Positions 1 to 64,000 of a DNA stretch of 64,000 nucleotides are shown here, piece after piece. The translations under genes and the position numbers were made by a program. The stretch is from Neelides folsomi (lineage: Eukaryota; Arthropoda; Collembola; Neelipleona; Neelidae). Location: assembly GCA_034687125.1 (NCBI GenBank), contig JAQGBZ010000088.1, positions 1 to 64,000 on the forward strand. The letters run 5' to 3'. How positions within the stretch are numbered: the stretch's first letter is position 1; each line of letters begins with the position of its first letter. The notes beneath the pieces are model-generated. The model saw only the letters and a list, made by a program, of their open reading frames with translations, was not told where the DNA came from and made no database searches.

Positions 1-137
1 ATTTTGAAACAAACTATATGTTATTTGTGCAGTGCCATAAGAACCTTTGCCTCACTTGAATTGCGTTTTCCAAATATAAGTGTTGGCCATTTGATTATTA
101 AAAGAGTCCAAAAGAGCCCTGAAAGAGCCCGTCTCCC

Positions 138-329
138 GCTCGTGAGCCCATCAAGAGCCGATCGAGGGCTCATCTCCGGCTCATGAGCCCATCGAGAGCC
201 GAACAAGGGCTCATCTCCGGCTCGTGAGCCCATCGAGACTCGAACAAGAGCTCATCTCCGGCTCGTGAGCCCATCGAGAGCCGATCAAGGGCTCCTCTCC
301 GTCTCATGAGACGATCGGGAGATGAGCCG
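138..329. repeat. 41-bp tandem repeat (minisatellite), about 4.6 copies
   Basis: Four consecutive units start at 138, 179, 220 and 261. A partial, diverged fifth unit runs from 302 to 329. Each unit begins GCTCRTGAGCCCATC and ends CTCATCTCCG or a close variant, with few mismatches between copies. The unit junction in copy 2 forms the perfect palindrome GGCTCATGAGCC, and other junctions differ by one base. Looser GAGCCC and CTCATGAGCC fragments flank the array (about 100-137 and 340-375). It lies directly upstream of the TMX1-like gene, in its presumed promoter or leader. Confidence 0.9.
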
Positions 330-1144
330 TTTTTGTGGGCTCACCAAGAAGCTCATGAGCCTTTCCGTGAGCCCTGCCGAGGTCTGGTTTGAGCACCCCG
401 AACTTCCGACCGACCGACTCCGACTCAACGACAAAATTCCTCTGGTTCTCACTCGTCTTCCTTCTCCACGTCTTCGGCCCTTGAAGATTCATTAAAAGTT
501 AACAGGTAATATATTCATTTCATTTTTCATGTCATATTATTGTAATTGAAGAAAAATCTATTTATTGCGTTTGATTTGCTGGAATTTTAATATTACTGAA
601 GAAGCATTTTTAATTAAATTCATTAGTTCACCTACAATTTGTGTTTATGGTATGTAATATTTACAAAACCTTAAACAGTTTGACAGAATTATGTAAATTA
701 ACTTGAAAGTATTCTTATAACTTCAACTTGAGTACCAAAACTGTCATTTTATTAATCATTAACTGAATATTTTTATCAAACTTGAACATGATGGTGATTG
801 ATTTTGATTTAATGATTTTATACTTGTTTTATTTATCGTCCATATCGTATTGTAGGATAATTTATTGTCCAATGATATTATTGGAAATTGGTATTCATTC
901 CAATAAAGTCAAATCAATTAGACATGATCATAATGAGGCTTTATAAATGAGAGAATCAATTATTTTATCTGGTGTTTTTATTTATTTTTTTAGATTGATA
1001 CTTCAAAAGAAAACAAGGCCTTCAAAGTGGCAGTAAATCAATTTTCAAATTGAAAAGCTGAGAATATTGAATTGAGGTTTGGAAGAGAGGAGAAGTGTCA
1101 AGTATACAATTTGTTCCTTGAATAATTGATCGGAATCGATAAAA
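330..1144 (+). promoter_or_regulatory. Presumed 5' leader of the TMX1-like gene, with an intron
   Basis: No coding exon is visible here. A splice donor follows AACAG at 506 (GTAATA). A good acceptor (TTTTTTTAG) ends at 993, ahead of the exon that carries the start codon. A non-coding first exon ending at 505 and a 488-bp AT-rich leader intron are therefore likely. The transcription start was not located, and no clear TATA box was found. Confidence 0.45.
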
Positions 1145-2488
1145 ATGCGGCCTATTATTTTTCTCCTCCTTGCATTCTGGGTTTATCCCAATTCGGCGAA
1201 GTTGGGCGGACTTGTACACGTGAATGACAACAACTGGGAGCAAATTCTCGAAGGCGAATGGATGGTTGAATTGTAAGCATTTATTTTCGATGATTCATTG
1301 TTTGCCTTATTTTATAAAAACATAAATTAATATTACTCAAGTATAATAACTATATTTATGTAATAGTTTCGCTCCTTGGTGTCCTGCATGCCGAAGTCTG
1401 GAAACTGTTTGGAGGGAATTTGCTGGTTGGTCAAAAGATCTCGGGATTGGAGTTGGACAAGTTGACATAACACAAAGCGCTGGATTGTCTGGTCGTTTTA
1501 TGATTACTGCTTTACCGACAATTTACCAGTAATTTGAATGAATTATTAGATTTGTCTTTATAATTTATATATTAATTTTCGTACTAATTTTAATTTTATT
1601 TTATTTAGCGTTAAAGAAGGAGTTTTTCGGCAATATCGTGGTCCCCGAACTAAAGAAGATTTTCTCACTTTCGTTGAGGATAAGAAATGGCAAGAAGTAA
1701 GCCCATTGTCATCTTGGCAAGCACCTTCATCTGTTCAAATGTCCGTTGTTTCCCAGTTCTATCGCATTTCAATGGGGCTGAGGGTAAGACTGCAACATTC
1801 AAGATCATTTTTTAACTATATCGAACTTTTAAATCTATTTGCGAATCTCAATTTTTTGCAGAATGTGATGAATGTGTTACTCGACGATTATGGAATCCCG
1901 TCCTGGGCAGCATACATCATATTCGGACTTGTGACAATCTTAATAGGACTGATTTTAGGACTGGTATCCAATGACTAAACAAATTGATTAAGCGTTAATA
2001 AATAAAATTACTATATACATTTATTTAATTCTATCAATGTTAAGTAATTTACAAAACAAATTTAACATTTTTCAGGTTCTCGTTTGCGTGATTGATTGCA
2101 TTTACCCTCAGGGTGGAAAAAAAGATACCAACGAAAATGATTTTCCTGAAACCCAAGTACGTAAATATCCTTATAAATATTAAAATATATTAATGTTTAA
2201 AATAAGTTTTACACTTTAGTGTAAATAAAATACTTCCTATATTATAGGCTTTGGCAAAATAAGCCTTTTTACTAGAATAATATATGGAAATATTGGCAAT
2301 TCATAGGGATAAAATGGAAAGATTCATTATTTCAATGATTTGATTTATAGGATGGTGAAGAAGAAGATATGGTTGCTGAAGGGTCAGAAGTAGAAGAGGA
2401 GCCGGAACCCAAAGCGGAAAAGAAAGTTGCTCCTTCAACACCTGAACCTGCGGAGACGCGTCGGAGGAGAGCCAGGAAAGCTGACTGA
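1145..2488 (+). CDS. TMX1: Thioredoxin-related transmembrane protein 1-like (ER redox protein)
   Basis: Six coding exons keep phase throughout: 1145-1272, 1367-1528, 1609-1783, 1862-1963, 2076-2156 and 2351-2488. They give 261 residues (the human protein has about 280). The first exon encodes a hydrophobic signal peptide (IIFLLLAFW). The thioredoxin domain has the CPAC active site in APWCPACRS and the family stretch GLSGRFMITALPTIY, including the cis-proline loop. Exons 4-5 encode one membrane helix (YIIFGLVTILIGLILGLVLV). An acidic, then basic cytosolic tail ends RRRRARKAD. TMX1 is a type I ER membrane disulfide reductase or isomerase that acts on membrane-bound clients. The CPAC motif, length and topology make the assignment firm. 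The basic tail has no classical KKXX signal. Confidence 0.95.
1976..2004 (+). terminator. Possible intronic polyadenylation site in TMX1
   Basis: If intron 4 of the TMX1-like gene is not spliced, translation runs five codons past the donor at 1964 and stops at TAA 1976-1978. An overlapping AATAAATAAA lies about 20 bases further on. This could end a short transcript encoding the lumenal domain and membrane helix without the cytosolic tail. The signals are seen; their use is inferred. Confidence 0.3.
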
Positions 2489-5167
2489 TTTTTATGTTCA
2501 CGTTACGTGCATCGTAAATCATAATAGCCTACTCAGTGAGTTATAATTGATTTATCGTGTTTCGTGATAAGATTTCCTCTATGCTTTCCTTTCTTTGGTC
2601 TTATTTAATATTGAGGGGGAATTTCCATTTAACCAACCGAATTTGTGCCGATTTAATTTGTTTAAGGTATGTATCTTTGTTTATTATTTTCTACACCTAC
2701 TAAATACTACTATTTATAACTCTCGTTTTGCTTTCACTTGTTTGCATAAACTTGCCTTACATTTAATGCTAAAATTAAATTATAAGATACATTAGATTCC
2801 GCGATCAGACAGGCGTTTTTCGAGGAATGAATACATTTATCTTAGCATGATAAAGTTTAAACATAGTTATATATTATTATTCATTTTAACATTATAAAGT
2901 ATTTTGTGTTTATGCATATCAAGTCTCATACAGATATTAGACATATTTAAGCTCTTGATATACGGATTAGGAAATATTTAGATCAATCCTACCAAAGAGG
3001 CTCACTCAATATGTTTGAAGAAAAGACAGGTCATTATAAGAGTTATAAGATGTGTTTGATTCCCAGGACTATGCTATGTTTCATACATACCTAAATCAAT
3101 TACATACAAAATGCAAAGTACTTACAAATACTATTAGTTTAACCCTCTTAAATATAATTCTCTACACAATCGTTAACATAAAAATTATTTGTCCTTAGGA
3201 TAGTTGTTGAAATATTCATGATGGAAAGTTCCATATAAGAAACGAATTGATTTTTGAATATTAAATATATACCAATTTTACTTCTAAATACTTAATATTA
3301 TAAGTACGTTGATTATATATGCTTTTATTTATCAATTAATTTCTTATTATATTACATTATACTCAAATAAAATATATGAACCCTAGATGAATTAAGTCAT
3401 TGATGTGGCATAAATACTACATTGTATTTAATAACGTCTAAATAAAATGTAACCTCGCCTTTTAGAATCAATTTCCTCCTTTGATTTTTTGCATGGGTTT
3501 TTGAATTAAAAGTAAGTACTGATATGTAGTTTTGATAATTTTTCATTCGTTTAATCCTCAAGTCAATTCATTGAAATTGACTCTTATGTAAGTTTATTAT
3601 TAAAGAAGTACAGCACGAGAGTTGGAGACCTTGCCATGTGCGGTTGGGCTAGTTAAGTTTCGATATTGTGATTCCATTCCTTATTATACTTGTACTCAAC
3701 ATTTTGATGGACTTATTCCATCATTGATTTCACCTTTGATCCGACATTTTTATGAGTCTTTTAATCAATCGAGTTATGCAAATTGTTTGTTATCCCATTG
3801 GTTCGACCACGTTGTTAAATTATATTTCTCTCTCATTTGATCTCCCTTCAAGCGAAATTCCATTTTTGAAGTTTTTGATGATTATGAATTGTATTATGTG
3901 TTAATGTTATCTCGAAAAGGCTTTATTGTTTATTATTTTGTCGGTTTGTATTTAAGTTGGCATTTGGTAAGCCATGAGGTTAACGTTGTATTAAAAATGA
4001 TTGTGAGACAAGTGTATTTGTAAAAGTACAGATAGAAATTTAGAGGTTAATGTTCGTCCACATTCACCTTGCTTGCTACCTTATTTGAACAAAAATAATC
4101 CGGATGAATTGTGATAGGTATGCAACGGAAGGAAGTACCAGGATTTTGAACATAAATTAACATTATTATTTATTTGGAAAAAAACATTGTAGATGTTGAA
4201 CTTCCTGTATTTAAATAAATTTTATAGAAGTGGGATCCTAAATTGTACACTGATACAATGGACCAAGATTGTAGCGTTCTATCAGCTAAATGTGTAAAAA
4301 GGAGATAACAAAAATAATAAATATTTACTAAAAAAATTCTATATATTCTTTTGGCACTTATTTTCTTCTACGCTTCATTTTTATCAAACAACAAAATATA
4401 TTTATCCTACGTGTGCTTTTACTGTTGAATTTTTAATAATTATTATTAAATTAATTTAAAATAATTATTAAATTATCGAATCGAATTTTGGAACATCGCC
4501 TTGTTTATTTTGTATTTTTATCATTTAATAAAGTGTAAGTTGATTTTTTTAGATTTTTTTACAATATCATATCAGATAGATAGTTTTACTAGTTAATAGT
4601 ACAGTTATATTTATACAGCTAGTTTGTGGACGAGGGTAAGGACATAGCAAATCATAATAAATATTCTGCGTCTAAAGAAAAAGAACTTAGATAGGGAAAC
4701 CGGGTTTAAGCCACTTCAACCAGTGGAAGATATAGAAAAGATCATTAATTTGGACTTTGAAATAACTAAAATTGATTATAAGTTAAGCATTTGTGTATAG
4801 TACCATATATGATCTGCATAAATATTAAGTAGGGGGAGAAGAAAAATAAATGTTTGTATAAGAGTAATAAATTCGAGTCTTATATCAATTTTTTATAAAA
4901 ATCTCGTAGTCCATAAGCATGGCTTAAAGATAAATGAGTCCTCATTAAATATCGTCCCAAAGTTTTGAAAGGATAAACAATAGAGAGGCATAATAAATTG
5001 TATCATAGGTCAGGTAACAATTAAAACTAATAGGTTACATTTGCTAAACAAGTCATCGGAAATTGTTTCGTTGGAATGTGAGTTAAAAAGGCGATGTGTT
5101 TCCCCGCTTTCTTCGCCCACAAGGAGAGAGTGGCAAGTTGGGAGATTCAGCTTAGGTGGATTTTTTC
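2489..5167. other. AT-rich intergenic region, no gene recognised
   Basis: This holds the 3' end of the TMX1-like gene and, on the other strand, the presumed 3' untranslated region of the small peptide gene. Open frames are short and lack splice-consistent partners or recognisable domains. I saw no RNA gene or mobile-element ends. Confidence 0.5.
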
Positions 5168-5594
5168 TTAGCCTACAAAATTGTCCGGTGGGAGACCGAA
5201 AGAAAGGAAATCATTGCACCATTGGAACGTTTTCTCCTTATCGTTCTTGGTACAGCAGAATGGATATGCATTTCTAGAATTCGTCACCTTCGCACAACGT
5301 TGGCACAACTCGAGTCTGTCGTACTACATGTTCAACATCATTTCAATTAATTATAAATCTCTCAGCTTTTTGGAATAGTTCATAATAAATAAACTATTTA
5401 AAGATATTAGAGGGAAAGCTTATGGGAAAAAACCTTACATCGGTTTCACATAAGTCGATTTCTTCATTCGTCTTCTTCGTAGTTTCATTCTTGGAAGTGT
5501 CTTGGTGATAGGAGGGAGCCACATCTCCAATAGGCCTAGGCATCCCTTCCCCTTCGTCGACCAAGAGGAGTAGGAGGACGGACGAGAAGAGCAT
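5168..5594 (-). CDS. Small secreted six-cysteine peptide precursor, unrecognised
   Basis: Two coding exons on the minus strand: 5594-5439 (52 codons) and 5323-5168 (51 codons plus TAA). The donor is GAT|GTAAGG and the acceptor is CATGTAG; both junctions are phase 0. The start ATG directly follows a strong acceptor (GCGTTCTCTCACAG), so a non-coding upstream exon is expected. The 103-residue product begins with MLFSSVLLLLL, a short signal peptide. A polar linker with one N-glycosylation sequon (KNET) follows, then a cysteine domain with spacing C-x9-C-x2-C-x12-CC-x11-C. Conspicuous parts are LELCQRCAK, AYPFCC and WCNDFLSFG. No dibasic cleavage site precedes the domain, so the whole domain may be the mature product. 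It looks like a secreted peptide hormone or small extracellular ligand. I cannot assign a family, and no function is claimed. Confidence 0.7.
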
Positions 5595-8141
5595 CTGTGA
5601 GAGAACGCAAATAAAGTTGATGAGGGCAAGGAGGTTCAGTTTGGGGCTTAAGGTCTTGAAGGAAATGTCCCCCGTCAAAGAGAAAACCGTTTGTTAACAA
5701 CTACCCTCGTCATTCCTCAGTTTATCGACAATGAGCCTTTCACGTGCGACCCAAAGTCCAGATCGTGTTTTACATACCTATACCTATTAATCCTATTTTC
5801 CTCTTTAAAAGAATTACAGTAGCGATGTGGCAAGAAAAATGTCTCGGAGCGGTATTAAATTCCATATAACTCTACATAAGTAGTTCAGATGCCATAAATG
5901 CCATAAATTATTGATAATATTTAAAGCAGTCGAAGTGATAGCAGATGCCTCTTGGTATAAGGAATAGGTTGGAATAGCTGAAGGAAGTCTGGTACACACC
6001 TCCAAGCATGGAAGTATATAGGAATTATAAGAGATGGGAGAATGTTTGGTCGTTGCACATTTCCGCGTGGAATTCAGACACTTGTTTGTCTCTCTGGGTC
6101 AAACTAGGCGACACAGCTGAGAGGGAGCCGACAAGGGTCGCTTATCTGCTGCTAATGAGATCCTATCACTTCCCTCCACGCCTTAACCTATCCGAGAAGT
6201 CAATCTTCCACAACTCAGCATTCTTCACCCATGACCAGACGGCCAATTAATATATTCCGAATTCCTCATGACTCAAACATTGTTTCATTGTGGTTCGTAG
6301 AACGGGAATGCGAAAACAAAATCGTTAGCAATCCTCAAAGTTTCGTAATTGGGCTCGTGGGTTCCTCGTGGAATGAGAAATATGACATTGTGTCATCCTG
6401 CTAAAAATATATAATATAAGCTATTACTCTCTCTATGGATTTGTAATGATGGATAAGAATCTTGAGGACACTTGTTTCAAAATGCATGGCTTAAGATGTA
6501 AATGTCATAAATTGTTGAATTATTCAACTTGTTCAATTTAAACTTCTAATGTTTTCAAGTCTCTCATAAATTCTTTTGTATATCATGTCTACAACAATTT
6601 AATTCTCTGGTGTAAAATGTAATTGGTTTTTTGCCTTTCGTCTTAAATATGTAATTCTCCATATATCTTCTAGTTATTGCTGGTTTTTATCCTGGCCTTT
6701 AACTTCTAACTCTGAATACTTAAAAATTTTAACCCTTAGAATAAAAGTCAACATGAAAAAAATTGTAGAGTTAACGATGTAGAATGTACTTATTTGGGTG
6801 CATGGTGGCATGTTTTGACCATTTGTGCAAACAAATCTATTAGTATTTATGTAGACTGTCCTTTGATTACGATTAAGCTTTAAAAATGAATATATGGTAT
6901 GTAAGTTTATACTATGTTATTTATATTGTACAAATGTAGTTTTTATTAGTATGTAGTGTATTTTAGTATTTATTTTAGGTTTAAGGAAGTATGGTAAATA
7001 CTATACTCACATGTTATTTAAAACACCTTCAAAATCTCGACCCATTTGAAAATACTTTTTAATTCCATCTTTAACCTTTTGAGAGCATCAGAGTCAGAGA
7101 TTAAGTAAAAGGCTAGCAAATAGACAACTTAAAGTCGGAATTTTCTTAAGAGGGAACTCGCAATTCGGATTTTATTATTAATGACCTAAGTACGTATTTA
7201 CATATTTGCATGTGCCCCTTCTATGCTTAGATGCGTGCAATATTTTTTGTAATGTATAGAACTCTTGTATGGAAAACGCTTAGTTTGACTATTTTATCTC
7301 TAATTTTCTAATCTTTTAAATATTAATTGCGGAGAAAGTCATGCTTAGCCTAAAATGCATAAATAAATCTCTTCATACTTTTACATGAAAGCGAAAGTAC
7401 GCTTTTACACGAATTCTAAATAAGAACGTCAAAGCTTTTATCTTCCTTGTTTTGTACCTACATAGGTTCGACAGTATCTTATTATCGGGTATTTGTGTTA
7501 AATGTGATATTCATTCCAAATATACCAATATGAAAAATAACTTTTGCAAGAAAAATTATAAAAAGACTATTTTGTCTAAATATCTTTAATTCGAGTTATA
7601 GTGAAGAAATATTATAGATACTGCATTAGTTAATAGCACGTTATTTTATATGATAACAAAATGTTCTGCTTCGTCAAATATTTAAATAATTAATTTTTGA
7701 ATTTTAAAACGTTCCTTCTTATAAATAGTGCATTTTGAATTAATTACTCACCTAAATTTGTTTGAAGAAGCAAAAGTTAATAAAGCTATTTATATTTAAA
7801 AGTAAAAAGTTAAAAATAATAAATAGCTAGATTATAAATTATATATATATAAAGATAATTTTAGCGGATGATGATTTAACATTCAAGCCTAGCTACCTTG
7901 AGATAATTATATTATATTTTGAGATAGCGTGAGAGCGGTCCTTTCAAGTTATCAGACACAGATTTTCTTATCATCCATTCCCCGAAGAGTGGAATGGGTA
8001 CATTTTAAGATAGGCTTCAACACCGGGCGTAAATGGGCAAGTGAGGACAAACAATGGGTAATTGAGTCGATTAAGTGAATCTCATCTGCCCCTCTTTTAC
8101 ATCACAACACCAGAATTGAATAGAGAAAATATTGGGACTTA

Positions 8142-8265
8142 CGGTTTGGGCGAAAGTTGGTGGATGCATTGGAAAAGGTTGGATTTGTGAATTGGCTCGA
8201 AGAGGTCTCAATTGACTTCAGCTCCCAGAGACTTGTTAACTCAGGAGAGGAAATCCGTACTTATA
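8142..8265 (-). promoter_or_regulatory. Possible TATA box and non-coding first exon of the peptide gene
   Basis: On the minus strand TATAAGTA lies at 8265-8258. About 90 bases after a start some 30 bases downstream, there is a strong donor, CCAAACC|GTAAGT, with its GT at 8142-8141. No coding frame is evident. The peptide gene's start exon needs an upstream leader exon, and this is the best minus-strand candidate, implying an intron of about 2.5 kb. The link is inference only. Confidence 0.3.
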
Positions 8266-11207
8266 TTACCTCGGTTGCGAGTTCCCAGTGCCTCCCACAC
8301 AACCCCTTATGTCTATAGATCTTACATAGAAAGTAGATGTACATGGAGAGTGAGTTGCGTTGGAAGTAGGGATTCCCTACTAAACGGGAGAAGACGGGAT
8401 TCAGACAGAAGTTTAAACAGCTCTAGCTTATGTTCTTCCTCTTCCGGAAACAATTTGAGATAATCTTGTCGTCGGCTTGATCATTCAAATGAGGATTAAC
8501 TAGCTTTTGACCTTAATTTTAATTGGAGTTTAAGAGAACAATAATAGTCCGCATGTTCCGTGAGGGTTTTATTTCAATTGAAATCAATTGTTCCCTATAA
8601 TGCCCAGAAGACCGACACTTTTTGGAACAAGGATTAGTTGATGGTGGTCCTGACCTTCCCGACTTCAAACTTTAGTAAAATTCCCAATCTTCTCTTCCTT
8701 CCTACGTAAAACCTCATCTTCATCTAGCCTTCATGGTCCTATTTGTTTTGATGGGGGGGGGGGGGGAATCTTAAGGTCGTCCACTTCTCAACCATTTCCA
8801 ACATCTCCGGTCGCGTCTGTGATATAAAATTGCATTATAATATACTGGATAAACAACCGGATTGAGGATGTAAATATTGAGAGGGAGTGATAAGAGAATT
8901 AAAAGAGCCAGGTGGTCAATCTTCTTTCATTTCTAATCTCCAGCTCATTCATATAACTAGTCTTTACTATGTAAACTTACATAGGTACCTATACTCTTAT
9001 GAAGCATATTTATGAAGAAATGAAAATATGGAGTGCGATATATGTAACAAAAGAGATTCTTTGTTCAATAACTCTCCATTATAAGTGAATTGTATTGAGG
9101 CGAAACTGAAGCTCTTAGTGACGATATGCTCTTGTTTGATTTTCCACATGTCGTCAAGCTCTGATTCCTGATCATGAAGTATGGTTAAGTCTAATCCACT
9201 TTAGCTACATAGCCATACAGCAAACAAATCCTGGATAAAAGTAATGGTACCTGCATTAATAAATTCTTAATGCTTTGAACTTGAGCAGAGTAAAGGAAAG
9301 CAAACAGTGTTTATTTGTATGTGCTTTCTCTACGAAATCCTTTTTTGGAAGAACTGTGAGTGGGAGGTTTGCTAATTTAATCATTTCAATTTCATGGATA
9401 GGGTATTTTTGACGTTAAGTATGTGTGGGTGAGATGGCTTCTCGTTTTTCTCGGGTCTGTGTGGGCTAAATCCACTTTCCTCTCTCCAGACTTCAAATTT
9501 TGCTGAATTCGCTCATGAGTGTCTTTATTGTTTTAAAAGTGAATGAATTGGTGATGCTTTAAATAGCGGAAGAAGTCTGCCGACGCGTGGCTCATCACAT
9601 TATTCAACAAAGGATCTCCGACATTATTTGAAAGAGAAATGATTAAAAATTCTCATTAAGGATGTTGCTAGTCAGTCTGAGCAAGGTCCAATGGTCGTTG
9701 GCTACCATACATTTACGTAAATATAAGAGACTGCTGAGTAGATTCTAATAAAATCATCATTTGTCAACGGACTTCGTTTCTCGAAAAGACCCAACACGTC
9801 AGCCTCAAAGCCCAACGTCAGTCGTAACCTTTGTGCTGCCGAGATACAATAAAGAAATTTAAAAGCACATTAAATAACTCAAATGGACTCTTAGAACTCT
9901 TATCTCAATTATTATTTCGAGATCGATGAGTCAGAATCAATCGGTAATGTTACATGTGTTATCAGCTTCGAATAAAATTGCCAGCTTGGACCGAAACTTT
10001 AACGGATTTAAATTTCTTAACAGCCTTCGGGCACGAGACAATACGATGATCTTCAAAATACAAAATTTGCGAAAGGGGCTCTAATGTCTTTTAAATCTGG
10101 TATATCGAGTTACTGAGGACAAAGGAATATTGTTAAGTACTTTACGATGCTTATATAAGTTGTTGTTTTCAAATCTTGGTATTTGATACAACAACTTACC
10201 AAACCCGATTTGTTTTACATTACACACAATATTAATATAACAATAAAGTATTTAGAAAAAATATGTCAATTTGGTTCAACTTTCCTGAACCACTGAACCC
10301 GAAAGAATTAAAAATTTTAACTGTTGATGCTAACGGAAAGGAAAGATTATTGAATTAATCCTTTAATCCCTTGAACCCGTTCCGTTGAACCTGTTTAAAC
10401 CAATGTGATTGTGATTACAAACATTTTATAACCCATTCCGGTATCAGCTAAAATTTAATTTCTTCCATAAATGGAATAGAGTCTGTGGCCCATTATAAAT
10501 TATAAGTAAGTGAGGAAAACCGTCAAAGTTATCTCTTTAATTCTTAATGGTTAAGTTGATAATAAAAGCTTACATATTAATGGCTAGAGAGGAATGTAGG
10601 TCACTTTTGATGAGATGCGTGAAGGGTCTCTTAATGAAGAATTTTGATTAGAATATGAACATTATGTACTCGTGGTTAGGAAGTCAATCAAGCGGAAATC
10701 CCTGAAATGACATATTGGTTGATATTCCTCTACAGCTTCCATCCCATCAAGCAAAGTTGAAATCATAAGGACGACGTGAACTGTGTTGGAGGATAAAGGC
10801 CTCAAGTTAACGAATAAAGTTACCAATTATGATTTTCCAGTCTCGTCAATACTTCCGTCATTTACACCGCAAAGTAGCTCTCCTGTGCCCGCAAATGACG
10901 CAATAAAAACATAGTGGGTAGCAGTGAATGAATATATTTATTATAGAGTGACAGGTTTTTGGGAGACGAGTAGAAGGAGATACGAATTGAAACAGAATGA
11001 AACAGAGGACAGACATGGATGGAGGAATTAAAGATCGGAATTGAAAATTTTCAGGCCCCACCTAATCAGAAGGAATGGAGAAGAAATGAAAAAATAAAGA
11101 TGGAGGAATCGTCATAATTTTGAGCTAATTCGCCTAAATTTCCTTGAAAAGAAAGAAGATTGTTGAAGAGGTCCCAGGGAACTTCTTGAAGTCTTCTCCT
11201 CCCACTC
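8266..11207. other. Intergenic region, no gene recognised
   Basis: Mixed AT-rich and moderately GC-rich sequence. A run of 14 or more G begins near 8752. The left part of the minus-strand gene's 3' untranslated region should lie below 11208; an AATAAA on the minus strand occurs near 10936. No exon with consistent splice signals was found. Confidence 0.45.
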
Positions 11208-13325
11208 TCACTCTTCGCTCGGACTCTCTGGCGTTGGCGTAGGAGGCATTTCCGGTTCGGGTTCAGCTGCCGCAAAAACTTCTTCTTCGGCCACGCTCAC
11301 GTCCTCCCTAATCAAATCCCCATCAAGTTCCTGTCTGCACGACAACTCCTTTCCGGTTAAAATTAGTTAAGCACGCGAAAGAGATTAATAGAAAATAGTG
11401 AAATGTTAAATGGAATTGATAGGAAGGATCCGAAGAGTGCGAGAGAGTGAAGGGTGAGAGTGTGAAAGATGAAAAGAGTCGTTTGATGGATGGAGCGTTA
11501 TTTGAGTGTTACCTGCTCTCCTCTTCTTTAGGTTCTTCAACTGGGGCGTCTTCACTTTCTGGTTCGGCTACTGAGCATTGAAAGACATGAAATGAGCGTA
11601 CTACAATAGTAAGTTAGGAATTGACTAGGCCGTACCGCGGAGAGTCTCTTTGCCAACTTGAGGCAACTTGTCTCTTTATTTATGTAAGGAGTAATTGGAA
11701 GGAAGGAAGGAATTCGGAATTGTGGCGGAATGGGGAGCTAATTGAATCTAAGACTCGGCTACGGCTACGACTCAGTCTAGACGAACTAATAAACGGAGTG
11801 AGACCTGGGGTGGCGATTTCTCTATCGCTTTCCTCGCCCACGCTCATCTCCTCATCCTCATCTACTTGTACGGCAACGTCAGACTCCTCGTCCTCACCCT
11901 TCTCGGCCTCTTCGGCTGCGGTTGGCTCTTCGGCTGGAGCCGCTGCTGCGGGTTCTTCGACCGGAGCCTCTGGGGCTGGTTCTTGAGCCGGGGCTTCTGA
12001 TTGAGGAACTTCGGGAGCAGGCTCCGGAGGAACTTCTTCTGCGGTTGGTTCTGGCTCAGCTGGAGCTGACACTTCAGCCTCTACCACAGGTTCAGCTGGA
12101 GTTGGTTCAGGCTCCGGTTCAGGTGCTGGGGGTTCAGCCACCTCTGCCGCTGCTGGTTCTGGCACTGGTTCTGGTTCAGGCTCGGTTGGAGGTTCGGGTT
12201 CCGGCTCGACCGGGGCTTGTGGCTCGGGTTCTGCGGGAGCTTGCGGCTCTTCAGGAGCTGACTCAACCTCAGGTGTCTTTTCCTTTGTTTCGGGGCATTT
12301 CGCGGGCTGGGGAATGGCTGGTGGTTCTGCTGAGACTGACTTCCTCGGCACCTTCACGACAACATTCTCGACAGGAAGTTCGGGCTCCTCTGTTGGCTCC
12401 TCTGTCACTGACTGCCTTGGCTTGGGCAGTGTGACTCGACACTCCTGAGATGGCTCAGGGGCTGGAGCCACAGGCATCTCGACCACCGACTTCCTTGGAG
12501 TCGGCAATGTCACCGACTTCACGGGATCAGGTCTACGAGAGTCCTTTGGCGACTTGCAGCGGCTCTCCCATTTTGACTCCACTTCCTGTGACAATCCAAA
12601 ATAATGTTTATTTAATCCATCGATTGTTAAATTTTGTTTTAATGATGACGAACCTTTCTCTCTTCTTTCTTTTCGTTGGTGATGCCGAGGATGGACCTTT
12701 TGGATCGGTAGATGGGTTGATAAAGAGCTGGAATAAAAATAGGGGTTTTATTTTCCTCCGCCGTCGTCCTCTGGCGGGTATTTGGACGCGGACGTCCTGT
12801 CACCGACTACGACCATAAATTATGTTCATGGAGAGCTATGTACGTTTTTTGTATTCTTTTCCGATGTTCGCCGCCGCTCGGAGCGCCGTGTAGTAGGAGC
12901 GGAAGGTGACATCGTCGCGGATCTTGTCGTCTTCAGGGTAGAAGCGACGCCGTTTGGAAATCGGCCTTCCTCCTGCATACGACAGACACGCCAAGTGTCC
13001 CCGACCTACAAAACAGCCCAATAATGAATCATCTCATCCCTCTTCATTTTGGGCCGATGAACAAACCAATATAGGCGGCTTTCCGCATCGGTTCCTTGTA
13101 CATTGACATGCGGAGAATTTCATTTTGGACCCGTTTGATTGGATCAACCATGTTGCGCTCGTGAACGTAATGCCTTCGTACGTCCACTGTGTCTTTCAAT
13201 TCCAGAGCATTCCTGAAAGGATTCCAACTGTAAATAATAATAAACCTCAATGTGTGCACCACAACATTCACAAAACATTAATACCTCGTGTGTAGCAGGA
13301 CAGCAGCAATGTATAAATGAATATA
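11208..13325 (-). CDS. Pro/Glu-rich acidic protein, 5' end missing, unrecognised
   Basis: Seven exons join in phase: 13325-13285, 13212-13067, 12972-12844, 12727-12654, 12585-11805, 11570-11513 and 11334-11208 (TGA). The N-terminal 130 or so residues are basic and probably folded or helical (YIHLYIAAVLL, VDPIKRVQNEILRMSMYKEP, RRRFYPEDDKIRDD). The rest is low-complexity Pro/Glu/Ala. Three related motifs open that region: LPTPRKSV, LPKPRQSV and VKVPRKSV, each followed by an acidic or proline stretch and likely phosphorylatable at Ser. The C-terminus ends PTPESPSEE. No ATG was found upstream: exon 1 here starts in phase 0 after an acceptor, so at least one more 5' exon exists. The donor at 11804 (GTCTCA) and that at 13066 (GTTTGT) are weak. 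A cytoskeletal or sarcomeric role is conceivable but not shown. Confidence 0.7.
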
Positions 13326-14083
13326 CTGGATATGAATTTATGAGCAGCGGTTCATAATTTTTCCCTGTTATTTACTTACTCAAAATACATAATTTACTTA
13401 AAAGAATTTAGGTCGGTTTCAGCTGTTGATTTACGACGCGAGCATTTATAAAAAAATATTCATAGATCTCCATCTGGGCGAATTAAGCATAATATAATAA
13501 ATGAATGCGAGTGAGTGTGATAAGGTCGTCTGAGATCTCGGATCATGCACAAAGTGGAGAGTTGGCCCAGATAATGAAAAGTGCCTTTGTGTCTGGATCT
13601 GTGGAAGTGATAGGAGTTTGGAAAACGAATTTTTGGATCTTGTCCCTTGTGTGAGTGTGGATGAATAGGTTTGTTAGCTTATGGGAATTGAATAGGAATA
13701 CACCCACTCGCGGATTTGCATCCACACGATTCCCTCATATTTATAAACTCAACAGTTGGCCAAAGTAGGCAGGCGGGCTCAATTTATCTCATCTGCTTCC
13801 ACCCTTTCAGCAAAATATATAAAATAAAAATCTCCACGACTAATGTAGATCTCCAAAGTTTATCATCATAAGATCTATAAGTATTAATACACTCGCTTTC
13901 TTTTTTTATTGGCCCCGCATCTGCCAATTCCTTGTTTTCCTACTCATGACGGAATTGCCTCAGATTCTCCTTCCGGCCGTGAGAATCGTGAAGGAATTCT
14001 CCAATGTCATCTTATTATAACCTTAACACCAATTGACGCTAATTACACTTTTCTTCCTCTCTATTCCTCACCCAAATCCGTCC

Positions 14084-14089
14084 TTTATA
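14084..14089 (-). promoter_or_regulatory. Candidate TATA box
   Basis: On the minus strand GTTTATAAAGGACGG reads as a good TATA element. It lies inside the gap between the 184-residue protein gene and the first mapped exon of the Pro/Glu-rich gene, so it could drive the latter. No matching start exon was found. Confidence 0.3.
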
Positions 14090-14161
14090 AACAAACGTCA
14101 AAGTGTATTTATACATGAAGGAGGAATCCGAGGTGGCGATTTTCAACTTGACAGTTCTCCA

Positions 14162-14716
14162 TTAAATCTCGCACGGCCATGTAGGAAATGATTGTGAATC
14201 CTCGCCATTGACAAAATGCTTTTTTCTCTCCCAATCCCGGTTGTGCAGATGCCAATTACCAATGTATTTATGTAGGGATGGATCTAACCTGAGTGGAATT
14301 GATCGCAGGCTGTACATGGGAGGTTTGTATCCACAGGCAAGACGAAGGAGCAATGAGTCCGCATCTCGCTTGATCCCGCGAGTTTCCGCCTCAATTTCCT
14401 GAAATGACCGTCCAGATCTGAGATGACCCGTTGCCCAGTCCGCTCTTACATCATTCGTCGAGTTGAAGTAGTCGTCGAGGTAGATGAGCTTCCTCGTGGC
14501 GAGTTGCGATCTCCTCATGGGCACAAGAACCATCTCGTTCTGGTCCTCCTCTAAATCATTGTAGATCTGGTGGAAGTTCATCCTATGAGGCGGAGGAGAA
14601 ACGATGCAGAGTCGCTGGTGCCCAATTCGCGGAATGACCCGCTGACCCTGGAAATTCCTTTCAGTTGCAGAGATAACTTCACTTTTACTCAGCCGCCCCG
14701 TTTGTAGGGGAGCCAT
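14162..14716 (-). CDS. Basic 184-residue protein, unrecognised
   Basis: One open frame from ATG at 14716 to TAA at 14162. It is rich in Arg, His, Trp and Tyr. Segments such as YLDDYFNSTNDVRADWATGH and KPPMYSLRSIPLRLDP look like real protein and keep one frame. A strong internal donor (TACATTG|GTAATT, GT at 14259-14258) could instead splice the last 32 codons away to another exon. A strong acceptor-like sequence (CTTCCTGTGTTCTCTTGTCATTAG) sits about 20 bases before the ATG. I know no family match. It may be a separate gene or part of a longer transcript with the neighbouring minus-strand exons. Confidence 0.5.
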   Translation of the reverse strand: MAPLQTGRLSKSEVISATERNFQGQRVIPRIGHQRLCIVSPPPHRMNFHQIYNDLEEDQNEMVLVPMRRSQLATRKLIYLDDYFNSTNDVRADWATGHLRSGRSFQEIEAETRGIKRDADSLLLRLACGYKPPMYSLRSIPLRLDPSLHKYIGNWHLHNRDWERKKHFVNGEDSQSFPTWPCEI

Positions 14717-14792
14717 GCAACAAGAATGAATACAATAAGCATGCTAATGACAAGAGAACACAGGAAGAGAAGTAGTTCAACACAATCAATAT

Positions 14793-14798
14793 TTTATT
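14793..14798 (-). terminator. Polyadenylation signal AATAAA
   Basis: AATAAA on the minus strand, 35 bases after the stop codon of the Tyr/Ser/Thr-rich gene and only about 80 bases before the next minus-strand ATG. Confidence 0.55.
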
Positions 14799-14832
14799 AG
14801 TCGAATTAAAAGTCCGGCACTACACGAGGCTC

Positions 14833-15374
14833 CTAAGACTTGTAAGAGAAGTGGCGAAAAGAGTTCCCGGCGTAAGGGGACTTGTAAGAGGTCGAAGAGA
14901 AGTATGAAGGCCCCCCTGGACCGCTCCCAGTCGTCGACTCCGAAGTGTAAGACGAGGTCCTTGGGCCGCGTCCATCATTCCGGGTCGTGGACTCGGTTTT
15001 AGAATAAGTCGACCGCCCGGGCCCGTCCGAATTGTTGGACGACGAAGATGTCGTGGCCGAGTACGTGCGCGAGTAGGAGGACTCGTTGCGGTCGCGCCCC
15101 GGCGTGTCGACGGCTACATAGTGCCTTGAGGGCGTCTGCAGGAAAAAGGAGTCAGGTCCTCCGCGTGCCCCATGCAGTGACAGTAAAGATGCAAACAGAA
15201 AGGCGGCCACACAAGTGGACTTACCGAGTACGAGTACGTGGTCGAATACCCCGGGCGGGGCGAGGAGCCCGAGTACACACGGCGGGTCGTGGATTCGTAA
15301 ACCATCGCGGCGACTTGTTGTACCGGAGCGGAGAGAGCGACTGGATCCCAAAGGACACCTTCACCCCGTTTCAT
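14833..15374 (-). CDS. Tyr/Ser/Thr-rich low-complexity protein, unrecognised
   Basis: Two exons: the first ends at 15225 (TACTCG|GTAAGT), the second runs from 15135 to 14833 (TAG), joined in phase 0. Two in-frame ATGs are possible. The one at 15305 (GCCGCGATGG, strong context) gives 127 residues; the one at 15374 gives 150. The sequence is dominated by S, T, Y, G and R in short quasi-repeats (STTYSYS, SYSRTYS, STYSKTESTT, SSYTSESTT, STSYKS). No helix, cysteine or signal peptide is seen. The exons are unusually GC-rich for the region. Such composition occurs in structural proteins and in disordered self-associating domains; no specific role can be claimed. Confidence 0.55.
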
Positions 15375-15454
15375 AGGAGCTCTAATTTGGGGCTGGCGAG
15401 CGGCCAGGTTCCGCCCGCACGCCTTTCTCGGAACCAAGGTCTACGCCGTACAAA

Positions 15455-15462
15455 TATAAATA
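15455..15462. promoter_or_regulatory. TATAAATA element upstream of the Tyr/Ser/Thr-rich gene
   Basis: TATAAATA on the plus strand (TATTTATA on the minus strand) lies about 80 bases upstream of the first in-frame ATG at 15374. That is a suitable distance for a core promoter, but its better match is on the opposite strand. Confidence 0.3.
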
Positions 15463-16413
15463 GGGATGAAGAACGGGGGCCGAGTCACCGGCAGAAGATT
15501 GCGGATGTTTGTTGCCCCTGAGTGTGAGCCTCAACCTCTTTGGCGAACCAGCGTCCGCCCTCACCTTCCCTCCCACTCCGCCCTATTTTCGGAACCTTCG
15601 CTCCATTTTCAGAAATACACGCTGCACCCGCCATTACTCACGCTGAACCCACTCACCTCATCAGCTCTCAATTAACCCATCGCACGGGCACTCGATGAGT
15701 TATCGCCCTCCCGCGTGGGAACCAATTCATCTCCCACCTTCCGCATCTTCTCACCTCCTCACTCAACCAAACATCCAAACGAGGAGAGAAAATGAGATAA
15801 GGAGGGAATTCGGATAAAGAATGGGATGGAATTACTCAGTCCAGAACTCCCAATTTCCCATAGGGTTGCAGAATCTGGGTGGCATGTGGAAAGAGAATGC
15901 TCGAAACTTGATAGGGTTGAAACTCTACCGATGAGTTCTCCATGCTTGCTTAACCAAACACTCCGAGACTAATACAAATCTCCTTGTTAAAGGAACTAAT
16001 GAAATCTTAATGTTTTCTTCTCCTTCCTTCTGTTTATAAATAAGGATTTAATCACCTTTAAGCTCAACATTTCTTTCGACACTCCAATATGATATTACTT
16101 TTTATCTTCTAAATGCATCATTTGCAAATTATGCGTTTTCAAACAAACAAATAATTTTTAATGGTTTTGAGTCAATGTAATACAAATCAATGGCTCTTTA
16201 TTATATTTAGAGCATGAAAAATAATTTAAACTTGAATTGAAGATATACTTTATATTTATTGTGTTCTTTATAATTTATATATTTTAAACCCAATTTGTAT
16301 TTACACACACATACAATACAATACATACATTTAACAATAAGATCTTAGGTATTTACTTATGGAATTTTAATTAATATTTGATAGAAAATAATAAACATAA
16401 CAACCGAGGTGGA
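15463..16413. other. Intergenic region, no gene recognised
   Basis: GC-rich near 15.5-15.8 kb and AT-rich after 16.0 kb. It includes the presumed 3' untranslated region of the TOGARAM-like gene below 16414. No coding exon with supporting splice sites was found on either strand. Confidence 0.45.
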
Positions 16414-19400
16414 TCAGTGTGGAATCTGAGTAATGGTATCATTTTTAATTGCGGATATATTCTTAGCCACATTTCGGAGGGTTTCAGCAGGTACGTTTCT
16501 TCGGAGAGCCGAATCGAAACCTGGATGACCTGCCAACTCACCCAATGCTCCTTTTGCATACGTCCTACAAGAAATGCACAAAAATTATTCCTCGTGCACA
16601 TATTGAATGAAATATGATTTGTTTTCGACGTTGATGACATTTATTCACCTCGTCTCGAGACTTCCTTCTTGAAGAAAACGAACGAGCATTGGAAGAAGTC
16701 TGTCTGCTATTTCTGTAAAACATCTTTCAGGACCGACGCGTCTCACGAGTGTGGCTGTCATTCTTGCTGTCATGGCTCGAACCACAGCGTTCCGGTGCCT
16801 GTGAAATTAACAAAAATTTTATGTCATTGGCTAAACTTTATGAAAATGAGTTTTTCTTAATTTCCTCACTTCGTTCCGAAACAGTCGAGGCAAAAGATGA
16901 CTTTCGTGGGTGAGAGATTGCAAACCATGGCTTCGAGTGCCGCTGCGCTATCTTCCCTAATGAATTTATTCGTGTCGGCCGACCTGTCAAGAAGCTTTTC
17001 GGCAATTTTCTCAGCATCCTGAAAGTAGATATGATGATGTTACTTTTCAAGAACCTCGGTTAAACATTCACATTGAGACACCATAGCATTAATCTGATTA
17101 CATGCTGGGTAATACAACTCTGGAGACTAAAGCAAGTCACCTGCTCCATGAATTTCCCATTGTTTGTGAAGAGCTCTTTGAAGAAGAGACAGGCGGCGCG
17201 GGAGACTTGGGAACGCAGGTTCATGAGATGCTTGATTCCATTAATGTTAATATTATGGAGATCTGTCCTAATGTATTCAGGATGATGTCGTAAAAGACGA
17301 ATGAGAATTTTGAAGCCTTCGACGTTCGTTTCCCTATAAAGTTTACATTTAATCTTAAAAATTCACAGATCGAAGATATGAGAATTAGGGGTTAGATTTA
17401 CCAATCAGATGAACTGAGCTGCCCGAGAGCTTGCCCAAGCCCATGCCTCGGAGACTCGAGTGCTTTCATATCATTTGGAAATACTTCTGTGTTTGCTGCG
17501 ACTGGACGGTTTTTGCTTTCTTTGAAAGACCTATAGAATCACATTCATGATATAATGACAATCATTAGCAAATCATCATTATTATTCTTAAATTGTGTCT
17601 GTAAAGATATTACACATATTTTTATAATGATAACGAGTTTAACGAACCCTTTGTAAAGACGCTTTGGAACGACTGCTTTTCCTCCAATAATTTTTTTAGA
17701 TGAGTCGTTCCTCACACGGATAGCATCTTCATTGAAACCTATGAAAATTATCCAATTAAATTATTAATAATAAACTATTTGAACAACAAGTTCAAGTCAA
17801 GTTCAAGTTATTGAACAAAGGGTGAAACGAAGGGCATCAAGCAAAAATAGAACTTTGGATTAAATATTTACGAGATTGGTGAAAGGGTAATTATGAAACC
17901 TTTTGAATATTCTGGGTGGCGTATCGGTGAACGAAGTGGATGTCTGTGCAAATCTCCCTTGGGTGGGCCGGGAAGGGAATCGGAGGAAAGAGAATTTCGG
18001 ATCGTTCTTTGAGGGGGTGGAGGAATCGGCTCATCATCCTTTTCATATTCAGGTGTATTTGAAGCTGTGGTCGCTTCAAAATCGCGAATCTGTACGGGTT
18101 CTGGCTTTTCTTTCGGTTCAACTCCGGTTTTCATCCCATTTCTCAATCCGCTTCTAGGACCCACAATGGGCTTACGTTGTACAAAACCAGATTGACTCCG
18201 TCCAACATCATTATTATTCACTTTTGTGCTAAAATTGAATTCATTATATATATATATATAAGAATTATTCTTTTAACTTTTTAACTATCAGGTTACAAGT
18301 CCAGATATAAAATTTATATTTAATATAATTTATTTATAAAATTATTTTTATGATTATGAAATTATGACAAGAAAAATTTATATTTGGCCACAATAAAGAA
18401 CATGTTACATACATACATAAGTACTTACATGTTCTGCATATCTAATGCTTTATAAGTTATTTTGAATGAATGAAACTGTATCATAACTGTCAAAATGAAT
18501 CATGCCCTACTAATCTTAATCATCCATAATTTGAGCTTAATGATTTCCATGATTTTTCGACTTTCTCAGATGATGTTTAACTCTTTATTCTCCTCTGTTA
18601 TGAAAGTCCTATACAATTCAATTAAGTAATCTATAAGTGCTATCAAAGTTTATCACAAAACAGTAAGTGCATACATAAAGAGAATAAAGAAGATCGAGAC
18701 GTTTGAGCGGCTTGCACTCAATGAAAATTTTCCATTTATCAATTATTATATAATTGCTGCTGTGCTAATAAAAATTAAATAATCGATAAGCATATGGATG
18801 TGCAATGTCATGTCTGTAATCAAATTAATTATGTTGAATAGGCTACTTCTTCAATGTGCTATTCAAAATTATATAAAAATCACTTTAGTAAATGAATAAT
18901 TTATAAAATAAATGTCTTGACTCGGCTGACACTTTGGACTATTCGACTACGGCTACACCCCCACGAGATGTCTGCGTGAAATTGATCAATTCTCAAAATA
19001 AAAATTAATATAAAACTAAGATGACCTTAGCAATTTTCTTTTAAACCTAAACTCTTTGTTGATCTGATGAAATTCGACGACCGGTGTAGTTGAGCGACGA
19101 GGCCAACAACAATTCATTTAATTTTGAATGGTCATTAAATCATATTTAAGACTTCTCTGGAGTAATAATTTATTTGATGCATGTTCAGTCTCATGTCTTT
19201 GAGCGAGTGAAAAACGTTTAATTCTCTTCACATAACTATTTACAATATCCTCGGATAATGAGATCGTGACTGACGAGAAGTTCTTAATTTTATGAAATTT
19301 TTAAGGAGGGTATGTTGTCATTTTCTCCTAATTGGCACCCTACTTTTCCAATTGAGAAAAACTCCGTGGCTCTTTTGCCATTTGCTTAGGGAGAAAGGAG

Positions 19401-22400
19401 AAGGAAGGAAAAGGCACTTGACCCAATTACACATTTTCCACACACACACTCAACCACTTTAAGAAAGTAAAGGGGAAATTCTTTCCTCTTTAATGAATTT
19501 TCCGTTCAAGTGGAACAGAACGTGAAAGTTTATATTATTTCATCTTGAATATTTGCTCTATTGATCTTTCACTTTCTTATTGCTGTTGACACACATTGCG
19601 TATATTGCACTTGTTGGCTTTCCGTGCGAAGAAACTCCATCAAATTGTATCTGGCTGTAAATCTTTAGATGATTTTCGAGATTGGATTTCGACTCGAGGA
19701 TATGTAAACCAATTAAATGGGATGTATTATGATGAAGCTTAAGGACAACACAACCTCCGGTGTAATAAGGATGAGTAGGAGGAATCTCAATGTGGGATAA
19801 TAATGACGAAAGCACCATCGCGACGGAAGTCACAACACAAAGTTGCTACGGTTCATTCAAGCTCCAATTATCAATAATAGCATCCATCATAGGCCGGTGA
19901 ATTGTGATACACTCGAAAGTATTTAGATACTTATTGAGTAATAAGTAATAGGAGCAACCTTTCCTTGGAATGAGAGGGAATTATTTCTTTTAATACACCA
20001 TTTCCCCCACTCGAGGTCCTTATATGCATTTCCTCCTGACTTTCATTTCTTAGAGATAATGGGAAGAGGAAGCACTAAAGAATAATTGACAAAAGTCCTT
20101 TCCTCGATTACAATTCTCTGACGCACCATGGTCGAAAGGCTCAATTTATAAGAGAAAATAAGCTAAACTAGTTCTAGTTACTAGCAAAGGGCGAAACGCC
20201 ATAAAACAAAAGAATTCAAAATTGGCCGAAACTTGAATATCTTTTGTGTGATTTGGCAAATCCTCAAATATCATAGCATGTCAATGGAGCAAGGAATCGT
20301 AAAATACACACTCACATCTGTCGACTTGATATACATAAATATTAAATTTCAAACCCATATATAACAATCCAATTTTAACCTTCACAGCTATATGCAACAA
20401 AGGGCATTTAAAGGAAAAGATCGACAAAAATCGCATACTATGTAAATATATGAGAGACTGTTGTTTTCATAGACGTGGAAAACATAATTAACTTTTTCTC
20501 ACCTCGGTTCGTTGTTGACTGAGTCCCTGACATTAGGCGTACTTTGCCATGCCCGACTGCCCATCGGTGGCTTTTTCCCTCCACTTCGAGGTCCTTCGTT
20601 TGTCACGGTGTTCTCTGAAGCCATCTGCTTCCTCTCTTCCTCCACGGTCCGATCTGGAGGCGAAGAAAGCTGGAAAAATATCAATGTTTGAGTATACGAA
20701 AATACTTTTAGGTGCGTAAATGGAAAGGCCATGAATAATAACCGTGCAAAATTATGTTGTTAAAAATCAAATAAAGAAAGGCAAAGAACCGTTTTTGAGC
20801 TCTTGAGGCTACTAACACCCGAATCTCTTGTCGTTGAAGACCCGGCTGAGTCGAGCCCTTCGCCCCGCTTCCCATCATCTGCTTTCAATGTGTAATTCTC
20901 CACTTTCTTTGGTGGAATGAAATCTCCTTCTCCCATTTGATATTCATTGAATCTTCGAATTGCGGCTTCTTCTGATGACTCAGAATCAAGCGTCGTTTTA
21001 GTTGAGTCGTTCGAATCAATGGAATCTGGAGGGCGACGAGGAAAAGGTCCGTTTCTGCTCATCCTTTCTTCAGAAGATCCTCTCCGTTCGGGGTAGAATT
21101 GATTATGGGGATAAGAGAGAGAAGGAAGTTCACCGCCACCGTATTTATTTGGTAATAATTTGTATCCGCGGTCTTCTCCAGGTCTTCTTTTATATGCTTC
21201 AACATACGAACCTAATGGAATTACACAATGTTACAATAATGAATAATAAAGGAGAAGGGGAATTAACTTCCAATCTAATCAAATGTTATCATGAAAGTTT
21301 ATCCATATAAAATAGTTTGAAGGCGAGACGAATCAATAGGTAAGTATTATTGGTATGAGGCCTTTAAGGGCAACCTGAAGTTGTTGAAGTGAAGGAACTC
21401 ACGACATCGGTTCCTCCCCAATCTTCCCGTCGTCGGTCGCCCGAATATCGAAGAGACTCCTCTGAAACCTGGTAATACCACATGTTTATCAACTTGTTCG
21501 ACCTAAGATTGGACTCTCAAGGTGGAAAGGTTGGAAATAGATTGCACAAGAACTTCAGACAAGAATGTCAAAAGGAAAATAAAATTGGCGGTAATAAAGG
21601 AGTACTAATGACGCGAGCGAGGTTCAACACCATTTCTGATTTGTCGAGAATGACCTTGGAGAGGTAAAGGCGACCGAGTGACAGTCAAGAATGATTTACG
21701 TACTTTGACCCACATAGAGGTGAAAATTGGTGAAGTAAGGAGAAACGTGTGATTAGCTCACAAGAACGACCAAGTCGTCTATCATCGAGTGAATCGATAA
21801 TTACATGGTGCTTTGTCCATGAAAATTCCAAGCTCGCGACAACCTCTAATAAACTCATTTATCATATGCAAAAATAGTGACATAAATCCGCGGGCATGCA
21901 ATCTCTCTCGCCTTCTTGTCCCGTTATTCAAATGAAAGAAAGCCATAAAAGGGAAAGGAGAAATAAACTTCACTCGCATGCTTGCCTTTAGCATGGTGGT
22001 AAACGGGGGAGGTTTTAACTCTGAGTAATAATTATTCAAAGGTAAAAAGAGTGACAAACATGTTGATTTCTCTGTGACCGTGGGGCTTTATTCTTCTTCT
22101 CGTGCCTGTTGGATGACCTTTCAGACACCGATGGTTCTTTTCCTCCCAAATGGGTCAGTGACGGCTCGCTCAACCTGCAAAAATAACCCAATTAGTTTAA
22201 TTGCCTCCCCGACTTTGAATTATTAATTTGAGACATTGGAATGTGTCTCATGAAGGCTCGTGAACCGAAAGAGTCAGATCGTGGATAATGAATGGGAAAT
22301 CTGTGTGGGGGTTGTGTGCATGAATCCTTAACTATGTAGAATAAATCTCGTTAAACTGACTGACAATAAGTTAAACTTTTCTTAATGATCAAATAAAGGA

Positions 22401-25400
22401 GACAATAAGGAAGCTTCGTTTGAAAAATACCTTCCCATGGATGTATCAGCTATCATTTGCTCGCACTTTTTCAGTTCGGCATCCACGTATCCTTTCCAAT
22501 CAATCCAAGCTTCACCTGAGCCAGGAGGCAATTTGTTTAAATCTAACTGATTTTCCAACTCGCCCTCTGACCATATTGATGACCACATTGCACAAAAACA
22601 ACTTAAACAACACTAATCCTATTACATTCGGCAGAATCAATACAAAGCGTGCCACCCTGTTTGTTACTTCTTTCACCCATGGTAACCTTAAATCTGATCG
22701 CCGCCCATCCTCCTCCCCTCCTCCTTTACATTCACACTCGACATGGACAACAACTCTCTCTTTCTCTATTGATTTTACCGTCTCCGGTCAGTGGACTGGG
22801 TAGACGACAATTTTCTCAATCACTATCATCATCATTGTCCCTTTCTTAGCATGACAAAAGGAATTGACCTCCAATGGTCAATTATGCAATATTCCATGCA
22901 ACCAATCTCGAATTCCTCAATAGCCTACGAGTTATGAATTTCACTTATGGATTTATCTGAATCATAAGTCAGAAATGAATGACCTATTCCGAATGATCAA
23001 ATTGAAAAATTTCCTATAAAGAAATATGCGTTTTAATGGGAGTTTGAGAAAGTTTAAAAATACTTTGATAATATTATTCAAATGGATGATCATCCCATTT
23101 GACAAATATGCGTTTCTGACCTCGTTGAAAAATTATGGTGAGATTGGAGCATGTAAATTAGTGGGAAGCTCCACACTCTTTCCAACCTACACATACCATT
23201 CTCTCGTAGGTGAACCGAAGGGAGTGTTGGCGGTCGGGCCCGTGCCAGCAAGAATCCATGCAATGTCAGGAGCCATTGAGTTGTAGTTGCTGCCACCACG
23301 GTGCCTTCCTGAGCCCGTCCCGTTGAGGACTGGCTCCAAGCCAGAATTGTCAATGTTTTGCGGGGTTCTAAATGCCCTCTGCGGCACGATCACCGCGTAC
23401 TCGACGAGGCCAGCTGGTGAAGGAGACGGAAGGAGATGGCGAGATACCCGAGCACACACCGCGCTCCATGGATTCGCCACTTGGGATGAGTTGCCAACTG
23501 GACCTCGCTTCATGCTCAAACCCCCAGATGAAGATGTTGAATGGTCGAGTCTGAAAAAATTATAATATTCATGCCAATAATAAACCTATCAAAATAATAA
23601 AGTTATTTAAATTATTAATATGTTCTCACTTGGTTTCGTCAATGAAGCTTCGGAACATCGGCATGGCTATTGTCCCTCCGATTGCATGGGCCAAAACTGC
23701 CAAACACTCCAAAGCTGCTTGTCTCACTCGACGTTTCGTATTCCACAAGCTTCGGCATACCTATTAAACCAATTCTCAATTGAAACTCGATAGAAAGTTA
23801 TAAAAGCAAGCGTGAAAGTACTTACTATTTTAGTATTTTATGTACTTCTCTCAAGTACATTACATATATTAAAAGAGAAAAGACATTCGTGTTTCCATTT
23901 ACTTTGTCCGGCTATTATGAATAATAGATACTTACAAAGGCTATAAAAGATAGGTTATCTCGTGAGTCGTGAACCTGTTTATTCCTTTCAAGTTTATTGA
24001 TAAATATTTGTCGGTGTTTATAATGACATAACCCGTTTAACGAGGGAAATTAAGCTAATGAAGTAAAAGACTATCGGGAAAATTTATACGATTAGTCAAA
24101 TATTTACGCGGCCCATATCATATTTATTTACTTACATGCTTTGCCAAAAGTGGGAGGTCGAAGTCATCCCGAGGAAATGTGAGGAGAACAAAAGTGAGAG
24201 CGTCAAGGGCAGCTGCTTTTACTCTTGGCCCTGCCGCCAACTGAGCTTCTTTCCCTGATGACGAAAGGATGGCACAAAGAGGTTCAGATACAAGTTCAGG
24301 TCCAGCGCCCTTGACAAGGTGACTCAAAGCCAAAGCCCCTTCTGTTCGAAGCGTCGATCGAGATTCCCCACAAACCCCACAAAGTCTCCGAACGAGCCAA
24401 GTGAGATCCGCATTTTGGAGTATTTTACTCCCAAGATGAGTTTTGCAGTCCCGGAGGCGATCACCAAGGACCATGATTGTGTTCAGGATGGAAAGTGACA
24501 CACGGAAATGAGATTCAGCTGCGATTGAAGTGACCAAAGGAATCACTTGGCTCAAATTTTTGATAAGAACCGAAGGCGAGACGTTTTTGAGAGAGGATGT
24601 CAAATCGTCGGCCAACTTCACGCGATGTTCCCAGTTAACCTAAAACATTCCATTGTTTACAATCAGAATAAATGACTACGAAAACATTTGGGATTTATTA
24701 GGCGGGTCAATATTGCAATACTTACGGCTACTATGTTATTTATTTGCTCCTGACAGTCTCTGTCAAAGAAAGTACTTAAGACCCTTTTTTAATATTTGTC
24801 ATACTTAATTCATAATTCATATTCGGTCATTTCATGAATTGTGTAGGAATTGAGGGCAGCCCAGTTTCCCTTCCGCCTCACACGCTCATCTTTCCCTATT
24901 TTTCCTCCTTCGAGAATGAGGAAATGTAGGACAGAGGCTACACCTCACCTAAGTTGACCTCAAAGAGAGGGCAATTGGGTGGATGGATTTATCGCATGCT
25001 TTCCCTCTGTCCCACTTGTGAGCACCTTTCCCTCTCTCCTCCAGGTGAAAAGGTGGGGAAATGCTCTGGCGGGATAGGGAATCGACCTCACTCGGCTATT
25101 GACACTAATCGACGACGAAGTTCTGGAAAGATTTCCTATTTCACTCCTGGTCCAATCCCCCATCATCATCATCATCATCAATAGAGTGAAAATGAACTCT
25201 CACTTCATCATATAAAGTTCATCACCAAATAACCGAAATTCCTAGAATAGTTTGGATATGTATTCAGTCTATTCATTATATTCTGAAAGAAGAAAACGGA
25301 AACCACTATGAAACTAAAACTATTTGTTTGGGTAACTAAATTTTGGTATTGAATTGCTTGTAGACCCTAACTGTATATTATTTACTACAAATGCTATGCT

Positions 25401-27190
25401 ATTTATTTATTGCAGATAAATTGAAGGTATGCTACATCAGTAGAACCAAAACACAAATTTTTAATTTAAGATAACACAAAAGAAAGTTGAGTCAGTGAAA
25501 GTTGGAATTCCTTCCAAGAAGTTAAATTGAAGTATGCCAATTTGATGCCGATTTGATTGACGCCATAAGAATAGTTTTAAAATTAAAAATAGATCTTACT
25601 TTTGACCCGTGAAGCTGAGTGATCATTCCATCCAGTGCAGCGGAAAATTCAGCATCGGCGGCCGCGGCCGATTTTGGATTTCCTGTTCCATCTGTAGCAC
25701 ATTGCCAAGACCGAACTCGATCCATCGAATGAAGTTTCTCAACATCAAAGAGTTGATTGTTCTCTTTTCCTGGATCCTCGCTTTCATAGTCTGAGAGAGC
25801 TGTGGTGTCTGTCGGAACAGGAGAAAATGCCCGTCGTTGGGGTCTTTCCAATTCCTCAAAATCTCGGGTTTCGTATAGTTGATGTTCTGATCGGAATCTT
25901 CGCTCAGCTCCGAATGTCCTTATACCATTATCCTCATGAATCCCTGTCCTAGTTTCACTTGCAAAGAAAGTTTGATGGCGATGATCCTCAAAGAGGCTGT
26001 TTCTCCGATCCTCAAAATAATTCTGTCGCCCGAGGGTCCTTTCTTCATCTCTTTCAAAATTATTTCTTAAGTCGTTTTGCTCAAAATTCCGTCGGTTCTC
26101 TTCAAATTCAATGACTCTTCGACGTTCTTCTTCATATTCTCTCGTCCTTCGCCTAATCTCGGCCTCCATGGTTCGAAGGAGTCCTTCGCCGTCAATTTCC
26201 TCACGGAACTTGACCACTGGCTCTCTTCGAGGGAGATTCCCAACAGTCTCAAGAGCTAAATTCTCCGTTCGAGCCTTTAAGAGCTTGTGTTGAAGGACGG
26301 GCGACCGATGACCGGTCGAAGGAGGTTCAGTCAACTCTTCCATGGGAGTCAGCGTACCGAGTTTGTCAATGGGATTGAACGGAGTTGGAGAATCATAAAC
26401 GGGAAGAGGTGGATAAGAAAGCTGGCGTTGGAAGATCCGCTCCAGCTCAACTGAGTCTTCCACCTCTGTTCCTGAGTCTTCATCAGCAGCCTCAAAGTCA
26501 TCTTCGTAATAAGTCTCAGCCTATTGCGAATTTTAGTCGTCATTAATTATAATTAATCAGTCATTAGACAGCAAATTGTTTGTTACATGGATCTAAAGAA
26601 CTTATTTACTAATATTTACCTATCCCATATCCTATAATTAACTACTAATAAAACATTCTCATTATATTTATGAGGTCAACATTCCTAATAATTGCAGAAG
26701 ACAAATATTTAATGGAACGTTTAATTTTTATATGCATAACCTAGTAGAAATAATAAGTATATTTGTATATCTGTAGTTTCAATAACTTTTGATGAACCTC
26801 TAATTTAACTCAATTATTTAATATTTACAATTCCATTTTTATACCTAAAGATATTTATTTTAAGAATCGACTTGGAATAATAAATATTTGCAGAGTTAAC
26901 TTTAAAGTATAACAATTGACTGGTTCAATTGAATGTGTTTATTTCTCTTACATTTACAATACTCTAGTATACCATATATATTTATTGTGTTAAATAGCGT
27001 GAAAGATTATTTTAGATAGAAAAAACAAAAAACGCATTTTTAGTCCAAATTACCATAAAATGTAGCTAAAAGGTGTTTGAGATTAAGTATGTAATTAAAT
27101 TGAAAATGTTAATTAAATGGTCACCTCTGAGTCGGATCCCTTAGTATAGAAGCCGGGAATTCTTCCCCTTTCTCTACTCACATGCAGCAT
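16414..27190 (-). CDS. TOGARAM/crescerin-like TOG-domain microtubule protein
   Basis: Seventeen exons, 1370 residues: 27190-27125, 26520-25600, 24639-24136, 23760-23630, 23550-23197, 22601-22431, 22174-22060, 21468-21399, 21211-20790, 20669-20503, 18228-17900, 17738-17648, 17530-17402, 17333-17141, 17018-16870, 16798-16649 and 16564-16414. Phase holds throughout, but the donor at 21398 is weak (a better GTGAGT at 21402 breaks phase). A disordered acidic N-terminus leads to one TOG array in exons 2-5 (FDLPLLAKHVCRSLWNTKRR, VRQAALECLAVLAHAI, GLVEYAVIVP). A long linker then leads to a second TOG in exons 13-17 (LRSQVSRAACLFFKELFT, NKFIREDSAAALEAMV). These match TOG2 and TOG4 of TOGARAM1 as I know it. 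Crescerins bind tubulin and shape cilia and centrioles. TOG1 and TOG3 are not seen. The intron at 20502-18229 (2.3 kb) holds no evident nested gene. Confidence 0.9.
25161..25182. repeat. (CAT)n microsatellite
   Basis: Seven CAT units in a row inside an intron of the TOGARAM-like gene. Confidence 0.9.
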
Positions 27191-27657
27191 TTTGTTTGAA
27201 TGGTCACTCACAAAGGAACGACGTTAGCCTAGCTCCATGCAAAGGTGAACTGGGCGATGAAGGAATTCGCAAACGTGTAACTGGGCCTTTAAGTCGAAGA
27301 AATAAGATCGATATAGGTTTAGGCATTTGGGGACTCATTGTGCCAACCACGGACGCATTACCCCATCATCCCCAGAATTTCCACCCACAGTCAACTTCTC
27401 GCTCTCCAGAAGTAGATGAATATCGATCATACTTACATTCATACATATAACATAAAACTAAAATACATATTCATACCATCACTCAATATGTAGAGTAAAT
27501 AAAAAAAAGAGAACGAGCGATAAAATTGTAATCAATTCTTTTAATGAGTCTCTCTATTTACCTTCGTAAAAAATATGATGATGGATGAATTTCCTATTGT
27601 TTCACTTCTTAAATAAATTAGGTAATAAGTTCAATTAAATATTGTAGAGCAGAGCAA

Positions 27658-31597
<3,940 letters not shown>

Positions 31598-32051
31598 TAT
31601 CGTATACAAATAAAAATAAATGCAACAGTATATTATATAACCGTTTTCAGAATTCAGTGAGTTAAGAGAATAAAAAAAAGTAGAAAGATTAAAGTTTTAA
31701 GCAAAAATATTCAAACTGACCGGCATGGTTGGCTCTTTTAGTTAGATGTCACTTTTTCATGTGGTTGGACGACCTTTCTATTTCCCTAATGTTCGTATAT
31801 GGCTGATTTCCTATTCATTTGTATATCTATTTTTCGCAGACCTCCAAACTAAACAATGATAACAACTGGATTCATAATCGCTTTCTCCGTCCTTTAGATT
31901 TAATTATCGTCACTATTCGGGTAATTTTATTAATTATATGTGTAGTTATCAATGAGAAAAATAACCCATTGGTTTTGGAAGGTCTAATTTAATTGATAAA
32001 CTCACAGCACTTCTTCATCGAAGTTCGGAATTCCACTGGATACGTTCCAAT
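31598..32051. promoter_or_regulatory. Shared upstream region of MTIF2 (-) and SRPRA (+)
   Basis: Only 454 bp separate the two divergent start codons, so both promoters must lie here or overlap. No TATA box at a convincing distance was seen on either strand, as is common for housekeeping genes. Confidence 0.6.
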
Positions 32052-34243
32052 ATGTTGGACCTCTTTGCCATATTCAGCAAGGGAGGGATCGTTCTTTGGT
32101 GCTGTCACAGGTCAAAGGAGCTTTTCATTACATCTGTTAATGCCCTGATTCAAACGGTCATTTTACAGGTACTCAAATAATGATTTAACCATTTTTATTT
32201 ATATTACAATCAAAATATCCTTGTTAGTTATTACTTAATTTGGCTCTTATTATTACATCAGAGTATTTCATAATACGCAATTAACATTTTATAAAATTTT
32301 AATAGGAGAGGACTAGCACTGGTGGATATGAGACTGGACCCCTCATCCTTGAGTATAAACTCGACAATGAGTTTGAACTCGTTTTCGTGGCTGGATATCA
32401 AAAGACACTTCAGCTGTCTTATGTGGATAAATTCCTATCGGATATGCAAAGAGAAACGAGGGATCGTTATAAAAACGACTTCATAGAAAAACGATATTTT
32501 GGACCATTCGAACTCGAGGATCTGTACAAGGAAATTTTGAAAAATGCTGTAGATTGGGGGAATCAAAAGGATAGTGAACCCAAAGTGATGAGAAGTTATG
32601 GTGAGAGCAAAAAGTCACAAAAGACCGTGGCTTCGATGATTGAACGACCTTCGGACAAGAAGCCTGAAAAGGAAAAGAAGGGAAAAGACAAAGACCTCAA
32701 CGAGAATGAAGGAGAAAAATTGGCTCCTCAACCAACGAGCCCAAAACCTGGTGGCCCTCGACCTGGCCCTGGGAAATTCACTGCAAAATCTCCGTAAGTT
32801 AGCATTTGACATTCATTTAAAATTTCAATGTTGTTTAGAGTTTAATTCATTTTACTCTACAACTTTAATTACTATATATCGATTTTTATAGAAAAGTGCC
32901 GAAAGTACCAAAGGAGAAAGAAGGGAAGAAGCCGAGAGTTTGGGAATTGGGAGGCTCATCAAAAGATATGGAGTCTCTTGACAGAACGAAAAAGGATGAA
33001 GGTAGTTCCAACGGTCAAACTTTTGTTCTTAACGCTTCGGCTCGTGGGACAATGGCTGGGCAAATCAAACGACTTGAAGTTACTGAAGAGAAAAAGGAAT
33101 CTGCTGTTCTTGGCCTTTTTCGAGGCCTTGTGGGTGGCAAGACTTTAAGCGAAGAGGATTTGGTTCCAGCTCTGGAGAAACTTAAAGATCACTTGATTAC
33201 AAAAAATGTTGCTTCTGAAGTTGCTGTTAAATTGTGTGAAGCTGTTTCAGCAAAACTTGCTGGAAAAGTATGTTAAATATTTTGCAACTAACATTAAAAT
33301 ATTTTTGCTAAAAATTTATTAATGAGAATTTATTTTTTAAAAGGTTGTTGGAACATTTCAAACGATTGGATCGGTTGTCCGAAGTGCATTAGAAGAAAGT
33401 CTCCTTGCACTTCTTCAGCCAAAAAGGCAAGTCGATGTGCTCAGAGAGGCACTTGAAACAAAGTCTCGTGGCCGACCTTTTATTATAACATTCTGTGGCG
33501 TAAATGGTGTTGGAAAATCAACCAATCTTGCAAAGGTTCGCAATATTTCATATCTACATAATTATGTTCTTTATTTAAATGGAAGTTGTACATTATTTTA
33601 TCCAAATCTCATTTCTTAAATTTTTCAAATCAAATCTTTAATTATTTAGATTTGTTTTTGGCTTATCGAAAATGGACTTCGAGTTCTTGTCGCTGCTTGT
33701 GACACGTTCCGAGCTGGAGCTGTAGAACAGCTACGAACACATGCTCGCCATCTCAATGCCCTTCATCCTCCAGTAAATGGAAAGGCTTGGGTCGAACTTT
33801 ACGAAAAGGGATATGGGAAAGATGCAGCCGGAGTGGCTGCTGAAGCCATTGCTTCAGCCAAAGATCAATTTGATGTTGTCCTCGTCGATACGGCTGGACG
33901 GATGCAGGACAACGAGCCGTTGATGAGGGCTCTTTCTAAACTCATTCGTGTCAACAATCCAGACCTCGTTCTTTTTGTGGGAGAAGCTCTTGTGGGCAAC
34001 GAGGCTGTTGACCAACTTGTCAAATTCAACAGAGCCCTTGCTGATTTTTCAGATCAAACCAATCCAAGGCTCATTGATGGAATCGTGTTGACCAAATTTG
34101 ACACCATTGATGACAAAGTGGGAGCGGCCGTTTCAATGGCTTATATCACTGGCCAACCCATTGTTTTTGTCGGTACGGGACAAACGTACACGGATCTAAG
34201 AGGTCTCGATTCTCGAGCCGTTGTGAATTCACTCATGAAATAA
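32052..34243 (+). CDS. SRPRA: Signal recognition particle receptor subunit alpha
   Basis: Five exons in phase, 588 residues (human 638): 32052-32168, 32306-32793, 32892-33267, 33344-33535 and 33650-34243. The N-terminal longin-like SRX domain begins [17 protein letters not shown] and binds the beta subunit. A charged linker contains the conserved PRVWELGG motif. The helical N domain ([20 protein letters not shown]) precedes the GTPase G domain, with P-loop GVNGVGKST (about 379-387), [16 protein letters not shown] (about 471) and TKFD. SRPRA docks ribosome-SRP complexes at the ER membrane and hydrolyses GTP together with SRP54. AATAAA lies immediately after the stop (34244-34249). The linker is shorter than in vertebrates. 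Confidence 0.98.
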
Positions 34244-34913
34244 AATAAAGTTTATTTTCCTTTAAAGAATTGAAACATCCATTTATTTTCTCATTGCTAT
34301 TAAAGTCTCTTATTCAGCATCAATTATTTATCAAAGTTGGTTATTCTAAATCATTCATGTTCTTACGTTAATAATATAATAAATATATCCGAATATATCG
34401 TATTGTAGAAAAGTTATATCCCTTCCTCCCCTGCCCTGTTGAATAGATGAGACGGCCAGATGAGAAGGCATAAAGATATCCTCCTAGCGGCAATCCACAA
34501 ATACCCTTCGAATTGATCACTACCATCACCATCCACCAAGCAGAAATACTTCAGCTGTCAGTGAAGATCATTGTGGCTTGTTGTTCTTTGTCTTAATTTG
34601 AGGAAATAATTTTAAGTTCCACTAAAATTATTTGGATTTATCCAAAATAAACAAAACCTTTGATATAATACTGTGAAAATTATTCGGTAAGTCGCCGTTA
34701 TTTTGTTAATTTTTTTCTTTTTTTTATTATATCCGCACGAGATGCCTTGATTTTTCTAAACAGTTTTATTTGCTTGAAAATGTGCGGTAGCTCGCAATCT
34801 TCCTTAAGAAATAGGTGAAATTATCTACTATCTATTGTAGCTTATAGCTAAAAGTTAAACACAATTTTAATCAGATTACAGTTGATCTAATCCAATTTTG
34901 TTTTTGTAGAAAA
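34244..34913 (+). promoter_or_regulatory. SRPRA polyadenylation region and MEMO1 leader with intron
   Basis: AATAAA at 34244-34249 directly follows the SRPRA stop. A MEMO1 leader exon probably ends at 34686 (TTATTCG|GTAAGT). Its intron ends at the acceptor TTTTTGTAG at 34909, four bases before the MEMO1 ATG. The MEMO1 promoter must therefore lie between roughly 34260 and 34650. Confidence 0.55.
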
Positions 34914-36361
34914 ATGCCAGGCCTTTTAAGGAAAGCTTCTCATGCTGGGAGTTGGTACAACAGTTCTTGTAAGTGAATAGTGTTTATTGTCAAAATTTAT
35001 TTGAAATTAAATTACGCTTAATAATATTAATATTTTTTCTTTTAATAAAGCTAAAGAACTTTACAAGCAGCTTGAGGGATGGTTGGATAAGGCAGATCTC
35101 GTACATGGACCTGCTAGGGCCATTATTGTTCCGTAAGTTTATTACAAAATTAAAATTAAAACATGAAGTCATTAAAATTTTTGTTATTTAATTTCAGGCA
35201 TGCCGGGTATAGCTATTGTGGAGAGTGTGGAGCTCACGCTTATCGCCAAGTGAGCCCCAGCGTCGTTCAACGAGTCTTCATTCTTGGACCGTCTCATCAT
35301 GTACGACTCTCAAGTTGCGCCCTTTCGATGGCCTCAAATTATCAAACGCCTTTATACGATCTTCCCATTGATGTTGAAATCTACAAGCAGCTTGAAGCGG
35401 CTGGAGAGTTTGAACGGATGAGTTTGGAAGTGGACGAGGACGAGCATTCGCTTGAAATGACGCTTCCATACATCGCCAAAGTGATGGAAGAGTGAGGACT
35501 GAAAATCGAAATTTCATTCGACTAACTTTGAATGACAGGGTCAAAGGCCGCTTCCGCATTGTTCCTGTAATGGTCGGGTCTCTCACTCCAGAAAAGGAAG
35601 CCTATTACGGAGCAATTTTTGCACCATATCTCGCGGATCCTTCCAATTTGTGAGTTATTATCTTATCAGTTTCATGTTCGTACTTTGATCTAATTAACGG
35701 TCTGGTCAGATCCTGTTTGATAAATAGACTTGTCTCAAATGGTGGAATAAACAACTTTTATATATTTATTATACTGTAAAATAAAAGTTTCTTATTTGAT
35801 ATTAGATTATGATAAACATTATATATGACATGCTCTCAAAAATAACAAAATTTCTTAAATAGATTTGTAATATCATCCGACTTTTGCCATTGGGGAGAAC
35901 GGTTTCGTTACACGTACTACGACGAGTCGAAGGGACCAATCTACAAGAGTATTGAAAACTTGGATCGTCTTGGGATGGACATAATCGAATCTCTCAACCC
36001 GGTTGCCTTCAAGGACTATCTCCGAAAATTCGGGAACACGATATGCGGACGTCATCCCATAGGCGTCCTCCTCAACGTAAGCTATTAAATGACAGATAAC
36101 GTCTACAATAAACATCTTATGGGAATTTTAGTAATATTATTCATCATTATAATGTCATGTTTATTTATTATGGCTCAAGAATAATATTGGCCTTCGATGT
36201 TAACGTCGCACATTTCTAATTAATAGGCCGTGGATAAGTTGCCGACCGAGGAAAAAAGCACTCTGAGCCTCCGGTTCTTAAACTACGCTCAATCGAACAA
36301 ATGTGAGCATCGGAACGACTCTTCCGTGTCCTATGGAGCCGCTTCTCTCATCGCCCAGTGA
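34914..36361 (+). CDS. MEMO1: MEMO1 family protein
   Basis: Six exons in phase, 296 residues (human 297): 34914-34968, 35051-35132, 35198-35491, 35539-35649, 35863-36076 and 36227-36361. It begins with the family signature SHAGSWY. Residues equivalent to human His49, His81 and Cys244 are all present (VPHAGY at His47, GPSHH at His79, and TICGRHP). The stretch [13 protein letters not shown] is also typical. MEMO proteins resemble class III extradiol dioxygenases. They bind copper or iron and have been linked to ErbB2-driven cell motility and redox control. Intron 3 is only 47 bp long (35492-35538). Confidence 0.98.
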
Positions 36362-36612
36362 TCGGAGGGAAACTGAATGGATTTGTAATTATGGATAATA
36401 AATTTGATAACTTCCTATGTGCACCGTGTTTGCCCGAGTTCTTTGGCCCTTTGTGTGGCACTCTCTCCGATCGATTTTTGAGCCATGGGACCACGCGTGT
36501 CCGCTCTCCTTCCTATCGAGTGGATCATGTACACACAGAACATAGGTAGTGTGAGGGATCGACTTCAGCTGTGAAAGCCGGGCCTTATAACCAGCGGGCT
36601 GCCGGCGGGCCC

Positions 36613-39600
36613 ATGGCCGCCCTCACGCCCCCTCCCGAACCCGCCGACACGGAAGAGCCTGTAAGTCATCTCGTTGATTCAAGGGATTTTTTTGAACCTT
36701 CTCTCCATTTCATTGCCCCAGCCTGATTAGAATGGAAGGAAAGTACGTGTTTGCAATGCTGAGATGGGAATAACTAGAGAAGAGATTAACTTGAGCAGGT
36801 TAGCAAACACCTGAATGCCTCAAGACGAGCTTTTAGTACTGACACCCTCCCCTCAACTGTCAACATTGATGAAGTTAGGATCCCTAATTGCAAAGGGCAA
36901 CCATCGACTTTTTTAACCCACACCTTCACTCGAGTGCTCGAGAGGGTTGAAGGGGAACTCACACATGAGTATAAAATTTAAATAAGAGGAGTTTTAATGC
37001 TACACATGAAGGAGCTCATAAAAATTCTTTTGAGATTGAGAGTCAGTGTTGAATTAGCAGTGGGGTCGTTCTCTTTCATATACAATAAATTCTGTATCAA
37101 AATCAAGAAACCATCAGGTATGAACCTTTTTACTCAAGAAAATTAAGCGAACAGGCCAGATTTTTGAGACTTGAATCCTTTGATCTCCACTTTAATACCA
37201 ATATTTTTGAATTTCTCATATTTTAAGTAATTGTAATTATATTAAAAGAAAATCTTATTAACATACCAAATTTTCAAATATAACGTACTAAATGTGTACA
37301 TCTACCATATCTTCAGTAGATAATAGATAAAATTGAATTGATTGAATTATAAAATACATAAATAAATATTGTATTTATGTATGTAATAGACCGACTAAAT
37401 TAAATAAGCTTATGGTATTATGAAACTTTTATATAAAAGGTTAGGTAAATCTAGTAAATCTAGTAAATCTACTAGTAAATCTACCAATTAATTGGGGATT
37501 TTTGTAAGTAATTTAACTCTAAAATACCTTATATATTATGAATTTATCTCATGAGGCATGAATAATTTATAATTTAGAGGATGCAATTCTCATTTCATAA
37601 TCAATAAATTGGGCTTTCCATAATTAATTATCAGCATTGATAACATAGCCATAACCATAGTGGAAATATTAGATCAAACTTTTACAATAATGATCATTTG
37701 ATCATAATTCAATTTTCCGTCTACTCACGTATTTCACTCTCAGGAACTCAGGACACTTTATACGTGTTATGTATGAGGATTGAGGAAGCGAATCCATAAA
37801 TTTCTTATGATAGAAGTTTACTTGATATCTTTGAATTACATGAATCACATGAAGCTCAAAAGGATTGTGAGACAAATCAACAAATTTACGTTATTATAGA
37901 ATATTTATATATATATATATATATATAGAATTAATCAATGAAAATAATAGTGATAATAGTAAATTCATATACGAATTTAATATAAATCAAGAGCATAAAT
38001 TTATAATAAATTCTTAAAATACAAGCGGTTTCTTATACTCTCTAAATGATATGTTCATGCCACAAATGAAATTATGTATTAAAAATAAATAATTTGATTA
38101 TTATTCAAAGGGATTTCAATTCTAGTTGAAATTTGAAGACTAGTGAATTGAGGAGGAAAGAATGTTAAGATAAAGTAAAACATCTAATTGTAATGTATTA
38201 TACAATGTAAATGTAATGGTAATACGTTTAAAAATATAAAAGTTGATACTTGTTGATATCATTCTAATTTAAACAATTTTTTATTCACGGAAATAACTTG
38301 TTGTGCAATTATTTTGTGCACAAAACAAAGTATTTAATATTAATGTATTAAATATACTCGAGAGGTTAAGCTCTCATTGTCGGACTCACTAGACTCACTC
38401 TACCCTACACTAATTTTAATATAAAAAACATGTAAGCTTGTTGCCTCCGTCCACGTATTCCTAAGCTAAATAAGTATAATATTTGAATATCGTTTAAGTG
38501 AAATACCAAACGACTGAATAATTCATTTATTTATTTATAATGTGATATTTCGTGAATTAATGAGTATAGTTTAAAATATTATGGAGAATTTGATTGTATA
38601 CCATAACCATAATACCATATATGTAAACTTTTATAAACATTTCGTTATTAATGTATGACGTACTAGTTAAGTTCGGAATACACACACATATGCAAGATAT
38701 TGTATAGTGGTGAAAAGATAAGAAGAATGAGTAAACAAATGTGTTTATCTTGAAGCTTGTAATTAAGTAGTTTTAAAAATATATAACTAAATGTAAAGTT
38801 ACCAGCTAAAGTTCATTTATCACAAGACTTAATAGATAAATAGTGAGAACAACACTGTCAATAATGCCAAGTCTCCATTTCACGCCACTTTATTTCCAAA
38901 ATTAGATTATCATTATTCAGTGCAAATAAAAGGTCACAACTTCCGTTAATATTATAATTGTGAATTGTGCAATTAAAGTGTTTTCCCCGGAGAATAAGGA
39001 GTATCCCTGAACGTTGTAACTGAATCATTAATCCGCTAATAATGGTTTGTAGACACATTTAATAACAATTTAATTTTAATAGTTTTAATTTCATTCTTTT
39101 TAAAATAGAACATGATTCATTCAAATACATAACATAACTTATAGGTATTTAGCTAAAATTTACAATTCAATGTCCGTGCATTCGAATGGTAAATCCATAA
39201 GCCATAAAAACTTTATAACTTTTTGCAAAAATATAATACTTAAAATTAGAAAGTGCATTAGTATAATGGATATATTTATGTAGTGGGAAAAATCAAAATC
39301 AAGTTAATCTTTCAGACAAAACATTCCCTGGATTTACTAAACTTTATATAATAATTTAAAAAAATCGATCAGAGAGTCTGGGCTCATCCTTTGAATTTTT
39401 CGAATTTGATTAAGTGGAGTAACCAGTTGGATTACTATTCATGAAAAATAGATAAATCAAGAATCGAGCCATATAGGAATTGAAAAAAGTATAAGGATTA
39501 CATAAACTATATGATAAGGCCGTCTAGTTCTATTGTAGCAGAGCCAATCAGTCTACCAAGTCAGGGATCAGGGAAAGGGAATCCATGAGAGTTGAGAGCG

Positions 39601-42600
39601 AGCTCAATCTCTTGGAAAAATATTTGATCTGCCATTGTTCTCGAAGAAGATCAACTCAGATGTCAAACTGATTCATTATGGGTAAACAGATGCAGAGGTT
39701 CCTCCTTGGAAAATAAGAATCATTCCACAACATAATGAACCTAGATGTATATTATCTGTATTTGCTCTCATGAAGAAGCTGAAGCATTACAAAAAAAGAT
39801 TATTTTCGTACTCCACTTGTCCTCCTCAGTTGACTAATACGATACTCAGAACAGATTGCGGTATGGATCATTCATAGTAAAAATCCGTTTTTAATTCTGA
39901 AAATAACTTTTATTCTCAATAGCTCTTTTCCTTTCCGGTTCTTTTCCTTCACGATATTTGTAATTTTCCAAAACTTTAAATTGAAAGTTGTACAAAAGTA
40001 AAAGCAAACATGAAAGACTCGGTTCATAAATAGTTAAATACAGATTAATTAAGTAGGGTAGGAATATATTTTGGTTTATTGTATTAAATAGTGTGTTTAA
40101 ATAACTACAATAAGGGAAAGGGGTACTTGTTGTGCGTTTAGCCCTTAAAGGTTTTTCCATTCATGTGGAGATCTCTGCTGGCTGGGGGCTTGGCAAGCTC
40201 CCTTGCCTCGGGAGTTCAAAGTCTCTTTTTATCACTTCTTCCATCTGAGCAAAAGTAATCTTCACTTTTCCTCGACCACTCTCATGACACGGTCCTAAGG
40301 ATTAAGATTCTTCTTCTCTCTCTCTCTCTCTCTCTCTCTCTTATGTAAAACAAATATTTTTTTCCATTAGTTAAGTTTTAAATTAATCGTTTGCGAAAGT
40401 CCGCCATGAATCGCAATCAAAATTCAAAGAAACTCTTGAAGAAAAATAATGTGAGTCCATTCACTTCCCCTCTTCTCTTTATCTTTCTCTTTCCTCTTTT
40501 TTAATTTAATACTCATATATTCATAATATTCATATTAACGCATATAAATATTATGTAAAGGAATAAAAAATATATGAAGCTTTAAAAAGTACAAGTTTTT
40601 TAAGACCTTTCAACTCCCACATACTTTAATAATTTCTAATTAAAAATCTTCTCCAACTTTCATTTTTGTTCAACATTTTTTTTATTTAAAAAAGTTCCAA
40701 CCTACAATAGCTAACAATATAATATAAGTTTCGCACGTTTCGGGTTTCGCTTTCAATTTCAATTACTGACGAGTTTGATTCAAATTGTTGCAGAAGTTAG
40801 TTCTTGTTACAATATAAATAATGTGGGTTCACAAAAGCATGGAAGTTCCTTCAGTTCACTGACTCTCACCTTCTTTCTTTGGTGAGATTAAAGGGATTGG
40901 GTGAAACAAGATGCTGGAGTCAATTCAAAGGGAGACGAGTTTTTTAACAAAAGGGAAAACTACAAATGGCTTACGAATCTCTAACTCCCACTAACAAAAG
41001 AACAAGTGACAGAAAAATCCTTAAATCTTGTATTGAAAGACTTTGAGAAGTTGAAGGCGTCTATAATAAAATAGCATGGCTTTTTCCCCACACTTTAATG
41101 CTTGTAGCCTTGTATCTTATTATCTAATACACAACCATTTAACCGGTAAATTGGAATTCTAACGTTAGCGAAGAACAAATATTTCTTTCGACTTTCAAGT
41201 AGACCGTTATTTGAGTTGATTTATATCGTGCCCGAATCTATTATTTTATTCAATATCTGCTTTTAGGTGAGTATTTCCAGAATTTAATAAACAATAATTA
41301 GTGAGTCAGGCTGATAATTAGCATGAACTTTAAACCGGCATATGAAGCAACAAGATCGGTATTTGCGAAATGTGTTTGATCTAAATAAAAGAATAAATCA
41401 GTTTTTTAATATTTATGAGTAATCAAAAAGCGGATAGGGCTTAATTGCACAGATCGTGCTGATTAAAATTGCTCTGCTAATCAATCTTCTTGTTATTCAT
41501 AATTTCCCTGACGTCTTTTAAGACTAAAGTTAATCAATCTAGTGTATTTTTTATTGCGACCTTGAATTTTGATTGATCGCCGGGGTTATTTGCCGAAACC
41601 CCGGCCCGTGGGACCGCTGATAGCTCAGCAAAATCATTTATGTAAAAAAAGTCAGATGTTCCAAGTTGAAGAAAACATGTTTGTTCTAAACTTTTTTTAT
41701 AAGTTTATTATAATGTTATAAAGAAACTTGTAAAATCAAATGCCCATAAGGGTTAAATATTTATTTGAGTCACATCTTTTATTCGGTAAATAGTAGTGAT
41801 AAACTTAAGAGGAATTTCTCTCAATTCTACGCATTGGTCGATGATAAATGGATTTAATTTTAAAAATAATTCAATTGTATTTTTCCAGGGCGAGGTTTCA
41901 ATGGGGAAAGAGGAGGAGGCGGGCGGCGGGGAGCGGGGCCCCCTCGCACCCGTCAGCGAGGACGGTGAAGACGCGGAAGATGTCGAGGACGAGGACGAAG
42001 GCATCACCATGTTTGAACTGTTGGAAGTCGGAGCTCCCGCGACCCCAGACGGCGGTTGGGGCTGGGTCATCGTGTTCGCCTCCTTCATGTGCAACATGAT
42101 CGTGGACGGGATCGCGTACACGTTCGGTGTCTTCCTCCCCTTATTCGCCGCCTCGTTCAATGAAGGCAAAGGGAAGACGGCGTGGGCAGGGAGTCTTCTC
42201 TCTGGCGTTTACCTATCCGTCGGTCAGTCCAACATCTGCGATTCTTCACTGTCACCGGGCGAGGACAGCTGTCGACCCAATTGCTCCCTTATCTTTCCTT
42301 CTCCATTCCAACCAGCTCTTCCCAATTCATCTCCAAACTCTTTATTATTCTCACAGCAAATCGAAAAAGGCTTTTAGTCCTTCTGGACATTCCAGCAGAG
42401 CGACTGTTGGTTCATTTTTAATTTGTTTACGTACTTGCCTATTTTGTTCTCTATGTTGTTGACTCTTTGAACCACTTCAATTTGTTCCATCATGCGACCC
42501 CAATGTCCAGTACGCGTCATGTCCCTTTTAATGTCGTATTCTTTCCAGTCTCGTGACTCGCTATTTTCCTCCTTTCACTTAGCTTTAAATTTTACTAACA

Positions 42601-45600
42601 TTATACATAAGAATCTCTCCTCGTTTGCTCAACCACCATTTTATCATTCACCATTTTAGAACCCCCCAAGAGATTAAATTATATAGTCAAATGAGGAACA
42701 ATACCAGTGAACTATACAACTCATAAAGTTTTGAATTTTGGGAATTCCTTTACGACTCCTCTCCCTCCTCGATAGAAAATAATGGGATTACAGACCTTGT
42801 CACAATTTTAAAATAAATAAATAATAATAATGTTTTCCTTTATAGGACCCATCGTCAGTGCTTTAACGAACAAGTATGGGTGTCGGGCGGTTTGTATTGC
42901 TGGAAGTATTGTTGGGTCCATTGGTTTTGCACTGTCTTCACTTTCACCAAATCTCGACACGCTCATGATCACTTATGGAGTCATTGGAGGTAAAAAGTGA
43001 AACATATCACGTGGATTAATTCCCATAATCCGATTTTCAGCTTACACAATAGTCCAATCCCCATACATGGAGAAACACTAACATTGTTTTGCATGATTGA
43101 ATAGGAATTGGATTCGGACTTGTTTATCTCCCTGCAGTTGTTTGTGTGGGCTATTACTTTGAGCGGAAGCGAGCTCTGGCTACAGGTATTGCAGTTTGTG
43201 GCTCTGGAGTCGGCACTTTCGTTTTCGCACCTTTCGCAACTTGGCTCCTTACTGTGACTGACTGGAGGAAAGCGAATCTTGTCTTTTCCGCCCTCATTCT
43301 CTGTTGTTCTGTAATTACCGGATATTCAAAATTTCGATTTATTACAAATCTTGTTAAAATTCATTTTGTTAATTTTCTAATTTTGTTAAAGTTGTTTGGG
43401 AGTCTGATGAAGCCACTCGAAGTTTTACGTGATACCGAAGAAGAAGATCTGGAAGAGGCAGAAAAGGAACCTCTTTTGCTCCGCATGGCAGAAGATAAAA
43501 AGAATTACTTGGAAAAGGGGTCCTTCTCAGGTTGATTTCTCCTTTTGAAATAAATATCACCAAGCGAAAAGGGATGGTTTTGAAGGATTTAATTCAATTT
43601 ACTATATATTTGCAGGGTCTGCTTACTTCATGGTTCAACTCCCTGATGGAACGATGGAGCGTAGGCTCAAGTTGCCTCTAAATGTTGATCCCGGCGTCCA
43701 CTCAAGCTTCAACCTCGACCAACTCGTGCCCGGAAGCCCCATCACTCCCGTTCCTACCATAGTCACACTCCCTACAATCACGGAAGCTAAGGCCCCTGAT
43801 GGGACGAGCAACGCTGGGTCGGAGAATTCTCGAGAGGGGTCTGCCGGAGAGCTGAAGACAGAAAAAGGATCCCCTGAGGAACCCACCGTCCCCGGTCCAA
43901 TTCTCGAAGAGAGCGAGAATTCCGATTTAACTCCGGATTCACCTGACGCGGATGAAAAGGCAAAAGCCCGGTAAAAAACTTCATTTATTTATGCCCTTAT
44001 ATTTACGTGGCTCTTCCATCTCAAATTCACTTTCATTCCCTGTAATAGCTATGCAATATGGTTAGGGCTCTAAGGTCCCACATTACAGAATAGTGTTATG
44101 GCATCTTTCAGCCTCTCGTAGCCTCAGAGAATTTGAATCAATTTTCATGGTTTCATGGATGTTGTTTTAGGGCCGAATTTCGCCGTATAATGAGGGAACG
44201 AAGGAACAGTGAAGGGGTCGTTTCAACTCCTTCATCATCCACTTCACCGACACCGTCATCGAGCATGAAGCCTGAGTTGTTTGGCCGGAGCCCAAGTCGG
44301 CCTATACCATTGAGGTCGGGGAGCATTGCTACTCCAGGTCAACGGATCGGCTCGATTCCAAGGAACGGATCTGCACCTCAGTTCACACCAGGAAGGAGCA
44401 TACCCAAGAACGGAAGTGTTCCTCTCTTCGACAGATACAGGAAGCAGTCATACAGAGCCGTCCCTATCGGAATGTCCGCCAACAGGCCCGGGTCAGTAAT
44501 TTATAGTAACATTAAATCGGATTGGTCGTAAAAAAGGAAACTTCCCATGGTTCCTCCAGCACATTGCCTCCCCATAAATGAGTCTCTGGACTGTACATAA
44601 AATAAAATAAAGATCCACAAATGCCGGGCCTAGCCTCCACATTAATAAAGCTTCTTGCTAAATGGCGAAGGGTTTAATGGTAATGGGCATTAATAATAGG
44701 GGCAGCAAGTCAAATCTGTCGGAGGGCCGAAGGGGTTCGATGCTCAAGAACGCTTCCTTCGCCAGCTCAATTCGGAACAACAATGGGGGCGGAGAAGAGG
44801 AAAGTCTTTGGAGCGGAGAGCTCAACGAAGGGCTCTTTCTGAGCGTCAGCCATCGACGGGAGTCAGAGCAAAGGCAAATCATTCGCCCGCTCTCCCGGAA
44901 GGACATTTTCTACTCGGGGTCCATTGCCAATCTCCCAGAGTTCCAGAGTCAGAGGAGTCTCCCGTCCTATAGGCAAAGCATCCTCAACATCCCTCCCCTG
45001 TTTGAGGAGACGGACGGAGTGACGAGGAAGAAGAGATGGCCGCCTTGGTCATGGATAACTGGAGGAGCCTTCAAATCCGCCATTAGTCAACTCATGGATT
45101 TTTCCCTCCTCAAGAACCCTGTGTTTCTCTTTGTGGCTGTGAGCAACGTTTTTGGGATGTTAGGATTTTACGTGCCCTTTGTTTATCTCATCGACTCGGC
45201 GGTGAAGCAAAATGTGGACAAGGATCATGCCGCTTATCTCATTTCCATCATTGGAATCACGAACACTTTTGGTCGTGTTCTTTGCGGAGTTGTTTCTGAC
45301 CACCCGAAGGTTTGAGTTTTAAATTCCAATTTTATTAAACTTTCATTCTGTATTGATGAGATTTTTTTTATATTTTTTGACAATTTGAGACTAACTTTGT
45401 GGATTTTGAACTTTCACTTACAGGTGAATTCATTATTTTTAAACAACGTTTGTTTGCTGTTATCTGGGATTTGTGTGGGGTCTGTGCCGTTCTGCTTCAA
45501 CTTCCCGGCTTATGTTGGTGTTGCGATTTTTTTCGGCCTTTTTGTCGCTGGCTACATCTCCCTCACTTCCATCATCATTGTTGACCTCCTTGGCCTGGAC

Positions 45601-45986
45601 AATTTGACGAACGCGTTTGGGCTTTTGATTCTCTTCAGGGGAGCAGCCTCGATTATTGGTGCTCCACTCGCTGGTAAGTCCACATCAATAGTTTTAATTA
45701 TCATTTGGAGTCTAAGTAATTTAAAACGTGACTGAATACAGGAGCTGTATACGACGCATTCCAATCATACGACGTGCCGTTTTTCATGGCTGGGGGATTT
45801 TTAGTCCTTTCCTCTTTCATTAGTTTCATGGTCCCATTCGTGATACGGTTTGCTCCTCCGAAGGTGATATTAGAACCAAGGAGCAACTTTGTCGCCGTCC
45901 TTCCTGATATCCCTGAGGCGGCAGAGACCCCGCCGAATGCCAGCTCCGACATGGATAGCATGGAACAAGATGAGACGCGGGTCTGA
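36613..45986 (+). CDS. SLC16 (monocarboxylate transporter family) protein with large central loop
   Basis: Common exons: 41889-42222, 42846-42989, 43105-43310, 43392-43530, 43616-43970, 44171-44491, 44700-45309, 45424-45673 and 45742-45986, all in phase. Two alternative start exons both end in phase 0 at good donors: 36613-36660 (encodes MAALTPPPEPADTEEP, GTAAGT) and 40406-40450 (encodes MNRNQNSKKLLKKNN, GTGAGT). The products are 883 or 882 residues. Twelve helices are visible. Family motif 1 is PDGGWGWVIVFASF; motif 2 is GYYFERKRALATGIAVCGSG. The cytosolic loop between helices 6 and 7 is about 400 residues, Ser/Pro-rich, with repeats RIGSIPRNGS and RSIPKNGS. Helix 8 has Asn where MCT1 has the proton-coupling Asp309 (ITNTFGR), Arg313 is kept, and MCT1 Lys38 aligns with Tyr. 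It is thus probably an orphan-type MCT, not a proton-lactate carrier; the substrate is unknown. Confidence 0.92.
37446..37485. repeat. Short tandem repeat of TAAATCTAG
   Basis: About four imperfect 9- to 12-bp copies in the long first intron of the SLC16 gene. Confidence 0.7.
37907..37927. repeat. (AT)n microsatellite
   Basis: About ten alternating TA units in the same intron. Confidence 0.85.
40311..40341. repeat. (CT)n tract upstream of the second SLC16 start exon
   Basis: About 14 CT units lie 65 bases before the ATG at 40406. In arthropods, GA/CT tracts near promoters often bind GAGA-type factors, so this could be a promoter element. It could also be a plain microsatellite. Confidence 0.6.
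44529..44649 (+). terminator. Possible intronic polyadenylation cluster in the SLC16 loop
   Basis: Reading past the donor at 44492 gives 13 more codons and a TAA at 44529-44531. AATAAA follows at 44601, again at 44606 and at 44644, all within this 208-bp intron. A transcript ended here would encode helices 1 to 6 plus most of the loop. Confidence 0.4.
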
Positions 45987-48352
45987 CGTGTTTTGGCCAA
46001 AGAGGCCCAAGCTACTCATCACGGGTGCTCCACAGCCGCCTTTCTCACGCTCTTCGCATCATCTCGTTCTTTTAAATCTTTGACTCCAGTATTCATTATA
46101 TTAAGAGAATTTATGAAATATTATATGTACTATGACTTCGATATATATAATTAATATATTCGATATAAATAACTCGGTTCTTCATTTATTTTCCCATTCC
46201 ATGCATTTCACAATTTCATTACCATTAATTATCAACGAGGCTTTCGGATTTCATTAAATGCCAAATTCAAAGGGTTCACTTTCCAATGCGCACTGGAGGA
46301 ATATAATGAAATTTTTATTATAGGGGAACGAGATTGTATAATGAAATTGATTTACTTTCCCTATTCAATCCTTTATTTTGTCTCATCAAACAAAGATTTA
46401 AAGATCTAAAGGACATGTATTTTGGAAGGGAGTATTAGAAGAGAAAGCGGGAGAGGAAATGAGGAGTGTTTTGAGAGTATTTCGATGTTTTCTATAGCAG
46501 TTGATGGAGGATTGTAGGTAGGGGGTTCTCAGGGCTTTGATCCATTCTGTGTGAATAGGCTCTTGATCTTCTGGTCTTGTAAACAGAGCAATGACGTCCC
46601 TGGCGATGACGGCTGGTTAACTTATTTCCATCTAGCTCTCCTTTCCTCTCCTTCCCAGACCAAACTGCGACGAGAACGAAGGGAGAAAATGTTCCAGAGA
46701 GAAAGAATGAAAATAAAGAACTCGAGACACGCCTTTACAGTCCTACTTATCATGAACGTGACAATCATCCATCCCAACTCTTCCTTCTCGTTATACTGCA
46801 TAAACGATCAAAGATACAATTTTACATAAGCATAAATCTCAAAAACAGCCGGAGATTTTTACCCTTATCGGGACCCAGAAGGAAGAAGAATGATGAGGCG
46901 ATAGTGAACCCTTAAATCCTGATATTCACCATTACCGTCATTCAGATGCATACACTCGCTACATATAACACGCATAAAGTTCATATTTATGTAATAAATA
47001 TTGATCCAGCCTCCCTATCTCTCCAGATATCAATTCTGGTATATTGAATATGATGCACAATAGGGATACGGTAAACAGGAATGATACAATTTATTAACTT
47101 ATTTGACGATATTACGCTGAATAGATATGAGATATGGAATTCAGCTTCCAGCCAGTTTATGCTCCAAGGTTTGGTCGAGCTCCAAATTGAACAACATTAT
47201 TTCTATAAGTCTCCTCTGAAGGTTATTCAGAAGGAAAAGAAACATCATTATTGTCAACAATTAATGGAGGACGAGAAAGGGATGCAACTCCAATTTGTTT
47301 GCGAAAAGAGATAGCCTTATTCAAGAGTTGAAAAATTAATGAGGGCCTTAATGGAAGGCCACGGATCTTGGAAAAGTGCTGTGTCAAGTCTTCTTAAGAG
47401 AAGAATGTAAAAGACGGCGAGAAGTGCTGCAGTAGTAGTTTGAATGGAACAGCAGGCCTTCGCTATGCATAGAATAAAATATACACAATGTCATCTCTTC
47501 CAATTAACTCCAGTTTTAATAATACTTTCAATTTTTCAAAAATCTCGCTTCTAACCTGTAGCCCCTTTATTTACTCTCGCATTCTCGGATAGTTTCATTA
47601 CAATTATGACCTGTGTTCCACTTGTTCAAAAGAGGGAAGAAAGGGCTTTTGATAATGCAAAGTGGATACTTTTCGCGTCATTTATGAAATGCGTCATTTT
47701 ATCCAAGTTTGTAATTCCATTCTTGGAAATTGGATTATTATAGAAAAATGATGAAAAGGGAAATCTGATGAAATGGTTTTAATACAAAGTTATCAACCAG
47801 CATCGAAAGAACTTTTCAAAGTAAAATAATATTATTCTATAGACAAAGATGTTCTTTTCAAAGTTTCAAACTTTGAACCGACCCCGACAAAGTCACTCTC
47901 TCTGAATCCGATTATGGAAGCATAGTCCTAATATTTCCTCTCTATTCCCTTTTCCCTAAAAGTATTGGAGTGAGAGAGGTCTTCAAGTTTTCCTTTCGTT
48001 GACTTTCTCTCATAAATCCATTTCATCTGGCGGATCTCCTCTCACTGAGGTTGAATCGAGAGGTGGAGGACGTGGAGCGGATGATGCGATTATGAATTGC
48101 TAATTTAATGAGAGTTCATCGGTCTTCTCTTATGATCAGATTAGAGTGAGTGGGTCGTTAAACAGAGAAACGTCCCTCTCACGGGTCGCAGATCTCGGGG
48201 GCTCACGGCCTGTAAAACATTATTTGAATTTCTTCTTTGCCCTCAACCGAAAAGACGGATGAATCGATAAATGAAATGTATACTATATAAGGCCATTGAA
48301 TGTCTTCCATCACCGAAGCAAAAGAAAGATCGAGAAGTGCGAAAAGAAGAGC
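45987..48352. other. Intergenic region between convergent SLC16 and ACE genes
   Basis: No coding exon was recognised on either strand. Short open frames around 46.6 and 47.1 kb lack start context, splice partners or domain features. The 3' ends of both neighbouring genes fall here. Confidence 0.5.
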
Positions 48353-48358
48353 TTTATT
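48353..48358 (-). terminator. Polyadenylation signal overlapping the ACE stop codon
   Basis: On the minus strand the last codons read TTC CAA TAA AGC, so AATAAA contains the stop codon TAA (48356-48354). If used, the 3' untranslated region would be only about 15-30 bases long. Confidence 0.5.
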
Positions 48359-51300
48359 GGAAAAGGGCGGCCGCCACGAAGGCCAACGTGAGCAGAATTG
48401 GGGTCACGACGTACGTTGAAGCGGAATCGTCCGCTTGGGTCGACGAAATTTCAAGGGTCGAGGTAACTCCTTCAGTCGACGAACTTCCTCTATCTATTAT
48501 AGTTGACGAGGGTCCAAGAGTTGACGTTGGTACAGCGGTTGATCCGTCCTCATCCCACCCGGGTGAGTCACCATTGGCAGCATTTGTCTTCGTCAGCCAA
48601 TCTTCCAATGGTTGGAAGTATTCTCTTAAAGCTCTCGCGTCCATGTTCTTCTGTCCAGTAAGTACGAACATTGCTTCAGGCCAAGGCTGCGAACTCCCCA
48701 TGCTCAACATGGACCTAGAACGTAAAAAAATGAGGATAACTGGGCGGGTGCCAGCGGGCCGCGGTGGGTCCCTCGCCCGCAGCCGCCTTCGTCGGATAAT
48801 GGGGATCGTTAGAGGAGCTGAGTCGGAGAAGTCATTACTCCTGTTTATCCACACTCAAATACGAGCTAATTGAATTCTATCCCCCTCTTTCATCTCCCCC
48901 GTTCCTCGGGGGAACTCGAATTATCTCCCACACTCGAGAGGTCCAATTATCCTACAAAATCCAGTCCTATATTCTCTCTCGCCTTCAAAACCATTTGAGT
49001 CTCTCTATTCCATGCAAATCCGCTTTCGACTGAATGAAATGGGCCCAGGTAATCATTTGCATTACTCTCATCCTCCTCCTCTGTATTCATCTCACACGGA
49101 GATCCATAGGACGAAATTTATCGAATTTCCGTTTCTCCTCTTCTCACCCTTTATCTCCTATCTCGAACTAAATAGTTTTACATAGAGGAATTACACCGAG
49201 TAAATTAATCAATTTTCCAAACATTCCCTTTACCTATTATTTGCACTTTGTTCCCAATGGTTGAAACCACTTGAATCACACGTCCTCCACGAGAAGTGAT
49301 ACAAAGAATTGCACTGTTGAATGGCCTTATCTTTTAATTAATAATATACGAACAACCGTTCTAGTGGCCTATTCACAATTCCAACCTTCCCAAACTACAT
49401 TTTACATATTTTCTTATCACCTCTCTCTTCTGACTTGTGTAAATTTGACCGTGTAAAATCAGAACTCATATATTTTATGTTCCATCACTCCTAATGAGCC
49501 CATTTCACAACTCACCGAATGAGAGAACTGTTCGCTAAATATTCTGTCAATGGAGAGCGAGAACCGCAGTTATGCACGAATCTCAATAAAGGGAGAGAAG
49601 GCACGCGATCACATTTACAATCCCTCGAAACAAGAGATCAATCTCGAAGAGTCAACTCTCACATTTCCGACTAATGAATCATAATAGGAGCAATTTGGTC
49701 TGAACTATGAAAGGTTGGAGGTTGTAACTTACGCCAGTTTCGTTCCAGCAGCAGTGGAGTTGTAAAAATCGCATTCGTTCAACTTCCCCTCATGTTCGGC
49801 CTCGATGCAGAGCGCCTCGTAAAATTGGAACTGAAGGATGGTTCTTGTGAAGTAGCGAATCATGTCGTAGTCTTGGTTAACATGGAAGATAGTAGGGCAG
49901 TCGAGGTCGTCTGGGGTTCTCTCCACGGGGGCGTGTACTCCGACAATTTCCTTCGACAGATTCCAAAACTCAGTGTTCCATGTATCCGTGTCATTCCCGT
50001 AGTCGCCGCGGAAGGCTCGCCATCTCCAAAGGTCATTGAGGTAGTGGAACGGGAGAGCAGAGACGGAGGAGAGAGCCACACTCATGAGGAAGTTGATCTC
50101 GGTCTCTGGAGCCCACAAGTTGCCTTTCAATTCACTTTCAGACCGATAACTCACCATTATTGTTCGGGATCTCCTCGAGAAGGCCGATTTGGTGCAGATG
50201 TTTCGGAGTCGCCACACACGTAGACATAAGTTCACCTGCACATTTTTCTCTAAGATGTACAATTGGTAATAAAGAAGAAAATCCACTTACCGACCGCCTC
50301 GTGGAATCCATCATTTGCTCCGTCCCTATTTACACAATGTTCATTTCCTTTACAATAGAATTACTCTCAGTTTATCTCTACTTTAGGTTTAGTATGGGAA
50401 GTTCATATAAGTAAACTCATATTCCTACTTTTGTACAAGAGGCTTTTAGCTCTGACATGACAGTAAAATACAATACAAACACTCTTGGAGATACAAAGGA
50501 TATTAAATGAAGTGGAGCATATTATGAGAATTCGTAAAGTATATTTTTGGAATTCAAAGCTATACACCTGTATGTATTGTAAATATTTGGGTATATTTTC
50601 ATTCAGAAGTATAGGGAATTTAATTGTAGGAATTTATATAGGCTCGTTTGAAGCTGTATAAGTTGTATGATGTAATATCTCACCTATAAACGACATGCTT
50701 ATCCGCATATTGCATCTGATATTGAGTATGTCCTAGCTGGAAATTATGCAAAGTAAGTTACTCGAATTTGGTTGTATGAGGATTTGAAAGGAAGACATGA
50801 TAGTAAATGGGAGAAAAGATTTATGATTTATGATACGTAATATATATGAAGACTCACCTCATGGTGGACAGTGAGGAATTGATCCATGTTCACATCAGTG
50901 CACATTTTAACCCTAAAGTCTTTTCCGTCATAGAAATCCCATGCCGTCGCATGGCAAATGACTGGAGTATCATCGTCTGGCTTCTCAATCATGGATAAGT
51001 TAAAGAATTCATCCGGAATGCCTTTAAGACCCATCGATTTGAAAAAATCATCACCCATCTCGAACATTTTTTTTGGAGTATAATTTTGTCTTTTCATCTC
51101 TTCTGTCACATCGAGGTTTTGTTCATCGGGGTATGGAACAGCAATGGCGTAGAGATTCGTCCAAAACCGCCCTATGTAAAATACAATAAGTCCCAGCTCA
51201 AACCCCGCCGTTTCCCTTTTGGTTAATTCATTAAGACGGATCTCTCCTCAACTTACCCCACATGTCTCCGAGGAGATGTTGCGGCAAGGTTCCTACATTA

Positions 51301-53562
51301 CAACCCCGTCATTTAAATCACCCTTTCTCATTAAATGGCATTAAGCGGGATTAAAACCTCGGAGATCCACAGAGCCCGGGTACTGTTCAGCGAGCTTCCT
51401 CCGGATGTAGGCGTGGAGCTGGAGGTAAAGCGGCCGGAGCTCGTCGTAAATGTTCTTTACGTCCGACTCAAAGTCCTCCACTTCGTACTTTTGCCTCAGT
51501 TGGTCTCCATAGTCGGCGTATCCGTTGAGAACCGCCAGTTTGTTCTTCAGATCCACGTACTAAAATGTGGAGGTTGAGGTTACATGGGTTGCAGATTATT
51601 ATAATGATCTCTTTGGGAGGCGCATTAGACGAGGAAGTCCGGAAAGTTGAAAGAGGGGGAAAGTCACGTTCTACGAATTGCAAAGTACGGACTCACTTTA
51701 AGGTAGTGCGGCTTCATTTTCCGCCCCACTTCCTTTCTCCACTCATCCCAGGCCCAAAGCCGCTCTGCCACATCGCGGGAATCGGACATCAACTGAGTGA
51801 GACCTGGCTCAAGGTAGAGGCATTCACCGTCTGGCTTTTGCAAGCATGTCTACACAAGAGATGATTCGTCAGCATGACAAAGAATGGGGCGTGATAAAGA
51901 GTACAAGGTGTAAGTTATGACTTGGATCATTTTTGTAAAGGTTGAGTTGTGTAACTTGTGCAAGGATACATAAAAGAAGATGCTTTTCATCACTCACCGA
52001 CCCATATATTGTACCCATGGTTGAGATGAGGGTTGAGAGTTCCATCATCTCTTCATCTGACAAGGTTTTGCTCCCCACGTAGCTCAGTTGCCTTTTTACG
52101 TCAGGATCGAAATTTGTTGTGTTGAATTGGGATGCTTCGACAAAGGCAACAGCATCGTATTGTGAGACTTCGAAGGCAGCTTGGCTCTTTTTTTAGATAT
52201 CAATGAAGCCATTAAACAATAATGGATAAAAAAAACTATCGTCATTTCACCCACTTGTTCATTGATGATAATAATTATGAGTTTGCCATATGTCCCTCGT
52301 TTATTTAATGGGAGATAATAAATGGCCTTTATCTCCCTGATAAATTCCCTTGCAAAGTCTTTGTTTCGCGTGTCGGGTCAAGGGGAAGAAAATTGAAAGT
52401 ATTTCCATTTACAATCAATTTATGACTTTTGATAAGTTTGGAAGTTAGTTTGGGAGACTCGAGGGATTATCAGGTTAATTTAGGGCAGGAATCTACGTGT
52501 GTGTGTTTTCCGCAAGTTAAGAGCTACAATGCTAAGCTGTGGGAATCTCGCTTTTATACTCCGAAGTTTGAACTACGAGGGTTTTTCGGTCGAGTGGACA
52601 AAAGGCTTGTTGATGCATTTAGAAGCTAAAAGGATTTAGTACAGAGAGCTCCTCCACAGTTTAAATAGCGTAATTTCCCATCCTCCCCTCAAATTCCTCT
52701 CTATTCCTTTTTCCACACTCATTCTCATAAATTGAGGGGAAAGTTAAAAAGTTCTATTGGGATAATTGGGTCGATAAAATGAATGGTGGTGGAAGTGGAG
52801 AGAAGCGGTTCGGATGAGACTGCATCTAAAACTTTTACAGATGTTACCCAACTTTCTCCCTCGTTTCCTCTCTTTCGGTTTTTCTTCCTAATTACATAAA
52901 CAGTGGGGAGGAACAATAAGGCTAAGCCCGAAAACAGGAATCCAATTAAATAAATTTCCGTCAACTCCTTTCATTGATCCTTCTCTCTCTTTCTCTCCCT
53001 GCCGCGATCCACTTCCACCGTGAAGAGTAAAAATGGATCCTTATCTTGGAAATTGCATAATTTTAAAACAAACCTCAGCCACAAGACTTTGCGGTGTGGG
53101 GAAACATCCGTTAAAAGAGAGATACATGTATGGTAATACATGGACATTTTTCACTCCTCCGCTCTCTTTCATGAATGGAAAAGTGATTCATCTCTTGGGT
53201 TAATTAAACTGAGGGTCATCAATCAAGTGGGTTTAATTAAATGTAAATGATTGCGGCGTATGTGGAATAGCTGCCTTCTTCTTTTACCTCTTTTTCAGCA
53301 TTTTCCTCTGTCAGATTCGTGTTGTAAGCCCATGAAGCAAGGACGTACTTGTTCACTATGAAAGAGTAGTTGGTATTGTAGGTTTCTAGGAACGCGATGG
53401 CTTCTTCTTCATTTGAATTATCCCCGTCTCTGACTCGCAAGCTGGAACCGGGAGTCAATCCCCGCACTCTCCAAATCTACTCTTTACTTACCTCTTCATC
53501 CTTCCGGTGGCGGCCGCCGAAAGCGAAAAGGCCAGGACCAGAACGAGCACCGAGGAATGCAT
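48354..53562 (-). CDS. Angiotensin-converting-enzyme family peptidase (M2), single domain
   Basis: Twelve exons in phase, 673 residues: 53562-53492, 53441-53288, 52186-51998, 51849-51697, 51559-51358, 51292-51257, 51171-50858, 50736-50684, 50325-50291, 50235-50155, 50105-49733 and 48714-48354. Exon 1 encodes a signal peptide (VLVLVLAFSLSAAATG). One M2 domain is present. Zinc ligands are His372 and His376 in HHELGH plus Glu400 in GFHEAVG, spaced exactly as in human ACE. The equivalents of catalytic His513 and Tyr523 are His504 and Tyr514, and CHATAW is kept. The residues that bind the substrate carboxylate differ: Arg270, Ile502 and Met511 replace Gln281, Lys511 and Tyr520. The C-terminus is Ser/Thr-rich and ends in a hydrophobic stretch with no cytosolic tail, as for a GPI-anchored or tail-anchored ectoenzyme. 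Intron 10 is 49 bp. The exon 3 acceptor has a poor pyrimidine tract. Confidence 0.95.
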
Positions 53563-54011
53563 TTCTCACTGACGAGTTCAAAATAAGAATTGTGTGGAGC
53601 GAAAGTGTGCCGCAATCCCGTTGGAAAATGGTGATAATAATATGAGAGAACCAAATGCCTCGACGGTGGTAAAATTAACTGGACGAGGTTGAGACTCATC
53701 TACTTTTATTGGCTCCGACCCTCGGCGGCTCTTTAGCTATCTACGACGAGGGAACCAAATTCCCTCATTACACCTTTCCCCCCATAACATCCCATGCATT
53801 TTCTATGATTTATCCAATGGGCTAATGCGGACGTAATTGCTAATGAATATTAATTAGGGATCGATTCACCTACACAGAGGTTTGCATGGGTGAGGGGGGC
53901 TCAATCGGAAAAGCACTTGAGCCCAACAGAGAAACAGAGTCACTTTGGACACAATTTATATCTATTGTTCCGAAGCACCACTTTAGAGGTAATTGCATTT
54001 AGGCTCCGACT
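53563..54011. other. ACE upstream region, intergenic
   Basis: The ACE promoter should lie here on the minus strand. No confident TATA box or leader exon was identified, and no gene was seen. Confidence 0.4.
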
Positions 54012-57000
54012 TCACTTGCAAATTGTGCTGATCGCATCCTGGCTCAGCTCGTACACTTCATGTCCACCTGGAACGGCCCAATTCCGCTGGGGGCGACGGG
54101 ACGAAGGGCCGGGCACGGCGACGGTTGAGGGCCCCGACGAGATCAGAGGTTCAGCATCGAAGAGGGTCGAGGGCTGGGTCGGGAATTCCGGGCGTTTGGC
54201 ACACAGCCGTCCCACCCAGATCTCTTCGCCCAAGAAGTACATGACAAGCCAGCTCTGTTTCACACAAAAGAACATTTTTAACGTCCGTCTGGAAGGGCGA
54301 AATTGAATTTTATGGATGTGTGCCACATTTAAATATGTACGCGTTGCGTAATGGGGCAGATGATGAGAGTGGGGGTTTGTCGCAAGCCCGGAATTATGCA
54401 TAGAATTTGATTACGACTTTATTATTTATATTTGAAATTGAGAAAGAATGGTAGTGGGGCGTGGGTTAAATGGCGGGCTCATAAGGAGGTCTCAAATTTA
54501 GTGGGTTAATTCATAATTGAGGATGGAGGTTGTTAGTTTATAGGAAAGGAAGGAAGGCGGAGGCCGATTGGGCTGGGAATATTCACTCGCCTCGGGTAAT
54601 TTTTCTTCCATCAATATGGAAATTGGGCTCTGATTTGAATCGTGATCTCCTCGACTGCCTCCAGCCGGAGAACACACAAATATGAATCTTCGCCCATTTC
54701 CTCTCTAATTTTCTGGCTCGAGGCCCCCGAAATTCGATGAGCGAGGGAGAATTCCAGGGAGTCTCCATCACTTGGCTCCGAGATCGGGCCGTCATTAAGT
54801 TATGAAGGCCCGATGAGCTGCTACTTTCCAGCCCCTTACATTTGGAAAGGAAATGCGGTCCATATGATCCAGCCGCCCGCCAGGTTCGTTCCCTTATTAA
54901 CATTTAACATTCGACGGCGGCGGAGATTAATCCGGGCCTCAGTTCATCTCCATTACTCTCGCGATGAGTCTTCGATTCCGCCTCCTTCCCCTCCATTATT
55001 CATAGGAGAGAAATTAATGGGAGATTTCTCTATCGATTCCAACTATCACTCCCCACCACACTACATTCCGGCCGCGGAGGTCAAACACACTCAATCCCGC
55101 TCCGCAAACAGAACCTCTCCAAAATACACTCCAAATGACTCTCCAAATTGAAAGGAACTCAATCCACCACCACTTTTCTCACAATAAGCCCCATCACTTT
55201 CCCTTCCTCCCAAATGGCTCTCCTGAGTCAACATCTCTCATTTCCTTTATTGAAATTCTTATCAAACTCGAAGGGGCCGCAATTAATCAAAGTGGCTCTC
55301 CTCCCCGTTTCCCTCGGAAGCTCCTCCGCGGGTGTTTGCTCACTCACATCAAATGATAAAATTCCTCACTCTTGACATCGGAGCTTGGAGCTGATGCGGA
55401 AGAACAGATCTCCTCCGTATATAAATACCTTCTTAACTCTGGCCATCTCCAATATCAATAATGGAACTTACAAGTGCAATATTCGAGGCCGCGGCGGCCA
55501 GCTGGAAGAAGATGGATCTCCCGTTTTCCAAAGCTACGACCCCAAGGAACCATTGGATGGCGAGAAGCGGAAGGAGCATGGCGGACGCCCGGATTCCGCC
55601 GGACACTACTCGCTCATCCAGCGTCTCTTCGTCGGGATCGCACCCTTCTTGCCACAGTTTCCTAAGTGCAAGGAGGTGCCGCAAACAGAGGACGACCAGC
55701 AACGTGTTCACCTGCAAGAGAAAAATAAATGAGCTCCGGTGGGAGAGTGTATTACATTTGATGGTTCTTGGCAGCTCGGATCCCGCCCTGGCGCCTCGCC
55801 AGCCTCATTGAGTCCCCATTGAGTGTCCATTAGAGTAATTCTCGTCCCTTCCTCCCTCCCTCACTTCGAAGGTCCAATTAATAATGAACGTCGGCTGAGA
55901 GAAGAACATAAATCAGAGGAATATACAGGGACCTGATCTGCATCTCGGAACGGCCCTGTTCTAGAGAAAGTCTTCCCTCGGGCATACATGCTCTCACATA
56001 TTACGACATGCCTAGCTCACAGTTATGTTATACTCAGTCAGTTATGTATGTTATGTTAATGTATGAAGTAATAACATTGTTCGGATATTACCTCTTCCTA
56101 CCTGCTATTACCATACATTAGTTTTCCATTCTCGTGTAAGCTCCTCCTAAGTGCTAATATAAGATCATTAAAAAGGTGGAACAGCCTTCCACTACTTACT
56201 CTTCCCCGTCAGCCTCATTAGGGAAGAGAGGAAGCTTAATTTTTCCCCGAGAGGAAAAGGCATAATTGGAAGGGAACGTAATGAAGGTGAGGGAAAGAGA
56301 GAGCGCCGCACAACTCGGCGGAGCTCATCCATATGAAAAAGGGCTCAGAACAACTCTCATAATTCCGGGAGAGGAAAGGAAATGTCAGCTTAATGTTCCC
56401 TTGGCTTACGGAGACAGATTTTGGACACGAGTACGGAAACTAATGAGGCTTTCTCCAACTTCTCAAGAATGAGTTGTGGAAGGGAGAAGTTGAAAGGCGG
56501 AGTTGAAGGCCTCGGGACACTTCAAACTCTCACAATTAAAAAGTAGGAGAGCGATAAATGGGCCATTTTTTCCCTTCCCGCCCCTTCCCAATGAATGATA
56601 AATGGGGAAAGGTGGACTCGGGCGGGCGGCATAATTGAATCCTCCACTTTCCTCCAATCAATCTCTATTCTTTGAGATGAAAGGGATGACAAACAAGGAA
56701 TTGTGCTCGAATCTCATTATAGAGAAGGAATAGGAACGATTGCGGGACCTCTTATTCGCCTCAATTGAATCTCAGCCGAGTTGGGTCCTGGATTCAAATG
56801 CTCCATTTTTTCCCTTCCCATCATTTGAGGAATCTCATCCAACTGTCACTCGTCCTCATAATATCGATCCTCGTCGTTCCCCTTTCTCCCATTGTTTCTG
56901 TCTCTCGAGCGAGAGTGGGGCAGTGAGTGTACACACACAGACTTTTCCACCCACGTCTTCCCGGCTTCATTGCAGAAATCGATGTGAAGGGGAGAATCTT

Positions 57001-60000
57001 GGCTTGTTAGAGAAGTGAGCAAAACGAGGAAGGTAAATCTTTGGAATGAATGCAGCAATTTGCATTTGCCCTTACGCTTCTCAAGGGATTTGTCTCCCTT
57101 CAGCGGTTGAGGATTAGGAATAATCTCCGAAAAAGAGAGAAGAAAATTCCTCCCCCTGCCCACACCCGAGGAATGCAATATTAATTATATTCCCATCATG
57201 AACTTCACACCTCGGGTTTAATGAGGAAGCGATGAGGGTGGGGTTTGATCACCCCCTTCTTTCATTGATCCACCAGGAAAGAAAGATATACTTTGGGATA
57301 AGGGAGACCAAGAAGAGCTGAAGCATGTCAAAAATTATCCTTCGACTTCCATTAAAGTATCTCGGAGGAATTCTCAGAAGGCGATGATATAAGTCACGGC
57401 AGTATATCTTATATTCCCTCACCTATACACTTTCGCTGGTAATGGTGATACGAACCGATTGTACCCGCCTCGAAATAATCATTAGGATCGGAGAATCGGA
57501 GCGCCGAGCTAATGAGCTTAAGGACCCGATTACCCGCACCCTCTCGTCCTCACAACCCGCCTTCCGCTCAATATAAGGAGTATCGTCGTAATGAAGGAGG
57601 AGGAGAAGGGAAATCGGGCGGAGGAGGCTAATGGAGACACAATTACCGTTCCTCTACGCTCTGAAGGAAGTGGAGCGGACGAGTTCTGATTACGCCCACT
57701 CATCTTTCTCCCCTGTATAACCACTGACCCTCTCCTTCCATAAATGAGATTCTGGGGGCAGGACACGGCGGTTCTCTCAATTTCCGCCCCACTGACAACC
57801 CGAATTTGGACGAAATGGCTATTAAGAAGCTTTCTCCTGCCTTTCTCCCCGTCTCATAATAGCCCGGCATTGAGAAAAGCCGAGTTTGAAAACAATGGTT
57901 GATCCCGGGTCGGGCATTAATATTTGCGAGTGGGCGAGGGGGGATATAAATATGAAGGGTTATCTACCACGTCCAGCTCCGTGTAATAAGCGGTCGCAAA
58001 TCCTCGGAAGAGCCAATTGGGTCCATTTCCATTACATGGAATAGATTTGGTGAATAAATAAGGGCGGATGAAGCTCGCGACTACCCCAATAACCATCCCA
58101 CACCTCCCATTTTAATAACTCTCTAGGAAAACAGAGTTTAATTCCTTTTTGGCGATAGTGTAATAAGGAGCCAGGGCGAGTGAATAACTCTTCCCTTATG
58201 GACACACTTATTGCACTCTAATGGACGTATCTCTATTTCCTTATAGAACTTATAGTCATATGCCGAGTTGGGAATGTTCGGAGTGGTCGGGTTTGATATG
58301 CGCATAGGTGTACGGAAGGGGTTTATATCCTTTATAGATAAAAAAGCTGAATTGGAGGAATCCGTGATAAATTATGCATGGAGCGTCCGAGATTTAGGAG
58401 GACGAGGCTGAAGTGAGGACGCTGGGTGAGGCTGGATATTTAATGGGACTTGGCAGAAGAGACGCGTCGGCGGCGCCAGTCGTCCATCCATAAATTACAC
58501 TAAGAGCCCAGTGGGCCCCCATTGAGCTTCCTCGTCCGGAAGTGGAGATTTATGGGGATGGGGGAACTCACCCCAATGAGGAGAAAGACGGGGACGATGA
58601 AGGAGAGGACCATTCCTTTCTCAATGGACATCCAACAGTACCGCCGAGTCTCGTAACCCTCAGGATTTCCCAGCCAACTCACCTGCAAGACAAATAAAGG
58701 ATCAAATATTATTATATCCGTGCCAAAGGCGGAGAAAAGCAGGCGATCTTGGGAGTGATAAGATGGGAAATTGCATGCGTGTTTCCCACGCACGTCGAAC
58801 CCATCTGACATTTTGAACCCCCAAATAACTCTGATTCTGACATGGATCCCCCTTCTCCCTTCAAATGGAGATTTGCCTTTCAATTTCCTCCTTTTGATCT
58901 CGAGCGCGGGGATCCGCATTTGCCCTCCTCATTTGTAAGCATCAAAAATTCATGCGAAGGAGTCAGGTGGAATCCGAGCCATGGAGATTTGCGATGTATT
59001 AGAAATTATGATGAGGCTGTTTATGGATGGCGGTTTTATCCCCCAATTTGTATCGCGGGACACGCCGAGTCTCTTGGGACCACTGAGGTGGGGCGGGAAT
59101 TATTCATTACGGCGCTCCCGTGGAACCATTAAATTTTATGCCCGCACGCCTTCCCGGGCCAGATTGGATCCTGCGGGTAGAAAATCAATGTACGGACGAC
59201 GCAATTATAACCAACGCTTTCCCTCTCCCCACCTTTACAAGTAAATTTCAATTATGGGAAGGGGCGCAGTGTTTAATTACGCCGTCTCGGGCAGGTGGGA
59301 CGGGGGGGAAATGACATCCACAACAGCTCGCGTCGTCGGGGAGCTGAGGATTTAAGAGGAATCTGTGCGAGGGAGACAAAGGGGAGCATTTGGGAGTCCC
59401 AAGGGACCATCTGCAGTCCTCCGCATCACCCGCCAACCTCATCAACTTCTCCTGTTCCAGCCTTTCCCCAAGTGCTGACCTTCCCACATTCTCACTCTCG
59501 TATTGAGATGTGAAGAGAAGTTGGGCCATTATTAAGGTTGCATACGTAAGTACGGACGTAAGTTGCCAGAGTTTATCTGTAGTAGGTAGAGGGTCTATTG
59601 ATGCTGTAATCGATACGGAGAGGGATTCTGGGAGCCTTGCTTTCCTCTCTCCGCTTCCTCCGCTCTTCCCTCATCCGGAGAAACTCCCAAAAGGAAAGTC
59701 AACTCTCAAGAATCACATTTCAATGAACGGTTCGAGGCCCAATTATCTCATTTTCCTCCTCCTTTCTCTCCATCATGAGAATTAAAGTAGGCGGTGAGAG
59801 GGAGAGCTCAAGTTCGCATCTCATCATCCAAGACGCCGCGAGGGAAACTTCCTTTGATTACGAGGACACAACTTGGAGTGGAAACTCCATTGAATGAGAT
59901 GAAACATTTGAATGAACGAGAATTTCTTTCGAATTAAAAATGAGCTGCGGAATGGGAAAGGAAGAGATTGAGAAGATGCGAACGGCCGATTGAGGATTTC

Positions 60001-63000
60001 GAGCAAGTGGATCCTCACGGATGGATTTTCGTGCGCCGTAGTCTTTGATGGTCGAATTCCGGCTACGGGGATAATAAAGAGTCAAATGGACCCATTTCCT
60101 CTCCCACTTTGCATTCGAATTCTGAGCCCGAATTCGAAATTTATGAACTTTTAATTGGCTCCTCACCGAATTCTAGAGAAAGCTGTTCAACTTTCTCCAT
60201 TCCCACCTTCCTCCTCTCATCGCCTAATTCTCAAGGGCCTAGTGCGGATCCTCTCTCAGAGGACCATCTACGTAAGCCGCGCTCTTAAGCTATTCCTTCG
60301 CACATAGTAGAAGAGAGCTTAGGCTTGAGTCTACTAAAAGTGCATACAATGGAAAGCTCACATGATGCCGAAAGCCAAGATTAGACATTTGTACTTACGA
60401 GAATAAAAGGGAGCGGGGCGAGCCAGGCGGCCAAAGCGTAGTAAAACTCTTTCTCTTCATTCACTCCTTCGGTCGGGAGGAGCAGGGTTGTCGACATGGA
60501 GTGGCGGGAGAGACCCCGGTAATTCCCCACAGTGTGAGCGAGGAGGAAAGACCCGACAACGAGGTGAAGATAGTGGAGGGCCACAGCCACAGCCCCGCAC
60601 ACATCAGCAGGCTCCGTCCCCTGGGGAAGAGAAAATCGGGTAGACTGGCGGGATGGTCGTAAAAATTTTACTGTTCGAGTGATTGGAGCAAAGATGTATA
60701 GAATTTGACCCTCTTGTGTTCAAACGTCGAGAGAGACATGCAGAGTTGGTTTGGGATTCCCCGATCTGCCCCGATCCCCTCCGAGCCAAGGCCCATTGAT
60801 GGTAAGTGGGAGCGGGAGGATGAAGGTCTCGATGATATTATGGAAACCGCTCTTTTTAATTGCTTCCCCACACCCAATTCCCCATCTCCTTCCCTTTGAT
60901 AAATATTTGGATACAAAGTTGAAAGGGAATGATAATGCGGGCCGCGTTACAGGTGCGGCTTTATACTCCGAGAGTTCCCCGAATGGCTATGAGTATAATA
61001 AGTTGGAAGGAATAAAGAGAGAGATGTCGAAGGGAAGGACATAATTAAATGAGGGCCCGCCAACTTCAGTTGCCGTATCGCGCCCGTTGTTTCGAAGCCC
61101 TCATAAATAATTTATGATAAATCTCACACTCTCACACTCGTAATTGAATTGATTTCGGAGGGAACAAAAGAAGAGAGATTTGGCCCTTCCCTTTCCCCGG
61201 TTTCGCTCATCGGAATCCCGTCGGAACAACTCCGCATTCGAGAATGAAAGATATTAAACTCATTTTTGTATTATTGGGAAACATTCACTCTCGAATGGGC
61301 TCGAGTTCTAATATTTCCAACATAGACTGCTTTCTAATATTTCTTTCATTTTCCACTCTCGTGAGCAGTATAGGAAAGAAATAAGCTCAAAGATTCTTTT
61401 TTACAACTTTTCTTTTCATGAGATACAATATACTCCGTTGTGTAGTCCATGTTGGGAAATTCATCTTCTCCCTTCTTTGTACGAGTTTTAAGAGCAAGTT
61501 TCCCTTTCAGCCCACGACGGGTCTCTTTTGCGGGGAAAAGGCCATTTTAAGTCACCTGAGAATCGTGGAGTGTTCAAGTAGTAGATTTGGGAAGGGTGAT
61601 AAAAAGTTGAAAATGAGGTTCTTACGTGGACAGCAAGAAGAAGGAGCAAGTTGGAGATGAGAAGAGCGAACCCAATGTTGACGGGGACGGAAGTGGCCCC
61701 GAAAACTCCCCGTTTCTTTACACAAGGGACGGCCCCGAGGACCGTGAGGACTTGGGCGATTGCCGCCACGACTCCGCCGACAGCCTAAAGGAAAAATTCC
61801 GTCATTCTCATAAAAGTCCCAGATGGGTGGAATGGGTTACAAACTTGGATGATTCGCCCGGCGACTTCCTCCTTCTGTGCCTCCTGGAACTTTTCTCCAA
61901 AGTAGACATACATGACGGAGTCAATCCGTCCTCGAGATATTACATCTGCGAGCCCCGGCTGGGTCTCCAAGTCCGGTGGCTCAGATGGTCGCCGAAGGTC
62001 TTCCTCAGGATTGTAGAGCACCGTAGAGTTTAGCGGGTCGAGATAGGAGGATGTGGAGGTCCAAGGCGGGAAGCGGGTAGAAGGGAGCGGGGCTATGCGA
62101 AGAATGGCCTCATGTTCAGAGAGGTTGAGGCGGGATGTGGAGCGCGAGGCCGCCCACAACTTCCTCAGCAGTTGGATTTGTATGGGTGGTGGCCCTTGTT
62201 CAGGCAGCGGGAGCATGGGGAGTTCAGGCCCTCCAGGCTCGGGAGCTTCAACTCCTACGGATGAAAAACATGATTGCCCCTATTGTGGTCGAAACTTTTA
62301 TTTGGATTCACCTGATATTCTCTTTAATGGGAGAACTCGGAGAAAAGAACTCGTATGGGGGAGGAATGAAAGGGGGCAATTTGGGGAATTTATCCGCCTC
62401 TTCCCATCATCACCTCGAGTCCACTACTTTCCTCTCTCATGTGTGTGTGTGTGAATGTGGGGGGGGAAGGCGGGGGGAGGCGGAGCGGAAGGAAAGGGAG
62501 GAGAAGAGATAGTTGAGAATCTCTGCTGTCCATTTGAGACCTCTTTCCTTCTATTGATTTCGCACGGCGTTGTTGACCCCAGGAGGAGAATGGCTGCAGG
62601 TGGGCGGCGGGTTTACCATATCTATCATATGAGTGAACGTGGCGCAGAGGGAATCAATCTGCTCTTCAACTTTCACTCTCACTTCTCGCTGCTTCCCATT
62701 TTCTCTCGGACCATAAACCTTTCATTACGATGATTTTTCTTTAGTTTATGACAGGACACTCGTCCAGGGGCCAAGGGAGCGAGCGGCAAGGAGATAATGG
62801 AATTAGCAAGTTTGCTCCGGAGAGAAGTGGGCCGCGGAGGAGCCATGAAAATGAAATTATCCCTTTTCTCCTCCTCCTCCTCTTCCCCCTTGTTTTCGGG
62901 CCAAGGAGGAATTTATGAAGAAGTGGAATCGGAACGAGGCGACTCTTTTTTGGGGAAAAATTCAAACTTTTGCATTACATTTCTTATTCATTCGAGTCTC

Positions 63001-63221
63001 TCGTCGTCCCCAGCCGAACTCCGTTCGCATAGTTAGTGAATCCATAAATAGATCTTGGGAATATGTGTAGGATATGGAATTGTTCATATTTTCATATATA
63101 ACTTAACTATATGTAAAGAATATGAGTGAGGAGAAGGAAAGTTTAACTCACGGGGAACGGCGGATCCAAGGGAGAGGGCGAGGAAGAGACAACCGCAGAC
63201 CCACTTTCTGTTGTCTTCCGC
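54012..63221 (-). CDS. Class B / adhesion-like seven-transmembrane receptor, ends unresolved
   Basis: Six exons join in phase (404 codons): 63221-63152, 62254-61845, 61784-61626, 60620-60399, 58682-58572 and 55711-55472. The first encodes a signal-peptide-like stretch (KWVCGCLFLALSLGSAVP). It follows a good acceptor, though an in-frame ATG at 63260 would also work. A short ectodomain of about 130 residues has sequons NLSE and NSTV. Helices: AVGGVVAAIAQVLTVLGAV, PVNIGFALLISNLLLLLAV, VCGAVAVALHYLHLVVGSF, FYYALAAWLAPLPFIL, GMVLSFIVPVFLLIGVNTLL, MLLPLLAIQWFLGVVAL and the start of helix 7. Cys in VCGAV and in RRYCWMS fit the conserved loop disulfide. The pattern is nearest to adhesion-type receptors, but no GPS cleavage motif is visible. 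The final exon is uncertain. One candidate (54288-54012) encodes a helix-7-like WLVMYFLGEE and a Pro/Ser-rich tail ending STICK, but its phase does not match, so a small exon may be missing. Confidence 0.75.
62446..62508 (+). repeat. (GT)n followed by G-rich tract
   Basis: Six or so GT units lead into GAATGTGGGGGGGGAAGGCGGGGGGAGGCGGAGCGG. Several G runs close together could form a G-quadruplex. It lies in an intron of the receptor gene. Confidence 0.6.
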
Positions 63222-63269
63222 CTGTGAAGAAGAGAAACACTCAGTTAGGATCTCCCTCATTGAGAACAC

Positions 63270-64000
63270 ATTGAAGCGGGATTAATGGGTTACCCTCAAA
63301 GCCTCCCCCAACTATGGGCTCTATGCAAATGGGAGAGCAATGAGGAGCTAATGGGACACTTGACACTCGAAGGCTCATTAGAATTCTGGCCCTCGCCACA
63401 AAGTTGGGATGTGCGAAGGTTCTCACTTTCAAGTGTCCTTGCCGGACCGCCGAACTTCACCCAACTAGCGACGGGCCTCTTTGGCAAAGTATCGCATGGG
63501 AGGAAGCAGTTCATATTCTTCCAGTCTGTCAATATTTATTTTAACTTCCTCTCCGAGAGGAATTCGGAGCTCGGCAGAGCTCGGCAAGCCTTTCTTCAAA
63601 TACTTTTCCCCATTCAATTACCCACAAATGGAGATCCTTCCGAGGGTGACTCAAAACCAGGAGTCTCTCCATCGGCTTCCTCAACACCATTTATAAATTA
63701 TGGGGCACGCAAGGAGGAGGAAATCCCCAATTACTCAATGGCAGCCCGAGAATAATCGGTCCTATGACGGAGGCGGGAACCAACACACGTTTCAGAACCG
63801 CGCTTCTTCCCCATTGTCGCTTCTCAAGAGACCATTTGTGGGTCTTTGGAGTGGGATAATGATCTTCTCATTAAAGGAAGGGATCGATGAAAGATTGGCA
63901 ATCAGCAGGGGATCAATTCCAATATGACCATCTCGGAACTACGTCTTTCCAAAGGCATGCGAGCCATGTTGTCGGACATCATTGTAAATTTTTTCGAGTC
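63270..64000. other. Right edge, upstream of the receptor exons
   Basis: The missing 5' exon or promoter of the receptor may lie here or beyond the window. A 156-codon plus-strand open frame (63285-63755) has no recognisable domain and overlaps GC-rich sequence; I do not call it a gene. Confidence 0.35.

Follow-up and report, generated by a model that had tools for sequence, protein, structure and literature searches.

Does a short, intron-split reading frame on the minus strand of a collembolan contig encode a secreted peptide, or do two unrelated open stretches merely happen to fit together? The question is raised by positions 5168 to 5594 of a 64-kb stretch of Neelides folsomi DNA (hereafter the window), in which an initial annotation had proposed that a hidden gene of two exons encodes a secreted peptide with six cysteines. 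In our assessment, the odds lean slightly towards a genuine orphan gene that encodes a secreted, cysteine-rich peptide, apparently a single-copy arthropod gene with at least two coding exons.

Gene model and splice sites

When exons 1 and 2 (Table 1) are joined at 5439/5323 in phase 0, they form, as annotated, an open frame of 103 residues on the minus strand, and its translation contains the proposed cysteine spacing C-x9-C-x2-C-x12-CC-x11-C. The annotated signal peptide corresponds to a hydrophobic start with a best 10-residue mean of 2.86, as judged from hydropathy, and the annotated glycosylation to a predicted NET sequon. The GC contents of the three segments fit an exon-intron-exon structure, which counts in favor of a gene; for reference, 25 introns inferred in this genome have a mean GC of 0.373 and their exon flanks 0.501.

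Table 1. Features of the candidate locus (window positions)
Feature	Position	Strand	Description
Exon 1	5439..5594	-	ATG, hydrophobic signal sequence, polar linker and C1; residues 1-52; codon log-odds 0.39; GC 0.487
Predicted signal peptide	5544..5594	-	Residues 1-17; cleavage point placed after Gly17 by eye, as a guess
NET sequon	5481..5489	-	Residues 36-38; possible N-glycosylation, read from the translation
Lys-Lys	5472..5477	-	Residues 40-41; possible dibasic cleavage site 8 residues before C1; putative processing
Intron	5324..5438	-	115 nt, phase 0, GT-AG; donor score 7.48, acceptor score 3.94; GC 0.261
Exon 2	5168..5323	-	C2-C6; protein ends in ...DNFVG; stop codon TAA, 5170-5168; codon log-odds 0.09; GC 0.442
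C-terminal Gly103	5171..5173	-	Possible amide donor; putative amidation, from the translation
Acceptor-like TTATTTGCGTTCTCTCACAG directly before ATG	5595..5614	-	Scores 7.17, a level reached by 2.5% of the 3728 AG sites

The splice sites had been described as good and strong, and this holds for the donor only. The donor (GT at 5438-5437, with GAT before the junction and GTAAGG after it) is equalled or exceeded by 3.0% of the 2908 GT sites on the minus strand of the window, whereas the acceptor is ordinary, with 26% of 3728 AG sites scoring as well or better and a position at the 24th percentile among the 25 inferred introns; these percentiles are approximate and partly circular, because the introns were admitted only above minimum scores. 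A first splice model, self-trained, placed the candidate acceptor above only 1.4% of 141 acceptors, which counts against a gene, but this model had drifted to noise and was replaced by the 25 introns inferred with a consensus.

The ATG at 5594 has a poor context (CAG directly before it), and this counts against a gene. On the other hand, a strong acceptor abuts this ATG, which makes an upstream exon likely and, together with the good donor, counts for a gene. Seven donors scoring at least 4 are present within 1500 nt upstream; from 5704 the frame would be extended in phase by MTR, splicing from 5817 or 7026 would supply longer starts, and those at 5777, 5999, 6228 and 7010 are associated with no in-phase ATG. 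The gene might be real but differ from the first model, either because an upstream coding or non-coding exon is spliced to 5594, or because exon 2 uses another acceptor, and the N-terminus or the C1-C2 loop would change as a result. The acceptor at 5308 would preserve the frame of exon 2 but scores merely 0.15, and the ATG at 5594 is the first one after an in-frame stop at 5696, which speaks for the original start. We consider such a different structure, which overlaps with the orphan-gene explanation, a serious possibility although short of an even chance. A two-exon gene whose product is a secreted peptide with six cysteines remains the most likely reading, and it probably has a further exon upstream that the annotation missed.

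Comparison with chance expectation

To be counted in our scan, a place needed an ATG, a hydrophobic start, a donor and an acceptor, and its product needed a length of 80-160 residues with six or more cysteines. The candidate was the only such place in the window. As a null model, 1000 windows of 64 kb were simulated by order-2 Markov chains in 2-kb blocks. At least one hit was found in 15 of the 1000 at the candidate's own limits (~1.5%) and in 131 of the 1000 under looser limits (13%); a first small simulation gave a hit in 0 of 30 windows. The limits were chosen only after the candidate had been seen, which counts against it, and the initial annotation had been free to report anything, so the simulations provide moderate evidence. 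Its statement that such a structure is unlikely by chance was not confirmed as it stands, the probability being small but not negligible.

Real DNA was scanned as well, using the loose limits with a minimum of 70 residues. In 251,577 bases, comprising the window and additional loci minus nine that duplicated others or were mitochondrial, three places were reported: the candidate, a true eclosion hormone gene (EH2) with the right join, and a trefoil gene. The latter two loci had entered the scanned DNA through family searches. In the trefoil gene, the start and the first domain were correct, but a spurious intron was placed within an uninterrupted frame of 891 codons, so the scan can misjoin, and this counts against a gene.

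Codon usage was compared with 63 training chunks from kinase exons, which have a mean log-odds of 0.28 (SD 0.18). Exon 1 lies above this mean, in agreement with coding, and exon 2 is weak and lies below it (Table 1). The antisense frame of exon 2 (5171-5323, plus strand) is also open and scores 0.20, higher than the sense frame, which again counts against a gene. Since the known EH1 gene of this genome scores -0.04 and the antisense frame 0.20, codon use does not decide the matter; the measure has little power at this locus.

These data bear on the explanation that no protein is made and that an intergenic region merely contains two unrelated open stretches which fit together by chance. The simulated hits under loose limits, the ordinary acceptor, the weak codon score of exon 2 and the failure to find relatives in the genome, in viral contigs and in prokaryote genomes (see below) all agree with it. 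It fits less well with the low number of hits at the candidate's own limits, with the GC contrast between exons and intron, and with the fact that in other real DNA the scan found only true secreted-protein genes. Overall, we find a chance join rather unlikely.

Searches for relatives and comparison with arthropod hormones

Searches of Pfam and of PDB sequences with the candidate gave no match at E values up to 10. NCBIfam yielded a single match, with the gyrase inhibitor YacG, which at E 0.14 lies well short of the cut-off and was taken as chance. The initial annotation had named no hormone or ligand family with this layout, and none was matched in these searches. Exon 2, searched against the genome (75.1 Mb in 840 contigs), gave no second copy at E values up to 10. 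The whole protein produced one weak match with E 0.058, located on contig 110; it contains two stops and, when read by eye, no cysteine pattern. Among viral contigs (11 pattern-matching stretches) and prokaryote genomes (66 stretches) no relative was confirmed, which is as expected for an animal gene.

That the DNA is from an arthropod, as annotated, is borne out by the genome, which contains 39 RR-cuticle matches, one ion transport peptide (ITP) gene of the CHH/ITP type and two eclosion hormone (EH) genes. The EH genes lie tail to tail (C83:36533-37456); the coding part of EH1 looks intronless, and EH2 has an intron between the first and second cysteine. The ITP gene (C67:40451-41054) ends in either of two alternative exons, giving ITP and ITPL, with exons read by eye; its mature peptide closely resembles locust ITP, which likewise favors an arthropod. 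In the window, a TMX1-like thioredoxin-related gene, recognized by eye from an exon encoding WCPAC, is located upstream at ~1145-2500 on the plus strand, and coding-like segments resume at ~8.1 kb. When ten neighboring segments were compared with Pfam at E values up to 0.1, one gave two HEAT/TOG-like matches below the cut-off and nine gave none. A 41-bp tandem repeat of 4.6 copies (132-321) shows coding-like frames on both strands.

Trefoil domains (PF00088) share with the candidate a CC doublet, a Trp-Cys at the last cysteine and about 9 residues between C1 and C2, but the third cysteine of the candidate is misplaced by ~7 residues relative to the trefoil framework. The genome has 69 trefoil profile matches at E values up to 10, none of them on the contig of the candidate, which itself has no Pfam match, and trefoil was rejected. 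As an observation in its own right, 67 of these matches exceed the family cut-off and they often occur in groups of two to four within open frames of ~800-1400 codons (contigs C206, C358, C449, C454, C532, C563, C632, C699, C756 and others), a trefoil protein family that is notable for an arthropod. Insulin, ICK, Kazal, Kunitz, EGF, pacifastin and other frameworks were compared by cysteine spacings and were also rejected. The framework sharing most cysteine distances with the candidate was CHH/MIH (6 of 15), followed by pacifastin (4 of 15).

According to PMC7560641 and PMC8541221, members of the CHH superfamily have six invariant cysteines that form C1-C5, C2-C4 and C3-C6 disulfides. The candidate also has six, four of which (C2, C3, C4 and C6) are in register with CHH/ITP. 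The candidate shares C2-x2-C3-x12-C4 with the genome's ITP gene and its two EH genes, and its distance from C4 to C6 is the same as in ITP. C1 and C5 are displaced, with C1-x9-C2 instead of x15 and C5 directly after C4 instead of x3, and these two are disulfide partners in the superfamily (PMC8541221). By the six invariant positions, the candidate does not qualify as a CHH superfamily member, and it has no PF01147 match at E values up to 10, whereas the ITP of this genome matches at 4.4e-31. The agreement in 6 of 15 distances has a P of 0.0016 when CHH is taken alone, which rises to 0.028 once 22 frameworks are allowed for, and as good an agreement is reached by 7 of the 120 permuted loop orders.

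Other features were compared in the same way. The Type I CHH precursor, as described in PMC8541221, has a signal peptide, a precursor peptide, a cleavage site and an amidated end, and the candidate has a hydrophobic start, linker, Lys-Lys and C-terminal Gly that would resemble this if they are indeed processed. With respect to the CHH core given in the same paper, the Phe three residues before C6 falls on Phe49, whereas the second core aromatic is an Asp and the Val53 position an Asn. ITP is split by an intron just after C4 (by eye), whereas C2-C6 of the candidate are in one exon. In alignments in which the cysteines were held in place, similarity was not significant for ITP (p 0.54 global, 0.17 anchored), and the p values were 0.59 and 0.23 for ITPL, 0.037 for EH1 and 0.65 for EH2. 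This test finds close relatives only, since ITP against EH1 gave 0.55 and EH1 against EH2 none of 2000.

Eclosion hormone (PF04736) was compared as well. The candidate has its intron between C1 and C2, as EH2 does (by eye), but in phase 0 instead of phase 2, and it differs in C1-x9-C2 (x3 in EH) and in having adjacent C4 and C5. Its C5-x11-C6 corresponds to that of a tick EH by the cysteine positions printed in PMC10490126. No PF04736 match was found for the candidate, and only 3 of 15 cysteine distances agree, so it does not qualify as an EH.

Given only exon 2, which carries five of the cysteines, and no alignment, AlphaFold predicted helices at 3-14, 19-25 and 29-42 with a mean pLDDT of 74.2. 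The antisense translation of exon 2, used as a control, gave one long helix at 92.8, which counts against a gene, and since the control exceeds the candidate this confidence is no evidence. Foldseek returned five PDB matches at E values up to 10, none of them significant and none a CHH chain, although the PDB contains three CHH-superfamily sequences; the best was k-Ssm1a (E 5.8), a centipede venom peptide. In the exon 2-only model, the helices agree with the CHH core at 31 of 45 positions when the cysteines are in register; a shift of two residues raises this to 39 of 45, and 11 of the 45 rotations, the register included, equal or better the register.

Could the candidate be a divergent helical hormone of the CHH/ITP-EH class with a moved C1-C5 bridge? 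The shared C2-C4 spacing and C4-C6 distance, the number of CHH distances taken alone, the Phe at the core position, the Type I-like layout and the three predicted helices of exon 2 are consistent with this. Against it stand the corrected P value and the permutations, the alignments with ITP, EH1 and EH2, the Asp in place of a core aromatic, the Foldseek matches, the lack of an intron after C4 and the negative Pfam result, and we judge it improbable. Just as improbable is the reading in which the candidate would represent a third CHH/ITP-EH branch whose C1-C5 disulfide slid along the chain while C2-C4 and C3-C6 remained fixed, making it an undescribed arthropod hormone that might bind an orphan membrane guanylate cyclase as its ligand. 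In Drosophila, ITP acts through the guanylate cyclase Gyc76C (PMC12611267), and a guanylyl cyclase also serves as the receptor for EH (PMC6660194).

Possible processing and role

If the orphan gene is real, the following route can be envisaged from the translation. The hydrophobic start would direct the product to the secretory pathway, and the polar and possibly N-glycosylated linker would be cut at Lys-Lys. This would release a domain of ~62 residues with three disulfides, possibly amidated at Gly103, which would act outside the cell, most likely as a peptide ligand. A secreted, processed peptide suits the layout, given the hydrophobic start, the sequon, the Lys-Lys, the six-cysteine domain and the C-terminal Gly. 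Expression, splicing, processing, disulfide formation and the ligand role are all predicted from sequence, and the ligand role in particular is doubtful.

The initial annotation had suggested an arthropod peptide signal, and the hydrophobic start, the dibasic site and the C-terminal Gly do suit one, but a peptide for defence, secretion or structure fits nearly as well. Cysteine-rich secreted peptides often serve in defence, saliva, venom or cuticle, and in such a peptide the disulfides would provide stability. The absence of similarity to ITP beyond the cysteines and the top, albeit non-significant, fold match to k-Ssm1a agree with a non-signal role of this kind. Effector families are often multi-copy, whereas the candidate was found once in the genome, and Lys-Lys and the C-terminal Gly would suit a processed ligand. 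A non-signal role appears rather unlikely, and the hormone role and the relation to CHH/EH may serve as leads only.

If the orphan gene is real, it would add a small secreted peptide that homology searches miss, because its coding sequence comes in short, separate pieces and our Pfam, NCBIfam and PDB-sequence searches do not recognize it. As one more orphan secreted peptide it would be of modest interest. If it were CHH/EH-like, it would mean that a disulfide characteristic of a major class of arthropod hormones can shift, and an orphan guanylate cyclase would gain a candidate ligand.
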